Below, one piece after another: positions 1 to 64,000 of a stretch of 64,000 nt of DNA. A program made the position numbers and the translations under genes. Every line of letters starts with the position of its first letter. Positions within the stretch are counted from its first letter, which is position 1. Source of the DNA: Chitinophagaceae bacterium. GTDB lineage: Bacteria > Bacteroidota > Bacteroidia > Chitinophagales > Chitinophagaceae. The notes beneath the pieces are model-generated. The model saw only the letters and a program-made list of their open reading frames with translations, was not told where the DNA came from and searched no databases. Where the stretch lies: contig JAFMJI010000003.1 in NCBI GenBank assembly GCA_017853575.1, forward strand, positions 124,001 through 188,000, read 5' to 3'.

Positions 1-930
1 GCCTTGAGCATATTGGTTGACAATAAAAAGTTACAGGCGGGGAATCCTGCTCCGGTAGTTGACAACATGGACCCTGCTTATCCTTCGGGTGTTATTTATC
101 TATTTTATAATACAGGCAACAATCATGAGTATGAAGTACGAAAAGGAAATGGAGTAAGAGAAGTATGGTTTGTAAAATCGGTTGATCAGGGAATAACTTG
201 GTCTTCTCCAGTAAATATTACTGCTCAGGTGCATCGCCCAAACAATCCTTCATACAACAGTATATATCAATATTTAGAAGATTGGCGTAGCTATGCAAAT
301 ACACCCGGACATGCCATTCAGTTAAAGTATGGAAAATATGCAGGCAGAATTTTCATCCCTGCCAATCATTCTTATGGCAATCCTCAGAATGGTTTTTTAG
401 ATTATCGTGCACATGCATTTTATTCAGATGATCATGGAAAGACCTTTCAACTTTCATCAAATATTGACATTCCAGGATCAAATGAATCTACTGCTGCAGA
501 AATTGCCAATGGAAAAGTATTGATGAATATCAGAAATCAACATGGCAACCCCCGAAAAAGAATTTTGGCGGTGAGCAGCAATGATGGTTTAAACTGGGAT
601 AGGTCCTATTTTTCAAATGAACTGATTGATCCCGTATGTCAGGGCTCCATGTTGAATATTACCTATCATCGAAAAAAATATTTATTGTTTTCAAATTTAC
701 ATTCAACAAATACGCGCGACAGTTTAAGAATAAAATTTAGTGTTGATGATGGCATGACATGGAAAAATTCAGTTTTTATTGAAACCGGTCCTTCAAATTA
801 CAAAGGAGATTGGACTGCATACAGCGATTTGGTTGAAATCAATAAACAATCGATCGGAATTCTATACGAGCGAAAAAACTACAGCGAAATTGTTTTCAAA
901 AAACTGGAGAGAAAGAAAATTATAAATTAA
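1..930 (+). CDS. GH33-type sialidase (BNR repeats), 5' end cut by window edge
   Basis: Likely an exported exo-sialidase that releases terminal sialic acid from glycans. The reading frame is open to base 1, so the N-terminus (signal peptide, the usual FRIP arginine and catalytic aspartate) lies outside the window; the TTG at base 4 is not a credible start. Counting from that TTG, Asp-box motifs occur as SVDQGITW (about 59-66), SDDHGKTF (141-148), SSNDGLNW (191-198) and SVDDGMTW (246-253). The NEST glutamate near 161, the MNIRN block near 174-178 and the YSDL tyrosine near 273 fit the sialidase active site, and the ILYER block follows. It ends by overlapping the convergent DUF5916 gene by 11 bases. 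The family call is solid; whether sialic acid is the true substrate is inference. Confidence 0.85.
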   Translation, partial: ALSILVDNKKLQAGNPAPVVDNMDPAYPSGVIYLFYNTGNNHEYEVRKGNGVREVWFVKSVDQGITWSSPVNITAQVHRPNNPSYNSIYQYLEDWRSYANTPGHAIQLKYGKYAGRIFIPANHSYGNPQNGFLDYRAHAFYSDDHGKTFQLSSNIDIPGSNESTAAEIANGKVLMNIRNQHGNPRKRILAVSSNDGLNWDRSYFSNELIDPVCQGSMLNITYHRKKYLLFSNLHSTNTRDSLRIKFSVDDGMTWKNSVFIETGPSNYKGDWTAYSDLVEINKQSIGILYERKNYSEIVFKKLERKKIIN

Positions 931-3136
931 ACCAATACGTTGCCTTTAATACCAGTGCGCTTCCTTTAGAGTGGTAATTATCCGCATAATAATTGTCAGT
1001 ATATACAATAAACAAATCTGATGCAGGTGCAAACCTCCATTGAAAACGAATGTTCATGTTAACATTGTTGATTTGGTTGTTGTATTGAACCAGTGTAGAT
1101 AGAAACAATGATCTGGTAAAAGTCAAATCAACTTTGGGTCCAATCAATATCAAATCTTTGCTGGTGTATGGCTGCGGGAATCGAAGTCTATTGTATGAGA
1201 GTACTGAAGAGATGCTACCGTGTGGCTGAATTCTGTAGTTTACTTCAGCATCTAGATTCACTCTTGATCCATTGAAATACTGCCCCACTTTAGATCCGAG
1301 TTTAGCACCAACTTTTCTTCTTTGATCTGTGGTTAAACTACAGATGAATGAATAGTAATTATAGTCGGTATTCGCTTTTAATTTTATACCTCCCGAATTT
1401 GTTGGATCAAAATCACTGGTCAGTTTAGTATAATCTTTTCTGAATCGAAGCAAGAGTGTTACATAATTTTTATACTGCACATTGTATAAAATATTAAGAT
1501 CATAATCTGTTATGCCCAATTTTGGGAAGATGGTGAAGTCATAATCAAACATCGGCCCCCACTTGTTTATTTTCCCGTTTTTAGGATAATATTTTGGAGA
1601 GAAATATCCTGCAAACTTATAAAAGCCTGCCCTGCGCAGGTAGCCAACCTCTGGATTAAAGTTTTTGCCTATATAATAGAGAGATTGTTTTGACTCGAAA
1701 TACCTCTTATTATAAAACATGGTTGATCCATAAGCAGAATTATCATTGCCCTTTAAAGGATCAAATGATTTCATGTAAAAGAATTTCCCATTCCAAACAT
1801 TGTTCCTGGATGCCAGATTATAATCCAGTCCTGTAACCCTGTTGAAATCTTTCACACCAATTGCATCTTTGTTGGTTAAAATAAAACCAAGATTGGATCT
1901 GCCAAAAACTCTCTGCTGTAAACTAAGCACTGAAAAATTATAAGCGGGCTCATTGATCGAAGGGATTGCCGCTGATTTCATATCCAATAAACCCATTCGA
2001 AGGTTGTCATTAATTTTTCCACTTAGTCTGAATCCTGCATCAATTTTATTTTGAATATTCTGGCCAGTGCTTTGATCCCTTGTTACACCAATCCTGCGTG
2101 AAAAAAATGGTCGAACACCTTCTATTCCAAAATTTGCAAAGAGGTCTCCGTTTTCAAGAAAGAATTGTCTTTTTTCAGGGAATAATATTTCAAAACGATC
2201 AAGATTTGTTACTTGATTGTCTACCTCAACCTGAGAAAAATCTGGGTTGAATGTGAGATCAAGATTGAGTGAAGAGCCAATTCCGATTTTTGCATCGCCC
2301 CCTAATGTGATGTTGGAAGTATTGTTGTATTTATCAGTTCCACTTATTGGTTTTCGAAAAGTGCCAGGTGATACGTAAGGGATCATAGAAATATTGGTTC
2401 CTTTTTTCTCAATAGGCGTTTCAAATACAATCGGTTTTGAATATGCCAATGAAATGGGACTATATTGATTGGGCACACGCGACCAACTAGAACGCTCAGC
2501 ATTGTAACTGTCTATTCTATAAAAATTGATCAGCCATTTGTCTGTCCCACTTCTAAAGCGAATGGTATTCAGTGGAATGGCAATTTCAGCGGTCCAATAG
2601 TCTTCATAAATTTTTGCCTCACTAAACCATTTATTATCCCAAGACAAACTCAAGTCCTCGCTTACAACTCCGCCATTTACTACCAGACCTTCCCTTTGAA
2701 CTCCATATGGATTGATGCCAAATGAAAATGCATTCATTCTGTCCATAAAAGGGTCTATACTCACCACAAACGCATCATTTGCCTCACCTCTATAATCTCT
2801 TTTCAATGAAGGTGTAACATAATGTTGATTCTTTACAGTATTATAAATTCTTGCAGCGACATATAAAAATTTATCGTCGTAAGAAACCATGACATCCTGC
2901 TTCGCCTTGGAAGTCATCGTATCAGTCGGGAAATTTTGAATGAAATTACCGGCTCGTTGTGCGTCATCCCATGAGCGTTCAGTAATGATCCCGTCAATTT
3001 TGATTGGATCTATTGCTCTTTTTGCTGAATAACCTGTGTCGAGTAAATGCTGAATCGATTTAAATGGAACCTGCTGTGAGGAAGCATTTAGGCAAATCAA
3101 AAGCAATACTGATAATACGGATCTGAAACGGCTCAT
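920..3136 (-). CDS. DUF5916 domain protein with CBM9-like N-terminus
   Basis: About 738 residues with a Sec signal peptide (MSRFRS, a hydrophobic stretch, then ending near ASSQ). Residues about 40-230 resemble the CBM9/DOMON-like sandwich found in these proteins (KIDGIITERSWDDA, then WTAEIAIPLNTIRF). The rest is rich in alternating aromatic strands and ends in a terminal aromatic (WFNL), as in outer-membrane beta-barrels, and fits DUF5916. The frame extends to a TTG at 3148, but the ATG at 3136 gives a clean signal peptide and is preferred. Related proteins are often found near glycan or peptide utilisation genes, and the neighbouring sialidase agrees with that. Substrate and function are unknown. 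Confidence 0.85.
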   Translation of the reverse strand: MSRFRSVLSVLLLICLNASSQQVPFKSIQHLLDTGYSAKRAIDPIKIDGIITERSWDDAQRAGNFIQNFPTDTMTSKAKQDVMVSYDDKFLYVAARIYNTVKNQHYVTPSLKRDYRGEANDAFVVSIDPFMDRMNAFSFGINPYGVQREGLVVNGGVVSEDLSLSWDNKWFSEAKIYEDYWTAEIAIPLNTIRFRSGTDKWLINFYRIDSYNAERSSWSRVPNQYSPISLAYSKPIVFETPIEKKGTNISMIPYVSPGTFRKPISGTDKYNNTSNITLGGDAKIGIGSSLNLDLTFNPDFSQVEVDNQVTNLDRFEILFPEKRQFFLENGDLFANFGIEGVRPFFSRRIGVTRDQSTGQNIQNKIDAGFRLSGKINDNLRMGLLDMKSAAIPSINEPAYNFSVLSLQQRVFGRSNLGFILTNKDAIGVKDFNRVTGLDYNLASRNNVWNGKFFYMKSFDPLKGNDNSAYGSTMFYNKRYFESKQSLYYIGKNFNPEVGYLRRAGFYKFAGYFSPKYYPKNGKINKWGPMFDYDFTIFPKLGITDYDLNILYNVQYKNYVTLLLRFRKDYTKLTSDFDPTNSGGIKLKANTDYNYYSFICSLTTDQRRKVGAKLGSKVGQYFNGSRVNLDAEVNYRIQPHGSISSVLSYNRLRFPQPYTSKDLILIGPKVDLTFTRSLFLSTLVQYNNQINNVNMNIRFQWRFAPASDLFIVYTDNYYADNYHSKGSALVLKATYWFNL

Positions 3137-3229
3137 CTTGAAGTGCAAATGTATGATGATTCTTTATTCTGTGACAAAAGTCATGTTCCAAACTATTCGG
3201 CAACTGTAATTTTGAGTAAAATTATTATT

Positions 3230-3538
3230 ATGGGTTTGTTTGGAAATTTATTCAAAAGTACACCACCAGTGGATTTTAGAGAGTTGAAGGCCAAGGGTGC
3301 AGTTATAGTAGATGTTAGAACTCCGGGAGAATTTAGCCAGGGACATGTAACTGGTTCTATCAATATCCCTTTACAGAATCTTGCTGCACAGGTAAACAAA
3401 ATTCCAAAAGGAAAACCTGTTATTACATGTTGCGCATCCGGAATGAGAAGCGCTTCTGGAAAATCAATTTTAGCCAATCTTGGTTTTGAGGCATACAATG
3501 GAGGTCCCTGGGCAACCTTGAAAAACAAAATGATTTAA
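3230..3538 (+). CDS. Rhodanese-like domain protein
   Basis: Single-domain rhodanese of 102 residues, probably a cytoplasmic persulfide or sulfur-transfer protein. The domain shows VIVDVRTPGEF (about 25-35), GHVTGSINIP (38-47) and the active-site loop CCASGMRS with the catalytic cysteine at about 68. The open frame reaches back to 3143, but the ATG at 3230 (MGLFGNLF) matches the start of short rhodaneses and leaves the divergent DUF5916 gene its promoter space. It leads a tight operon with a DUF6132 membrane protein and a thioredoxin, which suggests a shared role in sulfur or thiol redox chemistry. Confidence 0.9.
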   Translation: MGLFGNLFKSTPPVDFRELKAKGAVIVDVRTPGEFSQGHVTGSINIPLQNLAAQVNKIPKGKPVITCCASGMRSASGKSILANLGFEAYNGGPWATLKNKMI

Positions 3539-3545
3539 TTTAGTA

Positions 3546-3746
3546 ATGATGTTCAAATCATTGTTTCAGAAAAATAAACTATATATCATTGGTGCAGTTA
3601 TTGGTGCCATAAGTGGCTTTGCGTATTGGAAATTTATTGGATGCCAATCTGGTACTTGCAAAATAACATCCAGTCCTTTGAATAGCACAATGTATTTTGC
3701 CATATTAGGTGCATTGATATTCAGTTTGTTCAAAAAAGAAAAATAA
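3546..3746 (+). CDS. DUF6132 family small membrane protein
   Basis: 66 residues with two predicted transmembrane helices (about 12-32 and 47-62) separated by a conserved-looking stretch, [14 protein letters not shown], carrying two cysteines. This matches the DUF6132 pattern common in Bacteroidota. Two ATG codons lie in tandem at 3546 and 3549 and either could start it. It lies 7 bases after the rhodanese gene, and its TAA stop shares an A with the ATG of the thioredoxin gene (TAATG). Function is unknown; the paired cysteines and redox neighbours hint at a thiol or sulfur role. Confidence 0.8.
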
Positions 3747-4051
3747 TGGAAGCAACTTCAACTTTTGGAGATATAATCAAAGGAACTAAACCTGTTCTTG
3801 TAGATTTTTTTGCTGAATGGTGTGGACCTTGCAAAATGATGGCGCCAATATTAAAAGAATTGAAAGATCAAATTGGTGATAAGGCAACCATCATAAAAAT
3901 TGACGTTGATAAAAATCCTTCCATAGCACAACACTTTCAAGTTCAGGGTGTTCCTACATTGATGGTCTTTCAAGAGGGTCTGGTAAAATGGCGTCAGTCG
4001 GGTGTTGTACCGGCAAAACACTTGCAACAAGTATTGGAGAAACTTGCCTGA
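3746..4051 (+). CDS. trxA: Thioredoxin
   Basis: Cytoplasmic thioredoxin of 101 residues, a dithiol-disulfide oxidoreductase. It carries the classical active site WCGPC at residues 25-29 (C26, C29), preceded by VLVDFFAE, then KIDVDKNP and the cis-proline segment GVPTLMVF near 70-77. No signal peptide. The start overlaps the preceding stop by one base, so it is probably translationally coupled to the DUF6132 gene. It is somewhat short at the N-terminus compared with the usual 105-110 residues, but the fold elements are complete. It may be the dedicated reductant of the upstream rhodanese rather than the general thioredoxin; that is inference. Confidence 0.92.
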
Positions 4052-4053
4052 TG

Positions 4054-4935
4054 TTAAGATAAAAGAGAGGATTTTACCTTATCAAAGAATATGGGGACTT
4101 CATTTAAGGGGTCCTTCATGCCCAGTGTTTCAATGGGAATCGTTCCGCGATAATTTGACGACTTGATAATATTGCAGAGTTTATCAATATCCATTGGAGT
4201 CTGAATATTGTTCATCAATAGTTTTTCCTTGAACTGCCAGTTTACAGCGAGTGAAACAGCGCGTTTGATTTCTTCATAAGGGTCTTCTGCAATAAAATTT
4301 CCGGTATCGAGCACCAAGCCAAGCCATGGGCTGTTGAAAGAAGAAATTAATTCATGACACTCTGATGATGTTCGAAGAAAATCATTGTGGTTTTGAATGC
4401 CAAGAATGACTCCGTGTTTTTTTGCAACAGGTATACACTTGCTCAAAGCCCATTGTATATTTTCAAAAATTTTCTTTCTCTCTTCGCCTGAGTAATATTT
4501 CTTCGCTGTATAAATTCTCAATACAGGCGCACCTAATTTTGCAGCAACTTCAATCCATTTGATGACAAGATTGATTTCCTTGTCCAATGCCTCTCCTTTA
4601 TCAAACGAAAACTCATTTCTAATTCCTGTTCCACTGATTTCAAGTCCCAATGCATGAGCCTTTCGTTTGAAAGTAAATATTTCTTCATCTGAAGGAACCT
4701 CAGGGTAGTTTGAAAAATAATATCCGGTAAAATCAATGGCATCAAATCCAGTTTGATGACAAAATTCCAATAATTGAAGGGGAGTAATTTTTTTCTGTAC
4801 CAACCAGTCGTTGAATGAATAAGCATTGAGACTGATTTTAAATCGCTGCTTCGTTCGATTCGAAAATGAAAAAGCCCTTGTCATTGATAACAATGGAAGG
4901 GCTATTAGAAAATTTCTTCTGCTGTAGTTCAACAT
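4054..4935 (-). CDS. Exported sugar phosphate isomerase/epimerase-like TIM barrel
   Basis: About 293 residues. The N-terminus carries a Tat-like signal (SRRNFLIALPLL), followed by an AP-endonuclease-2 type TIM barrel: FKISLNAYSFND, GFDAIDFTGYY, LEISGTGIRNEF, APVLRIYTAKKYY, VILGIQNHNDF, LGLVLDTGNF and GTIPIETLG at the successive strand ends. The glutamine, histidine, aspartate and glutamate in these blocks fit a divalent-metal site. The frame extends to a TTG at 4956, but the ATG at 4935 gives the normal Tat start and lies 1 base past the stop of the alcohol dehydrogenase. The exact substrate (a sugar, keto-sugar or inosose) cannot be told. Confidence 0.85.
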   Translation of the reverse strand: MLNYSRRNFLIALPLLSMTRAFSFSNRTKQRFKISLNAYSFNDWLVQKKITPLQLLEFCHQTGFDAIDFTGYYFSNYPEVPSDEEIFTFKRKAHALGLEISGTGIRNEFSFDKGEALDKEINLVIKWIEVAAKLGAPVLRIYTAKKYYSGEERKKIFENIQWALSKCIPVAKKHGVILGIQNHNDFLRTSSECHELISSFNSPWLGLVLDTGNFIAEDPYEEIKRAVSLAVNWQFKEKLLMNNIQTPMDIDKLCNIIKSSNYRGTIPIETLGMKDPLNEVPIFFDKVKSSLLS

Positions 4936-4936
4936 A

Positions 4937-5983
4937 TCAGAGTGTTGACATATCAATTACGAAACGATATTTGATATCACCTTTGATCATTCTCTCATAT
5001 GCTTCATTGATGGATCCCATTGGAATCTTTTCAATTTCTGCATATATTTTGTGCTCATGGCAAAAGTCAAGCATCTCCTGTGTTTCCTTGATACTACCAA
5101 TCATAGACCCAATAATGCTTCTACGGTTTTTAATCAATGCAAATGGCAAAACTTTTGGATTGTGTTCAGGTAATCCTACTACCAATAATTTTCCTTCCAA
5201 CCCTAATAAATTCAGGTACTGCGTATAATCATGATCTGCAGAAATTGCATCGAGCACAACATCAAAACTTGAGTCGTACGGCTTTAATGAATCTGCATCC
5301 TTAGCTAAAATAAAATGATGCGCACCTAATTTGTTTGCTTCAGCAACTTTTGATGGGGAAGTTGAAATAACAGTAACCTCTGCACCGAATGCAACAGCAA
5401 ATTTAACAGCCATATGCCCTAAGCCTCCAAGTCCAACCACTGCAACCCTTGTCCCTTTCTTTACATCTGCAAACTTTAAAGGAGAATAAGTGGTGATGCC
5501 CGCACAAAGCAGTGGTGCAACACCAGCTAGATTTTCTTGTTCTTTGATGTTCAATACATAATTCTCATCGGTGACAATCTCTGCAGAGTATCCACCCATG
5601 GTTCTCTTGCCTGACCCATTTCTTTCAAGGGCATTGTAAGTTCCGGTCATTCCCTCTTTGCAATACTGTTCGTAGTTGTTTTTGCAGTTGGGGCATACCC
5701 TACAACTGTCTACCATCACTCCAACGCCAACTGTTTGTCCAACTTTAAATTTTGTTACTGCACTGCCAACTCCTTTTACTTTTCCAACAATTTCATGTCC
5801 GGGTACTACAGGATAAACGGTACCTCCCCATTCATTTCTTGCTGTATGAATATCAGAGTGACATACTCCGCAATACATGATTTCTACTTGAACATCATGT
5901 GACCCGAGTTCACGTCTTTCAATGGACAACGGAGCGATATTGCTTTTACTGTCTGCTGCTGCGTAAGCTTTTACAATTGGCAT
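4937..5983 (-). CDS. Zinc-dependent NAD(P) alcohol dehydrogenase, cinnamyl/YahK type
   Basis: 348-residue medium-chain dehydrogenase that likely interconverts aldehydes and alcohols with NADP(H). The catalytic zinc site appears as CGVCHSDIH (cysteine near 38) with GHE near 63-65. The structural zinc cysteines are in CRVCPNCKNNYEQYC (about 94-108), and the nucleotide-binding loop is VVGLGGLGHMAVKFA near 183-197. Length and motif order match the YahK/cinnamyl-alcohol dehydrogenase branch. It is followed 1 base later by the exported isomerase, so the two are probably co-transcribed, and the YHS lipoprotein lies just upstream. Physiological substrate unknown. Confidence 0.9.
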   Translation of the reverse strand: MPIVKAYAAADSKSNIAPLSIERRELGSHDVQVEIMYCGVCHSDIHTARNEWGGTVYPVVPGHEIVGKVKGVGSAVTKFKVGQTVGVGVMVDSCRVCPNCKNNYEQYCKEGMTGTYNALERNGSGKRTMGGYSAEIVTDENYVLNIKEQENLAGVAPLLCAGITTYSPLKFADVKKGTRVAVVGLGGLGHMAVKFAVAFGAEVTVISTSPSKVAEANKLGAHHFILAKDADSLKPYDSSFDVVLDAISADHDYTQYLNLLGLEGKLLVVGLPEHNPKVLPFALIKNRRSIIGSMIGSIKETQEMLDFCHEHKIYAEIEKIPMGSINEAYERMIKGDIKYRFVIDMSTL

Positions 5984-5989
5984 AAAAAA

Positions 5990-6265
5990 TTATTTGGTTG
6001 CTAGATATTTTTTAGGGTCTTTTAAAAATTCATTTTTACACTCTGTTGAGCAAAAGCCATAAGCTTTTCCTTCATAATGACAAGTGTCGAGTATTCCAGC
6101 CGTAACCGGCATGCCACACGCATAGTCTTTTTCATTGACCACCATGGCGGGGGTATATTTTATGGAATCTGTATGTACTACCGGCATTTCAGCTTTCTTT
6201 TCTTCCTGCTGTTTACATGCAAATAATGCAATGATAATCAAACTGCTAACCAAAACATGTTTCAT
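5990..6265 (-). CDS. YHS-domain lipoprotein
   Basis: 91 residues. A lipoprotein signal (MKHVLVSSLIIIALFACKQ) places the lipidated cysteine near residue 17. The rest is a YHS-type metal-binding domain: DYACGMPVTAG, then CHYEGKAYGFCSTECKNEFLKDPKKY, with cysteines that could bind copper or another soft metal. The frame stays open upstream to 6319, but the ATG at 6265 gives the proper lipoprotein signal. A 12-bp tandem duplication lies immediately upstream of this ATG. A role in handling metals at the cell envelope is inferred from the domain only. Confidence 0.85.
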   Translation of the reverse strand: MKHVLVSSLIIIALFACKQQEEKKAEMPVVHTDSIKYTPAMVVNEKDYACGMPVTAGILDTCHYEGKAYGFCSTECKNEFLKDPKKYLATK

Positions 6266-6289
6266 AAGGAGATATTTAAGGAGATATTT
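6266..6289 (-). repeat. 12-bp tandem duplication before the YHS gene
   Basis: Two adjacent perfect copies of AAGGAGATATTT (plus-strand reading) occupy the 24 bases directly upstream of the YHS-lipoprotein start codon. They fall in its untranslated leader, where a change in copy number would move any promoter relative to the start. Confidence 0.8.
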
Positions 6290-6352
6290 TAATGCCAACC
6301 CTGCAAAATTGCCATACATTGTCTAATTTCCAATACTCAATTTGTCTTTTTT

Positions 6353-7738
6353 ATGTCAGTTATTAAAAAAATGCTGATTGGACTTTTGTTCATTTTGAAT
6401 TTTATTTCGGTTTTAGCTCAGCAAAAGGCGAAATCTGCTTCACCCATCGGGGTTTTTGATTCGGGTACAGGCGGACTCACTGTATTGGAGGCGATGCTAA
6501 CCCTGGATGCGTTTAATAATAAAACAGGCAAACCCGGCGCAGATGGGAAACCTGATTTTCAGAGTGAATTTTTTCAATACCTGGCCGACCAGGCAAACAT
6601 GCCCTACGGAAATTATGCTGCAGAGAACAAAACAATATTGTTACAGGAACATGTCATCAAAAACATGGATTTTTTAATCAAGAAACAATACGATGTACCT
6701 GCTGTATCAAATACTTCAAACAAAGAAGGAGTAAAAATGCTGGTGCTTGCTTGTAATACTGCTACAGCTTATGCATTGAATGAAGTAAAAGAGTTTTCAA
6801 AGCAACAGGATGAAAACATTCCGGTTGTTGGTGTGATCAATGCAGGAGTAAAAGCTGCCTTGGCCTATCAACAGTCGCATCCAAAAGGAACCATTGGTGT
6901 TTTTGCAACTGCGGGAACCGTTGCATCCGACGGGTATCCTAAAACCATTCGTGCTATGGCGAAACAACTTCAAATGCCTGAGCCCAGTATAGTGAGTCAG
7001 GGAGGATTTGGCCTTGCTGATGCCATTGATCGTGATTATAGTTTCTTCTCGGAAAATGCTAATGGTTACAGAAATGATTACAAGGGACCTTCATTGAAAA
7101 ATAAACAGTATACAATCGATACTACATTGTTAAGCATTTATAATTTTAATAAATCGAGTAATAAATTATTATGTGAGTTTGATGACAAAGGAAATTGCTT
7201 AGATATTCAACTCAATGATCCAGAAAATTATGTTCGATATCATCTTGTTTCCCTACTTGAAAAAATGAAACAAGAACATTATACAATTCCATTGAACACA
7301 CTGATCCTTGGATGCACACATTATCCCTTCATGCGAGATACCATTCGTCATGTTTTGAATGAGTTATATGATTTGAAATTCGGTGGTCAATACCTTTATC
7401 GCTCAGTATTGGCGCCAACTGTAGAACTTATAGACCCTTCAGTAGAAACTGCCAAGGAAGCATATATAGAAATGAGAAAACTAAATTTGATCAACACTGA
7501 AGAGAAAAGGAAAAATAATTTTTTCATCACTGTGCCCAATAACAATTTGAAGGAAGCAAAATTGCAGGACGATGGTTGGTTTACCTATGAATATAAATAT
7601 GGAAGAACAGCGGGCCTGCAGAAAAAATATGTAAATTTTGTTCCCTTCGATCAGAAAAATATTTCAACTGCAACGTACGATAGAATCAAAGCTGCATTGC
7701 CCAACGTCTATCAGCAAATTATCCTTTCTAAAAAATAG
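6353..7738 (+). CDS. Exported glutamate-racemase-like protein, enlarged
   Basis: 461 residues against about 265 for an ordinary glutamate racemase (MurI). It begins with a Sec signal peptide (MSVIKKMLIGLLFILNF, ending near LAQQ), so it should act outside the cytoplasm. The racemase core is clear: GVFDSGTGGLTV (about 33-44, the catalytic aspartate/serine block), ACNTATA with cysteine 134, and GCTHYPF with cysteine 321. Both catalytic cysteines are kept, but they are 187 residues apart instead of about 110, so there is an insertion of about 75 residues and also a C-terminal extension of about 100. It heads an operon of exported hydrolases, 12 bases before the amidohydrolase. An extracytoplasmic amino-acid racemase or related isomerase is likely; the substrate is inferred. 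Confidence 0.85.
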   Translation: MSVIKKMLIGLLFILNFISVLAQQKAKSASPIGVFDSGTGGLTVLEAMLTLDAFNNKTGKPGADGKPDFQSEFFQYLADQANMPYGNYAAENKTILLQEHVIKNMDFLIKKQYDVPAVSNTSNKEGVKMLVLACNTATAYALNEVKEFSKQQDENIPVVGVINAGVKAALAYQQSHPKGTIGVFATAGTVASDGYPKTIRAMAKQLQMPEPSIVSQGGFGLADAIDRDYSFFSENANGYRNDYKGPSLKNKQYTIDTTLLSIYNFNKSSNKLLCEFDDKGNCLDIQLNDPENYVRYHLVSLLEKMKQEHYTIPLNTLILGCTHYPFMRDTIRHVLNELYDLKFGGQYLYRSVLAPTVELIDPSVETAKEAYIEMRKLNLINTEEKRKNNFFITVPNNNLKEAKLQDDGWFTYEYKYGRTAGLQKKYVNFVPFDQKNISTATYDRIKAALPNVYQQIILSKK

Positions 7739-7750
7739 AATACAATCAAT

Positions 7751-10700
7751 ATGAAAAAGCAAATCGCTCTGATGATGGCCCTGTACATCACTTGTTTTGG
7801 TGTCTATGCTCAAAAAGATACCAGCTTTACAACCTATAAAAACCTTCCGCTGAAAGCCAGCAGAATGTTTGAACTCAAAACAAATGAGGGAACATGGACG
7901 TCTGTTGATGTGAGTCCGGATGGATCGACCATTGTTTTTGATATGATGGGAGATTTGTATACAATCCCAATGTCTGGAGGCAAGGCAAGTCAAATTACCC
8001 GTGGACTCGCTTTTGATCAACATCCGAGATACAGTCCGGATGGAAAGAAAATATTGTTTGTATCAGATAAAAGTGGTGCCGAAAATCTCTGGTACATCGA
8101 CACAGATAAAAAAGATACTGTTCAGCTCACCAAAGAAACCAATCAAAATTTTGTTTCAGCAGAATGGACTCCTGATGGGAATTATATTGTTTATTCCAAA
8201 GGAAGAAGAATCAACAAGCTATATATGATTCATAAAGATGGTGGAGCAGGAGCGCAATTGATCAGCGAACCAGCTACTTTAAAAACCATTGATCCTGCTA
8301 TCAGCCATGATGGGAAAATCATTTATTATTCATATCGTACTGGCTCTTGGAATTACAATGCTCAGCTGCCCCAATATCAAATTGGTATGTATGATAGAGA
8401 AAATGGAAAAACTTCCAGTCTTACTTCTCGCTATGGAAGTGCATTCACTCCTGTATTGTCGGGCGATGGAAATTGGATGGTGTATGGAACCAGGCATGAA
8501 GACAAAACTGGGTTGATCATCCGAAACTTAAAAACTGGAGATGAGAAATGGTTGGCATATCCTGTTCAAAGGGATGATCAGGAATCCATTGCAGTTTCAG
8601 GTGTGCTGCCTGCCATGTCATTTACGCCAGATAATCAAACACTCATTGCATCTTTTGGAGGAAAAATAAATAAAATAAATATCGTCAATGGCAATATTTC
8701 AAACATCCCATATACAGTGGAAGGCAAATTGGAATTGGCTCCTGAAGTATTATTTAAATATCCTGTGAAGGATACTTCATATGCTCAGGCTACACAAATT
8801 AGAGATGCAGTTCCTTCCCCCGATGGCAAAAAAATGGCTTTTACGGTATTAAACAGATTGTATGTGATGGATTATCCCAATGGGAATCCAAAGCGTCTTA
8901 CTGCAAATGAATTCACAGAGGCACAACCTTCGTGGAGTCCTGATGGGAACTCAATTGTGTTCAGCACATGGAGTGTCAATGGAGGGCAGTTGCAAATTGT
9001 AAATGCAGATGGATCTGCGTTAAAAACCATCACCCATGTAAATGGATTGTATCAAACACCTCGTTATTCTTTGAAAGGAGATAAAATTATTTTTGAACGT
9101 GCACCATATCAAAAATTCAAAGATGCATATGATCCTAGCTGGGATGACCGTGAAGATGTTATCGCATGGGTTGATGCAAAAGGTGGAGAAGAACATGTTA
9201 TCGACAAAGCGAATGGAAGATACAATCCGCATTTTTCTGTAAGCGATGAAAGAATTTATTTCAACTCAAATGGCAATTTGATATCGATCAAGTGGGATGG
9301 TACAGATGAAAAAGTTCATGCTAAAATAAACGGCATTGTTACCTATGGATCTATTCCTACGCACAATGGTAAACCATCTGCGGATCCTTGCATCATACCT
9401 GAAGAATTGAGTGATTTGGATGCGAAAGAAAACAACCCGCCTTCACCCGCCAGCGAAATCTGGCTGTCGCCTAAAGGTGAAAAAGCAATTGCAAAGGTGA
9501 ACAACAATGTATATGTTGTAACCATTCCGCAAACTGGTAAAACAACTACTATTTCAGTTGCAGATGCTGCCAATGCTGAGTTCCCAAGCATTAAATTAAC
9601 AGAACTGGGTGGAGAGTTTCCTGCATGGGAAGCAAACGGACAGAGCGTGCATTTCAGTTTGGGTGCAGCACATTTTATTTATGATTTAAATAAATCTAAA
9701 TCATTTGAAGATAGTCTCAAGCTTGCAAAAAAATTGGCTGAGCAAAACAAGTCAACAGATACCACTAAAAAAGCAACTGTAAAAAAAGAAGATCCAACTT
9801 ACAAACCTGAAGAAACTTGGGTGAAAGTGTTTTATAAAAAAGATATTCCATCATCTACCATTCTATTGAAAGGCGCAAGAATCATTACCATGAAAGGTGA
9901 TGAAGTTATCAATGGTGATGTTTTAATAGTGAACAATCGAATTCAATCTGTTGGAAAAGGAGTTAAAACCCCTGCAGGCACCAAAGTAATTGATGTGTCT
10001 GGCAAAACAATCATACCAGGGTTTGTTGATGTGCATTCTCACATGTGGCCATCATGGGGCATTCACAAAACCCAAGTTTGGATCTATGCAGCAAATCTTG
10101 CGTACGGAGTTACCACAACACGCGACCCACAAACGGCTACTACGGATGTGTTGACCTATGCAGACATGGTGGAAGCCGGACAAATCATGGGCCCAAGGGT
10201 TTACTCTACTGGTCCTGGGGTTGGTTATTGGTTCTACAATGTGAAAGATTCTGCACAGGCAGAAAATATTTTGAAGCAATACAGCAAGTATTATAACACG
10301 CAGTATATCAAAATGTATTTGACTGGCAACAGACAAACCAGACAGTGGATTATCAATGCTGCACGAAATCAAAAGTTAATGCCCACAACCGAAGGTGGAT
10401 TGGATTTCAAATTAAACATGACCAATTTGTTGGATGGATATCCAGGTCATGAGCATTCCATTCCAATTTATCCATTGTATAAAGATGTAACCAAAACAAT
10501 AGCTGATGCAAAAATGGCGGTAACACCAACGCTGTTGGTTTCATATGGTGGTCCATGGGCAGAGAATTATTATTATGAAAATGACAATCCATACAGCAAT
10601 AAAAAACTTCAATTCTTTACACCCTATGAAGAGCTTGCCTCTAAGTCAAGACGAAGAGCAACTTGGTTTTTGCCCGAAGAACATGTATTTCAAAAGCATG

Positions 10701-11101
10701 CCAAGAGTATGAAATCAATTGTTGAAGATGGTGGATTGGCAGGCATAGGCAGCCATGGTCAATTGCAAGGACTTGGATACCATTGGGAATTATGGTCAAT
10801 GCAAAGTGGTGGAATGAGAAACATCGATGCCCTGAAAGTGGCTACCATCAAGGGTGCTGAGGCTTTGGGACTTGATAAGGATTTAGGTAGTATCGAGAAA
10901 GGAAAGTTGGCCGATCTGATTATTTTGGATAGAAATCCATTGGAAAATATCAGAAACACCAATACGATTAAATATGTTATGAAGAATGGCAGACTTTACA
11001 ATGGTGATAATGGAGATGAAGTTGCACCTGCTCAGAAAAAACTTCAAAAGTCAGAGTGGGTTGATAAAACTCCCTCAAAAAATACCAATGTCGAGGAATA
11101 A
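7751..11101 (+). CDS. Exported TolB-type propeller plus amidohydrolase fusion
   Basis: 1116 residues with a Sec signal peptide (cleavage near YAQK). Residues about 35-480 hold repeated PD40/TolB-like blades, e.g. DVSPDGSTIVF, RYSPDGKKILF, EWTPDGNYIVY, VPSPDGKKMAF and SWSPDGNSIVF. From about 700 onward is a metal-dependent amidohydrolase: ILLKGARIITMKG, then GFVDVHSHMW with the HxH metal pair at 762 and 764, later GHEHSIPI, and near the C-terminus GSIEKGKLADLIILD. The combination is known in Bacteroidota and other groups and is often linked to exported imidazolonepropionase- or dipeptidase-like enzymes. It likely cleaves a cyclic or linear amide outside the cytoplasm; the substrate cannot be read from sequence. 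Second gene of the exported operon. Confidence 0.9.
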   Translation: MKKQIALMMALYITCFGVYAQKDTSFTTYKNLPLKASRMFELKTNEGTWTSVDVSPDGSTIVFDMMGDLYTIPMSGGKASQITRGLAFDQHPRYSPDGKKILFVSDKSGAENLWYIDTDKKDTVQLTKETNQNFVSAEWTPDGNYIVYSKGRRINKLYMIHKDGGAGAQLISEPATLKTIDPAISHDGKIIYYSYRTGSWNYNAQLPQYQIGMYDRENGKTSSLTSRYGSAFTPVLSGDGNWMVYGTRHEDKTGLIIRNLKTGDEKWLAYPVQRDDQESIAVSGVLPAMSFTPDNQTLIASFGGKINKINIVNGNISNIPYTVEGKLELAPEVLFKYPVKDTSYAQATQIRDAVPSPDGKKMAFTVLNRLYVMDYPNGNPKRLTANEFTEAQPSWSPDGNSIVFSTWSVNGGQLQIVNADGSALKTITHVNGLYQTPRYSLKGDKIIFERAPYQKFKDAYDPSWDDREDVIAWVDAKGGEEHVIDKANGRYNPHFSVSDERIYFNSNGNLISIKWDGTDEKVHAKINGIVTYGSIPTHNGKPSADPCIIPEELSDLDAKENNPPSPASEIWLSPKGEKAIAKVNNNVYVVTIPQTGKTTTISVADAANAEFPSIKLTELGGEFPAWEANGQSVHFSLGAAHFIYDLNKSKSFEDSLKLAKKLAEQNKSTDTTKKATVKKEDPTYKPEETWVKVFYKKDIPSSTILLKGARIITMKGDEVINGDVLIVNNRIQSVGKGVKTPAGTKVIDVSGKTIIPGFVDVHSHMWPSWGIHKTQVWIYAANLAYGVTTTRDPQTATTDVLTYADMVEAGQIMGPRVYSTGPGVGYWFYNVKDSAQAENILKQYSKYYNTQYIKMYLTGNRQTRQWIINAARNQKLMPTTEGGLDFKLNMTNLLDGYPGHEHSIPIYPLYKDVTKTIADAKMAVTPTLLVSYGGPWAENYYYENDNPYSNKKLQFFTPYEELASKSRRRATWFLPEEHVFQKHAKSMKSIVEDGGLAGIGSHGQLQGLGYHWELWSMQSGGMRNIDALKVATIKGAEALGLDKDLGSIEKGKLADLIILDRNPLENIRNTNTIKYVMKNGRLYNGDNGDEVAPAQKKLQKSEWVDKTPSKNTNVEE

Positions 11102-11140
11102 AGATCTTTTAGTAACTTAATGATTCAAAAAATGATTGCC

Positions 11141-12043
11141 ATGAAACGTATCAAGATTGCTTGCCTTTTAGCTTTTTGCCTGATATCAGCCACATCAATT
11201 GCACAAGGACCAAAAATATTGGTTGTTACTGCTCACCCTGATGATGAAACAGGATTTTGCATCACCATGTTCAAAGTTGCAAGAGAACTGCACGGAGAAG
11301 TAGACATGGCAGTCATGACAGATGCTGGAGGTGGGTTTGCAGACTCACAACTCGGAGCAATCTATTATGGGTTGAATCTGACTGATTCTTTGGTTGCAAG
11401 AACACACTTGCCATTGATCAGAAAACAGGAAATTACAAATGCTGCAAAAATTATGGGTGTGAGAAATATCTATTTCATGGAACAGGAAGATGATTATTAT
11501 ACACTCGATATCAATCCTTATATCTCTGGTAAAAACTGGGATATTAAATATGTAGAAAGAAGAATGGATAAAATCCTTGCAGATCGTCAGTATGATTTTG
11601 TGATTACCATGTTGCCACATCCTGGTCAGCACGGGCATCACAAAACTGCTGCACTCATGGGAATTAGAGCGGTACAACGTTATAAAGGAGCAAACAAGCC
11701 TATCATCATTGCCGGTAGTCCAATGCGTGCTGATAGCAAGCCAACTGAGTTTACCATGTTAGAAGGATATCCTGAAACAAAGATCAATCCAACTGCTCCC
11801 TCATTTACATTGAACAGAGCATTCCGGTTCAAAGAAAATGATAAAGTGAGTTATAAAATAGTTGCCGATTGGGTGATTGCAGAATATAAATCACAAGGCG
11901 CTATTCAGGAAAACGGAATTCACAGAACGGATATGGAAGTATATCGTTATTACGATTTGAATGATCCAACAGGGATTTCAAAAGTTCAAAAACTATTCGA
12001 CGATTTGGCAAAGAGTGGATTTGCTGCTCCAGAAAAAAAATAG
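11141..12043 (+). CDS. Exported PIG-L family deacetylase
   Basis: About 300 residues. A signal peptide (MKRIKIACLLAFCLI, cleaved near SIAQ) is followed by the PIG-L/LmbE zinc site AHPDDE (residues 31-36) and the distal histidine block HPGQHGHHKTAA near 165-176. PIG-L enzymes remove acetyl groups from N-acetylglucosamine-containing or related N-acyl substrates. Three in-frame ATGs (11120, 11132, 11141) are possible; 11141 gives the best signal peptide. It sits 39 bases after the amidohydrolase and 3 bases before the next lipoprotein gene, so the operon would put two amide-cleaving enzymes outside the cytoplasm. Confidence 0.9.
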   Translation: MKRIKIACLLAFCLISATSIAQGPKILVVTAHPDDETGFCITMFKVARELHGEVDMAVMTDAGGGFADSQLGAIYYGLNLTDSLVARTHLPLIRKQEITNAAKIMGVRNIYFMEQEDDYYTLDINPYISGKNWDIKYVERRMDKILADRQYDFVITMLPHPGQHGHHKTAALMGIRAVQRYKGANKPIIIAGSPMRADSKPTEFTMLEGYPETKINPTAPSFTLNRAFRFKENDKVSYKIVADWVIAEYKSQGAIQENGIHRTDMEVYRYYDLNDPTGISKVQKLFDDLAKSGFAAPEKK

Positions 12044-12046
12044 TTC

Positions 12047-13336
12047 ATGCGCAATTTTTTAAAAATCCTTTTGCTGTTTTTTGTATGTTCATGCAAGAAT
12101 CAGCAAGAGGATTTTACTCCTACATTTAAACTCATTCCCTCAGAAAAATTTCTGTTCAAATCTTTTGTCGATTGTAACATGGCTGAGGCATGGATCGGCG
12201 ATACCTTAAGAATTTTTGCTGGTAAATATGGTGAAGATCCTGTTTGGGGTGATTCAAAGGAATTGGAATTTGCCAGTGGTAACAATGCAGATGAAGTTTT
12301 TCTTACACCAGCTGAACATTTCATCGATCCTATCATGCCTCCCAATGTAAAACCTACTGAAATCGGTTTGCATGGGGCAGTTTGGTTTGAAACAGTGTAT
12401 CAATCATCGAAAGATGCTTCTGGGAAAACATTGTATGCAATCTATCACAATGAAAACTATCCTGCAACATTACCATACAACCCTTCCACAGGTGAAGGAT
12501 ATATTGATTCACTCTGGCCACAAGGGCTTACAGATGTAAAATCACCAGCTGCAGTTTGCAGGATTGGTGTCATGAAATCTACAGATGGCGGGCATTCTTG
12601 GGATAACAGAGGAATTTTTATTGAAGACCTTCAACCCCGCATGATTTTAAAACCCCATAATAATTCTCTCACTTTTGCTGGTGGTGTTGGCGATCCTTCA
12701 GCAGTTGCAAGCGGAGAATATCTGTATCTATTTTATGGTGAGTATGGATACCCGGGAGTATATAATGGAAATCAGTATGATTCGGTTTTTGAAGCAACTG
12801 GCCAGTGCATCAGTATTGCGAGAATTAAAATCGCTGACCTGGATAACCCAGTAGGAAAAGCAAAGAGATGGAACGGAAAATCTTTTAATGCAGCATACAA
12901 TGGAATCGGCAAGCCGGTTCAATCACTTCAAATTCCTGCAACAGAAAAAGGGGGAGCAGCTTCGCGTCGTGGTCAACAATTCCATTGGGGACCTTCTGTA
13001 AGTTGGAACGAATACCTGAATTGTTGGGTAATGATGATGGGTAGGGTGGAAGATAAAAAATGGGAAGGAGATAAAATTTATCTCTCCTTTAATAAAAACA
13101 AAGATCTTGGTTCTGGCAACAATTCTCAAGAATGGTCTAAGCCACAGCTGGTGATGCAGCAACCCGGACACATATTATGGTATCCATCATTGCAGCCTTT
13201 AAATTCAGAAGAGGATATTAAAAATAAAAGAACCTGTTTGCGACTTGGTAAAAAAGCCAGGCTCTTTGTAAAAGATATGCTGGATCCTCAGGCAGATTAT
13301 ATTTCTGAATACATCATTGAGTTCGAAAAGAAATAA
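12047..13336 (+). CDS. Lipoprotein with sialidase/glycosidase-like propeller
   Basis: 429 residues with a lipoprotein signal (MRNFLKILLLFFVCSCKN, lipidated cysteine near 16). The body has features of a five- or six-bladed glycosidase-like propeller: an Asp-box-like STDGGHSWDN near 184-193, GGVGDPSAV with YLYLFYGEYG, and a late HWGPSVSWNEYLNCWVMM. This resembles DUF4185 or sialidase-like proteins, but I cannot assign a glycoside hydrolase family and see no definite catalytic set. It closes the exported operon that starts with the racemase-like gene, directly behind the deacetylase. A glycan-binding or glycan-cleaving surface protein is a reasonable guess. Confidence 0.75.
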   Translation: MRNFLKILLLFFVCSCKNQQEDFTPTFKLIPSEKFLFKSFVDCNMAEAWIGDTLRIFAGKYGEDPVWGDSKELEFASGNNADEVFLTPAEHFIDPIMPPNVKPTEIGLHGAVWFETVYQSSKDASGKTLYAIYHNENYPATLPYNPSTGEGYIDSLWPQGLTDVKSPAAVCRIGVMKSTDGGHSWDNRGIFIEDLQPRMILKPHNNSLTFAGGVGDPSAVASGEYLYLFYGEYGYPGVYNGNQYDSVFEATGQCISIARIKIADLDNPVGKAKRWNGKSFNAAYNGIGKPVQSLQIPATEKGGAASRRGQQFHWGPSVSWNEYLNCWVMMMGRVEDKKWEGDKIYLSFNKNKDLGSGNNSQEWSKPQLVMQQPGHILWYPSLQPLNSEEDIKNKRTCLRLGKKARLFVKDMLDPQADYISEYIIEFEKK

Positions 13337-14416
13337 TTACTTCACAGCTACAGCAATTTTAGAATCTGCAGTACCATAGTATAAAAACCATTTGTTTTTG
13401 AAGTGTACGAGACCTTCTACAAAACAGACTTCGTTCACTTCACCCACTTTTTCATACTCCTTGTCTGGTTTGATAAAATAAGTATTGGTTCTATTGATGA
13501 GTTGATAAGGGGCTGTTGCTGAAAATAAGGCCTGTCCTGCACTATAGCTGAATTTTGGCAAACTGGTATCATTGAAATTTGCAGCATTGCTTCCATTGTA
13601 TATCAAGAGTATTCCTTCTTTTCTCAGTAATGCATATGGCCCCGGTTCTACCAACCGGCTATCGTGGTATCCCATCCTCGGGTGCATTATAGAAATCATT
13701 TTTTTGCTTTCTGCATTTTCTGCCATTTCCCAATGAATCAAATCTTCCGATGATGCAAGAAACAAATCTGTATCACCAAAATACATCCAATACCGACCAT
13801 TAATTTTTGTTGCAATAATTTTTCCATCTACTTCTTTCGAAACAATTGCACCTGATTTAGACCATGTATTGATGTATTTTTCATCTTTTATGACTGGACC
13901 CATTTTTTGCCAATGAATCAAATCACTTGAAAATGCAAAGCACAGTCTTGCAGTTTTTCCATCATACGAAGTATAGGTTAGAATATATTTTCCATCTTCC
14001 GTAGAAACAATTCTAGGATCTTCGATTCCACCCTTCCATTCATATTTCAACAAACGATCATTGTCAGGAAATAAAATTGGAGTTGGATTTTTTTTGAAAT
14101 GAATACCATCATCGCTGATGGCCATTCCTAATCTGGATGTTCCAATACTGTCTTGTGCCCTGTAGATCAAATAAACTTTATCATCTTTTACCAAGGCAGT
14201 TGGATTCAATACATTTTTTTCTTCCCAGTGCACCACTGTTCCACTAACTGGACAGTCAAATGTTTGGTTTGTATCAGGTGTCATGATGGGATTTGCACTG
14301 TCCACTTTTGTAAATCCATCCAATGACCAGCTTTCGGTTATTTTATTTTTTGAAGTACACTGAATCAGGAAGCTTGAAAAAAATACTGTTGGAATAAAAA
14401 ATAAAATCTTCTTCAT
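13337..14416 (-). CDS. GH130-like glycosidase or phosphorylase, probable lipoprotein
   Basis: About 359 residues. The N-terminus MKKILFFIPTVFF ends in LIQC, an imperfect lipobox (glutamine before the cysteine), so lipid anchoring is likely but not certain. The five-bladed propeller shows GH130 hallmarks: NPTALVKDDKVYLIYRAQD with the catalytic-type aspartate, GGIEDPRIV, SDLIHWQKMGPVI, YWMYFGDTDLFLA and DSRLVEPGP. GH130 members act on beta-mannosides by phosphorolysis or hydrolysis; an exported one would more likely be a hydrolase, but that is inference. The frame stays open upstream to 14503; the ATG at 14416 is chosen for the signal. Only 23 bases separate its start from the divergent FGE-like gene. 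Confidence 0.8.
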   Translation of the reverse strand: MKKILFFIPTVFFSSFLIQCTSKNKITESWSLDGFTKVDSANPIMTPDTNQTFDCPVSGTVVHWEEKNVLNPTALVKDDKVYLIYRAQDSIGTSRLGMAISDDGIHFKKNPTPILFPDNDRLLKYEWKGGIEDPRIVSTEDGKYILTYTSYDGKTARLCFAFSSDLIHWQKMGPVIKDEKYINTWSKSGAIVSKEVDGKIIATKINGRYWMYFGDTDLFLASSEDLIHWEMAENAESKKMISIMHPRMGYHDSRLVEPGPYALLRKEGILLIYNGSNAANFNDTSLPKFSYSAGQALFSATAPYQLINRTNTYFIKPDKEYEKVGEVNEVCFVEGLVHFKNKWFLYYGTADSKIAVAVK

Positions 14417-14439
14417 GACTATATTTATGTTTCGCAGAA

Positions 14440-15543
14440 ATGAAAATAAGACTAATTTATTTGTTGGGTTTGTTGAGCTTCCTGTCTTGCAGACAGCATT
14501 CAACTGCTGTTAAAATCAATGAAGACAGTTTGGCGCATTGTGCAAGCAAATTGCCTTCCAGGCTGGGAAATATTTCTTCATCTGATTCAATGATCAATGC
14601 TGCCTCAACTGTATCACACGATGGGATGGTTTGGATTGAGGGAGGTGAATTCACCATGGGAGCACAAGATCAAGAAGGAAGATCAGATGAATATCCTGCA
14701 CATAAAGTGAAATTGAATGGCTTTTGGATGGACAACACTGAAGTGACCAATGCAGCATTCAAAAAATTTGTTGATGCTACAGGGTATATTACCACTGCTG
14801 AGAAAGCTCCTGATTGGAATGAATTGAAAAAACAATTACCTCCAGGAACTCCAAAGCCACCTGATAGTGTATTGGTTGCTGCATCGTTGGTATTTATGAA
14901 ACAACCTTCTGGTGTGGGTTTGGGAGACCCAAGTATTTGGTGGGCATGGCAGAAAGGTGCAAACTGGAAACATCCACAAGGGCCTGGTTCATCCATAAAA
15001 GGAAAAGAAAATTTACCGGTAGTTCATGTTTCATGGGATGATGCAATGGCATATTGCAAATGGAGTGGTAAGCGATTGCCTACTGAAGCTCAATGGGAAT
15101 ATGCTGCAAGGGGAGGAAAGCAAACTGCATATTCTTGGGGAACGGAAGATATTGAAAGAGGAAGACCCAAAGCCAATACTTGGCAAGGCGCCTTCCCAAG
15201 TTTTAATACTTCATGGGATGGTTTTGAAAATGTGGCTCCTGTTAAATCATTTCAACCCAATTCATTTGGGTTGTATGATATGGCGGGAAATGTCTGGGAG
15301 TGGTGTTCCGATTGGTATAAGAATGATTATTACAAAACGATTTCTAATCAGGTGCTTCAAAATCCCGTCGGGCCAGAACGCAGTTATGATCCTGATGAAC
15401 CTACCGTACCTAAAAAAGTGGTGAGGGGTGGATCGTTTTTGTGCAATGCTTCCTATTGCAAAGGATATCGGGTGAGCTCAAGAATGAAAACTGCTACTGA
15501 TACTGGTTTGGAGCATACAGGATTTCGTTGCGTAGCCGATTAA
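14440..15543 (+). CDS. Formylglycine-generating enzyme family (SUMF1) lipoprotein
   Basis: 367 residues with a lipoprotein signal (MKIRLIYLLGLLSFLSC, cysteine 17). The FGE-sulfatase domain runs from about 62 to the end: MVWIEGGEFTMGAQD, FWMDNTEVTNAAFKKFV, LPVVHVSWDDAMAYCKWSG, RLPTEAQWEYAARGG, NSFGLYDMAGNVWEWCSDW and VVRGGSFLCNASYC. The last block holds the cysteine pair (335 and 340) that defines true formylglycine-generating enzymes; many paralogues lack it. These enzymes convert an active-site cysteine of sulfatases to formylglycine, with copper in the studied examples. No sulfatase is encoded in this window, so the partner is elsewhere or the protein has another role. Its promoter must lie within or just before the divergent GH130 gene start. 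Confidence 0.92.
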   Translation: MKIRLIYLLGLLSFLSCRQHSTAVKINEDSLAHCASKLPSRLGNISSSDSMINAASTVSHDGMVWIEGGEFTMGAQDQEGRSDEYPAHKVKLNGFWMDNTEVTNAAFKKFVDATGYITTAEKAPDWNELKKQLPPGTPKPPDSVLVAASLVFMKQPSGVGLGDPSIWWAWQKGANWKHPQGPGSSIKGKENLPVVHVSWDDAMAYCKWSGKRLPTEAQWEYAARGGKQTAYSWGTEDIERGRPKANTWQGAFPSFNTSWDGFENVAPVKSFQPNSFGLYDMAGNVWEWCSDWYKNDYYKTISNQVLQNPVGPERSYDPDEPTVPKKVVRGGSFLCNASYCKGYRVSSRMKTATDTGLEHTGFRCVAD

Positions 15544-15558
15544 CCGAACTTCAATCAT

Positions 15559-15942
15559 CTATTTTTTTATACTTTTTGGCATTTTTTTATCGGTAAGTTT
15601 CTGGAGTAAATCCATTTGTTGTGCCACGGTTTTTTTCAAAAATTGGATTTCAGTCTTTTGTTCTTCCACTAAATTTCTGAGCCATACAATATTTTCATCC
15701 CTGCTGTTCTCTATGTAATTAGCATCAGGCTGTTCAGTAAGATTTTCAATGTCATCGATGCTTAAGTGCAGAAAATCAGCGATTTCTGCTAATGTATATT
15801 TATTAATATTACCGGTCCGTTCAAAATAAGAGATCAGTGTTCTCGTTTTCCCAATTCCCTTGGCAAGATCATGTTGGGTGAACCCCTTGAAGGCACGTAT
15901 TCTTTTGATTTTTTCGCCCAGATGAATTTTTTTCTTTTTCAC
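15559..15942 (-). CDS. XRE-family helix-turn-helix regulator
   Basis: 127 residues. A helix-turn-helix of the Cro/XRE type occupies about residues 8-60 (GEKIKRIRAFKGFTQHDLAK, then ISYFERTG and IADFLHLSIDDI). The C-terminal half (about 75-127) is predicted as a coiled coil, suitable for dimerisation (VEEQKTEIQFLKKTVAQQMD). The start codon is GTG at 15942; no ATG lies before the HTH. A 26-bp perfect palindrome 29 bases upstream of the start is a good candidate for its own operator, giving autoregulation and possibly control of the divergent TspO-like gene. It converges on the FGE gene with a 15-bp gap. Confidence 0.88.
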   Translation of the reverse strand: MKKKKIHLGEKIKRIRAFKGFTQHDLAKGIGKTRTLISYFERTGNINKYTLAEIADFLHLSIDDIENLTEQPDANYIENSRDENIVWLRNLVEEQKTEIQFLKKTVAQQMDLLQKLTDKKMPKSIKK

Positions 15943-15970
15943 CTTTGCAATTAGGTTAATATTAATTTGT

Positions 15971-15996
15971 CAAAATGACAAATATTTGTCATTTTG
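15971..15996. promoter_or_regulatory. 26-bp perfect palindrome, likely XRE operator
   Basis: The half-site is CAAAATGACAAAT and its exact reverse complement follows with no spacer. An additional TTTGTC half-site at 15966-15971 pairs with GACAAA at 15977-15982 across 5 bases, so three TTTGTC/GACAAA units lie in a row. It is located between the XRE gene and the divergent TspO-like gene, as expected for an autoregulatory operator. Confidence 0.65.
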
Positions 15997-16004
15997 CATA
16001 TTCT

Positions 16005-16095
16005 GGTGCATTTATCTTAGGCTTGCCTTTGGCAATTTATGAAATGCACCAAGGGCTCTGATTAGCAACGTTCCGTTTATTCGGGACGTTTTTTT
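16005..16095 (+). ncRNA. Structured leader or small RNA before the TspO-like gene
   Basis: Three nested or successive hairpins are visible. An outer stem GGTGCATTT (16005-16013) pairs perfectly with AAATGCACC (16042-16050). Inside it, TTGCC (16023-16027) pairs with GGCAA (16031-16035). A separate terminator hairpin follows at 16067-16090 with a T tract. No plus-strand gene precedes it, so this is either a free small RNA or a 5' leader with a regulatory terminator. I cannot match it to a known riboswitch class. A short frame MKCTKGSD (16040-16066 region) lies within it and is probably incidental. Confidence 0.45.
16067..16095 (+). terminator. Intrinsic terminator in front of the TspO-like gene
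   Basis: AACGTTCCG (16067-16075) pairs with CGGGACGTT (16082-16090), including one G-U pair, around a 6-base loop. Seven T residues follow (16089-16095). It ends 49 bases before the ATG of the TspO-like gene. Confidence 0.7.
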
Positions 16096-16144
16096 ATGTC
16101 CCTTCACGTACCCTTACTTAAATTTACCTAAATATATTTTTCCA

Positions 16145-16924
16145 ATGAATCAAAAATTCAATGCCTTTCTCAATTTGTTGGGCTTAACATTGGTGATTGC
16201 AGTCAATGCTCTTGCAAATATTTTACCCATCAACGGATTGAATACAGGACAGATCTCTGGGTTCTATCCTAATTATTTTGTACCTGCAGGATTTACATTT
16301 GGTATTTGGGGAATTATTTATGTTTTACTGATTGGGTTTGTGATCACATCGCTTGTGATTGCCTTTGGACAAAAAGAAGCAACAGCCCTGAACATTGTAC
16401 AAAAAATTAGTTTCCCCTTCCAAATTACATGCTTGCTGAATGCAGGATGGATCGTTGCTTGGCATTATTTGCAGTTGGGTTTTTCGCTCGTGATCATGAT
16501 CGCTTTATTGGTTTTTCTTATTAAAATATTTTTGAGGTTGACAAACAGCGTTAAGCCAATAAATAAAGCAGTATCCTTTTGGTTGCTACAACCATTTTTT
16601 GTTTATCTGGGATGGATATCAGTTGCTACGATTGCGAATGTTACCGCTTTATTGGTCGGGATTGGTTGGCAGGGTGGAGCAGTGAGTCCAATTTTCTGGA
16701 GCATCGCGATGATCTGTATTGCATTTTTGTTGGGTTGTATTTTTGTCATTCGCTTTAAGACCTATGCATATGCGTTTGTATTATCGTGGGCATTCTTTGG
16801 CATTTATGCGAAACAAATAACGGATTCAAAAGGAGTAGGGTACACCGCTTTATTTGCTTTAAGTGCGCTGCTGGCATTGATCATTAGTAATGCGATTAAA
16901 CTGATGCAGGGCAGCAAAAATTGA
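16145..16924 (+). CDS. TspO/MBR-related tryptophan-rich membrane protein
   Basis: 259 residues, with about 7-8 hydrophobic helices over the whole length. The segment PAGFTFGIWGIIYVLL (about 47-62) carries the PxxxFxxxWxxIY pattern of tryptophan-rich sensory proteins, and WLLQPFFVYLGWISVATIANVTA near 145-170 fits the same superfamily. It is longer than classical bacterial TspO (about 160 residues, five helices), so it belongs to the larger TspO-like branch. TspO proteins bind porphyrins and related compounds, but I would not transfer that function with confidence. A structured RNA with a terminator lies directly upstream. The stop overlaps the upstream end of the DUF4254 region, suggesting transcriptional linkage. 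Confidence 0.75.
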   Translation: MNQKFNAFLNLLGLTLVIAVNALANILPINGLNTGQISGFYPNYFVPAGFTFGIWGIIYVLLIGFVITSLVIAFGQKEATALNIVQKISFPFQITCLLNAGWIVAWHYLQLGFSLVIMIALLVFLIKIFLRLTNSVKPINKAVSFWLLQPFFVYLGWISVATIANVTALLVGIGWQGGAVSPIFWSIAMICIAFLLGCIFVIRFKTYAYAFVLSWAFFGIYAKQITDSKGVGYTALFALSALLALIISNAIKLMQGSKN

Positions 16925-16941
16925 TAATTTATTTTTTAGAA

Positions 16942-17553
16942 ATGAACCTGAGTAGTACTTGTATAAACATATTTGAAAAAGCGACTCAAGAGTATCATAT
17001 AAACAATGATGTGAATGGTATTATACAAAATCCATTTCTGGAGTCAACTTTTGAACATTTGCTCTATAAAAAAAATTACATCGATGCTGTTCAATGGCAT
17101 TTAGAAGACATTGTAAGAAACCCAGCGATTTCACCTGAACAGGGTTTGATGATAAAAAGAAGAATTGATCAATCCAACCAAGACCGTACAAATTTGGTTG
17201 AGAAAATTGATGATTATTTTTTACAGAAATACGCTCATGTTGAATGTATTGAAAACGCTCGACTGAATACAGAGAGTCCTGCTTGGGCCATAGACCGACT
17301 TTCTATATTGGTTCTGAAAATTTATCATATGCAAGAAGAGGTGATGCGCAAAGATGCAGATTCGTTGCATATCCAAAACTGTGAATCAAAATTGAAAATA
17401 TTATTAGAACAAAAAGCTGATCTCTCTGCTGCGATTGATGAGTTGATTCAAGATATTGCCCATGGCTATAAGAAGATGAAAGTATATCGTCAAATGAAAA
17501 TGTATAACGACCCTACTCTGAACCCGGTTTTATACAGCCAGTCAAAACACTAA
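16942..17553 (+). CDS. DUF4254 domain protein
   Basis: 203 residues, soluble and helical, with no signal peptide. It matches DUF4254 (TFEHLLYKKNYIDAVQWHLED, SPAWAIDRLSILVLKIYHM, then a C-terminal helical segment). The frame extends back to a TTG at 16921, but the ATG at 16942 is preferred. It precedes the GT9 gene by 1 base. In Bacteroidota this family is often found beside heptosyltransferase-like genes, so a role in lipopolysaccharide or surface-polysaccharide assembly is inferred. Biochemical function is unknown. Confidence 0.85.
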   Translation: MNLSSTCINIFEKATQEYHINNDVNGIIQNPFLESTFEHLLYKKNYIDAVQWHLEDIVRNPAISPEQGLMIKRRIDQSNQDRTNLVEKIDDYFLQKYAHVECIENARLNTESPAWAIDRLSILVLKIYHMQEEVMRKDADSLHIQNCESKLKILLEQKADLSAAIDELIQDIAHGYKKMKVYRQMKMYNDPTLNPVLYSQSKH

Positions 17554-17554
17554 C

Positions 17555-18568
17555 ATGCAAGTCTCTCCAAAAACAATCCTGGTGATGCGATTTTCTTCAT
17601 TGGGAGATGTGGCGTTAACGGTTCCGGTACTAAAAAAAGTAGTTGCAGATAACCCTGGTTATGATTTTGTACTGCTTAGTGATCTCAAGTATGCAGATTT
17701 GTTTTTGGGAATTGATAGATTGAGATTTCAAGGAGTTGATTTAAAAAATGAATACCGTGGTATCATTGGGGTTATCAAAATATTTTTTTTACTGATTAAT
17801 AGATATGAAATTTCTACTGTAGCAGATTTGCATGGAGTATTGCGTACGCATATAATCAGAATTTTATTCTTCCTGCTCAACAGAAACGTTGCCATGATCT
17901 TTAAGGGGAGAGCTGAAAAATTTGCACTCACTCGCAAAAAAAATAAAATAGTGCGTCCGCTTCCCCATACAACAGAACGTTACCTGAATGTATTTGAACA
18001 ACTTGGACTCACTGTCAACCGTCAACTGTCAACCAACAGCACAATTGCAATCAAAAAGCCCTTGGGCACAACAAGAAAGATAGGGTTTGCTCCCTTTGCT
18101 AAACATGCTCCAAAAATGTATCCTTTGGAGAAGATGTTGGAGGTGATCCATCATTTTGATAAAGATGACTATGAAATATTTTTATTTGGAGCTGGTGCAA
18201 ACGAGGAGGCAGTTATAAATGACTGGAGGACTAAACTTCACCGAGTAATCGGTGATAACCTATCCATGACAATCGCTGATGAGTTAACACTCATGTCATC
18301 TTTGGATCTCATGGTAACAATGGATTCCGCGAACATGCATTTGGCTTCACTCGCCAATGTGCCTGTGGTTTCAATCTGGGGGGCTACTCATCCCTATGCA
18401 GGATTTTATGGATATAACCAGGATTTACAAAATGCAATTCAGAAAGATTTGTCTTGCAGACCTTGTTCTGTATATGGAAATAAAACTTGTTGGCGAGGTG
18501 ATCACGCATGTATGAATCAAATAAATCTCAATAATATTATTGCAAAAATTGAGAAACTGATAAGCTAA
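17555..18568 (+). CDS. Glycosyltransferase family 9, heptosyltransferase-like
   Basis: 337 residues of the GT-B fold used by ADP-heptose:lipopolysaccharide heptosyltransferases. The N-terminal acceptor domain begins with ILVMRFSSLGDVALTVPVL (about 8-26). The donor-binding domain has KIGFAPFAKHAPKMYPLEKM-like and DSANMHLASLANVPVVSIWG (about 252-271) blocks, followed by CRPC and a cysteine-containing tail. It probably adds a heptose or similar sugar to a lipid A core on the cytoplasmic face. Residues about 153-160 (VNRQLSTN) are encoded by a GTCAACN heptamer repeat also seen between genes elsewhere in the window. It overlaps the convergent propeller protein by 4 bases. Confidence 0.9.
   Translation: MQVSPKTILVMRFSSLGDVALTVPVLKKVVADNPGYDFVLLSDLKYADLFLGIDRLRFQGVDLKNEYRGIIGVIKIFFLLINRYEISTVADLHGVLRTHIIRILFFLLNRNVAMIFKGRAEKFALTRKKNKIVRPLPHTTERYLNVFEQLGLTVNRQLSTNSTIAIKKPLGTTRKIGFAPFAKHAPKMYPLEKMLEVIHHFDKDDYEIFLFGAGANEEAVINDWRTKLHRVIGDNLSMTIADELTLMSSLDLMVTMDSANMHLASLANVPVVSIWGATHPYAGFYGYNQDLQNAIQKDLSCRPCSVYGNKTCWRGDHACMNQINLNNIIAKIEKLIS
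18012..18034 (+). repeat. GTCAACN heptamer repeat inside the GT9 gene
   Basis: Three GTCAAC units start at 18014, 18021 and 18028, a 7-base period. The reading frame stays open across them. Related GTTAAC/GTCAAC heptamers occur at 62808-62841 and 63517-63550. Confidence 0.7.
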
Positions 18569-19965
18569 GCAAACAATTTATTTATTTGCGGCAAGTGTTT
18601 TTCATCAATGTAGTATTCAAAACTTCTCGCATCAATTGCAGTACGCTTCCGTTCAATGATCTTCTGATCAGTTAGAAAAATGAAGTATAGTTTTTGATTG
18701 ATTGCATTGATGGCATCGCTCCTCAATCTTTTCTGAATTTCAATATTTTTATTTGTACAACCTAGCACAGTATTGATCTCTGTGATGGAGGTCGGTTTTT
18801 TTAGAACTGAATTTTCAAAAATCAATTGCAAAAGATTTTTTTCAATTTCGTTTAACTTCGATTTTTCATTTATAATGAATTCCTGTTGGCTATAGTCTAT
18901 TCCATTGCTGCTTAAATATTTATTTTTCTCTTTTCTATATTTTACAAAGAATAAAATATTTCCAATTGTTAAGATTGATATAAGTGCAATCCATATTATT
19001 GCTGACGAGCTTTGCCTGTTGACATTTCTTGATGATTCTACTTTCCAATAGACGGGCCTGTTTGTCTCAATTAGATCACTCTTATGAATAATGACAGAGT
19101 CATAGCCGTGTTCAGGTGAAGCAAAATAAAGTGCTGAATCAATCCAGAAGGAATATTGCCATCCAAATCTATTATCGGTTGATTTGGTTAGCACTCTAAA
19201 TAGATTGCTTTCAACATTTTCAGAGAGCTTATAATATTTATTATTAACTAAATCAGTGAGATCATTGAATGAATTAATGACACCCCAAGGTGTATGTCCG
19301 AGAAAATCACTTTTCGCCTCATCATATTGTCCCAATTCTGTCAATATTCCTTCTTTTAAATCAAGCTTAAAAATTTTACTGAAGGAGCTACTATCAACTG
19401 TATTTTTGAGGCTTGCATCATGAAACCTTCCTTGACCATTGAAATACAAAACCTGTCTGGCAGAGTCTATATAAAAAACATTTCTAACATCTTTCACCCA
19501 TGGTATAGATCTATTTAGCAATTTCGCATTCCATTCATGAGAAGTAAAATTGTATCTTCTCAGATTACCATTGAAATACCAAAAACCGGTACCTCCAAAT
19601 GAATAAAGTGTACTGTCAATTGAAAAAAACAGGGATAAAAAATTATATCCTGTAAAATAGGTTGAATCAATTCTAACCCATTCTCCCATATTTGCATCAC
19701 CTTTCCATTGATACAGTCTACCCGTACCAAGATGATTCATGAACAGTCCTCTTTCGTTTTTATTGATGGATTGACCGGTAAAGTTAAAAGTGCCGGTTAG
19801 ATCTTTGATTTTCAAAATCGGCATGGTGTTTACCGCCAATTGATAATCGAAAATATAAACAGGTTTTTTGTATGATAAAATTTTGGAAATAAAGGCAGGA
19901 GGTTTTTCTCTGGCTTCAGAAAATTGACCAATTGTCACTAAAAAACAAATCAGTAAATACCTCAT
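18565..19965 (-). CDS. Membrane protein: periplasmic propeller plus cytoplasmic tail
   Basis: 466 residues, not a family I can name. It has a signal peptide (MRYLLICFLVTIGQFSEA). Residues about 40-310 look like a kelch-type beta-propeller: repeated aromatic-rich strands such as RLYQWKGDANMGEWVRID, YNFLSLFFSIDSTLYSFGG and YNFTSHEWNAKLL. One transmembrane helix follows (about 324-344, IWIALISILTIGNILFFVKY), then a charged linker. The cytoplasmic tail of about 120 residues is helical (IEKNLLQLIFENS, TSITEINTVLGCTNKN, IQKRLRSDAINAINQKL) and may be a winged-helix DNA-binding or related domain. This is the layout of a transmembrane one-component sensor. It stands alone, convergent with GT9. Confidence 0.65.
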   Translation of the reverse strand: MRYLLICFLVTIGQFSEAREKPPAFISKILSYKKPVYIFDYQLAVNTMPILKIKDLTGTFNFTGQSINKNERGLFMNHLGTGRLYQWKGDANMGEWVRIDSTYFTGYNFLSLFFSIDSTLYSFGGTGFWYFNGNLRRYNFTSHEWNAKLLNRSIPWVKDVRNVFYIDSARQVLYFNGQGRFHDASLKNTVDSSSFSKIFKLDLKEGILTELGQYDEAKSDFLGHTPWGVINSFNDLTDLVNNKYYKLSENVESNLFRVLTKSTDNRFGWQYSFWIDSALYFASPEHGYDSVIIHKSDLIETNRPVYWKVESSRNVNRQSSSAIIWIALISILTIGNILFFVKYRKEKNKYLSSNGIDYSQQEFIINEKSKLNEIEKNLLQLIFENSVLKKPTSITEINTVLGCTNKNIEIQKRLRSDAINAINQKLYFIFLTDQKIIERKRTAIDARSFEYYIDEKHLPQINKLFA

Positions 19966-20242
19966 ATTTCATCCAATTTCTATAAAACTCTAATTATATC
20001 GATTCAAAAAGGGATAAGTATTTTTTTAGTTAAAACATATTTAGTAAATCACAAATACATTAGTTATTGTTATTCAATAAACTAAATATTTTATAATTCT
20101 TATTACTGATCACCTAAAAACATACCATTAAGGTTGACATATTTGATGGTTTGGCTGTCATTTGATTTACCATTGTTCATTGAAAAGCCGTTATTAACCT
20201 ATGTAATCCTAACAAACACCTCCTATCAAAAACCATACATTC

Positions 20243-20270
20243 AACCCCGCAAATGCGGGGTTTTGTTTTC
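20243..20270 (+). terminator. Orphan intrinsic terminator
   Basis: A perfect 8-bp stem AACCCCGC (20243-20250) / GCGGGGTT (20255-20262) with loop AAAT is followed by TTTTGTTTT. The T tract fits only plus-strand transcription, yet the gene to the left is on the minus strand. Confidence 0.75.
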
Positions 20271-20328
20271 GAAAGACGGAAAAATTCAATAAATCAAGTT
20301 AAAACACCGGAAAACTGTTTGTACACCC

Positions 20329-20360
20329 TTGAATCCCCCTCTAGATCTCGTTAATTTTGT
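20329..20360 (+). promoter_or_regulatory. Bacteroidota-type promoter of the NfuA-like gene
   Basis: CTTG at 20329-20332 (-33 region), then 20 bases, then TAATTTTG at 20353-20360, an exact match to TAnnTTTG. Transcription would start about 12 bases before the ATG at 20376. Confidence 0.65.
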
Positions 20361-20375
20361 ACCTCAATCAATTGT

Positions 20376-20972
20376 ATGATCAAAACTGGAAACATCACTG
20401 TGAGCATTTATACAGAAATGACCCCTAACCCGGAAACAATGAAGTTTGTAGCCAACAAACTACTGTATCCTGGTAAAAGTGTTGATTTCCAGGATGTTGA
20501 TGCTGCAAAGCCATCACCTTTGGCACTGGAGCTTTTCAGCTTCCCATTTGTAAAAAGCGTTTTCATAGCAAGCAATTTTGTTACACTCACCAAAACTTCA
20601 GAAACCGACTGGGAAGATGTAAAACCTTCTATTCGTCAGTTTCTCAAAGATTATTTGGAAGATGGCAAAGCAATTGTCAATGAAGATGAACTTCCTGCAA
20701 CTCAATCTACTGATGGAAATATTGTTCTATCTGAAGATGGAGATGTAGTGAAGCGCATCAAAGAATTGTTGGAGAATTATGTGAAACCCGCTGTTGAAAT
20801 GGATGGCGGCGCTATACAGTTCAAAAAATTTGAAGAAGGAGTTGTTACCCTCATGCTTCAAGGAAGCTGCAGTGGTTGTCCTTCTTCCATGATCACGCTC
20901 AAATCTGGTATCGAAGGAATGATGAAAAGAATGATTCCTGAAGTAACAGAAGTAGTAGCAGAAGCCGAGTAA
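20376..20972 (+). CDS. NifU/Nfu-type Fe-S scaffold or carrier protein
   Basis: 198 residues. The N-terminal Nfu_N-like domain (about 8-95: IYTEMTPNPETMKFVANK, PLALELFSFPFVKSVFIASNFVTLTK) joins a C-terminal NifU domain (about 122-195) carrying the cluster-binding pair GSCSGCPSS, cysteines 165 and 168, after VKPAVEMDGGAIQF. It delivers or holds 4Fe-4S clusters for target proteins in the cytoplasm. A strong promoter lies directly upstream, and pnuC follows after 10 bases, so the two may be co-transcribed although unrelated in function. Confidence 0.92.
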   Translation: MIKTGNITVSIYTEMTPNPETMKFVANKLLYPGKSVDFQDVDAAKPSPLALELFSFPFVKSVFIASNFVTLTKTSETDWEDVKPSIRQFLKDYLEDGKAIVNEDELPATQSTDGNIVLSEDGDVVKRIKELLENYVKPAVEMDGGAIQFKKFEEGVVTLMLQGSCSGCPSSMITLKSGIEGMMKRMIPEVTEVVAEAE

Positions 20973-20982
20973 TCTATACCTG

Positions 20983-21570
20983 ATGCAGGTACTTGAAATC
21001 ATTGCCATTCTCTCTGGCATCATCTCTGTCTGGTTTTCCAATAAAGAAAATATTTGGGTTTATCCATCTGGATTGATTGGTACTATTCTATATGTATACA
21101 TCAGCATTCAAGGTGATTTATACGGAGAAGCTACTGTCAATCTCTTTTATACCATCATGAGTATATATGGATGGTATAACTGGTTGAGAAAAGATCAAGC
21201 TTCAAAACCCATCGTGCATATCACATATTCCAATGCGCGCGACTGGAAAATTCAACTTGCTTTTTTTACAACGATTTACTTCATCATCTACACCTCATTA
21301 TATTTTATTAAAGAATATTTTAGTCCGGGTGCTATCCCCTGGGCAGATGCATTGGCTTCTGCTGCTGCATTCACAGGTATGTGGCTGATGACCAGAAAAA
21401 AAGTTGAAAGCTGGATCTGGTGGATCATCACAAACCTTGCCTCGATACCATTATATTTTATAAAAGGCTATACCTTCACTTCAGGCTATTATGCATTGTT
21501 ATTGATAATGGCCGTGTTCGGACTTTCTTCCTGGAGAAAAAAAGCACATGAAGCGTCAAGCGCCCAATAA
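20983..21570 (+). CDS. pnuC: Nicotinamide riboside transporter PnuC
   Basis: 195 residues with about seven hydrophobic segments. PnuC hallmarks are present: ISVWFSNKENIWVYPSGLIG (about 16-35), YGEATVNLFYTIMSIYGWYNW (about 47-67) and WIITNLASIPLYFIKGYTFTSGYYALLL near the C-terminus. It takes up nicotinamide riboside by facilitated diffusion, driven by phosphorylation in the cytoplasm. The next gene encodes the matching kinase, an arrangement that makes a complete NAD-precursor salvage unit. Confidence 0.93.
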   Translation: MQVLEIIAILSGIISVWFSNKENIWVYPSGLIGTILYVYISIQGDLYGEATVNLFYTIMSIYGWYNWLRKDQASKPIVHITYSNARDWKIQLAFFTTIYFIIYTSLYFIKEYFSPGAIPWADALASAAAFTGMWLMTRKKVESWIWWIITNLASIPLYFIKGYTFTSGYYALLLIMAVFGLSSWRKKAHEASSAQ

Positions 21571-21571
21571 G

Positions 21572-22111
21572 ATGTTGAAAATAGTTATCATCGGTCCAGA
21601 ATCAACGGGCAAATCTACCCTCTGTGAAAGTTTATCAACGCATTTTGAAACAGATTGGTGCAGAGAATATGCAAGAACATTTCTGCTTGAGCACGGTACC
21701 AATTATACATTCGATGATTTGTTAAAAGTTGCAGAAGGGCAACTCCGTTCAGAAGATGAATGTGTTTCGAAAATGCAAGATCAACAACGATCCATGGTTT
21801 TTATTGATACCGACATGTATGTGATGAAAGTTTGGTGTGAATTTGTTTTTGGTAAATGCCATCCTTTCATATTAAATCAAATCATTGATCGTAAGTACGA
21901 TGGATATCTGTTGTGCAAACCTGATCTGCCTTGGGTAAAGGATGAATTGCGCGAATACCCAGATTTTAAAACAAGAGAGCTTCTTTATCATCATTACAAA
22001 GATTTGCTGATCAATCAAACTACTCCTTGGTTTGAAGTTACTGGCGATGATCCAACGAGGACCAATTCTGCAATTGAGTGGGTAAAAAAATTACGGTCGA
22101 CTGTTTACTAG
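21572..22111 (+). CDS. NadR-like nicotinamide riboside kinase (P-loop ATPase)
   Basis: About 179 residues. The Walker A motif GPESTGKSTL lies near the N-terminus, followed by CREYARTFL (about 30-38), a Walker-B-like VFIDTDMYV and YDGYLLCKPDLPW, as in the ribosylnicotinamide-kinase domain of NadR. There is no adenylyltransferase or DNA-binding domain. An ATG at 21548 would add 8 residues and overlap pnuC; the ATG at 21572 puts MLKIVIIGPES at the usual distance from the P-loop. It should phosphorylate nicotinamide riboside taken up by PnuC. It overlaps convergent mtgA by 21 bases. Confidence 0.9.
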   Translation: MLKIVIIGPESTGKSTLCESLSTHFETDWCREYARTFLLEHGTNYTFDDLLKVAEGQLRSEDECVSKMQDQQRSMVFIDTDMYVMKVWCEFVFGKCHPFILNQIIDRKYDGYLLCKPDLPWVKDELREYPDFKTRELLYHHYKDLLINQTTPWFEVTGDDPTRTNSAIEWVKKLRSTVY

Positions 22112-22783
22112 TCGTGCAATATCCGGATCGTCATCCAAATTATTCATTTGCCTAATCACCCAAGGATATTTTCTTGCTACATACGTCGATAGTGGCTTAA
22201 CGGTATATCTCTTTGGGTTGGGTAAACTGGATGCTATCATGGCAGCCTCTGCTCTTGTTAACTTGGATGCTGGTTTCTGAAAATATTTTCTAGATGCTGC
22301 TTCCATCCCAAAAATGCCTTTGCCCATCTCGGCTTCATTCAAGTACACTTCAAGAATTCTTTCCTTTCCCCAAACAAGTTCAATTAAAAAAGTAAAATAT
22401 ACTTCCAGTCCTTTCCTAAACCAACTTCTTCCTTGCCATAAAAAAACATTTTTTGCAACCTGCTGACTAATGGTGGAGGCGCCCCTGATTTTTTTACCTT
22501 TTTTCTTTTTATTAAAATTCAATGCTTTTTGAATGCTTTTGATGTCAAATCCATTGTGATCAGGGAACAGTTGATCTTCAGATGCTATCACTGCCAGTTT
22601 TGCATTTTTAGATAGTTGATCCATTGAAACATGAGTACGGTGAAAACCTTCTCCACCAATGATACTTACAATTTGGGTAATGGTTATTGGCGCATCAACA
22701 AAACGAAGCAGCATCACATAAGAGAGGTGTGATATGAGAAGAATAAAAAATATTTTTTTGATGATCCGAAACACATCTATCAT
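22091..22783 (-). CDS. mtgA: Monofunctional peptidoglycan glycosyltransferase MtgA
   Basis: 230 residues. One N-terminal membrane anchor (about 10-28) precedes a GT51 domain: ASEDQLFPDHNGFD with the catalytic glutamate near 68, GASTISQQVAKNVFLW, RKGLEVYFTFLIELVWGKERILEVYLNEAEMG and AAMIASSLPNP. It polymerises lipid II into glycan strands at the outer face of the inner membrane. There is no transpeptidase domain, consistent with MtgA. It is the last gene of an operon with a hypothetical exported protein, LysE and GH3, and its start overlaps the preceding stop by 4 bases. Confidence 0.93.
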   Translation of the reverse strand: MIDVFRIIKKIFFILLISHLSYVMLLRFVDAPITITQIVSIIGGEGFHRTHVSMDQLSKNAKLAVIASEDQLFPDHNGFDIKSIQKALNFNKKKKGKKIRGASTISQQVAKNVFLWQGRSWFRKGLEVYFTFLIELVWGKERILEVYLNEAEMGKGIFGMEAASRKYFQKPASKLTRAEAAMIASSLPNPKRYTVKPLSTYVARKYPWVIRQMNNLDDDPDIARLVNSRP

Positions 22784-23331
22784 TTTAAGGGTACATATTG
22801 CAAATGATATCGCCTGCCTATTGTAACAGTCGACTTATTCGTTTTTTTAAGAATCCATCCACCAACAATGAGTCCGCCAGCTTTTGCCATAACAACACCA
22901 TCAACTGGTTGTTTTAAATATGCTGCATTTACCAAATGCAACAATGCATAACTGATTCCGCCCGCCAAAAATATATATCCGTTCTTGATGATGCTAAATC
23001 CTGCTCTGGGTTTCACGATTTCCCTCACTTCATTCATATGAATTTTTGTCAATCCAATCGACAAAGTATCCCACACCCTGGTTCCCCACATGGTATATCC
23101 AGCGCGTTCATCATAGGTGTTGATGAACAAGCTGTCCTTATCAATTTTTTTGATCGTTCCCTTGATTCTTTCTCCATTAACAGTGATGAGGTGAATGGGT
23201 GTACCAGCTAAATAGGACTTAACTGTTCTATTGTTATGTTTCTTTAGCAATACCATATCGCTTCCTTGCGCCATTGAAATCAATGGCATGATAAATATGA
23301 TAACAAGAAATATGATAAGTATCCTCTTCAT
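22780..23331 (-). CDS. Hypothetical exported protein
   Basis: 183 residues with a signal peptide (MKRILIIFLVIIFIMPLIS, cleaved near SMAQG). The middle (about 40-105) looks like a small all-beta domain: VKSYLAGTPIHLITVNGERIKGTIKKIDKDSLFIN resembles a short SH3- or Sm-like barrel. A hydrophobic glycine-rich segment lies near 117-160, probably membrane-associated. No known family is assigned. It is translationally coupled on both sides: 1-base overlap with lysE and 4-base overlap with mtgA. Confidence 0.75.
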   Translation of the reverse strand: MKRILIIFLVIIFIMPLISMAQGSDMVLLKKHNNRTVKSYLAGTPIHLITVNGERIKGTIKKIDKDSLFINTYDERAGYTMWGTRVWDTLSIGLTKIHMNEVREIVKPRAGFSIIKNGYIFLAGGISYALLHLVNAAYLKQPVDGVVMAKAGGLIVGGWILKKTNKSTVTIGRRYHLQYVPLK

Positions 23332-23960
23332 TATTTTTTCAAAAATAAAATCCCGTAAACAATACTCACTGCAAAGGCAATAAGTATGGATCCGGAAATT
23401 TTATTGATGATATTTATATTGTGTGGATTGAGTTTGTGCCTGATCCTTGCTGCCATCAGAACTTTTATAACATCTGCAATCATGTTGATGCCTAAGCAAA
23501 CGCTGAACAAAACTATTCTTTCCAACACAGTATGATTTGATGCAAATGCAGTTGTATTGATCAGCCAAAAGAAAATTACACTTGGATTTAATGTGTTGAT
23601 TACAAAACCTGCTGCAAATGCTTTTGTAAAATCCCTTCTTCCAAAATCAATAACAGCAGTATTGTTGGTATCAACTTTTATCTTTTTAAAAAACACATAA
23701 AAAATACCCATTGAAAAAACAAACGCTGCCCCTACATAACCAATCTCTGTTTTGAACGCAAGCAAGTCCATCACCAATGAGGAGAATAAATTACTCAATG
23801 CCACCCAGACAATATCACTTACCCATACTCCCGTTACAAAACTGAACCCGCCTTTGTGTCCGTTGTTGATGCTTTGTTTGATGATCGTAAAAATAACTGG
23901 TCCCACCGATACGGCAAGAATCAAACCCAATCCAAATCCTTTGATGATGGCTTCAATCAT
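23331..23960 (-). CDS. LysE-family amino acid exporter
   Basis: 209 residues with six predicted helices. The N-terminus GLGLILAVSVGPVIFTIIKQSINNGHKGGFSFVTGVWVSD contains the conserved GPV...GHKGG pattern of LysE/RhtB permeases, and NTLNPSVIFFWL near 125-136 is the second family motif. These proteins export amino acids or related small compounds. It sits 6 bases after the GH3 gene, whose family joins amino acids to acyl groups. A shared substrate, such as an amino acid conjugate, is a testable inference. Confidence 0.88.
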   Translation of the reverse strand: MIEAIIKGFGLGLILAVSVGPVIFTIIKQSINNGHKGGFSFVTGVWVSDIVWVALSNLFSSLVMDLLAFKTEIGYVGAAFVFSMGIFYVFFKKIKVDTNNTAVIDFGRRDFTKAFAAGFVINTLNPSVIFFWLINTTAFASNHTVLERIVLFSVCLGINMIADVIKVLMAARIRHKLNPHNINIINKISGSILIAFAVSIVYGILFLKK

Positions 23961-23966
23961 GTTGGC

Positions 23967-25511
23967 TTAATGATCTTTTTGAAGAAAGCTTTTCCAGTCT
24001 TCCAACAAAGATCCTTTTAAAACCCTTGGAAATTTATGTTGTCCGCCAATTTTACCTTTTCTTTCTAAAAATTCCATGAATGCTTTCTCAGGCAGTACAT
24101 CCAGTATGATATTTTTCAGCGGACTCTTCCGCTCGGTAGCATAGTCGTCATTGATTTCAATCAATGTATCGTCGATAATTTTTTTAAGCTTTTCTTTATC
24201 TGCTTGCTCATCTGTTCCCACATACCAATGATGCCCGAAATCACCCGGTTCGCTGATGGCAGCAACCGTAAATTCTGCGATGGATATATTCAATTTCTCT
24301 GAGGCAACCTGAATTGCTTTGTTCATATTGTCTACACTCAGGTGTTCGCCACAGAGACTTAAGAAATGTTTCGTTCTTCCGGTGATGATGATTTCAGATC
24401 GCTCTTTGTTCACAAAGCGAATGGTATCACCAATCAAATATCTCCATGCGCCTGCATTGGTACTTAGCAACAATGCATAGTCTTTGTTTTCCTCTACTTC
24501 ATCAATCATGAATGTAGTTGGATTGCTGATGATATTTCCTTCACCATCAAAATTTTCCTCATTGAACGGAACGAATTCAAAAAAGATATGTTCGTTCAAA
24601 ACCAATTTCATTCCATCCGGATATTGTCTGTCTTGGTAGGCGATAAATCCTTCTGAAGCGAGATAAGTTTCAATGTAAGTAAGCGGTTGTCCGAGTAATT
24701 TTTCAAATCCTTTTTTATAAGGTTCAAAAGCCACTCCACCATGGCAGAAAAATGCAAGGTTTGGCCATATTTCATGGATGTTGTTGAGCTTATATCTTTC
24801 AATAATGAGCTCCATGCACATCTGAATCCATGCCGGTACCCCCACAACAAATCCAATGTCCCAGTTGGGGGCCTGTTCTACAATCGCCTCTAATTTCTTG
24901 TTCCAATCCTTTGTTCTGGCAATCTTTTTCCCAGGTTTGTAAAAGGGCGAAAACCAAAAAGGGGCTTTTTTGGCGGTTATTCCACTGAGATCTCCTGCAA
25001 AATAGCCGGGTCCCCTTTGCAAATCAGTACTTCCACCGAGCATGAGATAACCCTTGCCAACCGATTTCCAGGATATATTATCATAGGTTCTGAGGGAAAG
25101 CAATTGTTTGATCATCACTACGCGGTTGCCTTTCATGAGGTCTTGGGTGATGGGAATATATTTGCTGGCAGCCTCTGAGGTGCCTGAACTGAGGGCAAAA
25201 TATTTGATCATGCCCGGCCAGCATACGTCTGGAATTCCTTCCAACGTGCGGTTCCACCAATCCTGGTGAATTTTGCTGTAATCGTATGCAGGAATGCTCT
25301 CACGAAATGCCCTTCTGGGGTCTTTGTGCAATAAAATCTTGTCAAAACCGTAATGTTGCCCAAACTGTGTATACTTGGCTTTCTTCAATAACTTTTTGAG
25401 CACCCGAAGTTGCTGTCTTTTGGGTGAATTGGTGGGCAAACGCAGGGCCTTGGCAATCGATTTTGGCAGTCCTATTTCTAATAATGCCATTGCCTGCAAG
25501 GTACTATGCAT
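23967..25511 (-). CDS. GH3-family acyl-acid amido synthetase-like protein
   Basis: 514 residues, the usual size for bacterial GH3-like proteins. The adenylate-forming fold is visible: the ATP/Mg loop FALSSGTSEAASKYIPIT near 100-120, FFCHGGVAFEPYKKGF, TYIETYLASEGFIAYQD and WRYLIGDTIRFVNK, then the C-terminal subdomain with FLSLCGEHLSVDNM. Plant GH3 enzymes link amino acids to jasmonate or auxin; the bacterial substrate is unknown, and it need not be a hormone. It is first in the operon GH3, LysE, hypothetical, MtgA. The divergent gene starts 49 bases away. Confidence 0.9.
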   Translation of the reverse strand: MHSTLQAMALLEIGLPKSIAKALRLPTNSPKRQQLRVLKKLLKKAKYTQFGQHYGFDKILLHKDPRRAFRESIPAYDYSKIHQDWWNRTLEGIPDVCWPGMIKYFALSSGTSEAASKYIPITQDLMKGNRVVMIKQLLSLRTYDNISWKSVGKGYLMLGGSTDLQRGPGYFAGDLSGITAKKAPFWFSPFYKPGKKIARTKDWNKKLEAIVEQAPNWDIGFVVGVPAWIQMCMELIIERYKLNNIHEIWPNLAFFCHGGVAFEPYKKGFEKLLGQPLTYIETYLASEGFIAYQDRQYPDGMKLVLNEHIFFEFVPFNEENFDGEGNIISNPTTFMIDEVEENKDYALLLSTNAGAWRYLIGDTIRFVNKERSEIIITGRTKHFLSLCGEHLSVDNMNKAIQVASEKLNISIAEFTVAAISEPGDFGHHWYVGTDEQADKEKLKKIIDDTLIEINDDYATERKSPLKNIILDVLPEKAFMEFLERKGKIGGQHKFPRVLKGSLLEDWKSFLQKDH

Positions 25512-25543
25512 TTGTGATTTTTGATGATTCTTTTGTATTTTAG
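25511..25543 (+). promoter_or_regulatory. Probable promoter of the gluconate-dehydrogenase-like gene
   Basis: TTTG at 25511-25514, 21 bases, then TATTTTAG at 25536-25543, which matches TAnnTTTG at seven of eight positions. A start about 10 bases before the ATG at 25561 would follow. Confidence 0.4.
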
Positions 25544-25560
25544 TACCTAAACCTATTTAT

Positions 25561-26130
25561 ATGAATAGACGGGATGCATTAGAACGTGTAGCACTCATCA
25601 TGGGTGGTACCATTATTGGTGGAGCAGCATTTTTGGAAGGATGTAAATCTGGCGATACAAAAGCTGCTGGCTTTTCATTAACCAAAGAGCAGATTGCTTT
25701 TTTAGATGAAGTTGCAGAAACAATTATTCCAACTACCAATACACCTGGCGCAAAAGCTGCGAAAGTTGGTGAGTTCATGCATACCATGGTGACAGATTGT
25801 TATGTTGCTGCAGACCAGCAAATATTTCTGGAGGGCATCACCAAAATTGATGAAGCATCCAAGAAAAAATTCAGCAAGGGTTTCATGGAAACAGATGCAA
25901 CTCAAAAAACTGAACTGCTCAATGAAGTGAACAAAGAGCTCAAAGCATACAACGAATCTAAAAAAGATAAAGACCCGAATCACTATTTTGGATTGATGAA
26001 GCAGCTTACTTTATTGGGGTACTTCTCATCTGAAATTGGTGCAACACAAGCCCTGCGCTATGTTGCAGTTCCAGGCAGATACGAAGGATGTATTCCTTAC
26101 AACAAAGGCGACAAGGCTTGGGCCACTTAG
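25561..26130 (+). CDS. Gluconate 2-dehydrogenase subunit 3 family protein
   Basis: 189 residues. The N-terminus has a Tat-like signal (MNRRDALERVALIMGGTIIGG) and a cysteine near 28 (LEGCKSG) that could be lipidated. The body matches the small subunit 3 of membrane-bound gluconate 2-dehydrogenase-type oxidoreductases (EQIAFLDEVAETIIPTTNTP, then GLMKQLTLLGYFSSEIG and GRYEGCIPY). Normally the flavin-containing GMC oxidoreductase is encoded next to it. Here the next gene is an unrelated SnoaL-like protein, so the catalytic partner must be elsewhere. Confidence 0.88.
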   Translation: MNRRDALERVALIMGGTIIGGAAFLEGCKSGDTKAAGFSLTKEQIAFLDEVAETIIPTTNTPGAKAAKVGEFMHTMVTDCYVAADQQIFLEGITKIDEASKKKFSKGFMETDATQKTELLNEVNKELKAYNESKKDKDPNHYFGLMKQLTLLGYFSSEIGATQALRYVAVPGRYEGCIPYNKGDKAWAT

Positions 26131-26131
26131 T

Positions 26132-26548
26132 ATGAGAATTCTACTCATCATTCTACTCTTACCTTTTTATGTTTTTTCTCAATCGAAAGATGAGAAGAAA
26201 ATCCTTTCCATATTGGACAACCAAACCAAGGCTTGGAATGAAGGTGATTTCGATCGCTTCATGATTGGTTACCTGGAAAGTGATTCATTGATGTATATCG
26301 GTAAGGGCGGCGTTACATATGGATATCAAGCTACACTTTCCAATTACAAAAAAAATTATGCAGGATCAGATCGCATGGGCAAACTACACTTTGATATTCT
26401 GCACATGAAGAGACTGGGCAGCAAACATTACCTGGTAGTTGGTAAATGGTCGCTCAATAGAACTGCAGGCGATGTTGGCGGATACTATACACTAACCTTT
26501 GAAAAGAAAAAAGGCCAGTGGGTGGTGATCGCTGATCACAGCAGTTGA
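26132..26548 (+). CDS. Exported DUF4440/SnoaL-like protein
   Basis: 138 residues. A signal peptide (MRILLIILLLPFYVFSQS) precedes an NTF2-like cone fold: ILSILDNQTKAWNEGDFDRFMIGYLESDSLMYIG, then a YKKNYAG segment and LVVGKWSLNR...YYTLTFEKKKGQWVVIADHSS. The family includes DUF4440 proteins of mostly unknown role, used as small binding or ketosteroid-isomerase-like domains. The open frame runs upstream into the preceding gene, but the ATG at 26132 gives the signal peptide and lies 1 base after the preceding stop. Confidence 0.88.
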   Translation: MRILLIILLLPFYVFSQSKDEKKILSILDNQTKAWNEGDFDRFMIGYLESDSLMYIGKGGVTYGYQATLSNYKKNYAGSDRMGKLHFDILHMKRLGSKHYLVVGKWSLNRTAGDVGGYYTLTFEKKKGQWVVIADHSS

Positions 26549-26576
26549 TCAAAAATGTATCATTAAATAATTATTC

Positions 26577-26795
26577 TTGGAACCAGAAGTAAGAAAATTC
26601 CTTCAGAGAATTGTGTGGACGCTTTCTGCATCTATGTTTTGGTTGCTGATCAATACACTCGTTGGTTTGAAATTCGAATTGGCCATCCTTGATGGGACAC
26701 ATCAGGTTGGAAGTTTGATTTTTTATTGCTGGCTTGTACTTAGTTTTGTCTTGTTGTTCCGACTCTTTAAGAAGTTGTGGAGTCAGCATCTATAA
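26577..26795 (+). CDS. Small two-helix membrane protein, TTG start
   Basis: 72 residues, with two predicted transmembrane helices (about 13-31 and 45-62) and a positively charged end (FRLFKKLWSQHL). The only plausible start in frame is TTG at 26577; an upstream in-frame ATG is closed by a stop. It fills the space between the DUF4440 gene and the AI-2E-type permease (15-base gap), in the same direction. No family recognised; coding is supported by position and a coherent hydrophobic profile only. Confidence 0.55.
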   Translation: MEPEVRKFLQRIVWTLSASMFWLLINTLVGLKFELAILDGTHQVGSLIFYCWLVLSFVLLFRLFKKLWSQHL

Positions 26796-26810
26796 CCGCC
26801 CTACAAACAC

Positions 26811-27824
26811 ATGACACAATTCAACAATCAAATCAGACAAATTGTACTGCTGATCATCATTGCCTTTCTTGGGTTTTTGATTTTCAAGGAGCTCTATTTG
26901 TTTCTGCCAGGGCTTTTGGGGGCACTAACTACTTACATTCTTACCAGAAATATTTTTTTCTCCCTTGTTGAAAAAAGAAAATGGAAGAAGGGCTTAACTG
27001 CCGGTTTGTTTATTTTTATTTTTTTGGCGTTGATTGCAGGCCCTGTGTATTATGCCGTTATATTGATTTCACCAAGGGTGTCAACTTTTTTCGCGCATAC
27101 GGATCAGTTATTGGTAGGAATTGAGGCCATGTCTGCACAAATAAAAAAAATAACCGGACAAGAATTGTTTAATGCTGATAACATAACTGCAGTAAAATCT
27201 GCACTCACCAATTTTATCCCAACTTTTTTAAACAGTTCTGCTAACATACTCAGCAATTTGCTGGTCATGTTTTTTGTTTTCTACTATATGCTCTCCAATG
27301 GCAGAAATATGGAGGATACTGTTAGAAAGTTTATTCCGTTGAATGAAGACAGCATTGCTGCATTGGCACAGGAAACCAATCATATGGTAAAAGCAAATGC
27401 TATCGGCATACCATTGATCTCCATCATTCAGGGTCTGGCTGCATGGTTCGGATATGCAATATTTGGAATTGGCGATGCCTTGATGTGGGGTTTTCTTACA
27501 GGCCTCTTTGCATTTTTCCCCATCCTTGGTACTATGATGATTTGGGTACCCATGGTTTTATATATGTATTCTCAGGGCCTTACAGCTGATGCAACAAAAT
27601 TGTTGATATACAGTTTGATTGTCACCGGCAATGTAGATTATCTTGCAAGGGTTACACTCATGAAAAAAATAGGAAATGTTCATCCGCTGATCACTGTGTT
27701 TGGAGTCATTGTGGGGTTGCAATTGTTTGGATTTATGGGATTTATTTTCGGTCCATTGATTTTCAGTTATACCATCATCCTGATAAAAATATACGCGAAC
27801 GAATTCGTAAAGTCTTATAATTAA
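26811..27824 (+). CDS. AI-2E family (TqsA/PerM-like) permease
   Basis: 337 residues and about eight transmembrane segments. Family traits include the early pair of helices (IVLLIIIAFLGFLIFKELYLFLPG), a long soluble insert near 90-130, GIPLISIIQGLAAWFGYAIFGI near 200-220, FAFFPILGTMMIWVPMVLYM and the late VFGVIVGLQLFGFMGFIFGP. Members export autoinducer-2 or act as ion-linked transporters, and substrates are often unknown. Gene spacing to MarR is 10 bases, so the MarR-type regulator may be co-transcribed. Confidence 0.9.
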   Translation: MTQFNNQIRQIVLLIIIAFLGFLIFKELYLFLPGLLGALTTYILTRNIFFSLVEKRKWKKGLTAGLFIFIFLALIAGPVYYAVILISPRVSTFFAHTDQLLVGIEAMSAQIKKITGQELFNADNITAVKSALTNFIPTFLNSSANILSNLLVMFFVFYYMLSNGRNMEDTVRKFIPLNEDSIAALAQETNHMVKANAIGIPLISIIQGLAAWFGYAIFGIGDALMWGFLTGLFAFFPILGTMMIWVPMVLYMYSQGLTADATKLLIYSLIVTGNVDYLARVTLMKKIGNVHPLITVFGVIVGLQLFGFMGFIFGPLIFSYTIILIKIYANEFVKSYN

Positions 27825-27834
27825 TAAGCCCCCT

Positions 27835-28290
27835 ATGGGAATCGAGAAAGACATCAACCAATATCATTTTACAAGCGAGGGCCAAAAAGCTATCATCAAT
27901 TTGATATATACCAGCAATTGGATCTCAGAGCATATCAAAGAAATATTGGATGAGCATGATATTACCCCTCAACAGTTTAATATACTCAGAATCCTCCGCG
28001 GAAGCGATCCACAACCCCTTTCAACGCTCACAATCAGAGAAAGGATGTTGGATAAAATGAGCGATACAAGCAGGATTGTAGATAGATTGGTAATCAAAGG
28101 CCTGGCTGTAAAAAAAGTTTGCTCAACCGACAAAAGACTGGTGGATGTAAATATCACAAAAGAAGGTAAAAGAATACTGGAAGTGCTTGATAAGAAACAA
28201 CCAGAAATGAGCAGCATCACCAACAACCTCACAGATGCCGAACTCAAACAATTAAATAGTTTGTTGGATAATCTTAGATCACGACTGTAA
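27835..28290 (+). CDS. MarR-family transcriptional regulator
   Basis: 151 residues with a winged helix-turn-helix (about 45-115): DITPQQFNILRILRGSDPQPLSTLTIRERMLDK, then SRIVDRLVIKGLAVKKVCSTDKRLVDVNITKEG, which is the typical MarR recognition helix and wing. N- and C-terminal helices would form the dimer interface. It lies 10 bases after the permease gene and 18 before rpoN. A local target is likely but not demonstrable here. Confidence 0.92.
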   Translation: MGIEKDINQYHFTSEGQKAIINLIYTSNWISEHIKEILDEHDITPQQFNILRILRGSDPQPLSTLTIRERMLDKMSDTSRIVDRLVIKGLAVKKVCSTDKRLVDVNITKEGKRILEVLDKKQPEMSSITNNLTDAELKQLNSLLDNLRSRL

Positions 28291-28308
28291 CTTTGCAGTT
28301 ACAAGTAT

Positions 28309-29781
28309 ATGGCACTCTACCAAGGTCTACATCAAAAGCTTCAACAAAAGTTGTCTCCTCAACAGATTCAACTGATGAAATTATTGCAGGTGCCTACTGC
28401 TTCATTGGAAGAACGAATCAAAGAAGAAATTGAAGAAAATCCTGCTCTTGAGATGGGAACTGAAGAGTATGATGCCGATGATGAAGCACCTGAAACTTCA
28501 GATGCTTTTGAAAATGAAGACATATCATCTGATGAAGAAATTTCACAAGACTTCAATGAGTATGATGATGACGGAGAGATTGCAGATTATAAATTAAAAG
28601 ACGATCACGTTCCTGAACTTCAGGAAAGTGGCTCAATTCCGCATCCAAGTTCCATTTCATTGCACGACATGCTTGTTGAGCAGTTGAGATTGCTGAATTT
28701 AAATCCAACACAATCCATCATTGCTGAACAAATTATTGGCAGCATTGATGACGATGGTTACCTCCGCAGAGATACCCATTCAATTGTTGATGATCTTGCA
28801 TTCAAACAAAATATTGAAACCAGTGAAAAAGAAGTAGAAACGTTGATTGCCTCCATCCAACTTTTTGATCCACCTGGCATTGCCGCAAGAGATGTAAGGG
28901 AAAGTTTGTTGATTCAATTGAGAAGAAAATTAAAACTTGCATCCAATGCTGTTCAAAAAATAGCATTGCGGATCATTGATTTTCATTTCGATGAATTCAC
29001 CAAAAGACATTTTGAAAAAATCATTAAGTCGCTCGAAATCTCAGAAGACCAACTGAAAGATGCCATCTCTGAAATCAAAAAGCTCAATCCCCGTCCAGGC
29101 GCACATTTTGATTCAGTCAACAAAGCAGAACAATACATTGTTCCCGACTTTTTTGTCTACAATAACAATGGCAAACCCGAGCTTACCTTGAATCAACGCA
29201 ATGCTCCAGAATTGAAAGTAAGTGAAGAATACAGAGGTATGCTGAAAGATTATGAAAAAGGTAGTAAAAAGGACAAGCGACAAAAAGAAGCTGTTACCTT
29301 CATCAAACAAAAAATTGATGCTGCAAAATGGTTTATTGATGCCATCAAACAACGTCAACATACATTGATCATCACCATGCAGGCAATCATTGATCACCAG
29401 AACAATTTTTTCATTACTGGAGATGAAACAGCCCTGCGTCCGATGATCCTTAGAGATATCGCAGAAAAGACAGACTTGGATATATCCACCATCAGCAGGG
29501 TGGCCAACAGCAAATTCGTACAAACTGAATTTGGAAGTTTTCGGTTGAAACATTTCTTTAGTGAATCGCTCAGCACTGATTCTGGCGAAGAAGTTTCAAC
29601 ACGTGAAGTCAAAACAATTTTGCAAGAATATATTGATGCAGAAGATAAGCACAATCCTTTGAGTGATGATGTGTTGACAGAAATGCTTCAGGCAAAAGGC
29701 TATAACATTGCAAGGAGGACGGTTGCCAAATACCGTGAACTGCTTAACATACCTGTGGCGAGATTAAGAAAAGAATTATAG
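28309..29781 (+). CDS. rpoN: RNA polymerase sigma-54 factor
   Basis: 490 residues. Region I is glutamine-rich and activator-contacting (LHQKLQQKLSPQQIQLMKLLQ, then EIEENPALE), region II is acidic (about 55-105), and region III carries the core-binding and helix-turn-helix parts (LIASIQLFDPPGIAARD, DISTISRVANSKFVQTEFGSF). The C-terminal RpoN box ARRTVAKYRE lies near 464-473. It directs RNA polymerase to -24/-12 promoters that need an enhancer-binding AAA activator; none is encoded in this window. The membrane-protein gene 3 bases downstream is probably co-transcribed. Confidence 0.96.
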   Translation: MALYQGLHQKLQQKLSPQQIQLMKLLQVPTASLEERIKEEIEENPALEMGTEEYDADDEAPETSDAFENEDISSDEEISQDFNEYDDDGEIADYKLKDDHVPELQESGSIPHPSSISLHDMLVEQLRLLNLNPTQSIIAEQIIGSIDDDGYLRRDTHSIVDDLAFKQNIETSEKEVETLIASIQLFDPPGIAARDVRESLLIQLRRKLKLASNAVQKIALRIIDFHFDEFTKRHFEKIIKSLEISEDQLKDAISEIKKLNPRPGAHFDSVNKAEQYIVPDFFVYNNNGKPELTLNQRNAPELKVSEEYRGMLKDYEKGSKKDKRQKEAVTFIKQKIDAAKWFIDAIKQRQHTLIITMQAIIDHQNNFFITGDETALRPMILRDIAEKTDLDISTISRVANSKFVQTEFGSFRLKHFFSESLSTDSGEEVSTREVKTILQEYIDAEDKHNPLSDDVLTEMLQAKGYNIARRTVAKYRELLNIPVARLRKEL

Positions 29782-29783
29782 AA

Positions 29784-30431
29784 ATGACTGAACAATATTC
29801 TTCAAAAGATTTTCCGAATTGGGTGATAAAAATTTCAAGATTTGTTTCTGTTGTTTTTCATCCATTGTTTATTGGGGTGTTCATGGCGGCCTATCTGCTT
29901 TTTATCCATCCAAATTATTTTGTTGGATTCTCCGATAGAGCAAAATGGTTGAAGCTTATGATTGTTATCAACAACAATCTTTTCTTTCCAATGGTCGTTG
30001 TTGCATTGCTGCGCGGGCTCGGATTTAATAAATCCTTTTTGTTGAAAACACAAAAAGAAAGAATCGTTCCCTATATCGCCAGCATTACTTTCTTTTTCTG
30101 GTCGTATTATGTTTTCAAGCATCAACCAGAAACACCAAGGGTATTGGTAGGTATGTGCAGGGGAATGTTCTTATCATCTGCTGCTGCATTGCTTTTGAAT
30201 AATTATTTCAAAATCAGTATGCATGGAATTGGGATTGGCGGATTAATGGGTTTAATGATGGTTTCCATTGCAGATGGTAGTCAATACATCGGAACACCTA
30301 TTCTGATTGCATTATTGATTTCAGGACTCACCATTACTGCACGAAGAATTGTTTCTGATCACAATTGGTTTGATCTTATCGCTGGTTTCATCGTTGGATG
30401 CACATTCCAATTGATTGCATTATGGATTTAA
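29784..30431 (+). CDS. PAP2-like integral membrane protein
   Basis: 215 residues with about six hydrophobic helices. The order KTQKERIVPYIAS (near 84-96), a mid-chain histidine in KISMHGIGIGGLMG and ARRIVSDHNWFDLIAGFIVG near the C-terminus resembles the three motifs of type-2 phosphatidic acid phosphatases, but they are weak. The family is often called hypothetical in this phylum. It starts 3 bases after rpoN and converges on the L,D-transpeptidase gene. A lipid or undecaprenyl phosphatase role is possible but not established. Confidence 0.6.
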   Translation: MTEQYSSKDFPNWVIKISRFVSVVFHPLFIGVFMAAYLLFIHPNYFVGFSDRAKWLKLMIVINNNLFFPMVVVALLRGLGFNKSFLLKTQKERIVPYIASITFFFWSYYVFKHQPETPRVLVGMCRGMFLSSAAALLLNNYFKISMHGIGIGGLMGLMMVSIADGSQYIGTPILIALLISGLTITARRIVSDHNWFDLIAGFIVGCTFQLIALWI

Positions 30432-30437
30432 GAACAA

Positions 30438-31172
30438 TCAACCGTTCAAAATTTCTGATTTGTCTAAATACTGCTGATCAGGGTAGTAGATAAAGAGACA
30501 ATTTCCTCCTCTAATACTTTCGATAATTTTTTTGTGAGTACTCATTGGTACGGCAGGGCATCCGTAACTCCTTCCCAGATAAGTATTCCTGCAGGCATTG
30601 GGGTCTTCTGCATAGGGCGCTCCATGTAAGACAATTGCGCGTTTTTCCGCAAGATCATTGAATCCCTTCTCGAGACCTTCCAATCTAAGTGAGTATCCGT
30701 TGTTGCCTTGATAGGTTGATTTGGTGATGTAAAAACCCAAACTGCTTTTATGCGAATTGGGTGCATTGGAAAAATATCTTGCAAACTCTTCTCCTGAATT
30801 TCTTCCATGTGAAACCAAAGAATTGAAGATCAAAGTTTGTGTTTTTAAATCCAATACATACAATCTTTTCTCTTTGGATGATTTGCTGAAATCAACAATT
30901 GCAAGAATACTGTCCTTGCTCAATTTATTTTGTGCCTGAAGTTTTGAAAAACCTTTTAATGCAAGTGAAAAGACTTCCTCTGATAAACCGGCACCTGTGT
31001 GAGAAATTTTATCCCATAACATGCCAACATAATTGATCCTGCTTGGGTCAACCGCATTTGTATATTTTTTGCTTCCCGAACCATTATTTGGGAGTATACT
31101 CAATACAAAAAAACCAATAGTAAATATCGCCAGTAAACCCTTTTTTGATTTCAACTTATTCAACATCCTCAT
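30438..31172 (-). CDS. Murein L,D-transpeptidase catalytic domain protein (YkuD-like)
   Basis: About 244 residues, with an N-terminal membrane anchor or signal (KKGLLAIFTIGFFVLSIL). The catalytic domain at about 95-230 includes FNSLVSHGRNSG, LGFYITKSTYQGNNGYSLRLEGLE, RAIVLHGAPYAE and the nucleophile block RSYGCPAVPM. Such enzymes make 3-3 cross-links or attach proteins to peptidoglycan; the subgroup resembles the PF13645 type. In-frame ATGs at 31172 and 31166 are both possible, and the upstream TTG is not needed. It converges with the membrane protein gene and stands alone. Confidence 0.88.
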   Translation of the reverse strand: MRMLNKLKSKKGLLAIFTIGFFVLSILPNNGSGSKKYTNAVDPSRINYVGMLWDKISHTGAGLSEEVFSLALKGFSKLQAQNKLSKDSILAIVDFSKSSKEKRLYVLDLKTQTLIFNSLVSHGRNSGEEFARYFSNAPNSHKSSLGFYITKSTYQGNNGYSLRLEGLEKGFNDLAEKRAIVLHGAPYAEDPNACRNTYLGRSYGCPAVPMSTHKKIIESIRGGNCLFIYYPDQQYLDKSEILNG

Positions 31173-31243
31173 CAATTGTTTTGAACATTATAAAATATGT
31201 ACAAAATTCAATTGAAATTTTAATGTAGGCAGCCAATTATTTG

Positions 31244-31278
31244 TGAAAAAGGCTTTCATCAAGTTCGATGAAAGCCTT
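31244..31278 (-). terminator. Terminator of the Dabb / aldo-keto reductase / dioxygenase operon
   Basis: A perfect 12-bp stem (plus-strand AAGGCTTTCATC at 31249-31260, GATGAAAGCCTT at 31267-31278, loop AAGTTC) is followed on the minus strand by TTTTT. It lies 37 bases beyond the stop of the Dabb gene. Confidence 0.85.
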
Positions 31279-31314
31279 GCTAGGAAAGGCTGAAAATCAA
31301 CTTTAAGAATACTT

Positions 31315-31689
31315 TTACTTTTGTGCCATGTAGTCAACCACAAATACTTTCTCCATATGAGGTTTTAGTATTTGCTGAAATTCCATGTGTGCTGGATGTT
31401 TCTGGTAAACCTCATCTCTGTCTTTCTTGTTTGCAAATGTTAATACAAAGCAATGGGTGAATCCCTGATGAAAATTCTCCGGACTATCATTCAATCCCCA
31501 TTCCATTGATTTTACAACTGGAATTTTTTTAGCGAGGCTCATAAATGCATTTACCACACTGTCTACAGAAGCCTTGGAACTTGTTTCCTTGAATTTAAAA
31601 ATCACTACATGTCGTAGGTCACCCGATTTGGATTGTGAAAAACTGAAATTGCTTGCTAACATGAATAAGGCGATGAATAGTTTTTTCAT
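31315..31689 (-). CDS. Exported Dabb (stress-responsive alpha/beta barrel) protein
   Basis: 124 residues. A signal peptide (MKKLFIALFMLASNFSFSQ) is followed by the ferredoxin-like Dabb fold: LRHVVIFKFKETSS (about 25-38), SMEWGLNDSPEN, GFTHCFVLTFANKKDRDEV and YQKHPAHMEFQQILKPHMEKVFVVDY. The domain forms dimeric barrels; functions vary and are mostly unknown. It is the last gene of the operon that starts with the phytanoyl-CoA dioxygenase-like gene, 18 bases after the aldo-keto reductase, and is followed by a clear terminator. Confidence 0.9.
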   Translation of the reverse strand: MKKLFIALFMLASNFSFSQSKSGDLRHVVIFKFKETSSKASVDSVVNAFMSLAKKIPVVKSMEWGLNDSPENFHQGFTHCFVLTFANKKDRDEVYQKHPAHMEFQQILKPHMEKVFVVDYMAQK

Positions 31690-31707
31690 GATGTATTTTT
31701 TAAGTTT

Positions 31708-32526
31708 TTATAACATGTCCATTGGGTTGTCAACAATTCTGAAATTTTCATTCCAGCTATTCATTTGTTGAATATCTGTTTGTTCAATCACAAAATCAAA
31801 AACTTCAAAATTTTCTTTGATTCTTAATGGGTTTGCAGATTTAGGAATACTAGATATGCCTTGTTGAATGGACCATCTCAAGATAATTTGCGCAGGTGTT
31901 TTTTTATATTTCAGGGCCAATGCCTGTAATCTTGGGTCATTGAATTTTTGACCCCTAACCAAGGGTGTATATGCTTGCAATACAATTTGATGTTGCTTGC
32001 AGTATTGCCACTCATTCTCTAAAAAAAGATATGGACTGAATTCCATTTGATTGACAGCAGGGACAATATTGGAGTACTCTTCTAGTTCTTTCAAAAACGG
32101 AAGTAAATAATTTGCTACGCCAATATTTTTTACTCTTTTGTTTAGATAAAGGTTTTCAATGGCTTTCCAGGTTTCTTTTCTTTTTCCCTTGATTGGCCAA
32201 TGAATAAGATAGAGATCTATGTATTCGGTATTGAGTTTTTTCAAACTCTCATCAAATGCTTTAAACGTTTGATCATAACCTTGATCTGGGTTATTAACTT
32301 TGGTAGTTAAAAAAATTTCATCTCTAGAAATTCCAGATGTACGAATGCCTTCACCAATTTGTTTTTCATTTTCATACATCGCTGCAGTATCAATCAAACG
32401 GTAACCCGTTTGCAGAGCGAAACGCACTGCCTGCACTGCTTCCTCTGCGTGCATATCATAAACACCCAATCCCAACAATGGCATTTGATTGCCATTGTTG
32501 AGTGAGGTATATTGTTGCTTATTCAT
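31708..32526 (-). CDS. Aldo/keto reductase
   Basis: About 272 residues, an NADPH-dependent carbonyl reductase with a TIM-barrel fold. The catalytic tetrad is visible in DTAAMYENE (aspartate and tyrosine), TTKVNN (lysine) and LIHWPI (histidine), and the cofactor loop IPKSANPLRIKEN lies near 235-247. The start is ATG at 32526, giving a 4-base ATGA overlap with the preceding dioxygenase stop; an ATG at 32535 would add three residues. Coupling to the dioxygenase suggests that both act on one substrate or pathway; which one is unknown. Confidence 0.92.
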   Translation of the reverse strand: MNKQQYTSLNNGNQMPLLGLGVYDMHAEEAVQAVRFALQTGYRLIDTAAMYENEKQIGEGIRTSGISRDEIFLTTKVNNPDQGYDQTFKAFDESLKKLNTEYIDLYLIHWPIKGKRKETWKAIENLYLNKRVKNIGVANYLLPFLKELEEYSNIVPAVNQMEFSPYLFLENEWQYCKQHQIVLQAYTPLVRGQKFNDPRLQALALKYKKTPAQIILRWSIQQGISSIPKSANPLRIKENFEVFDFVIEQTDIQQMNSWNENFRIVDNPMDML

Positions 32527-33506
32527 CAGTCCCATGCTGAGAGGCCCAGTAATTTTTTACCCAACTCGCTCAACTCGGCTGTATCATATTTTGTTTGTTC
32601 CCATTTTCTTGGATCACCAGGGAACGCATACCCTTCAGGTGCAATACGGTCGCGCCATGAATTGATTCTCCATTGTCTTTGTGCTTCATCATTTTCCTGA
32701 ACAGGCATCATAGAGATGTATTGGGCAATGCGAACTTTATCGCCAGACATATTTGGACGAATGCCATGTGGTAAAAGGCTGTTGAAGATCAAGAGATCAC
32801 CTGCCTCTAATTTTACCTTTACAAATTTGTCTTCATATCCTTTGGTATCAGGTTGAAACCTATTTCTGTCTTCTGGTTGTGTGAGTTTCCAAGTATCGTA
32901 TTCACGCATGAGGGATGGTATGCATTGAAATCCTCCCATGTTCTCATCAGTTTGATCTGCGAGTGCCAAAACACCTTGAACATTTTCAGGTTTGGTTTCT
33001 GGATCGTAATCCCAGTGAATAAATCCTTTGAATTCGAATCCTTCTCTCATGGGAAAGTTGAGGTTGGCACGATCGATGGTTACCCATAATTTTTCAGTTC
33101 CCCATACATCTGCAAAGGCATCGTATACGCGTTGCTGTTGACGATTGTTCCATAACAATTGATGGTTGTATACTTCTACCATTCCACTGTTGGTGAGTTC
33201 TTTCATGCGCATTTCAGCACGGGGAGGTGCATACCATGTTTCTTTGTTGTTGGGATCTTTTTCTTCAAACTCCCATAAGAATGCGGCTGTCTTCAAAGCT
33301 TGTTCACGCGGAACGGCTTCTTTGATCACTACATATCCATTGTGTTTCCAAAATTTCCAATCTTCTTCACTCAGTACTCTTAGTGGTTTGCCATTGGAAC
33401 GGTCGTTCAATTTTATTTTACTCGATGTTGCGGTGGATGGATTCCCTGGGATGTCTTTGTGGTTTGAGTTCGCCATTGTAGGCTGCATCGTTGGTTGCAT
33501 GCTCAT
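32526..33506 (-). CDS. Phytanoyl-CoA dioxygenase-family Fe(II)/2-oxoglutarate enzyme
   Basis: 326 residues, without signal peptide. It carries the 2-His-1-carboxylate iron site of the PhyH family: FIHWDYD (HxD, near 165-170) and the distal histidine in NSLLPHGIRPN near 240-250, followed by the arginine-containing RIAQYISMMP that would hold 2-oxoglutarate. The N-terminus has methionine repeats MQPTMQPTM before a disordered stretch. These enzymes hydroxylate or halogenate small molecules; the substrate is not predictable. First gene of the operon with an aldo-keto reductase and a Dabb protein. Confidence 0.9.
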   Translation of the reverse strand: MSMQPTMQPTMANSNHKDIPGNPSTATSSKIKLNDRSNGKPLRVLSEEDWKFWKHNGYVVIKEAVPREQALKTAAFLWEFEEKDPNNKETWYAPPRAEMRMKELTNSGMVEVYNHQLLWNNRQQQRVYDAFADVWGTEKLWVTIDRANLNFPMREGFEFKGFIHWDYDPETKPENVQGVLALADQTDENMGGFQCIPSLMREYDTWKLTQPEDRNRFQPDTKGYEDKFVKVKLEAGDLLIFNSLLPHGIRPNMSGDKVRIAQYISMMPVQENDEAQRQWRINSWRDRIAPEGYAFPGDPRKWEQTKYDTAELSELGKKLLGLSAWD

Positions 33507-33598
33507 AAAGCTTGTTTTAATTCGTCATTAATTTAGAGAATAGTCGCTAAAGAGCAAAATAATCCTTCTTTGCCTTTCATGATCAATGAGATATCAAT

Positions 33599-33629
33599 TT
33601 TGACCCCTTTGGTCATTTTATTACCTTCG
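33599..33629 (+). promoter_or_regulatory. Promoter of the PfkB-family kinase gene
   Basis: TTTG at 33599-33602, 19 bases, then TACCTTCG at 33622-33629 (7 of 8 positions of TAnnTTTG). The predicted start would be about 14 bases before the ATG at 33647. Confidence 0.55.
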
Positions 33630-33646
33630 CTCGCAAATCAATCATT

Positions 33647-34570
33647 ATGTCTCTGATCGTAGTAGGAACCATGGCCTTTGATGCAATTGAAACTCCCTTT
33701 GGAAAGAGCGACCGCATCATTGGCGGTGCTGCAACTTACATAGCATTGAGTGCATCTAATTTTGTGAAACCAATCAAACAAATCTCAGTGGTGGGTGGTG
33801 ATTTCCCTCAAGAAGAGTTGGATCATCTGAGTTCATTGGGTGTCGAATTGGAAGGCGTTCAAATCAAAAAAGATGAAAAATCTTTTTTCTGGGCTGGTCG
33901 TTATCACATGGATATGAATGAAAGAGACACGCTGGATACACAATTGAATGTACTTGCAAATTTTACACCAGTAGTTCCAGATAGTTATCAGGATGCAGAA
34001 TTTGTGATGCTTGGTAATCTTGTTCCTGCCATTCAAATGAGTGTATTGAATCAAATGAAGAAGAAACCAAAACTCGTGGTAATGGACACCATGAATTTTT
34101 GGATGGAAACTGCTATGGCAGATCTCGAGAAAGTATTGAAACATCTAGATGTTTTATTGGTGAATGATAGTGAAGCACGTCAGTTAAGCGGACAATATTC
34201 ATTGGTGAAAGCAGCCAAGACAATCATGGGGATGGGTCCAAAATATTTAGTAGTAAAAAAAGGAGAGCATGGTGCCTTGTTGTTTCATGAAGACAAGGTT
34301 TTTGTTGCACCTGCGTTGCCTTTGGAAGAAGTATTTGATCCAACCGGAGCTGGAGATACATTTGCTGGAGGATTTGTAGGGCATCTTGCAAAAACAAAAG
34401 ATATTTCTTTTGAAAACATGAAGACAGCTATCATCGTTGGCTCAGCAATGGCTTCATTCTGTGTTGAGAAATTTGGAACAGCAAGAATGAAGGAAATTGA
34501 CAAGGCAGATATTCAAAGCAGGATTCAACAATTTGTGGATCTGGTTAATTTTGATATCAGCATCATTTGA
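33647..34570 (+). CDS. PfkB-family sugar or nucleoside kinase
   Basis: 307 residues of the ribokinase fold. The N-terminal glycine region FDAIETPFGKSDRIIGGAATYIALSASNF (about 9-37) and the C-terminal anion-hole and base motif DPTGAGDTFAGGFVGHL (near 228-244) are both complete; the aspartate in GAGD is the catalytic base. It phosphorylates a sugar or nucleoside with ATP, and the precise substrate cannot be assigned. No obvious pathway partner is adjacent: the next gene is convergent and overlaps by 8 bases. Confidence 0.9.
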   Translation: MSLIVVGTMAFDAIETPFGKSDRIIGGAATYIALSASNFVKPIKQISVVGGDFPQEELDHLSSLGVELEGVQIKKDEKSFFWAGRYHMDMNERDTLDTQLNVLANFTPVVPDSYQDAEFVMLGNLVPAIQMSVLNQMKKKPKLVVMDTMNFWMETAMADLEKVLKHLDVLLVNDSEARQLSGQYSLVKAAKTIMGMGPKYLVVKKGEHGALLFHEDKVFVAPALPLEEVFDPTGAGDTFAGGFVGHLAKTKDISFENMKTAIIVGSAMASFCVEKFGTARMKEIDKADIQSRIQQFVDLVNFDISII

Positions 34571-36248
34571 TTGCAATCAGCATTTTTTCTTTGATGGTTT
34601 TCCCTTTTAAATGAAATGCTTCTACAAGTATGATGTATTGTCCGCTGGGCAAGATTCTTTCTTGATTAAGTCCGTTCCAAACCATGCTGCCATTTATTCC
34701 CAATAATTGATTGTCTATCATTTTTGTAATCAGATTTCCATTCAAACCAAATAAATAGACTGTACACATATAACCAGGTTGACCCATATGATATTGAATA
34801 ATCAATTGATCATCGATGCCATCATTGTTGGGTGAAATTATTGTTGGAGTTATTTTGAATACGGATAAGATACTGTCATATTTTTTGAATTGTGAGTTTT
34901 GCAACGTTGGACTTCCATAGTTTGAAGTTGAAGAAGCTGAATGCCAGTTGTTGGGATCATTTGCTGATGTATTAAATTGAATTCGTTCAAGGGTAACTCC
35001 TGATTTATCAATGATAAAAGGATAATGCATCTTATCGGTGTAATTCATTTTATCGATTGTTTTACCCTGATTATCAAGGATTGCAATATTCCCATCATCA
35101 TCCGGCATTGACGGCAGCGTTTTGAGTTGAATTATTTTTCTGGCATCAGATTTTGGCCATTGTTTCTTGATGAACGAACTGTCTTCTGTTAACACGACGT
35201 ACTCTCCCGGAAAGAAATTAAAATATCCTTCTCCAACTTTATAGTTTGTATTCCAGCCTCCCAGTTGATTGATCGAAGAAAGATAAATTTCATTCAAGTT
35301 GATGATGGCGCTTGAATTATTATAAAGCTCAACAAAGTCTTCGCCATCTGTTGGAGGGTTAAATAACACTTCATTGATTAAAATATCATTTGGCAGTGGG
35401 TCCTTGAGGAGTCCAGTTCGAACAACTCCCTCAAATGTTTTTTCTTTTTTACATGAGCTGATATTATTTATTTGAAGTGAATAAATGATATTCGCCTTCA
35501 AAGCTGATTTCAAGTAGATGAGTGCCTCATTGAACAGCGGCCCGATGGCCTTTGCTTGTTCAATATTATTTGATATCCCATTAAAAATATAATTACCTGT
35601 ATTTGATAATGAACTACTGTCCATCCCATTTTTCAATTGAAGCAAGAGTGTTTTATCATTTACTGATACACATTGTTTAATGTTGAATTGATTTAAAATC
35701 GTATTCTTTTTGAATACACTGTTTTCAGTTCCAGGGGTACCTCCATTTTTATGAACAGAGGAAGTCCAGTTATTTTCTTCACAAGGTTTTTGAGGATCAA
35801 TCATTTCCAAACTCCATCCGCCATTGGCTTTGATGGTATTTTCATGCATGGCATTTTGATATGCAACTGCGTGGATGGTTTTATTTTCGGGAGATTTTAG
35901 TGCAAGGATACCTTCACCGTTGATGAGTGTTGGAAATGAACCCAATGCAATTGTACGAATGGTTTCACCAAAATAATTGAGGTTTGATTTTGAGCATAAA
36001 ACCATGATGCTGTCTGGTTTTAAAAGTGCGGTGGTGCTGATGGGGTATGCTGTATTCCCTTTTTCAATTTTCCATTTATTTAAATCAATGGTCTGGTTGC
36101 TGCAATTTCTGAGTTCAATATATTCTGCATTCGGCAGTCCAACAACAGGTGTAGGATCCACCATGATTTCATTGATTACTACTGCATACCTATCAACTTG
36201 AGCATGTAAAACACCCAAGTTCAACATGCATATCCAGAACCATTTCAT
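34563..36248 (-). CDS. Exported lamin-tail-domain protein with C-terminal Ig/FlgD-like domain
   Basis: 561 residues with a signal peptide (MKWFWICMLNLGVLHAQ). Two lamin-tail-like segments are visible: VVINEIMVDPTPVVGLPNAEYIEL near 23-46 and ILINEVLFNPPTDGEDFVELYN near 288-309, each followed by strands of the same Ig-like fold. The C-terminal 100 residues (ITPTIISPNNDGIDDQLIIQYHM..., IDNQLLGINGSMVWNGLNQE) match the FlgD-Ig-like domain often found at the end of gliding or secreted proteins in this phylum. A surface structural or adhesive role is likely; the protein lacks catalytic motifs. Confidence 0.85.
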   Translation of the reverse strand: MKWFWICMLNLGVLHAQVDRYAVVINEIMVDPTPVVGLPNAEYIELRNCSNQTIDLNKWKIEKGNTAYPISTTALLKPDSIMVLCSKSNLNYFGETIRTIALGSFPTLINGEGILALKSPENKTIHAVAYQNAMHENTIKANGGWSLEMIDPQKPCEENNWTSSVHKNGGTPGTENSVFKKNTILNQFNIKQCVSVNDKTLLLQLKNGMDSSSLSNTGNYIFNGISNNIEQAKAIGPLFNEALIYLKSALKANIIYSLQINNISSCKKEKTFEGVVRTGLLKDPLPNDILINEVLFNPPTDGEDFVELYNNSSAIINLNEIYLSSINQLGGWNTNYKVGEGYFNFFPGEYVVLTEDSSFIKKQWPKSDARKIIQLKTLPSMPDDDGNIAILDNQGKTIDKMNYTDKMHYPFIIDKSGVTLERIQFNTSANDPNNWHSASSTSNYGSPTLQNSQFKKYDSILSVFKITPTIISPNNDGIDDQLIIQYHMGQPGYMCTVYLFGLNGNLITKMIDNQLLGINGSMVWNGLNQERILPSGQYIILVEAFHLKGKTIKEKMLIAIK

Positions 36249-36300
36249 TGTGTGAAACTATCATGGGTAAAACGTTTGCGTAAAGTGAAATCAACTTTTA

Positions 36301-36332
36301 TTTGGTAGAAAATAATCAGCTCATTAGATTTG
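36301..36332 (+). promoter_or_regulatory. Promoter of the asd leader
   Basis: TTTG at 36301-36304, exactly 20 bases, then TAGATTTG at 36325-36332, an exact match to the Bacteroidota TAnnTTTG element. Transcription would begin near 36336, only about 5-8 bases before the leader peptide ATG codons. Confidence 0.75.
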
Positions 36333-36340
36333 CATCCTCA

Positions 36341-36385
36341 ATGATGACGATAAAAAATACAAAAAAGAGCAAGAAACATTCCTAA
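36341..36385 (+). CDS. Candidate leader peptide of asd, lysine-rich
   Basis: 14 codons encode MMTIKNTKKSKKHS then TAA. Five lysines occur, in the pairs KK (36362-36367) and KK (36371-36376) plus one single. Met, Thr, Ile, Lys and Asn, all derived from aspartate, fill the first nine positions. The stop codon sits one base before the antiterminator strand. The product is probably not a functional protein: the translation process itself would sense charged tRNA. It is too short for ordinary gene calling. Confidence 0.7.
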   Translation: MMTIKNTKKSKKHS

Positions 36386-36386
36386 C

Positions 36387-36454
36387 GGAAGGTTGGTTCT
36401 CTTTTGTATATCAAATAAGTAACGACCTTCCAAATTTGGGAGGTCATTTTTTTT
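36387..36454 (+). promoter_or_regulatory. Attenuator of asd: alternative antiterminator and terminator stems
   Basis: GGAAGGTTG (36387-36395) can pair over 9 bases, one G-U included, with CGACCTTCC (36423-36431). That same segment is the 5' arm of the terminator. A ribosome halted at lysine codons leaves GGAAGGTTG free and the antiterminator can form; a ribosome at the leader stop codon would cover it and the terminator can form. These mutually exclusive structures are seen in the sequence; the response to lysine is inference. Confidence 0.7.
36424..36454 (+). terminator. Intrinsic terminator in the asd leader
   Basis: GACCTTCC (36424-36431) pairs with GGGAGGTC (36438-36445), one G-U included, around a 6-base loop, followed by eight T residues at 36447-36454. 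It ends 29 bases before the asd start. Confidence 0.8.
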
Positions 36455-36483
36455 AAATCACCCGAAAGGGCAAAAACGTAAAT

Positions 36484-37473
36484 ATGAAAGTAGCTGTAGT
36501 TGGCGCAACCGGATTGGTAGGTACAAAAATGTTACAGGTGTTGGAAGAAAGAAATTTTCCAGTAAATGAATTGATTCCTGTTGCATCTGAAAAATCTGTT
36601 GGCAAAGAAGTCAAATTCAAAGGGAAAGCTTTCAAGGTTGTGGGTATGCAAACGGCAATTGACATGAAACCAGCTGTAGCACTATTTTCGGCAGGTGGTA
36701 GCACCTCCACGCAATGGGCTCCATTATTTGCAGTAGCAGGCATTACAGTGATTGACAATTCATCTGCTTGGAGGATGGATCCATCAAAAAAATTGGTTGT
36801 TCCAGAAATCAACGCAGATGCATTGACCGCAGAAGATAAAATCATTGCAAATCCAAATTGCTCTACCATTCAAATGGTAGTTGCGTTGGCTCCCTTGCAT
36901 AAAAGATATAAGGCAAAGAGAATTGTTGTGAGTACTTATCAAAGTGTTACAGGAACTGGTGTGAAAGCCGTGAATCAGTTGATGAATGAACGCAAAGGAG
37001 TGCAAGGTGAAATGGCCTATGCATATCCAATTGATCTGAATGTCATTCCGCAGATTGATGTATTTCTCGACAATGGGTATACCAAAGAAGAGATGAAGAT
37101 GGTGAATGAAACCAAGAAAATTATGCGTGATGACAGCATACGAGTTACATCAACCACGGTTCGTATTCCGGTCATGGGAGGGCATAGCGAAAGTGTAAAT
37201 ATTGAGTTTGAAGAAGAATTTGATTTGGATGAAGTGAAGAAAATTCTTGCTGCTGCTCCTGGAGTTGTTTTGGTAGATGATCCATCCAAGCAGCAATATC
37301 CAATGCCAAAAGATGCACATGAAAAGGATGATGTATTTGTAGGAAGGTTGCGCAGAGACGAAACACAGTCAAAGACTTTGAATATGTGGATCGTGAGTGA
37401 TAATCTCCGCAAAGGTGCAGCTACGAATGCAGTGCAGATTGGGGAGTATTTGATGAGTAAGGGATTGATTTGA
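36484..37473 (+). CDS. asd: Aspartate-semialdehyde dehydrogenase
   Basis: 329 residues; reduces aspartyl phosphate to aspartate semialdehyde with NADPH, the branch-point step to lysine, threonine, methionine and isoleucine (and diaminopimelate). It starts with the Rossmann loop VAVVGATGLVGTKML, carries the active-site cysteine in NPNCSTIQM (Cys 126), and the later histidine in GGHSESVNIEF. Length and motif order are standard. The promoter lies about 150 bases upstream, with a leader peptide and attenuator between, so its transcription is probably governed by supply of aspartate-family amino acids. No other pathway gene is adjacent. Upstream is a divergent exported protein; downstream is convergent ligA. 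Confidence 0.96.
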   Translation: MKVAVVGATGLVGTKMLQVLEERNFPVNELIPVASEKSVGKEVKFKGKAFKVVGMQTAIDMKPAVALFSAGGSTSTQWAPLFAVAGITVIDNSSAWRMDPSKKLVVPEINADALTAEDKIIANPNCSTIQMVVALAPLHKRYKAKRIVVSTYQSVTGTGVKAVNQLMNERKGVQGEMAYAYPIDLNVIPQIDVFLDNGYTKEEMKMVNETKKIMRDDSIRVTSTTVRIPVMGGHSESVNIEFEEEFDLDEVKKILAAAPGVVLVDDPSKQQYPMPKDAHEKDDVFVGRLRRDETQSKTLNMWIVSDNLRKGAATNAVQIGEYLMSKGLI

Positions 37474-37488
37474 TTCTGAGAGATAAGG

Positions 37489-37647
37489 GACAAGGGACGA
37501 GGGACAAGGGACAAGGCAGTGAATAGCCAATTATTTGCTTATTGAAGTTTTTTAAATAGGCATACGAATTTATGTTAATTGATTAGTCGTATATAGTTTA
37601 ATCACCTGATAACTTTTCACCTCCTCCCTTGTCCCTCGTCCCTTGTC
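37489..37647. repeat. 23-bp inverted repeat built of GGGACAA heptamers
   Basis: The left arm at 37489-37511 and the right arm at 37625-37647 are perfect reverse complements, with 113 bases between. The arms consist of GGGACAA and GGGACGA units with a 7-base period. Located between convergent asd and ligA. Confidence 0.75.
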
Positions 37648-37658
37648 ACTTTTATACC

Positions 37659-39743
37659 TCAACCCATCATCTTAATAAATCCACCCTCATCCAAAATCTG
37701 AATCGAAGCGATTTTTTTTGCTTTCTCTAATTTGGATCCTGCATCTTCACCTACAATGAGGTAATCGAGTTTGCTGCTCACCCCAGATAAAATTTTTCCG
37801 CCGTTGGCTTCCACCATTTCTTCTGCCTGTGATCGTTTTAATTGATTGAGTGTGCCAGTAAATAAAAATGTTTTTCCTTCTAATCGGCCACCAGTCGATT
37901 TTTTCTTGATACTGTGCAGTTGCAATCCCAATGATTCTAGTTCTCGCAGCGTTTCAATATTTTCTTTCTTTTTAAAATATTGATGAATGCTCTCTGCAAC
38001 TTTCACACCTACATCCTCCATTTCTTGCAATTGCTCTAAACTCATTTTACTTAAATCAAGTAGGTGCTCAACAGATTGTGCAATTGTTTTTGCAGTTGTT
38101 TCTCCAACATAGCGGATACCCAATGCATTGATTAATCTGTAAAGCGGTTGCTGCTTTGATTTTTCAATTGCCTCCGATAAATTGGTAATTGATTTTGCAC
38201 CAAAGCCCTCCATTTTTTTAATGGCATCAAATGGAAGATTGTAAATGGAAGGAATATTTTTTAGCCAACCCAATTCATGAAACTTGCGGATGTTCGCATC
38301 TCCAAGTCCTCGGATATCCATTGCATCCTTGCTGGTGAAATGTATCATTCGTTCAACAACCTGTGCATCACACTGATCATTGGGGCAACGCCATACAGCT
38401 TCTTCTTCAGGTTTTACCAGGTTGGTTTGACAAATGGGGCAAGCAGTTGGGAAGGTTATTTTTTTCTCCTCACCTGTTCTGAGTTCAGGGAACGATTTAA
38501 CAATGTATGGAATTACATCACCTGCTCTTTCAACCAACAATGAATCACCGATGCGTATATCTTTTTCATTGATGAAATCCTGGTTATGCAATGAAATGGA
38601 TGCAACAGTTACACCACCAATAGGTACGGGTTGGATTTTTGCAACGGGGGTGACGCTTCCGGTTCTTCCAACCTGAAATTCAACCTGTAAAAGTTTGCTG
38701 GTTGCTTGACGCGCTTTGAACTTGTATGCAATGGCCCAACGGGGATGGTGAGTGGTCATCCCCAATTTATCTTGCAATGAAAACTCATTTACTTTGATAA
38801 CAAGTCCATCGATTTCATACGGCAGCTCATCGCGTTTTTCTTCAAATGTTTTACAAAAATCAACAACAGCATGAATGCCTTTGAGGACTTGCATCTCATG
38901 CACGGGACTCCTAAAGCCAAGATCCCAGAGCATTTCAAGCGATTTGGAATGAGAAGGAATTTCTTTTGATTTGCCCTCAGTATGTACATAGGCAAGATGA
39001 TAGATAAAAGCTTCCAAATTTCTTTTTGCAACAATGGACGCATCTTTGATGCGCAACGATCCTGATGCAGCGTTGCGAGGATTTGCAAGTGGAGGAAGGT
39101 TTTGTTCAATCAATCCTTCGTTGAATTGCTGAAAATTTTTCTTGTTCATCAATACTTCACCTCTGATTTCAACTTGCTGAATTCCGTATTTGGAGAATGC
39201 AGCAGAGAGCGGTATTGATTTTATTTGTTTGAGGTTGAGGGTGATGTCTTCACCTGCAACACCATCACCTCTTGTTGCACCTCTGGCAAACTGATCGTTT
39301 TCATATACGAGTGAAATACTTGCACCATCAAATTTCGGTTCAATGCAATATTGCAATTCATTCAACCCTGAGAGTTCTCTTGCTTTTCTGTCCCACTCAA
39401 GCAGATCTTCAGCATTGTATGAATTCTCTAAAGACAGCATTGGAACCAGGTGCTGAGCGGTTTGAAATTGCTTTGTAAATCCTGCGCCAACACGTTGTGT
39501 AGGAGAATCAGGTTTGATCAGTGTAGGATGAGCTGATTCAATTTTTTCCAATAATTTATATAGCTGATCAAATTCAACATCTGCAATCAGCGGGTCGTTC
39601 ATCACATAATATCTGTGTTCATGAAACCGGATGCAGTCGCGCAAGCCTTCAACTTCATTCAGTAAAAACTGTTCATCATCAGCATGCTTCAGCAGGCTTT
39701 TGCTCTGTTCTTGCAATCTTTTTATATCTTCCGGATGAAACAT
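37659..39743 (-). CDS. ligA: NAD-dependent DNA ligase
   Basis: 694 residues; seals nicks in duplex DNA during replication and repair, using NAD+. Domains in order: N-terminal Ia (about 20-80, including HEHRYYVMNDP), adenylation with the AMP-accepting lysine in EPKFDGA (Lys 137), OB-fold (VGRTGSVTPVA), the four-cysteine zinc finger (CPICQTNL then CPNDQCD), helix-hairpin-helix repeats (LGIRYVGETTAK, MEDVGVKVAESI) and a BRCT domain over the last 75 residues. Length is normal. It is convergent with asd and starts about 100 bases from the divergent Nudix regulator. Confidence 0.97.
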   Translation of the reverse strand: MFHPEDIKRLQEQSKSLLKHADDEQFLLNEVEGLRDCIRFHEHRYYVMNDPLIADVEFDQLYKLLEKIESAHPTLIKPDSPTQRVGAGFTKQFQTAQHLVPMLSLENSYNAEDLLEWDRKARELSGLNELQYCIEPKFDGASISLVYENDQFARGATRGDGVAGEDITLNLKQIKSIPLSAAFSKYGIQQVEIRGEVLMNKKNFQQFNEGLIEQNLPPLANPRNAASGSLRIKDASIVAKRNLEAFIYHLAYVHTEGKSKEIPSHSKSLEMLWDLGFRSPVHEMQVLKGIHAVVDFCKTFEEKRDELPYEIDGLVIKVNEFSLQDKLGMTTHHPRWAIAYKFKARQATSKLLQVEFQVGRTGSVTPVAKIQPVPIGGVTVASISLHNQDFINEKDIRIGDSLLVERAGDVIPYIVKSFPELRTGEEKKITFPTACPICQTNLVKPEEEAVWRCPNDQCDAQVVERMIHFTSKDAMDIRGLGDANIRKFHELGWLKNIPSIYNLPFDAIKKMEGFGAKSITNLSEAIEKSKQQPLYRLINALGIRYVGETTAKTIAQSVEHLLDLSKMSLEQLQEMEDVGVKVAESIHQYFKKKENIETLRELESLGLQLHSIKKKSTGGRLEGKTFLFTGTLNQLKRSQAEEMVEANGGKILSGVSSKLDYLIVGEDAGSKLEKAKKIASIQILDEGGFIKMMG

Positions 39744-39845
39744 TGGTCAATCAAAGTCTAAATGTAGAATTTTAGATTTTCTTTTTTGCCAATTCGTTTT
39801 TGAAATTATTTTTGTTCAGTTTTACATTGAAATACACAGATCCGA

Positions 39846-40568
39846 ATGCCTTACAGAAAGAAGTATAATATTAACATAACCCCTGTGCAGCTGGCTCCTG
39901 AATTCCAGTTTGCCTTGTCAGTTGATTGCGTCATTTTTGGGTATGACAGAGGGGTATTGAAGGTATTGTTGATTGAAAGTGATCTTCATCCATACAAAGG
40001 CCAATGGTCTTTGTTGGGGGATTTACTGCGTCAGGAAGAGACCCTAGACCAGGCTTCCCACCGTATTTTGAGGGAGAGAACAGGTTTGCAAGACATGTTT
40101 TTGGAGCAGGTAAATACCTTCAGCTCCATCAATCGTCATCCTGCCGGGAGGGTGATCACCACCGCTTATTTTGCCTTGGTGAATGTGAAGGATTATCAAT
40201 TGAAAAAGCTGGATCATAATCTACACTGGCATGTAGTTGGTGATATTCAAACATTGGCTTTCGATCACAAGGAAATTCTTCATCAATCATTAAGTGCTTT
40301 GAGAAAAAAAATTCAGGAAGAGCCTGTCATTTTTAATTTGTTGGAGAAGAAATTTTCTATGCGGGATCTTCAACAGGTATTCGAACAAATTCTTGGGGTA
40401 GAACTCGACAGAAGAAATTTCCGCAAAAAAATATTTTCAACAGGGTTGCTGAAGGATGAAGATGAAATGGAAAAACAGGTTAACCATCGTCCGGGTAAAC
40501 TATATTCTTTCAACCACGAAACCTACGAGCAAATCAAACGCAAATCCTTTGCAGGATTCAGATTCTAA
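39846..40568 (+). CDS. Nudix-related transcriptional regulator (NrtR/AraR-like)
   Basis: 240 residues. The N-terminal half is Nudix-like (FALSVDCVIFGYDRGVLKVLLIE, then the box region LGDLLRQEETLDQASHRILRERTGL), and the C-terminal half (about 155-240) is a winged-helix domain (MRDLQQVFEQILGVELDRRNFRKKI), which is the NrtR/AraR arrangement. In the Nudix box, the usual REL...EE glutamates are partly replaced (RILRERTG), so catalysis is likely lost and the domain probably senses a ligand. Such regulators control NAD or sugar genes in different groups. It converges on a LacI-type regulator of the SusCD locus, so a role in glycan control is plausible. Confidence 0.85.
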   Translation: MPYRKKYNINITPVQLAPEFQFALSVDCVIFGYDRGVLKVLLIESDLHPYKGQWSLLGDLLRQEETLDQASHRILRERTGLQDMFLEQVNTFSSINRHPAGRVITTAYFALVNVKDYQLKKLDHNLHWHVVGDIQTLAFDHKEILHQSLSALRKKIQEEPVIFNLLEKKFSMRDLQQVFEQILGVELDRRNFRKKIFSTGLLKDEDEMEKQVNHRPGKLYSFNHETYEQIKRKSFAGFRF

Positions 40569-41564
40569 CTAGATAGATCCGCCTTGAATCAGCTTTGATG
40601 TAATCAACTCAGTTTTTTTACTGATCCCTTTGTCTAATACTTCAAACAAGGTTTCCATTGATTTCTCTCCAAGCATTGCACCGCTTGTTTCTATGTAAGT
40701 GATGGATGGATTGGTAAGCTTCGGAATAAATCCGTTGCTGATGGCGAGAACAGCTATTTGATCTGGCATGCTTAGATGTAGTTGATTGATTGCCATGATC
40801 ACGCCGGTGAGGATTTCATCACTCATGCAAAAGATGGTGTCTATTTTTTTGGGGGATTGCAATGCTTCTAATGCGAGTGACTTTGCTTCTTTAGTGCTGG
40901 TGGCAGTTGAGGTAGCAATTTCAATCAAGGGGGAAAGTTTTTTCAGCTCATTTACAAATCCTTGTTTTCTTTTTCTAGTGATAGACATGTTAGGATTGCC
41001 AAACAATGCCAGCACATTTTTCTTTTTATGTTGATGGATGGTCTTGGCAGCAAGTTTTCCGATATCGGTATCTGCCATCGTAACTTTTATGCATTGGTTA
41101 TCATCGGGAACTTTATCAAAGAAGATGATGGGGATTCCTGAAACCATGATTCGCTTGAAAACAGCAATATCATTTGTTTCAGAGGTGAGTGCAACAAAAA
41201 TGGCTGCGACTCTATTGAGTTTGCAGAGCTTGAGGTTGGCTTCTTCAATCTCCGGATTATTGCCTGATTGTAGGATGAGAAGCGTATATCCTCTTTTTCT
41301 CGCTTCTTGTTCTATGGAAGCAACGAACGAGTGGTAGAAAAAATTAGAGATCTCTGGTACAATGAGTCCCAGGACCTTGCTTTGTTGCGTTCTGAGGTAA
41401 ACAGCGAACGCATTGGGTTCATAATCCATTACTTCTGCCAGTTCCCTCACCTTCCTTTTGGTCTCTTTAGCAATATCAGGATGGTCTTTGAGCGCTCTTG
41501 AAACAGTTGAAATGCTGATCTGAAGCATTTCTGCAATATTTTTTAATGTCGCTTTGTTGCTCAT
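40569..41564 (-). CDS. LacI-family transcriptional regulator
   Basis: 331 residues. The helix-turn-helix is at about 4-24 (ATLKNIAEMLQISISTVSRAL), followed by the hinge helix region (EPNAFAVYLRTQQSKVLGLI) and a periplasmic-binding-protein-like effector domain (about 60-330: ISNFFYHSFVASIEQEARKRGYTLLI, ALFGNPNMSITRKRKQGF, DTIFCMSDEILTGVIMAINQ). It starts about 320 bases from the divergent susC gene, so it likely controls the SusCD/FG-GAP locus in response to a sugar or oligosaccharide. Candidate palindromes are described in the intergenic entry. Confidence 0.93.
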   Translation of the reverse strand: MSNKATLKNIAEMLQISISTVSRALKDHPDIAKETKRKVRELAEVMDYEPNAFAVYLRTQQSKVLGLIVPEISNFFYHSFVASIEQEARKRGYTLLILQSGNNPEIEEANLKLCKLNRVAAIFVALTSETNDIAVFKRIMVSGIPIIFFDKVPDDNQCIKVTMADTDIGKLAAKTIHQHKKKNVLALFGNPNMSITRKRKQGFVNELKKLSPLIEIATSTATSTKEAKSLALEALQSPKKIDTIFCMSDEILTGVIMAINQLHLSMPDQIAVLAISNGFIPKLTNPSITYIETSGAMLGEKSMETLFEVLDKGISKKTELITSKLIQGGSI

Positions 41565-41882
41565 GTCATATTAGTTTTCCACCGAAAATATTTTCGCAAA
41601 GGTTTGCAATATAGGAAAACATATTAGAATGGGAATTTTCAAATTTCCCATGCAGCGTTTACCTGTAATTCTGTTGTCTATTAGCTTGTGAACCTGGGTT
41701 AGAATTTATTTATATAATTGAAAATCAATCATATGTGTAAGTTCAATAAGATGTGTTTAATCCTGCCTGCCTGTTTATTCTTTCCAGCCTCAACAAAATT
41801 TATTTCATAAAAAGTTAATCGAAAAGCACTCAATATGTAAAATTTACATATTTTGCGGCACTTAAAATTTAAACCACTGTTT
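41565..41882. promoter_or_regulatory. 318-bp regulatory region between LacI and SusC genes
   Basis: It holds three palindromic candidates: CGAAAATATTTTCG (41583-41596, perfect), ATGGGAA/TTCCCAT (41629-41635 and 41645-41651) and AATATGTAAA/TTTACATATT (41832-41841 and 41843-41852, perfect arms around one base). The last lies about 30 bases before the susC ATG, over the expected core promoter, and could repress susC. No coding frame was seen. A perfect TAnnTTTG element was not found here. Confidence 0.55.
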
Positions 41883-44800
41883 ATGACTTTACAACGTTTA
41901 CTCAAAGTGATGCTGCTACCGGCGATAATGCTGTTTGCATTTCAGGTTGCAGTAGCACAAAACAGAACGGTTACTGGTAAAGTGACCGACGCTAAAGATG
42001 GTTCTCCTATTGCAGGAGCTTCTGTAGTCGTAAAAGGAATAAAGACTGGTACACTCACAGGTGTAGACGGTTCTTATTCTATCAGTGTTTCAGCAAATGT
42101 GAAAGCACTTGTTGTTACATCTGTTGGCTATAGCTCTTCTGAGGTTACCATCACATCTTCCAACACATTGAATGTTGCCTTGCAATCTACAGCTGATGCT
42201 TTGGCAGACGTAGTTGTGATTGGTTACGGTTCCAGAAAATCCAAGGATGTTACCGGTTCTGTTGCGAGGGTAACAGAGAAGGATTTCAACAAGGGACAGA
42301 TTGCATCTCCTGAGCAATTGCTACAAGGACGTACACCTGGTGTTTTGGTAACGCCATCTACAGGTGAACCTGGTGCTGCTGCTACAATTAACATCAGAGG
42401 TACGGGTTCCATCAGCGGTGCTCAAGAGCCTTTGTATGTAATTGATGGAGTTCCTTTGATCCAGGGTGGAACATTAGGTTCTGCGAGCGGTGTTGAAGGA
42501 AGCACAACTGCAAAAAACCCATTAATATTTTTGAACCCTAACGATATCGAGAGCATCACTGTATTGAAAGATGCATCTGCTGCTGCTATCTATGGTTCAA
42601 GAGGTGCAAACGGCGTTATCTTGATTACTACCAAAGCAGGTAGAGGCGGAAAGAAAGGAGTACTTGGTTACAGCACTTCAATCACACATGCTTCAACTGC
42701 TAAGCGATATGATTTGATGAAACCACAAGATTTCTTGGTTGCTGCAAAAGCTGCCAACATCGCAGGTGGTGCTGATCCTGTTGCTGCTGCTGAATCAGTT
42801 GCATCTATCGATGGTGGTGCAAATACTGATTGGCAGGATGAAATCTTCAGAGCGCCAATTTCTCAAAACCACAATTTGAGTTATGCATTCAACAACAAAG
42901 GAACTGCAGCTCGTTTGAGCGGTTCTTATGATGATCAGGTTGGTATCGTTAAGAACAGTGAATTGAAAAGATTGACTGCGCGTGCGAACATCAGCCAGAA
43001 ATTGTTGAAAGACAAAATCAAATTAGAAGCAAACATAACTTACTCTAATACTAAGAACCAATACGCGCCAATCTCAAACAACGCGGGTTATCAGGGAAGT
43101 TTGTTGGGTGCTGCTTTGCAGTTCAATCCAACCAATCCTGTGTACAACAAAGACGGTTCTTTCTATCAGCCTGGTGATCAGAGAAACCCAGTTCAAATGC
43201 TGGCTTATTTTGATGACCGCGATTATATCAACAGATTCTTGGCAAACCTTTCTGGTACATATCAAATCACCAAAGACCTTTCTTATAAAGTAGTATTTGG
43301 TAGCGATAATTCTCAATCACAGAGAACAGCATTTGCTGACCCTCGTTTGGGTTCTAACGCTTACGGTGGTACCATCAACGTTTTCGGAAGAGATTTCCAA
43401 AACGGTATCAACGGGAATGGTCGTGTTACAAGACAAAATTTGAAGAACGCTTCAACTTTGGTTGAACACTATTTGACTTATGATAAAACTTTTGCAGAGA
43501 AACATGCACTGAACGCAGTTGCAGGTTATTCTTACCAGAAGTTCTCTACTGAGTACGATGGTTCATTTGGTTGGGGACTTGCTACACCGGTTACAAAACC
43601 AACAGATGTTTTTACAAAAGACTACAATGGTTTCAAAAACTACGGAAGCTTTGTTCCTGGCTACAGTGCTAACTCTTTGCAATCCGTATTCGGTCGTGTA
43701 AACTATACTTTCAATGATAAATATTTCTTGACTGGTACAGTGAGAATGGATGGATCTTCTAAGTTTGGTACCAATAATAAATATGCAACTTTCCCAGCAT
43801 TGGCTTTCAAATGGAGAGTAATTGAAGAATCATGGGCTCAAAATTCTTTGGGTAAAATCTTCAGTGAATTCAACGTAAGAGCAAACTACGGTAAGTTGGG
43901 TAGCCAAGACAACCTTGGTGCTTATGCAGCGTTGAATCTTCAGCAGACTTACAACCCAGGAACTGGCGCTTCTACACGTTTCATCCAACAGGGTAACCCT
44001 GATTTGAAATGGGAAGAAGTTACAACAACAGGTGTAGGTGTTGACTTCACTTCTTTGAACAGAAGATTGTCAATCACAGCTGACTACTATGATAATAAGC
44101 GTCAGAACATGTTGTTCTTTGCTCCAACACCTGGAGGTTTCGCTCCAACCAGCTTCTGGTGGGTGAACCTTGCCGGTGAAGTAAGCAACAAAGGTTTTGA
44201 AGTAAGCGCAAACTATAAATTCGTAAATGCGAAGAAATTCAAATGGGATGCGAGCTTGAACTTGACTACTGTTAAGAACAGCATCAGTGGATTGCCTACA
44301 CCAATCAATACTGGTGAAGTAAGTGGACAAGGTTTGACGGGTGCGTTCGCTCAGATTCTTGCAAACGGATATTCAATCTTCTCATGGTCTATGCCAGTTT
44401 TCAACGGATTTGATGGAAACGGTAACGCACGCTATGCAAATGGTGCTGCAAACCAAATTGTAGGTTCTGCATTGCCTAAAGTATTTGCAGGTTTAACCAA
44501 CAACTTCAGCTTCGGTAACTGGAATGTAAGTGCATTCTTGAATACCATCCGTGGTCACTACATTTACAACAATACTGCCAACGCATTGTTCCTTAAAGGA
44601 AGTTTGCGCAACGCACGTAACGTTACAAATGCTGTTGGTAATGGCGTTGAGAATCCATTCAACCCAGGTTCAGTTTCAACCCGCTTCTTGGAGAAAGGTG
44701 ATTTCGTTCGCCTCTCTAACTTGAATGTGAACTATAATTTCAATCTCAAGTCTGGTGCAGCAGTTAAAACATTGTCTGCTTTCCTTTCAGGTCAGAACTT

Positions 44801-44942
44801 GTTCTTGATCACGAAGTACACTGGTATCGATCCTGAGGTGAACGTTGATAAATCTATCAATGGTATTCCTTCTCGCGGATTTGACTATACACAGTATCCA
44901 AGACCAAGGGTGATTACTGCTGGTGTAAACATCGGCTTCTAA
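41883..44942 (+). CDS. SusC/RagA-type TonB-dependent outer-membrane transporter
   Basis: 1019 residues. A signal peptide (MTLQRLLKVMLLPAIMLFAF, cleaved near VAVAQ) precedes a carboxypeptidase-D-like domain (about 20-100: RTVTGKVTDAKDGSPIAGAS), the TonB plug (ADVVVIGYGSRKSKDVTGSV, then ADVVV...ILITTKAGRGGKKG) and a 22-stranded barrel ending in an aromatic residue (VNIGF). It imports oligosaccharides or peptides across the outer membrane with its SusD partner, powered by TonB. The open frame extends upstream to a TTG at 41853, but the ATG at 41883 gives the signal peptide. The substrate cannot be predicted; no glycoside hydrolase is adjacent. Confidence 0.95.
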   Translation: MTLQRLLKVMLLPAIMLFAFQVAVAQNRTVTGKVTDAKDGSPIAGASVVVKGIKTGTLTGVDGSYSISVSANVKALVVTSVGYSSSEVTITSSNTLNVALQSTADALADVVVIGYGSRKSKDVTGSVARVTEKDFNKGQIASPEQLLQGRTPGVLVTPSTGEPGAAATINIRGTGSISGAQEPLYVIDGVPLIQGGTLGSASGVEGSTTAKNPLIFLNPNDIESITVLKDASAAAIYGSRGANGVILITTKAGRGGKKGVLGYSTSITHASTAKRYDLMKPQDFLVAAKAANIAGGADPVAAAESVASIDGGANTDWQDEIFRAPISQNHNLSYAFNNKGTAARLSGSYDDQVGIVKNSELKRLTARANISQKLLKDKIKLEANITYSNTKNQYAPISNNAGYQGSLLGAALQFNPTNPVYNKDGSFYQPGDQRNPVQMLAYFDDRDYINRFLANLSGTYQITKDLSYKVVFGSDNSQSQRTAFADPRLGSNAYGGTINVFGRDFQNGINGNGRVTRQNLKNASTLVEHYLTYDKTFAEKHALNAVAGYSYQKFSTEYDGSFGWGLATPVTKPTDVFTKDYNGFKNYGSFVPGYSANSLQSVFGRVNYTFNDKYFLTGTVRMDGSSKFGTNNKYATFPALAFKWRVIEESWAQNSLGKIFSEFNVRANYGKLGSQDNLGAYAALNLQQTYNPGTGASTRFIQQGNPDLKWEEVTTTGVGVDFTSLNRRLSITADYYDNKRQNMLFFAPTPGGFAPTSFWWVNLAGEVSNKGFEVSANYKFVNAKKFKWDASLNLTTVKNSISGLPTPINTGEVSGQGLTGAFAQILANGYSIFSWSMPVFNGFDGNGNARYANGAANQIVGSALPKVFAGLTNNFSFGNWNVSAFLNTIRGHYIYNNTANALFLKGSLRNARNVTNAVGNGVENPFNPGSVSTRFLEKGDFVRLSNLNVNYNFNLKSGAAVKTLSAFLSGQNLFLITKYTGIDPEVNVDKSINGIPSRGFDYTQYPRPRVITAGVNIGF

Positions 44943-44965
44943 TAACCAATCAAATAATTGAATAA

Positions 44966-46579
44966 ATGAAGCATATCATGAAAAATAAATTAATACCGGT
45001 TTTTACGATGTTAGGTATTTTGGCCGCATCGTCTTGTACAAACCTTGAACCAGATTTGTCTAAGGGTACGGTATCAATCGCCCCAAGCCAATCAGGTGGT
45101 GCACCAAAAGCTCCTTCAATTTCATCTGTGTATGAAATCTTGAACGGAATGGCTGGTAACCAAGGTAACTGGTTCGCGATGAACGAACACTCTACTGATG
45201 AAATCATGGGCCCCACACGTGGAACTGACTGGGATGACTTCGGTACCTGGCGCAGACTTCACCTGCACACTTGGGCACCTGATCACAATCAGGTAACTGA
45301 TACTTGGAACTTCCTCAACGGAGCATTGTTCCAAACAACTTTGATTGCAGAAACATCAACTGATGCACGTACCAAAGCTGAAGGTCAATTCCTTCGCGCG
45401 TACTTCCGTTGGATTACATGCGATTTGTATGGACAAGTACAAACTCGTCCAGCTACCGCAGCTGCAAACGCAATTCCTGAAGTACTTTCAAGATCTGCAG
45501 CAATTGATGCAGTGATTGCAGAACTTGAGTCTTGTTTTGCAAACCTTCCAACATACGACGGAACAAACAGAGCCGTTGCTACAAAAGAAGCTGCATACAC
45601 TTTGCTCGCAAAAGCATATTTGAACAAAGCAGTGTATAAAAATGATCCAACAAAGCCTGCTGGTCCATTCACTTTCGCTGCTGCAGATATGAACAACGTT
45701 ATCAAATATTGTAACCTTGTTGCTGCAAATCCAGTATTGAAACTCGATTCATACTATTGGGATAACTTCAAATGGGACAATGGTAAGCAATCCAGCGAAA
45801 ACATCTTCGTTCGTAAGAATGAATTCGATGCAAGAGCTGGTGGCGGTACTGGTTTGAGATGGCAGACTTCTCAAAGCTGGCACTACAACCAAACTCCTTC
45901 AAGCTGGAACGGGTTCGTGACATTGTCTGAATTCTATGACAGCTTTGAAGATGGTGACGTTAGAAAGAGCGATAACCTCGCTGGATTCACTGATAAAGTA
46001 GGTTCACCTGCTGGTTTCATAGTAGGACAAGTTTACGGTCCAGTTGATCCAAAGAATCCTAAGTCACCTGCCGGAATCGGTAACCCACTCGGTAAGATCT
46101 ACGATCGTTCTGGTAACCCATTGATCTTCACCCGCAGAGCATCTATCTTCTTCAACGGTGAAGCAAGTGGTATCCGCGTAAATAAATTCCCACTAGATCC
46201 ATCAACTATTAACGATGGTGCTTGGGGAAGTACAAACGAATTTCCATTCTTGCGTTTTGCTGACGTTCGTCTGATGAAAGCTGAAGCTATCCTCAGAGGT
46301 GGTTCAGATGCAGAAACAGCATTGAGCATCGTAAACGAAATTCGTGAAAATAGAAAGGCTTCTAAATTGGGTTCAGTGAAAGTTTCAGACATTCTTGCTG
46401 AAAGAGGTCGTGAACTTTACTTGGAAGGTCACAGAAGAACTGATATGGTTCGCTTCGGAGTATTCAACAATCCAGTTGAAGAAAGAGCAGTGGCTTCAGA
46501 TGCATACAAGTGTGTGTATCCAATCCCAACTGTATCACTCTCTTCCAATCCTAACTTGAAACAAAACTTCGGTTACTAA
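44966..46579 (+). CDS. SusD/RagB-type substrate-binding lipoprotein
   Basis: 537 residues. A lipoprotein signal (MKHIMKNKLIPVFTMLGILAASSC, lipid cysteine near 24) precedes the helical SusD fold: tetratricopeptide-like helices from about 60 on, with the C-terminal block FPFLRFADVRLMKAEAILRGG and LAERGRELYLEGHRRTDMVRFG, both typical of the family. It closes over the SusC barrel as the lid. It starts 23 bases after susC and is followed by a strong terminator, so susCD form their own transcription unit, and the FG-GAP genes downstream need separate transcription or read-through. Confidence 0.95.
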   Translation: MKHIMKNKLIPVFTMLGILAASSCTNLEPDLSKGTVSIAPSQSGGAPKAPSISSVYEILNGMAGNQGNWFAMNEHSTDEIMGPTRGTDWDDFGTWRRLHLHTWAPDHNQVTDTWNFLNGALFQTTLIAETSTDARTKAEGQFLRAYFRWITCDLYGQVQTRPATAAANAIPEVLSRSAAIDAVIAELESCFANLPTYDGTNRAVATKEAAYTLLAKAYLNKAVYKNDPTKPAGPFTFAAADMNNVIKYCNLVAANPVLKLDSYYWDNFKWDNGKQSSENIFVRKNEFDARAGGGTGLRWQTSQSWHYNQTPSSWNGFVTLSEFYDSFEDGDVRKSDNLAGFTDKVGSPAGFIVGQVYGPVDPKNPKSPAGIGNPLGKIYDRSGNPLIFTRRASIFFNGEASGIRVNKFPLDPSTINDGAWGSTNEFPFLRFADVRLMKAEAILRGGSDAETALSIVNEIRENRKASKLGSVKVSDILAERGRELYLEGHRRTDMVRFGVFNNPVEERAVASDAYKCVYPIPTVSLSSNPNLKQNFGY

Positions 46580-46600
46580 TCGAGATTTGGATAATTTTAT

Positions 46601-46630
46601 AAAAAGGCTGCCTTCATGGCAGCCTTTTTT
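46601..46630 (+). terminator. Terminator after the SusD gene
   Basis: AAAAAGGCTGCC (46601-46612) pairs with GGCAGCCTTTTT (46618-46629) around the 5-base loop TTCAT, with a T tract. Strong 12-bp stem. Confidence 0.9.
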
Positions 46631-46653
46631 GTATCATCTTTGTTGTTCTAATT

Positions 46654-49600
46654 ATGTTGATGAGGAGAATCTTTGTTGTTCTTGTTGCTTTTCTATTTGC
46701 TTGTACTTCCAAGAAAAAGGATAGCCTGTTTTCTTTGGTAGAAAACAGCAACATCAATTTTATAAATTCTCTGGAGGAATCCAAAGAATACAATGTATTC
46801 AAGTACCGTAATTTTTATAATGGAGGAGGAGTTGCAACAGGTGATATCAACAACGACGGTTTGGCGGATGTCTTTTTTACTGCCAACCAATCTGCCAATA
46901 AATTATACCTCAACAAAGGAAATCTCCAGTTTGAAGATATTTCTGAGAAAGCCGGCTTCGGAGAAAAAAAACAATGGAGTACAGGTGTTGTTTTTGTAGA
47001 TATCAACGCCGATGGTTGGTTGGATATATATGTCTGCAATGCAGGGAACATGCTGGATAAGAGTTTGCGTAAAAACCAGTTATTCATCAACAACCATGAT
47101 CTTACATTCACAGACAAAGCTGCTGAGTTTGGTTTAGACAATGACGGATACTCTACCCAGGCTTCTTTCTTTGATTTTGATTTGGATGGTGACTTGGACT
47201 GTTTTTTGGTGAACAACAGTCCTATCCCTGTCAATACACTCAACTACGCTAATATGCGTGCTGTCAGAGACCCCGACGCACCCTTTGCTGAATTTTTAAA
47301 AGGTGGGGGTGATCATCTCTATCGAAATGATAACGGCAAATTTGTCGACATCAGTAAAGAGGCTGGGATCTTTGGATCCATTATCAGCTTCGGGCTTGGC
47401 GTTACAGTAGGTGATGTGAACCTAGACGGTTATCCTGATGTATATGTTTCAAACGATTTCTTCGAAAAAGATTATCTCTATATCAATCAACGCAATGGAA
47501 CCTTCAAAGATGAGCTGGAACAACGCATGCAACATATCAGCTTTTCTTCCATGGGTGCTGATTTGCAGGATATCAACAACGATGGTAAGCCTGATATTTT
47601 CACAACCGATATGTTGCCAGGGGATGACTACAGATTAAAAACCAATACTTCATTCGAAGGATATGAAGTATTTAAGCTCAAGCAGAACCAGGGATTTTAT
47701 AATCAATTCACACAAAATGCTCTTCAGGTAAACAATGGTGAAGGGAAATTTTTGGAAACAGCATTTTACTCTGGCGTTGCTGCTAGTGATTGGAGTTGGG
47801 GTGCTTTGATGTTTGATGCTGACAATGATGGAAGGTCAGACATTTTTGTTTGCAATGGTATTTATAGAGATGTTACCGATCAGGATTTTATCGACTTTTT
47901 TGCAAATGATGTAGTGAATAAAATGGCACTCACCGGCAGAAAAGAAGAAGTTGAAAATGTAATCAAAGAAATGCCCTCTGTGCCTGTTCCGAATAAAGCT
48001 TTCAGAAATCTTGGACAATTGAGATTTTCTGATGAAAGCAATCATTGGGGATTTGATAAAGCAACATATTCAAATGGTGCTGCATATGCTGACCTCGACA
48101 ATGACGGTGATTTGGATATGATCATCAACAATGTCAATCAGCCGGCATTGATATATAAAAATAACAGTAGAGAAAAATACACTTCAAATTATATATCGCT
48201 CAATCTTTCTTATCTGAAGCCCAATGAATTTGCAATTGGCTCCAAGATTAAAGTGTATCAGGGTGCTGAAATCATAACAAGAGAGTTGATTCCAAGTAAA
48301 GGATTTCAGTCGTCTGTTGAATACAAGCAGACCATTGGCCTTGGAAACGGAAAAGTAGATTCAATTGAAATTATCTGGCCAAATCAAAGCATATCAACAC
48401 TTTTGGCTCCCAAAATCAATACCTCCATTTCTGTTTCCTACGAGAAAATTGAATCCAAATTAAAAAAATCGATTGAAGCAAAACCAAGAAATCTAATTGA
48501 AGCTATTCCTTTGATCAATAAAAAATATACAGAGGATGATTATGTGGATTTTTATACCGAGCGAAATGTGCCATTCATGCTGTCGCGACTTGGTCCCAAG
48601 GCTGCAGTAGCAGATGTCAATGGTGATGGATTGGAAGATGTATTTATTGGTACGCCGAATCAGCAACCCAGGGAGTTATACTTGCAATCAAAAAATGGAT
48701 TTCAGTTGAAGGATGTACCTGACTTCAAGAAATATATTTTCAATGATGTAAGCAGTACTTTCTTTTTTGATTGTGATGGGGATGGCGACAAAGACTTGTT
48801 TGTAGGAGGCGGAGGAAATTTTGCAGAAGCAAAATCAAGTTTTTATCAAAATCAGATTTATCTGAATGACGGCAAAGGTAACTTCAGCCTCAAGCCTGGT
48901 GCAATACCCATGACCAACACCAACTGTGGTGCTGCTGTGCCTTTCGATTATGACAGTGATGGTAAAATGGATTTGTTTATTGGAAGCAGAAGTACACCAC
49001 AGCAATATGGCGTTATGCCCAGTAGCTTTATTATGCACAATGATGGAGCAGGACAATTTTCTGATATGTCTTCTCAATTATCCAATTTGCTGGAGGGTAT
49101 TGGCATGATCACTTCTGCAACTGTTTCAGATATCAACAATGATAAAAAAAGTGAACTCATCATCGTCGGTGAATGGATGGCTCCGTTGGTACTTTCATAC
49201 AATGGCAAACAATTTGAACGATTCAATACAGGTTTGGAGACATTGACGGGCTGGTGGCAGTTGGTTCAATCTACTGATATAGATAAAGACGGTGACATGG
49301 ATTTATTGCTCGGAAATCTAGGAGAGAATTTTTATCTCAAACCCACCTCAAATTTGCCCGTAAAATTATGGGTAAAGGATTTTGATCAAAACGGAACCAT
49401 CGACAAAATCATCAGTCAAACGATTCAGAACAAAGACATGCCAGTGTTTCTGAAGAAAGAAATCACCGATCAAATTCCATCTCTCAAAAAGATGAACCTC
49501 AAGCACAAAGATTTTGCTAATAAATCGGTTCAGGATTTATTAGTCAGTCAACTTGAAAAAGTAAATGTATATCCAGTGGTTACTTCACAATCGATCATTG

Positions 49601-49962
49601 CTTACAATGATGGAAAAGGAAGCTTTACTACAAAAGCCCTGCCTGTTCAAGTACAGCTTTCTTCCATTAATGGCGTTGCTATTGAAGACTGGAACAACGA
49701 CGGCATGCTTGATATATATGCAGCAGGAAATTTCTTTGACTTACTACCTCAGTTTTGCAGGGTAGATGCAAGTTTTGGAAACTTGCTTTTGAATGCAACG
49801 CAACAGCATTTTACAGTTGGGACACCTTCTGAAATTGGTGTCAGTATCAATGGGCAGGTTAAAGATATTCAACCGATAACTTATCAGGGCGAGAAAGGAT
49901 TCCTTGTTCTTCAAAACGAACAGATTCCTGTATTTATTAAAAAGATAAAGATTAAAAAATAG
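46654..49962 (+). CDS. Giant FG-GAP/VCBS repeat and ASPIC/UnbV lipoprotein 1
   Basis: 1102 residues. A lipoprotein signal (MRRIFVVLVAFLFAC, starting at the in-frame ATG 46660; an ATG at 46654 adds two residues) exports it to the cell surface or periplasm. About 14 calcium-binding-type FG-GAP motifs of the form DxNxDGxxD are spread over the chain, for example DINNDGLADVFF, DINADGWLDIYV, DADNDGRSDIFV and DYDSDGKMDLFI. They imply two beta-propellers, with an ASPIC/UnbV domain between them near 545-600 (GFQSSVEYKQTIGLGNGKVD, SIEIIWPNQ). It belongs to the CRTAC1-like family; function unknown. A second copy of the same architecture follows 17 bases later. Confidence 0.9.
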   Translation: MLMRRIFVVLVAFLFACTSKKKDSLFSLVENSNINFINSLEESKEYNVFKYRNFYNGGGVATGDINNDGLADVFFTANQSANKLYLNKGNLQFEDISEKAGFGEKKQWSTGVVFVDINADGWLDIYVCNAGNMLDKSLRKNQLFINNHDLTFTDKAAEFGLDNDGYSTQASFFDFDLDGDLDCFLVNNSPIPVNTLNYANMRAVRDPDAPFAEFLKGGGDHLYRNDNGKFVDISKEAGIFGSIISFGLGVTVGDVNLDGYPDVYVSNDFFEKDYLYINQRNGTFKDELEQRMQHISFSSMGADLQDINNDGKPDIFTTDMLPGDDYRLKTNTSFEGYEVFKLKQNQGFYNQFTQNALQVNNGEGKFLETAFYSGVAASDWSWGALMFDADNDGRSDIFVCNGIYRDVTDQDFIDFFANDVVNKMALTGRKEEVENVIKEMPSVPVPNKAFRNLGQLRFSDESNHWGFDKATYSNGAAYADLDNDGDLDMIINNVNQPALIYKNNSREKYTSNYISLNLSYLKPNEFAIGSKIKVYQGAEIITRELIPSKGFQSSVEYKQTIGLGNGKVDSIEIIWPNQSISTLLAPKINTSISVSYEKIESKLKKSIEAKPRNLIEAIPLINKKYTEDDYVDFYTERNVPFMLSRLGPKAAVADVNGDGLEDVFIGTPNQQPRELYLQSKNGFQLKDVPDFKKYIFNDVSSTFFFDCDGDGDKDLFVGGGGNFAEAKSSFYQNQIYLNDGKGNFSLKPGAIPMTNTNCGAAVPFDYDSDGKMDLFIGSRSTPQQYGVMPSSFIMHNDGAGQFSDMSSQLSNLLEGIGMITSATVSDINNDKKSELIIVGEWMAPLVLSYNGKQFERFNTGLETLTGWWQLVQSTDIDKDGDMDLLLGNLGENFYLKPTSNLPVKLWVKDFDQNGTIDKIISQTIQNKDMPVFLKKEITDQIPSLKKMNLKHKDFANKSVQDLLVSQLEKVNVYPVVTSQSIIAYNDGKGSFTTKALPVQVQLSSINGVAIEDWNNDGMLDIYAAGNFFDLLPQFCRVDASFGNLLLNATQQHFTVGTPSEIGVSINGQVKDIQPITYQGEKGFLVLQNEQIPVFIKKIKIKK

Positions 49963-49979
49963 CGCAAGTATTTAAGTCA

Positions 49980-52900
49980 GTGAATACATATACACACAGA
50001 TATATATTACCCATCATCATTTCAATTGTTTTCATTGCCTGCAAGAAAAATGAAAGCGAAAAGACATTGTTTACTGTCAGGGATAAATCTGAAACCGGAC
50101 TCCATTTCGTGAACAAATTAGATGCAGATCCATCATTCAATCTATTCTCCTACATGTACTATTACAATGGAGCCGGAGTTGGCGCAGGAGATTTTAACAA
50201 TGATGGTTTAGTCGACTTGTTTTTTGCAGCCAACAGAACTGGGAATGCAGTTTATCTGAACAAAGGAAATCTTCATTTTGAAGACATTACTTCAAAAGCA
50301 GGTATTGTTCTAGACGGAGGGTGGAATACTGGGGTATCTGTTGTAGATATCAACAACGATGGCATGCTTGACATTTATGTATGTCAGGTAGGCAATTATA
50401 AAATTCTAAAAGGTAAAAATCACCTGTTTGTTTGTACAAGCATTGATCAGCAAGGAATTCCGCATTTTGAGGATCAAGCAGCAAACTATGGACTTGATTT
50501 TTCAGGGTACAGTACCCATGCTGCATTCTTGGACTATGACAAGGACGGCGACCTGGATATGTTTTTGCTGAATCATTCAGTAAATCATGATGGCAATTAT
50601 GCGCCTAGAGCAAATTTTGAAGGTCAATATGATATGCTTGTTGGCCAACGTTTATATAGAAATGATCAAAAGAAAACCGGCGATCATTTGAGTATTCACT
50701 TTACTGATGTAACAAGAAACACTGGAATCCGGGGAACAAAAATTGGATATGGATTGGGAGTAGCCGTGGCAGATATCAACATGGATGGTTGGCCAGATCT
50801 ATATATTGGCAATGACTTCCATGAAAACGATTATTTATATATTAATCAGAAAAATGGAACATTTAAAGATGAATCTACGCAACAATTGATGCATACTTCT
50901 CAATTTTCGATGGGAGTAGATGTGGCAGATGTTAACAATGATGCATTTCCGGAAATCATCTCGATGGATATGCTGCCGTATGACCCTTACATGTTGAGAC
51001 GTTCTTTGTCAGAAGATGATTATAATATTTTTCAACAAAAATTACTGTACGGCTATCACTATCAGTATGCAAGAAATAATTTTCAGTTGAATCAACGAAA
51101 TGGGAAATTCAGTGAAATCGGACAATATGCAGGATTGTTTGCCACCGATTGGAGTTGGGCTGCATTGTGGATGGATTTCAACAACGATGGGCATAAGGAT
51201 TTGTTTGTAACAAATGGAATTCCAAAAAGAATGAATGATATTGATTATATCAATTTCGTTTCAGGAGATGAGCTTCAACAAAAATTACGAACCAATGGTT
51301 TGGAGGAGAAAGATCTTGTATTGATCGAAAAATTTCCATCGATCAAATTGCCCAATCAATTTTTTGTAAATACGGGTTCTCTGAAATTTAATAATATCAC
51401 AGAGGGTATTCCCAAAAATCCATTGACTTTTTCAAACGGAGCAGTTTATACTGATTTGGACAACGACGGTGATTTGGATATTGTAGTCAACAATATCAAT
51501 GATCCTGTTTTGTTATACGAGAACAACAGCAATTCTAAAAAATCCACTACCGATTTTGTCAAAATCAGTTTAAGTGGCTTTCCCCAAAATCAACAGGCAC
51601 TTGGTACAAAGTTGATTTTATTTGAGAAAGAAAAAATGTACACATATGAGCATCAGTCGGTACACGGCTTTCAGTCCAGTATGACCGGGCCAATGCATAT
51701 TGGGTTATCAGGTATTACACCAGACTCTGCAATTCTTATCTGGCCTAATGATCAATATCAATCCATTCAGATTCAGAGAAACACAACAATGCAGATCAGC
51801 TATAAGGCTGCACTTCCTTTTTTTGATTATTCCATATTGAGGATGCATGATGCAAATGCTTCATCCATTTTGTTAGAAGATTTAACCAAGCAAACTGGTA
51901 TTGAATACAATCACGTTGAAAACCCATTCAATGAATTTGATCGGGAGCCGCTTATTCCACATATGGTATCAGCGGAAGGCCCTGCCTTGGCAGTAGCAGA
52001 CATCAATCATGATGGCTTGGAAGATTTTTTTGTTGGTTCATCAAAATCAAATCAGTCGGGTCTTTTTCTCCAGATGAACAACGGGAAGTTTATTCAAAAG
52101 ATAAATCCATCTCTTGTACTTGATTCAATGTGGGAGCACGTAGATGCCGTTTGGGCTGATGTAAACAATGATTCAAATCTTGATTTAGTTATCGCAACTG
52201 GTGGAAATGAATATTATGGTGATGATGAGCATCTCAAGCCTTTGCTTTATTTGAATGACGGCAAAGGAAATCTAACTAAAAAAAACAATGCTTTTCCTTC
52301 GATTAATATTACACAAAGCGGTGTTGTTAAAATTGATCTCAACCACGATGGGTATATGGATTTCTTTGTTTCCGGAAGAGCCATCCCTTGGGAATATGGG
52401 AAAGCGCCTCGCTCATTTTTATTGTTGAACAATAAAAATGAAACTTTCTCTGACGTAACTGCTCAATATGCTAAAGATTTGATGAGTCCTGGTATGGTCA
52501 CATCTGCTTCCTCTTCAGATTTTAATAAGGATGGACAGGATGATATATTGTTGTCATTTGATTGGGGAGGAATTGATTTGTACTTGCGTAAAGGAAATGG
52601 GTTTGAAAGAAAGTCTATTACTGATAAGCATGGCTGGTGGCAGTTTGCTAAAACCTTGGATATTGATCATGATGGCGACCTTGATATTGTTGCTGGAAAC
52701 TTTGGACTCAACAGTAGATTAAAATCTTCTGAGAAAGAACCAGTTACCATGTACATCAATGATTTTGATGGCAATGGCCGCATAGAGCAAGTGATGACTT
52801 ATTATGTAGGTGGTAAAGAGATTCCCTTTGCGAGTAAAATATTGTTGGAGAAAAGCATGCCTTCACTGAAGAAGAAATTCCTCTATGCAGAGGATTTTGC

Positions 52901-53306
52901 AAAAACTTCTATTTCCTCTTTGTTGGGAAATGAGAAACTCAAGAATGCTTTGAAACTTACTGCAACACATTTTGATAATGCAATTTTCATAAACGATGGT
53001 AAACTGAATTTTTCTTTTCAACCAATGCCAGTGCCAGCACAATACAGTACATACAGGGCAGCATTATCTATTGACAATAGTATCTTACTTGGAGGAAATT
53101 ATTATTATAACAATGTTGAAATTGGAAGACAGGATGCAGATTTCGGTTTATTACTTTCATTAAACAAGGGAACAATGAGTACTGTTCCTTCCAATTTTGT
53201 AATCGAAGGGCAGGTTAGAAAAATCACAACTATACAAATAGGGAAACATGATGCTTATATTCTAGCCAAAAACAATGCGCCTCTTCAGATCTTATCAAAA
53301 AAATGA
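49980..53306 (+). CDS. Giant FG-GAP/VCBS repeat and ASPIC/UnbV lipoprotein 2
   Basis: 1108 residues. The start appears to be GTG at 49980, giving a lipoprotein signal (MNTYTHRYILPIIISIVFIAC, cysteine near 21). About 13 FG-GAP motifs occur (DFNNDGLVDLFF, DINNDGMLDIYV, DINMDGWPDLYI, DLDNDGDLDIVV, DIDHDGDLDIVA and others), and an ASPIC/UnbV segment near 555-605 (GFQSSMTGPMHIGLSG, SAILIWPNDQ). It is a paralogue of the upstream gene with the same layout, so one likely arose by duplication. It overlaps the convergent SRPBCC gene by 12 bases. It may act as a binding or scaffold partner of SusCD or of the haloperoxidase-like protein; that is speculative. Confidence 0.9.
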   Translation: MNTYTHRYILPIIISIVFIACKKNESEKTLFTVRDKSETGLHFVNKLDADPSFNLFSYMYYYNGAGVGAGDFNNDGLVDLFFAANRTGNAVYLNKGNLHFEDITSKAGIVLDGGWNTGVSVVDINNDGMLDIYVCQVGNYKILKGKNHLFVCTSIDQQGIPHFEDQAANYGLDFSGYSTHAAFLDYDKDGDLDMFLLNHSVNHDGNYAPRANFEGQYDMLVGQRLYRNDQKKTGDHLSIHFTDVTRNTGIRGTKIGYGLGVAVADINMDGWPDLYIGNDFHENDYLYINQKNGTFKDESTQQLMHTSQFSMGVDVADVNNDAFPEIISMDMLPYDPYMLRRSLSEDDYNIFQQKLLYGYHYQYARNNFQLNQRNGKFSEIGQYAGLFATDWSWAALWMDFNNDGHKDLFVTNGIPKRMNDIDYINFVSGDELQQKLRTNGLEEKDLVLIEKFPSIKLPNQFFVNTGSLKFNNITEGIPKNPLTFSNGAVYTDLDNDGDLDIVVNNINDPVLLYENNSNSKKSTTDFVKISLSGFPQNQQALGTKLILFEKEKMYTYEHQSVHGFQSSMTGPMHIGLSGITPDSAILIWPNDQYQSIQIQRNTTMQISYKAALPFFDYSILRMHDANASSILLEDLTKQTGIEYNHVENPFNEFDREPLIPHMVSAEGPALAVADINHDGLEDFFVGSSKSNQSGLFLQMNNGKFIQKINPSLVLDSMWEHVDAVWADVNNDSNLDLVIATGGNEYYGDDEHLKPLLYLNDGKGNLTKKNNAFPSINITQSGVVKIDLNHDGYMDFFVSGRAIPWEYGKAPRSFLLLNNKNETFSDVTAQYAKDLMSPGMVTSASSSDFNKDGQDDILLSFDWGGIDLYLRKGNGFERKSITDKHGWWQFAKTLDIDHDGDLDIVAGNFGLNSRLKSSEKEPVTMYINDFDGNGRIEQVMTYYVGGKEIPFASKILLEKSMPSLKKKFLYAEDFAKTSISSLLGNEKLKNALKLTATHFDNAIFINDGKLNFSFQPMPVPAQYSTYRAALSIDNSILLGGNYYYNNVEIGRQDADFGLLLSLNKGTMSTVPSNFVIEGQVRKITTIQIGKHDAYILAKNNAPLQILSKK

Positions 53307-54233
53307 TCTGTCAAAGACAGGGTAATTAATGGTGGTTATCCATTTTGTACTGTCTTTTTCTTTTCTTCTATCAGTGATCAAACGATTAAATTGAATGGCA
53401 GGTGACGATCTTCCATGGTCTTTTACAAAATTTTCAACCTGTTTCAAACATTGATCAATTGTATTGTTTGGGCCAATTGATTTTCCTACAATGATTTTAC
53501 CTCGAACCATTTCTTTGAATAGGAAAGTATTCTTTGTTGGAAGTGGACGATCTGTAGCAATGGCAACCATTAATTGATAATGTTTATCATCAGGAGTAAA
53601 AATATTGTAGATAGGCGCATTAACTGCCTTTGCCTGATTTTCTGAAATGTAATTATATAGGGCATCTACCGAACGATATATATCTTCCGTATTCGGATAA
53701 TGGTTAAATTCTTTTTTCGTTGAAATATGCGTTGCATTGGGAACGCGTTCTTCTATTATTTCAAATCCATATACTTTTTTTACATCTTCCAGATTTGATT
53801 TAATTCCATTTAACAATAAATCCAATTCAGCTTTAGCGGTACCGATCTTGAAGAGTTGCGCCAGTTTGATCAGCGGATTTTTGGAGTAATAAAATGTATA
53901 TGTATAACTGAACTCTGATTGTTTGTTGGGGGCCGACAAAAATTGAATGTCGATAAATGCAGGAATATCCTGTAAGCTTATATTGGCATAAAACCCATTT
54001 AAAAGAATTGTTTGAATTTGTATTGGCTGATGCTTGAATAAAAATAAACTGTCTTCTTGAATTTCACCAGGCCACCACAATTTCCAATTTTTTAGATCAC
54101 TCATGACCCTGGTAGCTGCAGTAGGGGTACAGTTTACCAGTATTTTGTCAGTATACTGTTTTTGTTTTGGTAATGAGAAGATAACTCCAATCAAAACAAT
54201 AAAAACAACCAAAACAATCATCAATTTTCTCAT
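53295..54233 (-). CDS. SRPBCC/GyrI-like two-domain protein with membrane anchor
   Basis: 312 residues with an N-terminal hydrophobic anchor or signal (MRKLMIVLVVFIVLIGVIF). Residues about 30-150 fit an SRPBCC (START-like) lipid- or small-molecule-binding fold (KNWKLWWPG, FSYTYTFYYSKNPLIKLAQLF), and about 160-290 fit a GyrI/AraC-effector-like domain (VPNATHISTKKEFNHYPN, APIYNIFTPDDKHYQLMVAIATDRPL). This pairing is common in the phylum. It could bind a hydrophobic ligand at the envelope. It lies 3 bases after the haloperoxidase-like gene on the same strand, so a shared substrate is possible. Confidence 0.65.
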   Translation of the reverse strand: MRKLMIVLVVFIVLIGVIFSLPKQKQYTDKILVNCTPTAATRVMSDLKNWKLWWPGEIQEDSLFLFKHQPIQIQTILLNGFYANISLQDIPAFIDIQFLSAPNKQSEFSYTYTFYYSKNPLIKLAQLFKIGTAKAELDLLLNGIKSNLEDVKKVYGFEIIEERVPNATHISTKKEFNHYPNTEDIYRSVDALYNYISENQAKAVNAPIYNIFTPDDKHYQLMVAIATDRPLPTKNTFLFKEMVRGKIIVGKSIGPNNTIDQCLKQVENFVKDHGRSSPAIQFNRLITDRRKEKDSTKWITTINYPVFDRSFF

Positions 54234-54236
54234 CTG

Positions 54237-55556
54237 TCAAAATTTCAATTGATTGTACAATGCCCCTATTTTAACTCCCTGTTCTTTCCCATTTCTGATA
54301 GCAGACATGTAATGAATGCCTCCATAAAATCTGCTGATGCCAATTTCATCTGTAGCTGCTTCAATCGACGGAAATGATCTTTCCATGCCCAGGTATTTCA
54401 ATTCAGTTGTATCATGGAATGCAAATCCTGTGCCAAACTGATGGATCAACACAGTGGAAGCAGCACCTGAAATTACACTGTGCCCGCTTGTATACTCAGG
54501 GAAAGGAGGGGTTTGCAACAGAGGACTCCATTCGGATTCGATGTTTTTTCTGATAACGGTTACTGGTCTTGCAGTAATACTTCTAAATTTTTCATCCCAA
54601 CAGGAGATGAAGCCATCAAAGATCGCGGCAGATGCAATTGCATAGCTCTTTGCAGTCGTGATTGCATCTTTGTTGGCACTATTACAAAGTATTTCAATGA
54701 TTCCCATCCAATGTCCTACTGGTGTAGTCTTTTTATTTGCAAAAGTGAGATGTCCTTGATGCTGGGTAACAAAAGGGTTGTCATCCCAGTATTTTGCAAT
54801 GGTGTCTTGAGTAGGTGTTAATTTTTTTGAAGTTTCATACAACTCCATCAATTCATTATAATACTGTGAACCTTTTGTCAAGTTGTAGGGTGGAGGAGGA
54901 ACGGGTTTGAATTGTGCTGCAGAATCCATTAAAAGCGGAATGATTTTTCGCCAATGAGGTTCTGTTGCGTCTGAATAGTCAGGAGGTGTCTGCTGCCATT
55001 TCCCATCCTTTTCAAAAACACTGTAACGTGGGAGTCCGCGAGTAATTTTATAATTATCCTTAGCAGCTCTATCTAATATGACTGAAGCGACTTTATTACC
55101 CCAATTGATGGAATTTTCAGCGATTGTCTTGTCGATATTTTCATAATCTTCCAGAAGATCTTTTTCAACTGAGGCTATGCTGTCTTTTGAAAAAATCAAT
55201 TTTTTGGCAACAGCAGTGAATGCTATGATGCCAGCCAGTTCTGGATGAAAGCCTTTTGGTTCTGGCACCTCTTTCAGTTGTTCAAACCCATTTAGTTGAT
55301 TGATGATTGATGCTGATGAATATGCTGGCCGAGTTGCTTCGTAATATGCAAGATTCGTGTAGGCATATAACCTGCTGGCCACTGGAGGTGAATATATATC
55401 ATAGATGATGACATCCGTTAGTTTTCCAACGAGGTAATGCTGAAGCGCAGGTCCTTTCAGCCTTTTTTGTTGCTGATCTTGATTACATCCAGCTATCAAC
55501 CATATTGAAAGGAAGACACTTATTGCAAAAAATATATTTTTATTTCTTTGTGACAT
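54237..55556 (-). CDS. Vanadium-haloperoxidase/PAP2-superfamily lipoprotein
   Basis: 439 residues. A lipoprotein signal (MSQRNKNIFFAISVFLSIWLIAGC, cysteine near 24) precedes the PAP2/vanadate-binding helices. All three motif blocks are present: KFRSITARPVTVIR (lysine and arginine), the EYTSGHSVISGAAS block and SRFYGGIHYMSAIRNG, where the last supplies an arginine and histidine. The family includes vanadium chloro- and bromoperoxidases and acid phosphatases; the sequence alone cannot separate halogenation from phosphatase activity. Its start overlaps the stop of the third FG-GAP gene by 17 bases, so the two are probably co-translated. Confidence 0.88.
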   Translation of the reverse strand: MSQRNKNIFFAISVFLSIWLIAGCNQDQQQKRLKGPALQHYLVGKLTDVIIYDIYSPPVASRLYAYTNLAYYEATRPAYSSASIINQLNGFEQLKEVPEPKGFHPELAGIIAFTAVAKKLIFSKDSIASVEKDLLEDYENIDKTIAENSINWGNKVASVILDRAAKDNYKITRGLPRYSVFEKDGKWQQTPPDYSDATEPHWRKIIPLLMDSAAQFKPVPPPPYNLTKGSQYYNELMELYETSKKLTPTQDTIAKYWDDNPFVTQHQGHLTFANKKTTPVGHWMGIIEILCNSANKDAITTAKSYAIASAAIFDGFISCWDEKFRSITARPVTVIRKNIESEWSPLLQTPPFPEYTSGHSVISGAASTVLIHQFGTGFAFHDTTELKYLGMERSFPSIEAATDEIGISRFYGGIHYMSAIRNGKEQGVKIGALYNQLKF

Positions 55557-58500
55557 GATGGGTTATGTTTCTATGCATTCCTTTTTGATCAATCACTTCA
55601 ATAAATTCTATACTTGGATTCAATGTAAACTTTGATGATGATTGGGTGAGAAACCCCTGACCAATAGTACATTCTATTTTTCTTTTCTTACCATTTTTTA
55701 GATGAATATATCCATGGCTGTCATTTGGTAAAAACTCAGCTATTGAACTATTGTTTTTTTGAAGAGAATATATTTTCATGCTTCCTTCGTTTTGAGAGCC
55801 AATCAAGCAGTATTGATTGTTTATGAAAATTTCTCCGAGGGCTTTCCCGTTTCCATCAATATGTAAACCACTTTGTGGTAGAGGCAATGGATCAAAATGT
55901 CCTTTGCCATCCCCCAATAATATTAATCCTTTGAACCCATCGTATCTTCCGAGTGCAGGCGACATATTATATTCGTTTCCATTCAGTACAATATCAACAT
56001 TGCCATCTTCATTGAAGTCATTCACAACAATTCCATAAACCGGGGCCATTTGAGCTTCTGTTGGAAGTTGGTGCATTTCAAATTGAAAATTACCTTTGTT
56101 CTCAATCCAAGAAGTGTAAAAATTATTTACCGATAATTTCAATGCGTTTTTCATTGCATCTTCCGGGAAAATTTTATTCATTTCAGTTTTTGCATAGGAT
56201 GCATAGTTGGTGAATTTCTCTTTCATGATCGTCATCTGACGTATAAACTCGTCTCTGCCTGCTATAGGAAAGTCCTTTATCGGGCCATTTATGGTTGATT
56301 TTCTGAAACTGCTGAATACTGCATCAAAGCTTCCATTGTTATCGAAATCATTTCCGTATGCATTGATGGGATATATTTTAGTTGGCTGTAAAAATCCATT
56401 ATAACCATAGTTGCCTGCGATGTAGTCCATGTCGCCATCATTGTCAATATCACTTGCAACAATGCTGTTCCACCACCCCGTTTGATCAGAAATATTGGTG
56501 CTTATTTTTTTCAATTGTTTGCCATCATTCTTGAAGAATGTTATCGCGCCCCAATCCATAGCAATTGCTAAATCTTTTTTCCCATCATTATCAATATCAG
56601 ACCAAACAGCACTTGTCACCATACCCATTTGAAATAATTCAGGTGCAACAGTTTTGGTTACATCTTTGAATAGAACTTTCCCATTGTTGCTTTCATTTTT
56701 ATAAATAAAACTGCTGGTGGGTGAAGGATAGCTTCCTGGAACAACCCTTCCTCCTACAAACATATCCAAGTCGCCATCATTGTCATAATCAGATGCTGTA
56801 ATACAACTTTTCGCTGTTCTGTTGTTGGTGATGTCAAACACTTCTTCTTTGAATTTTCCTTTCCCATCATTTACAAAGAAATGATCGGTGTATGCTTTTG
56901 ATTGTGGTTCGTTTTCTGCACCACCTGATGCAATGTAGAGATCAAGATCCTTATCGCCATCTGCATCGAAGAGCAACATACCAGCATCATCCTGTAATTG
57001 AGGTATATTGGATTCGGATAATTTGCTTCGCAAAAACTTCCCATTTTTTTGCTGGATAAAGATGCTGGCGTAAAATGGTGAACTTCCGCCGGCAATAAAA
57101 TCATCCAATCCATCATTGTTGACATCACCTACAGCAATGGATGGGCCATATTTAGTTAGTTTATGGGGGATGAGTTTTTGAATATCAAAATCGATAAAAT
57201 CTATTTCAGCAAAGTTTTTATCCATGCCTGAAGCATTGGTGATTTCACTAAAAAGCAGAATGCTTTTGTTTTCTGATGTTGAATGGACTGCAACTGCATC
57301 TTTGATATTCAGTGTTATCGTTTGATTAGCTATTATATTTTTAATCACCTGCCTGGTTTGATTAGGCCAAATGATTTCAATAGAATCAATCGTTGTTGTA
57401 TTACCTATCCCAAAATGTGCGATAGGTTGAACTGAGGAGAGATAACCGCGGTAAGGCGACTGCTCATAGAACTGATGTTTGTCTTTGTCGTAAACATGTA
57501 TAATAGCACCAAGTCCATGTATGTTTTGATGATTTCCTATAAGTTGAACATTGATATAATGTTGCTTATTTTTTTGTGCATTGAGTGTATTCTCCAAAAG
57601 AGAAGCCTTCATATTTGTATTGTTGATAACAACATCGAGATCTCCATCCCGATCAAAATCTGCATAGGCCATTCCTGCAGAGAATGTTGGCATTTCCCAT
57701 CCCCAATCTTTTGTTTTGTCTGAAAAACTAAGATCTCCATTGTTCTTGAAAATATAGTTGCTGATTTTTACAGCTGGTATTTGTTTGAGTACTTCATCTA
57801 ATGGCGTACTGGCATATGCATTTCTTCTGTATGCCATGAAATCCATGTCTGACATGTCTCGTGGAAGTCCGTTGGAAATCATTAAATCTCTATATCCATC
57901 ATTGTCTGCATCGATCAGCAGGGGCGCCCAACTCCAATCTGTTTGAGCAACACCGCTCAGGTAGGCGATTTCACTGAAAGCAGGAATTTCTTCTTTGGTA
58001 TCTTCTTTTACAAACTTGCCTCTATTCAATTGTAAAGTGTTGCGTGGATATTGATACATGTAACCAAATCGTTCAGAGTTTTGAAAGTTTTGATAACTGA
58101 TATCGCTGTGCATGAGTTTTTGTCTGTACTGATCTGCAGGCATCATGTCCATTTCAATTACATCAGGCAATCCATCGTTGTTGATATCTGCTATATCATT
58201 GCCCATGGCGTTTTTGCTGGTATGCTTAAAGTATACATCACATTGATCTGTAAAAGTTCCATTCTTGTTGTTGATGTATAGAATATTGTTGGACAGATAA
58301 TCATTGCTCACATAAATATCTTTCCATCCATCCTGGTTGATGTCTGCAATGCTCACACCAAGTCCATGTCCTTCTATGAGGATTCCAGCTTTTGCAGATA
58401 CATCGGTATACACTGGATGATGGAGAGATGAATCGAAATGATTTTCAAGCAACTTATCTGTGTTTGGCCAGCTTCCATCTTTTCTGATCGGACGAAATTC

Positions 58501-59121
58501 ATTGGGGTATGTTCCATCCAAATCATTCAATAAAAGATAGACGTCCAAATCCCCATCATTGTCGTAATCAAAAAATGCTGCCATATGGGTATTAGAAGGA
58601 TGATCCAACCCATAAGCCGCAGCTTCATCTTTGAAAAAGGGAAGTCCGGTTTTTGGATTGATTCCCTGGTTGATGTATAAAATATTTTTTCTTGCATTGC
58701 TATCGGAGTAAACAGCACTGCATACATACATATCCATCCATCCATCATTATTGATATCTATGATGCTTACTCCTTTGTTCCATTTGCCTTGACCTTCTAC
58801 TCCAGCTTCTTTGGTGATGTTTTGAAACTTCAGATCACCTTTATTAATGTATAATGCATTTGAAACCATGTTGCCTGTGAAGTAGATATCCGGCAGGCTG
58901 TCATTGTTAAAATCACCCACTCCGACTCCGCCACTATTATATATGTATTCATAATTCAGCACACTGAGTTCTGCGGATTCGCTGATGGTATTGCTGAAAT
59001 CGATACCGGATTTTTCGGGCGAAATTTCCCTGAAAAGTGTGGGTTGCTGACAGGCTTGCAGGACTGTGATTCCCAGTAAAACAGTTGCTAAACTCCTGAA
59101 CTGCTTGATTTTATGCCTCAT
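55540..59121 (-). CDS. Giant FG-GAP/VCBS repeat and ASPIC/UnbV lipoprotein 3
   Basis: About 1193 residues. Lipoprotein signal MRHKIKQFRSLATVLLGITV with lipid cysteine in VLQAC near 24; the ATG at 59121 is preferred over the upstream TTG at 59160. About 14 FG-GAP motifs occur (DFNNDSLPDIYF, DINNDGWMDMYV, DINQDGWKDIYV, DADNDGYRDLMI, DFDRDGDLDVVI, DIDNDGKKDLAI and others), with an ASPIC/UnbV block near 555-610 (YRGYLSSVQPIAHFGIGN, SIEIIWPNQ). It is more distantly related to copies 1 and 2 and points the opposite way. It is followed by the haloperoxidase-like and SRPBCC genes as one minus-strand operon. Confidence 0.9.
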   Translation of the reverse strand: MRHKIKQFRSLATVLLGITVLQACQQPTLFREISPEKSGIDFSNTISESAELSVLNYEYIYNSGGVGVGDFNNDSLPDIYFTGNMVSNALYINKGDLKFQNITKEAGVEGQGKWNKGVSIIDINNDGWMDMYVCSAVYSDSNARKNILYINQGINPKTGLPFFKDEAAAYGLDHPSNTHMAAFFDYDNDGDLDVYLLLNDLDGTYPNEFRPIRKDGSWPNTDKLLENHFDSSLHHPVYTDVSAKAGILIEGHGLGVSIADINQDGWKDIYVSNDYLSNNILYINNKNGTFTDQCDVYFKHTSKNAMGNDIADINNDGLPDVIEMDMMPADQYRQKLMHSDISYQNFQNSERFGYMYQYPRNTLQLNRGKFVKEDTKEEIPAFSEIAYLSGVAQTDWSWAPLLIDADNDGYRDLMISNGLPRDMSDMDFMAYRRNAYASTPLDEVLKQIPAVKISNYIFKNNGDLSFSDKTKDWGWEMPTFSAGMAYADFDRDGDLDVVINNTNMKASLLENTLNAQKNKQHYINVQLIGNHQNIHGLGAIIHVYDKDKHQFYEQSPYRGYLSSVQPIAHFGIGNTTTIDSIEIIWPNQTRQVIKNIIANQTITLNIKDAVAVHSTSENKSILLFSEITNASGMDKNFAEIDFIDFDIQKLIPHKLTKYGPSIAVGDVNNDGLDDFIAGGSSPFYASIFIQQKNGKFLRSKLSESNIPQLQDDAGMLLFDADGDKDLDLYIASGGAENEPQSKAYTDHFFVNDGKGKFKEEVFDITNNRTAKSCITASDYDNDGDLDMFVGGRVVPGSYPSPTSSFIYKNESNNGKVLFKDVTKTVAPELFQMGMVTSAVWSDIDNDGKKDLAIAMDWGAITFFKNDGKQLKKISTNISDQTGWWNSIVASDIDNDGDMDYIAGNYGYNGFLQPTKIYPINAYGNDFDNNGSFDAVFSSFRKSTINGPIKDFPIAGRDEFIRQMTIMKEKFTNYASYAKTEMNKIFPEDAMKNALKLSVNNFYTSWIENKGNFQFEMHQLPTEAQMAPVYGIVVNDFNEDGNVDIVLNGNEYNMSPALGRYDGFKGLILLGDGKGHFDPLPLPQSGLHIDGNGKALGEIFINNQYCLIGSQNEGSMKIYSLQKNNSSIAEFLPNDSHGYIHLKNGKKRKIECTIGQGFLTQSSSKFTLNPSIEFIEVIDQKGMHRNITHHVTKK

Positions 59122-59261
59122 GGTCCTGCAAAAGTCCGTATTTTCAGGGGTTTTAGACAAGTATTTTAAAAATGAGTCAAAATTTTAATTGATTATCAGC
59201 TACTTATAAAGATGCTATCAAAAAAATACCTTCAAATTTTCTTTTTTAGGCTTGAATTGGA

Positions 59262-59269
59262 CTAGCTTT
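59262..59269 (+). promoter_or_regulatory. Promoter -7 element of the ribosomal protein operon
   Basis: TAGCTTTG, an exact TAnnTTTG match, lies 84 bases before the L13 start. The -33 element is T-rich and weak. The leader that follows contains a small stem (TTCCG at 59297-59301, CGGAA at 59308-59312). Confidence 0.55.
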
Positions 59270-59352
59270 GCGCTCCCGTTTGGAAGAATGGGGTATTTCC
59301 GGGATGGCGGAAGTACATTTTAAAAACAGGGCTCGTCCCAAAAAAAGTAAAC

Positions 59353-59796
59353 ATGAGTAAACTACATTTCACCACAAAGCACGCAAATGCTGCTTCCGTT
59401 CAACGCAAATGGCATATCGTTGACGGGACCAATCAAACGGTGGGAAGAATCAGCAGTAAGATTGCTGCTGTATTGCGCGGAAAGAACAAGGCGTATTATT
59501 CTCCCCATGTTGATTGCGGCGATTTCGTTATTGTTATCAATGCCGACAAAGTTGTTTTCACAGGAAACAAAATTGATTACAAGGAATACCAGAATGTTTC
59601 TGGATATCCTGGCGGACAGAAAATTGAAATTGCAAAAGATTTGTTGAAGCGTCGTCCAGAGCAAATCATTGAGAGAGCAGTAAAGGGAATGCTTCCTAAG
59701 AACAGGCTTGGTCGCAAGATGTTCAAGAAGTTATTTGTTTATGCAGGTGCTGAGCATCCACATGGTGCCCAACAACCGACTCCTTTTAAATTCTAA
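59353..59796 (+). CDS. rplM: 50S ribosomal protein L13
   Basis: 147 residues with the typical L13 fold. RKWHIVDGTNQTVGRISSKIAAVLRGKNK (about 18-46) is the strongly conserved N-terminal part, followed by GDFVIVINADKVVFTGNK and RAVKGMLPKNRLGRKMFKKLFVYAG near 112-136. It assembles early into the large subunit. First gene of rplM-rpsI-rpsB-tsf with rpsI 27 bases downstream. The 230-base leader contains a hairpin that may be a feedback site. Confidence 0.98.
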   Translation: MSKLHFTTKHANAASVQRKWHIVDGTNQTVGRISSKIAAVLRGKNKAYYSPHVDCGDFVIVINADKVVFTGNKIDYKEYQNVSGYPGGQKIEIAKDLLKRRPEQIIERAVKGMLPKNRLGRKMFKKLFVYAGAEHPHGAQQPTPFKF

Positions 59797-59823
59797 TTTC
59801 AAAACGAATTCAAATAAAGTATA

Positions 59824-60213
59824 ATGGAAAAGCAAAAAATCGGATTAGGTCGCAGAAAGGAAGCGGTTACCAGGGTATTCCTTACCAAAGGAAGTGGTAG
59901 CATCACTGTAAACGACCTTGACTATAAAGAATACTTCCCGCAAGTATATCTTCAGAACCAAGTGGAACTTTCTCTTAAGACCATTGATGGTGTTGGAAAG
60001 TATGATATCAAAATCAACGCAGCCGGCGGTGGTAAAAAAGGACAGGCAGAAGCAGCCAAGTTGGGCATTGCTCGTGCTTTGATCACCTTGAATCCAGAAT
60101 TCAGACCTGCTTTGAAAGCAGCTGGTTTGTTGAGAAGGGATCCAAGAGGTGTTGAAAGGAAGAAATTCGGTAAGAAGAAAGCAAGAAGAAGCTTCCAGTT
60201 CAGCAAGCGTTAA
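59824..60213 (+). CDS. rpsI: 30S ribosomal protein S9
   Basis: 129 residues. The conserved GLGRRKEAVTRVFLTKGSG (about 7-25), INAAGGGKKGQAEAAKLGIARAL near 62-84, and the basic C-terminus ERKKFGKKKARRSFQFSKR, which reaches toward the P-site tRNA, are all present. It follows L13 directly, as in most bacteria. Confidence 0.98.
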   Translation: MEKQKIGLGRRKEAVTRVFLTKGSGSITVNDLDYKEYFPQVYLQNQVELSLKTIDGVGKYDIKINAAGGGKKGQAEAAKLGIARALITLNPEFRPALKAAGLLRRDPRGVERKKFGKKKARRSFQFSKR

Positions 60214-60252
60214 CAGGTATATCAATCAAGAATTTAAAACACAAAGAATACA

Positions 60253-61122
60253 ATGGAAAATAATACTTCACTGCAGCAACAACTTTTGGAAGCAGGTGTT
60301 CACTTCGGTCACCTTCGTAAAAAGTGGAATCCCAAGATGTTGCCTTACATCTATGCAGAGAAAAAAGGTATACATATCATCGATTTGAACAAAACGGTGG
60401 AATGCTTGCAGGAAACTGCGAATGCACTCAAGAACATCGCGAAGAGCGGTAAGAAGATCATGTTTGTTGGTACCAAAAAGCAAGCGAAAGAAATCGTTAC
60501 GGAGTGTGCCAAGCGTGTAAACATGCCGTATGTTACGGAGCGTTGGTTGGGTGGCATGTTGACAAACTTTAACACGGTTCGTAAGTCGGTTAAAAAAATG
60601 CAGAGCATTGAAAAAATGTTGAACGACGGAAGTTTCGACAGCATTACCAAGAAAGAGCGTTTGCAATTGTCGCGCGATAAAGACAAAATGGAAAAAGTAT
60701 TGGGCGGTATTGCTCAATTGGGTAGAGTACCTGCTGCTTTGTTCATCATCGACATCGGACATGAGCATATTGCTTTGGCTGAAGCAAAACGTTTGGGCAT
60801 TACAACATTTGGAATGGTAGATACCAACTGCGATCCAAACAAGGTTGAGTTCCCTGTACCTGCAAATGATGATGCAACAAAATCAATCGCTATCATCACC
60901 AATTACATCACAGCTGCTATTGCTGAAGGTTTGGCAGAACGCCAGGCTGAAAAAGCTGAAGAAGATGAGGCAGAAGAAACAACAGACAATGCTTTGAAAT
61001 TTTCTGTTGAAGAAGATGCTGATGCAGAAGGTGGTAAAAGAGCCGGAGGCAAAGGTGGTGCGCCTAAGCGCAGGGTTCCTGCAGCCGGAAGCGGTGGAAG
61101 AAAGCCAGCACAGAAGAAGTAA
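60253..61122 (+). CDS. rpsB: 30S ribosomal protein S2
   Basis: 289 residues. The core (about 1-230) shows LLEAGVHFGHLRKKWNPKM, VGTKKQAKEIVTECAKRVNM, RWLGGMLTNFNTVRKSVKKM and IDIGHEHIALAEAKRLGITTFGMVDTNCDP. A low-complexity basic and acidic tail of about 55 residues (EEDEAEETTDNA, then GGKRAGGKGGAPKRRVPAAG) extends beyond the usual end, a common variable feature of this family. The protein binds at the small-subunit head-body junction. tsf follows after 68 bases, the classical pairing. Confidence 0.98.
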   Translation: MENNTSLQQQLLEAGVHFGHLRKKWNPKMLPYIYAEKKGIHIIDLNKTVECLQETANALKNIAKSGKKIMFVGTKKQAKEIVTECAKRVNMPYVTERWLGGMLTNFNTVRKSVKKMQSIEKMLNDGSFDSITKKERLQLSRDKDKMEKVLGGIAQLGRVPAALFIIDIGHEHIALAEAKRLGITTFGMVDTNCDPNKVEFPVPANDDATKSIAIITNYITAAIAEGLAERQAEKAEEDEAEETTDNALKFSVEEDADAEGGKRAGGKGGAPKRRVPAAGSGGRKPAQKK

Positions 61123-61190
61123 GCTCCCCAATTGATTAAATAACAGGCCGAGAAAGTGTACAAACTTTCAAAGCTCATAATATTTATAAA

Positions 61191-62030
61191 ATGTCAACAG
61201 TAACAATTACAGCAGCAGATATTAATAAGCTCCGTCAAATGACTGGAGCAGGTATGATGGATTGTCGTAAAGCACTCACTGAAAACAATGGTGACTTTGA
61301 AGCGGCGATCGACTGGTTGAGAAAGAAAGGACAGAAAGTTGCCGCATTGAGAGGCGACCGCGAAGCAAAAGAAGGTGTAGTTCTTGCAAAGACAACTTCA
61401 GATAATAAAACTGGTATTGCACTTTGTTTGAGCTGCGAAACCGACTTCGTTAGCAAGAATGCTGATTTCATTGCATTTGCACAGAGTATCATGGATACTG
61501 CCATTGCAAACAACGTAAAATCAGTAGATGAATTGAATGCAGCCAGCATCAATGGTGCAAAAATCGCAGATTTGGTGAATGATAAATTGGCGAGCATTGG
61601 AGAGAAGATTGGTATTTCCAAGTTTGAAAGAGTAGATGCTGATTATGTTGCTTCCTATATCCATGGTGCAAACAGAATGGGTGTATTGGTTGGATTGAAC
61701 AAATCAGAAGCAGAGGTTGGAAAAGATGTAGCTATGCAAATTGCTGCAATGAATCCAGTTGCTATCGACGCATCATCTGTACCAGCTGATGTAGTGGAGA
61801 GAGAGAAAGCGGTAATTATAGAATTGATCAAGAATGACCCTAAAATGGCCGGAAAGCCTGATGAGATGATTTCTAAAATCGCAGATGGTAAGCTGAATGC
61901 ATTCTTTAAAGAGAGCACCTTGCTTGCACAGGCATTCGTTAAAGATGCTGGACAGTCTGTAGGAGATTATGTAAAATCCAAGGGAGCCGACTTGAAAGTA
62001 CTTGCTTTCAAGCGTGTAGCACTCGGATAA
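61191..62030 (+). CDS. tsf: Elongation factor Ts
   Basis: 279 residues; the guanine-nucleotide exchange factor for EF-Tu. The N-terminal UBA-like helices (ADINKLRQMTGAGMMDCRKALTEN, about 7-30), the TDFVSKN core contact (near 84-90) and the dimerisation-like C-terminal subdomain (SYIHGANRMGVLVGLNKSEAEVGKDVAMQIAAMNPVAID, near 150-188) are standard. A strong terminator closes the ribosomal operon 24 bases after the stop. Confidence 0.98.
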   Translation: MSTVTITAADINKLRQMTGAGMMDCRKALTENNGDFEAAIDWLRKKGQKVAALRGDREAKEGVVLAKTTSDNKTGIALCLSCETDFVSKNADFIAFAQSIMDTAIANNVKSVDELNAASINGAKIADLVNDKLASIGEKIGISKFERVDADYVASYIHGANRMGVLVGLNKSEAEVGKDVAMQIAAMNPVAIDASSVPADVVEREKAVIIELIKNDPKMAGKPDEMISKIADGKLNAFFKESTLLAQAFVKDAGQSVGDYVKSKGADLKVLAFKRVALG

Positions 62031-62053
62031 CCATCCTCCAAGATATTCAACAT

Positions 62054-62084
62054 AAAAGGGCCTTCATCATGAAGGCCCTTTTTG
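62054..62084 (+). terminator. Terminator of the ribosomal protein / tsf operon
   Basis: AAAAGGGCCTTCA (62054-62066) pairs perfectly over 13 bases with TGAAGGCCCTTTT (62070-62082), loop TCA, with a T tract. Confidence 0.9.
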
Positions 62085-62096
62085 TATATTCGCAAC

Positions 62097-62807
62097 ATGC
62101 AACCAACTTTTAAACGTGTCCTGCTCAAACTTTCAGGCGAATCACTTACAGGTGAAAATAGTTTTGGCATAGATCCAAACATTGTATCCAATTATGCAAA
62201 AGAAATCAAGTCGATCGTTGACCTAGGAGTGGAAGTGGCCATTGTGATTGGGGGAGGGAATATTTATCGTGGAATGAATGAATCTGAAACCGGCATCGAG
62301 AGAGCTCAGGGAGATTATATGGGGATGTTGGCAACGGTGATCAATGGGATGGCATTGCAATCCATGTTGGAAAAACAAGGAATGTATACGCGTTTGTTAA
62401 GTGCCATTAAGATGGAACAAATTGCTGAACCATACATCAGAAGAAGAGCAATCCGTCACTTAGAAAAACATCGTATTGTGATTTTTGGAGCTGGAACCGG
62501 AAATCCATATTTCACGACAGATACTGCAGGTTCATTGAGAGCTATTGAGATTGAGGCAGATGTGATCTTGAAAGGCACAAGAGTAAATGGAGTTTATACT
62601 GCTGATCCTGAAAAAGATCCAAAAGCAGTAAAATATGATATCATCAGTTTCAAAGAATGCATCGATAAGAATTTGAAGATCATGGATATGACTGCATTTA
62701 CCCTTTGCATGGAAAACAATCTTCCCATTATTGTATTCGATATGAACCAGGAAGGAAATCTTAAGAAGTTGGTGTGTGGGGAGAAGGTGGGGACTTTGGT
62801 GAAGTAA
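62097..62807 (+). CDS. pyrH: UMP kinase
   Basis: 236 residues; phosphorylates UMP to UDP with ATP. It belongs to the amino-acid-kinase fold: [13 protein letters not shown] (about 4-16), [50 protein letters not shown] and [13 protein letters not shown], the last binding the nucleotide. The frame extends to a TTG at 62082, but the ATG at 62097 matches the family start (MQPTFKRV). A TATATTCG box lies just before the ATG, so the message may have a very short leader, but its -33 partner is not clear. Confidence 0.97.
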
Positions 62808-62841
62808 GTTAACAGTTGACGGTTAACTGTTAACAGTCAAC
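62808..62841. repeat. GTTAACN heptamer repeat between pyrH and pdxH
   Basis: It begins immediately after the pyrH stop codon. GTTAAC/GTTGAC/GTCAAC units follow with about a 7-base period, and GTTGAC pairs with GTCAAC near its end. The same motif family occurs at 63517-63550 and inside the GT9 gene. Confidence 0.75.
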
Positions 62842-62877
62842 TACTAACCAATGGGTAACATTTTAATAAATCCTACA

Positions 62878-63513
62878 ATGGACATCTCCTCAATTCGCAA
62901 AGACTATCAACTCAAATCCCTCTCAGAGCAGGATGTAGCGAAAGATCCATTTGATCAATTTTCCAGATGGTGGAATGAGGCACTTCAATCGGAAATAGAT
63001 GAAGTAAATGCGATGACACTTGCAACAGTGGATCAACGCAATCGTCCAAGTGCGCGTATTGTATTGCTGAAAGATTTCAATTCATCCGGATTTGTTTTTT
63101 ATACCAATTACGAGAGTAATAAAGGGATACAGATTGAAAGCAATCCTTATGCAAGTCTTGTATTCTTTTGGAAAGAGCTCGAAAGACAGGTGAGAATTGA
63201 AGGACAATGCGAGCGAGTGTCGTCATCTGAGAGTGATGCATATTTTAAAAGTAGGCCTATTGGAAGCCAAATTGGTGCAGCAGCATCACCACAAAGTAAT
63301 ATCATATCTGACCGCAATATATTAACAGATAAAGTTGAAACGCTGAAGAATCAATTTCCAAACGGTGATATTCCTCGCCCAGCACATTGGGGTGGTTATC
63401 GTTTGATTCCAGAAACCATTGAATTCTGGCAGGGCCGCAGCAGCAGGCTGCATGATCGGATTAAATATCTTAGAGAAGGAACAACCTGGAAGATAGTGAG
63501 GTTGGCTCCATAG
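62878..63513 (+). CDS. pdxH: Pyridoxamine 5'-phosphate oxidase
   Basis: About 211 residues; oxidises pyridoxine and pyridoxamine phosphate to pyridoxal phosphate using FMN. Conserved blocks are SIRKDYQLKSLSE at the start, FDQFSRWWNEALQSE, RPSARIVLLKDFNSSGFVFYTNYESNKG (FMN site), SRPIGSQIGAAASPQS-like and WGGYRLIPETIEFWQGRSSRLHDRI at the C-terminus. An ATG at 62851 would add nine residues (MGNILINPT); the ATG at 62878 gives the common family start MDISSIRKDY and is preferred. Confidence 0.94.
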   Translation: MDISSIRKDYQLKSLSEQDVAKDPFDQFSRWWNEALQSEIDEVNAMTLATVDQRNRPSARIVLLKDFNSSGFVFYTNYESNKGIQIESNPYASLVFFWKELERQVRIEGQCERVSSSESDAYFKSRPIGSQIGAAASPQSNIISDRNILTDKVETLKNQFPNGDIPRPAHWGGYRLIPETIEFWQGRSSRLHDRIKYLREGTTWKIVRLAP

Positions 63514-63516
63514 AGA

Positions 63517-63550
63517 GTTGACAGTTAACCGTTAACAGTTAACTGTCAAC
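63517..63550. repeat. GTTAACN heptamer repeat after pdxH, perfect inverted repeat
   Basis: GTTGACAGTTAAC (63517-63529) pairs perfectly with GTTAACTGTCAAC (63538-63550) around eight bases, and TTTT follows. It begins 4 bases after the pdxH stop codon and could act as its terminator. The THX gene ends 5 bases later on the minus strand. Confidence 0.75.
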
Positions 63551-63554
63551 GGTT

Positions 63555-63662
63555 TTATGCTTTCTTCTTCGCAGCCTTCTTTGTAACCTTTGCTGGTCTT
63601 GACTTTCCGAATGATCCTTTGAAGATTTTTCCTTTCTTGGTTTTTTTATCGCCTCTTCCCAT
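63555..63662 (-). CDS. 30S ribosomal protein THX
   Basis: Only 35 residues, highly basic, too short for most automatic gene callers: MGRGDKKTKKGKIFKG, then a GSFGKSRPAK block and a lysine-rich end. The GxGDKKxxxGKI...GSxGKxRP pattern is that of the small THX (bTHX) protein that sits at the top of the 30S head in some bacteria. It has its own ATG (63662) and TAA. It is followed on its 3' side by the heptamer repeat. Transcribed on the minus strand downstream of HU, with a terminator-like hairpin between, so probably from its own promoter or by read-through. Confidence 0.85.
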   Translation of the reverse strand: MGRGDKKTKKGKIFKGSFGKSRPAKVTKKAAKKKA

Positions 63663-63692
63663 GGTATGTTGTTTTAAATTTTTTTAGAGAAA

Positions 63693-63721
63693 AAAAAAGC
63701 AAGACAGCGTCTTGCTTTTTT
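63693..63721 (-). terminator. Terminator after HU
   Basis: A 13-bp stem, AAAAAAGCAAGAC (63693-63705) with GTCTTGCTTTTTT (63709-63721), has a 3-base loop and A/T tracts on both sides. It lies 16 bases beyond the HU stop on the minus strand and could also act in the other direction. Confidence 0.75.
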
Positions 63722-63737
63722 AATGCTTTTGTTGCAA

Positions 63738-64000
63738 TTAGAGCTTGGCAGAAAGTTCTTTACCAGCTTTGAAGCGAGCAACTTTTTTCGCTTTGATTTT
63801 GATCACAGCACCAGTCTGTGGGTTACGACCATTGCGAGCAGCTCTCTTAGATACAGAGAATGTACCGAAACCTACAAGAGTTACTTTTCCACCGCCTTTC
63901 AATGTTTTAGTGATTGCAGCGATGAATGAATCAAGCGCAGCGTTAGCTTGCGTCTTGGTGATGCCAGCGTCGTCAGCGAGCTTAGCGATCAATTCAGCTT
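63738..64000 (-). CDS. HU-family DNA-binding protein, 5' end cut by window edge
   Basis: The visible part runs from (K)AELIAKLADDAGITKTQANAAL, a typical HU N-terminus missing only about three codons, through GGGKVTLVGFGTFSVSKRAARNGRNPQTG (the arms' base) to KVARFKAGKELSAKL. HU is a small basic dimer that bends and compacts DNA. The apparent TTG start at 63992 is not real; the frame runs open to the window edge. Confidence 0.96.
   Translation of the reverse strand, partial: AELIAKLADDAGITKTQANAALDSFIAAITKTLKGGGKVTLVGFGTFSVSKRAARNGRNPQTGAVIKIKAKKVARFKAGKELSAKL

Follow-up and report, generated by a model that had tools for sequence, protein, structure and literature searches.

The asd gene in the window (the whole 64,000-nucleotide stretch of a Chitinophagaceae genome analyzed here) is preceded by a compact leader at positions 36301-36483, which raises the question of how transcription of this gene might be controlled and which amino acid such control would sense. 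The first-pass annotation proposed ribosome-mediated attenuation in which Lys codons act as the sensor, and comparison with related genomes lends strong support to this proposal: the reading frame, the Lys codons, the antiterminator and the terminator are all conserved and coevolve. We consider it highly probable that the leader is a ribosome-mediated transcription attenuator that controls asd through charged tRNA-Lys.

Layout of the asd leader and the proposed mechanism

The promoter, the ORF, the pairing arms, the terminator and its run of eight T were found, base for base, where the first-pass annotation had placed them; the one element that it missed is a pause hairpin that pairs the Lys codons. 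The parts of the leader and the regulated gene are as follows.

36301..36332, + strand: Bacteroidota sigma-A promoter (TTTG at 36301-36304, 20 nt spacer, TAGATTTG at 36325-36332)
36341..36385, + strand: leader peptide ORF MMTIKNTKKSKKHS (ATG at 36341, stop codon TAA at 36383-36385, 14 codons)
36357..36409, + strand: pause (1:2) hairpin, in which the Lys-codon strand 36357-36370 pairs with 36396-36409 (from folding and covariation)
36387..36395, + strand: antiterminator 5' arm GGAAGGTTG, beginning one base past the leader stop codon
36423..36431, + strand: shared strand CGACCTTCC, the antiterminator 3' arm and terminator 5' arm
36424..36454, + strand: intrinsic terminator, GACCTTCCA-AATT-TGGGAGGTC followed by A and eight T
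36484..37473, + strand: asd, aspartate-semialdehyde dehydrogenase, the regulated gene (ATG at 36484, 329 aa)

The identity of the asd product is established by NCBIfam equivalog matches (TIGR01296, 428 bits; NF011456, 446 bits). Past its 3' end, between asd and a convergent DNA ligase-like gene, lies a long inverted repeat of the GGGACAAGGGACGAGGGAC type, which may be a mobile repeat or may terminate transcription in both directions; its arms (window 37485-37516 and 37620-37651) are 32 nt long, share 91% complementarity and are separated by 103 nt.

The leader ORF encodes five lysines, at codons 5, 8, 9, 11 and 12, which are the proposed sensor. The pause hairpin overlaps these control codons and, in the predicted fold, also sequesters the antiterminator arm GGAAGGTTG. 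The shared strand CGACCTTCC can pair with GGAAGGTTG over 9 bp, one of them G-U, or contribute to the terminator, in which GACCTTCCA (36424-36432) forms 9 bp with TGGGAGGTC (36437-36445) ahead of the eight T at 36447-36454; the antiterminator and the terminator are mutually exclusive. The leader RNA folds at -35 kcal/mol, compared with -22.5 +/- 3.3 in 200 dinucleotide shuffles (z -3.9), none of which was as good.

Under the proposed mechanism, RNA polymerase would start about 4 nt 5' of the leader ATG, and a ribosome would load on the near-leaderless 5' end of the transcript. When lysine is plentiful, the ribosome would reach the stop codon and cover GGAAGGTTG, the terminator would form, and transcription would end before asd. 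When lysine is short, a stall at the last Lys codons would open the pause hairpin and leave GGAAGGTTG free to capture CGACCTTCC, a pairing that would block the terminator and permit transcription of asd. Without translation, the pause hairpin would sequester GGAAGGTTG and the terminator would win. We infer translation of the leader ORF, stalling and read-through in vivo from the sequence.

The E. coli toeprint is located at +15 from the P site. With an E. coli-like footprint assumed, a ribosome stalled at Lys12 ends at 36386, just before the antiterminator arm, and a ribosome at the leader stop codon ends at 36395, the last base of that arm; when only the unmasked RNA is folded, the Lys12 stall yields the antiterminator and the stop codon position yields the terminator. 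Under the same assumption, stalls at Lys8 and Lys9 yield the antiterminator as well, and a stall at Lys11 yields the antiterminator as long as the 3' arm has yet to be synthesized and the terminator, by minimum free energy, once it is complete, so that the outcome at this codon would be kinetic. On this footprint, the control codons and the stop codon are placed such that stalling frees the antiterminator arm and completion of the peptide masks it.

The transcript also appears to be nearly leaderless, in agreement with the first-pass annotation. A -7 box of the form TAnnTT(T/C)(G/A) is located 4-15 nt 5' of the leader ATG in 163 of 174 leaders (5% in shuffles), and 140 of these 163 additionally carry TTTG at a 19-20 nt spacer. 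The Flavobacterium -7 box spans -12 to -5 relative to the start (PMC9723704), which would put the start of the asd leader transcript near 36337 and leave about 4 nt ahead of the ATG; with starts predicted in this manner from the -7 box, the 5' UTR before the leader ORF would be about 0-6 nt in most leaders. In Bacteroides, 5' UTRs shorter than 10 nt are rare (3.7%; PMC7366714). A known attenuator with a leaderless leader ORF is trpL (rnTrpL) of Sinorhizobium meliloti, as presented in the passages of PMC10117765 that deal with it; it resembles the asd leader in this respect but senses tryptophan, and no homology is claimed. In two relatives (L014 and L016, same genus), the promoter is retained, the asd ATG is positioned 7 nt past the -7 box, and the leader and terminator are absent, an arrangement that represents either a natural, precise loss of the leader or the ancestral state.

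Conservation, coevolution and control codons

The first-pass annotation had called for a comparison of asd upstream regions across Chitinophagaceae, and in this comparison the leader frame and the stems are conserved and the helices covary. The upstream regions of asd from related genomes contain the same parts in the same order, and a covariance model built on 46 leaders has matches in 201 of 296 family genomes, representing 78 of 103 genera, and none in about a third of the genomes. A short predicted leader ORF between the promoter and asd is kept in frame across the relatives, and the coding frame and architecture persist in about 170 distinct leaders, a count that is non-independent given that the leaders are mutually related. 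Among the 145 fetched loci in which the gene 3' of the leader matched one of four query genes, this gene was asd in 122, hisG in 13, dapA in 9 and trpE in 1; 11 further fetched loci were left unassigned. A class-level search produced matches in 28 of 247 genomes at E<=0.001, some of them to hisG leaders. The first leader detector missed several genuine leaders (L033, L036, L046, L051 and L053), and its negative calls outside the family are approximate. A search for asd in viral contigs produced distant matches only.

RNAalifold on the 46-sequence alignment recovered only 6 antiterminator pairs, since the loops shift and the structures exclude one another; own-versus-cross pairing energies and explicit pair counts were used instead. 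Each of the three helices pairs far better within than between leaders (z -13 for the pause hairpin, -12 for the antiterminator and -25 for the terminator, against 0.1 for a non-helix control), with the caveat that the permutation test and the pair counts remove the relatedness of the leaders only in part. For the terminator, 20 cells with changes in both partners were counted, compared to 5.6 in shuffles; among the 46 sequences, the pause pair 36358:36408, which involves the wobble base of a His/Asn codon, occurs 23 times as UA and 13 times as CG. Covariation in the antiterminator is modest since both partners are nearly invariant.

The three Lys columns of the 162 anchored asd and dapA leaders alternate freely between AAA and AAG and almost never contain AAC or AAT (AAA/AAG in 391 of 397 AA-initial codons). 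The position of the control codon is constrained as well: subject to the automatic choice of the antiterminator arm on which these counts hinge, 145 of 154 asd leaders, 8 of 8 dapA leaders and none of the 12 hisG leaders have a Lys codon 11-17 nt 5' of this arm; 11 of the hisG leaders have a His codon at that distance, and it is the last Lys codon that falls in this range in 136 of the 154 asd leaders (18 are outside). The first-pass annotation noted that the stop codon lies one base before GGAAGGTTG. This holds in the window but is only one of two conserved arrangements: in some leaders the stop codon starts 1-6 nt ahead of the start of the arm, and in most it starts 7-15 nt past it. In both, the last Lys codon keeps its distance from the arm, and it is this spacing that is conserved.

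A paralogous Lys leader is found before dapA in large-genome relatives (L152, L154, L157, L158 and others). These dapA leaders are convincing second copies that bear the same Lys peptide, for example, MQLIKKHTKRVKKHSVYREG and MQNIKKHTKQVKKRSIQGEG, with Val or Ser instead of Thr before the last Lys pair. DapA catalyzes the first step dedicated to lysine/diaminopimelate, and the presence of the same leader before its gene therefore points to lysine.

Within the window's own genome, other attenuators were sought with the covariance model only, and its weaker matches include the following two leaders. The leader MSVFLNKHHHHISPKR, containing HHHH, is followed by a terminator and hisG (G000:C10:7248-7379, minus strand, locus L162) and, judged from its layout, appears to be a clean case of a His attenuator. 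A candidate Trp attenuator precedes trpE (G000:C36:60278-60410, minus strand, locus L163): its leader MKLFNTNNGWHTIS contains only one Trp codon and is followed by the terminator GCCCCGAATTTCGGGGC. A script found no antiterminator arm in it, and, given also the single Trp codon, it serves as a weaker internal control than the hisG leader. Neither leader is recognized by Rfam. The DapA-family and aspartokinase-family genes of this genome, some of which are perhaps not DapA or LysC, have no such leader or terminator, and the Lys leader seems to be confined to asd there. The control codons match the pathway: Lys codons precede asd and dapA, and, in the family as in this genome, His codons precede hisG.

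Alternative readings of the leader

The reading that fares best next to a strictly lysine-specific sensor is a multivalent one, in which Lys, Thr and perhaps Met and Ile codons all count and asd answers any shortage downstream; it would refine rather than oppose the tRNA-Lys attenuator, and we regard it as possible but doubtful. In the E. coli thr leader, both Thr and Ile count. In the leaders analyzed here, Thr immediately precedes the last Lys pair (at -2 from the last Lys) in 78 of 154 asd leaders and is encoded by all four ACN codons (ACA/ACC/ACG/ACT, 26/26/14/12), so that it looks selected as an amino acid; it is found there in none of the 11 dapA leaders (p 0.0008 in a Fisher test on phylogenetically non-independent leaders, the dapA set being a small sample from few genera that includes three leaders added by hand). 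This Thr fits a role of asd in also serving threonine, although the fit is only suggestive. In the same vein, Met, Thr and Ile together comprise 24% of the residues in asd leaders, compared to 14% in dapA leaders and 16% in hisG leaders. ANN-rich codons, however, yield such residues for free, and in the asd leader of the window the -2 residue is Ser. The upstream Thr, at -5 from the last Lys, is nearly fixed as a codon (ACA in 94 of 111) and paired in the pause helix, which argues for RNA structure. The observation of the first-pass annotation that the first nine residues all belong to the aspartate family is correct as a description of the sequence but carries little weight as evidence, given that ANN codons give Ile, Met, Thr, Asn and Lys.

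A basic arrest peptide, KHTK(K/R)xKK, that stalls the ribosome on free lysine or another ligand and not on uncharged tRNA would account for the unusual constancy of the motif in the family (H in 110 and T in 111 of 162 asd and dapA leaders), and clustered basic residues slow ribosomes. Nevertheless, this reading is improbable: the His and Thr codons are nearly fixed and paired in the pause hairpin, and look as though they were held in part by RNA pairing; asd leaders of other families (MNISCMKRKMKKPLL, MIMDQHKKCGKKRFHNGEGC and MKMICSKKCMKKPVR) keep the Lys codons with the KHT motif lost; and before hisG the motif is replaced by HHHH at the same distance.

Still less probable is a constitutive attenuator or promoter-proximal terminator that senses no amino acid and contains an incidental ORF. 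A-rich sequence easily yields Lys codons, but such an origin is at odds with the near-exclusive use of A or G as the third base of these codons, with the change of the residue to His before hisG, and with a ruler that is held whether the stop codon precedes or follows the arm.

A lysine riboswitch or a protein-bound leader, either of which could be imagined from a long, conserved, structured leader ahead of a lysine-pathway gene, is hardly credible because there is no Rfam match at the gathering score, RF00168 was found in 0 of 149 family genomes and in 4 control genomes (under strict filters that weak riboswitches could escape), and the conserved structures are exactly the alternative hairpins overlapping an ORF. 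The first-pass annotation had likewise seen no L-box, and the RF00168 covariance model indeed produced no match in the asd leader; the Rfam leader families (Trp, His, Thr, Leu and Phe) gave none above the gathering score, and loose thresholds yielded sub-threshold chance matches only.

Relation to known attenuators

Ribosome-mediated attenuation is textbook knowledge for Trp, His, Thr, Leu, Ile/Val and Phe, whereas the L-box riboswitch or proteins are the usual explanation for control by lysine. With the trp, his, thr, leu, ilv and phe leaders of Proteobacteria, the asd leader shares an ORF with control codons, a pause hairpin, an antiterminator, a terminator and a biosynthetic gene downstream, as well as a placement of the control codons such that the stalled ribosome would just free the antiterminator arm. 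The first-pass annotation had already remarked on the resemblance to classical attenuators. The asd leader differs from the proteobacterial attenuators in the control residue (Lys), the gene (asd or dapA), the near-leaderless ORF and the Bacteroidota promoter.

In Bacteroidota, leader-peptide attenuation has been reported in general terms (PMC9723704, PMC7366714); the leader-peptide attenuators of Flavobacterium psychrophilum come from the same phylum, and the passages of PMC9723704 that deal with them name no lysine or asd leader. In S. meliloti, SEP5, with six Thr and three Lys codons, is a proposed leader peptide in the 5' UTR of an 'aspartate dehydrogenase' gene; in contrast to the asd leader, it is proteobacterial, conserved only in Sinorhizobium, Thr-dominated and, in the section of PMC10117765 devoted to it, described without structure analysis. 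The L-box (RF00168) provides RNA-level control of lysine-pathway genes in other bacteria (PMC1262725), but it is a ligand-binding RNA without an ORF, whereas the asd leader is ORF-based. In Actinobacteria, no lysine attenuator was found (PMC1262725). Our search, confined to the open-access literature, turned up no description of a lysine-codon attenuator; provisionally, the mechanism is known, and the lysine specificity and the lineage are apparently new.

More tentatively, the leaders might constitute a family-wide, near-leaderless attenuation regulon of Chitinophagaceae that is tuned for each gene, with Lys, and possibly Thr, read before asd, the gene of a branch-point enzyme, and Lys only before dapA, and that replaces the lysine riboswitch. 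A family-wide lysine-codon attenuator would fill a gap among the textbook attenuators and may explain how lysine synthesis is regulated in bacteria without a detectable lysine riboswitch. It would also show attenuation on an mRNA that is almost leaderless and too short at its 5' end for a Shine-Dalgarno sequence, and its natural variants, namely, the two stop codon positions, the relatives that lack the leader and the paralogous dapA copies, are a test bed for the codon-to-antiterminator ruler.
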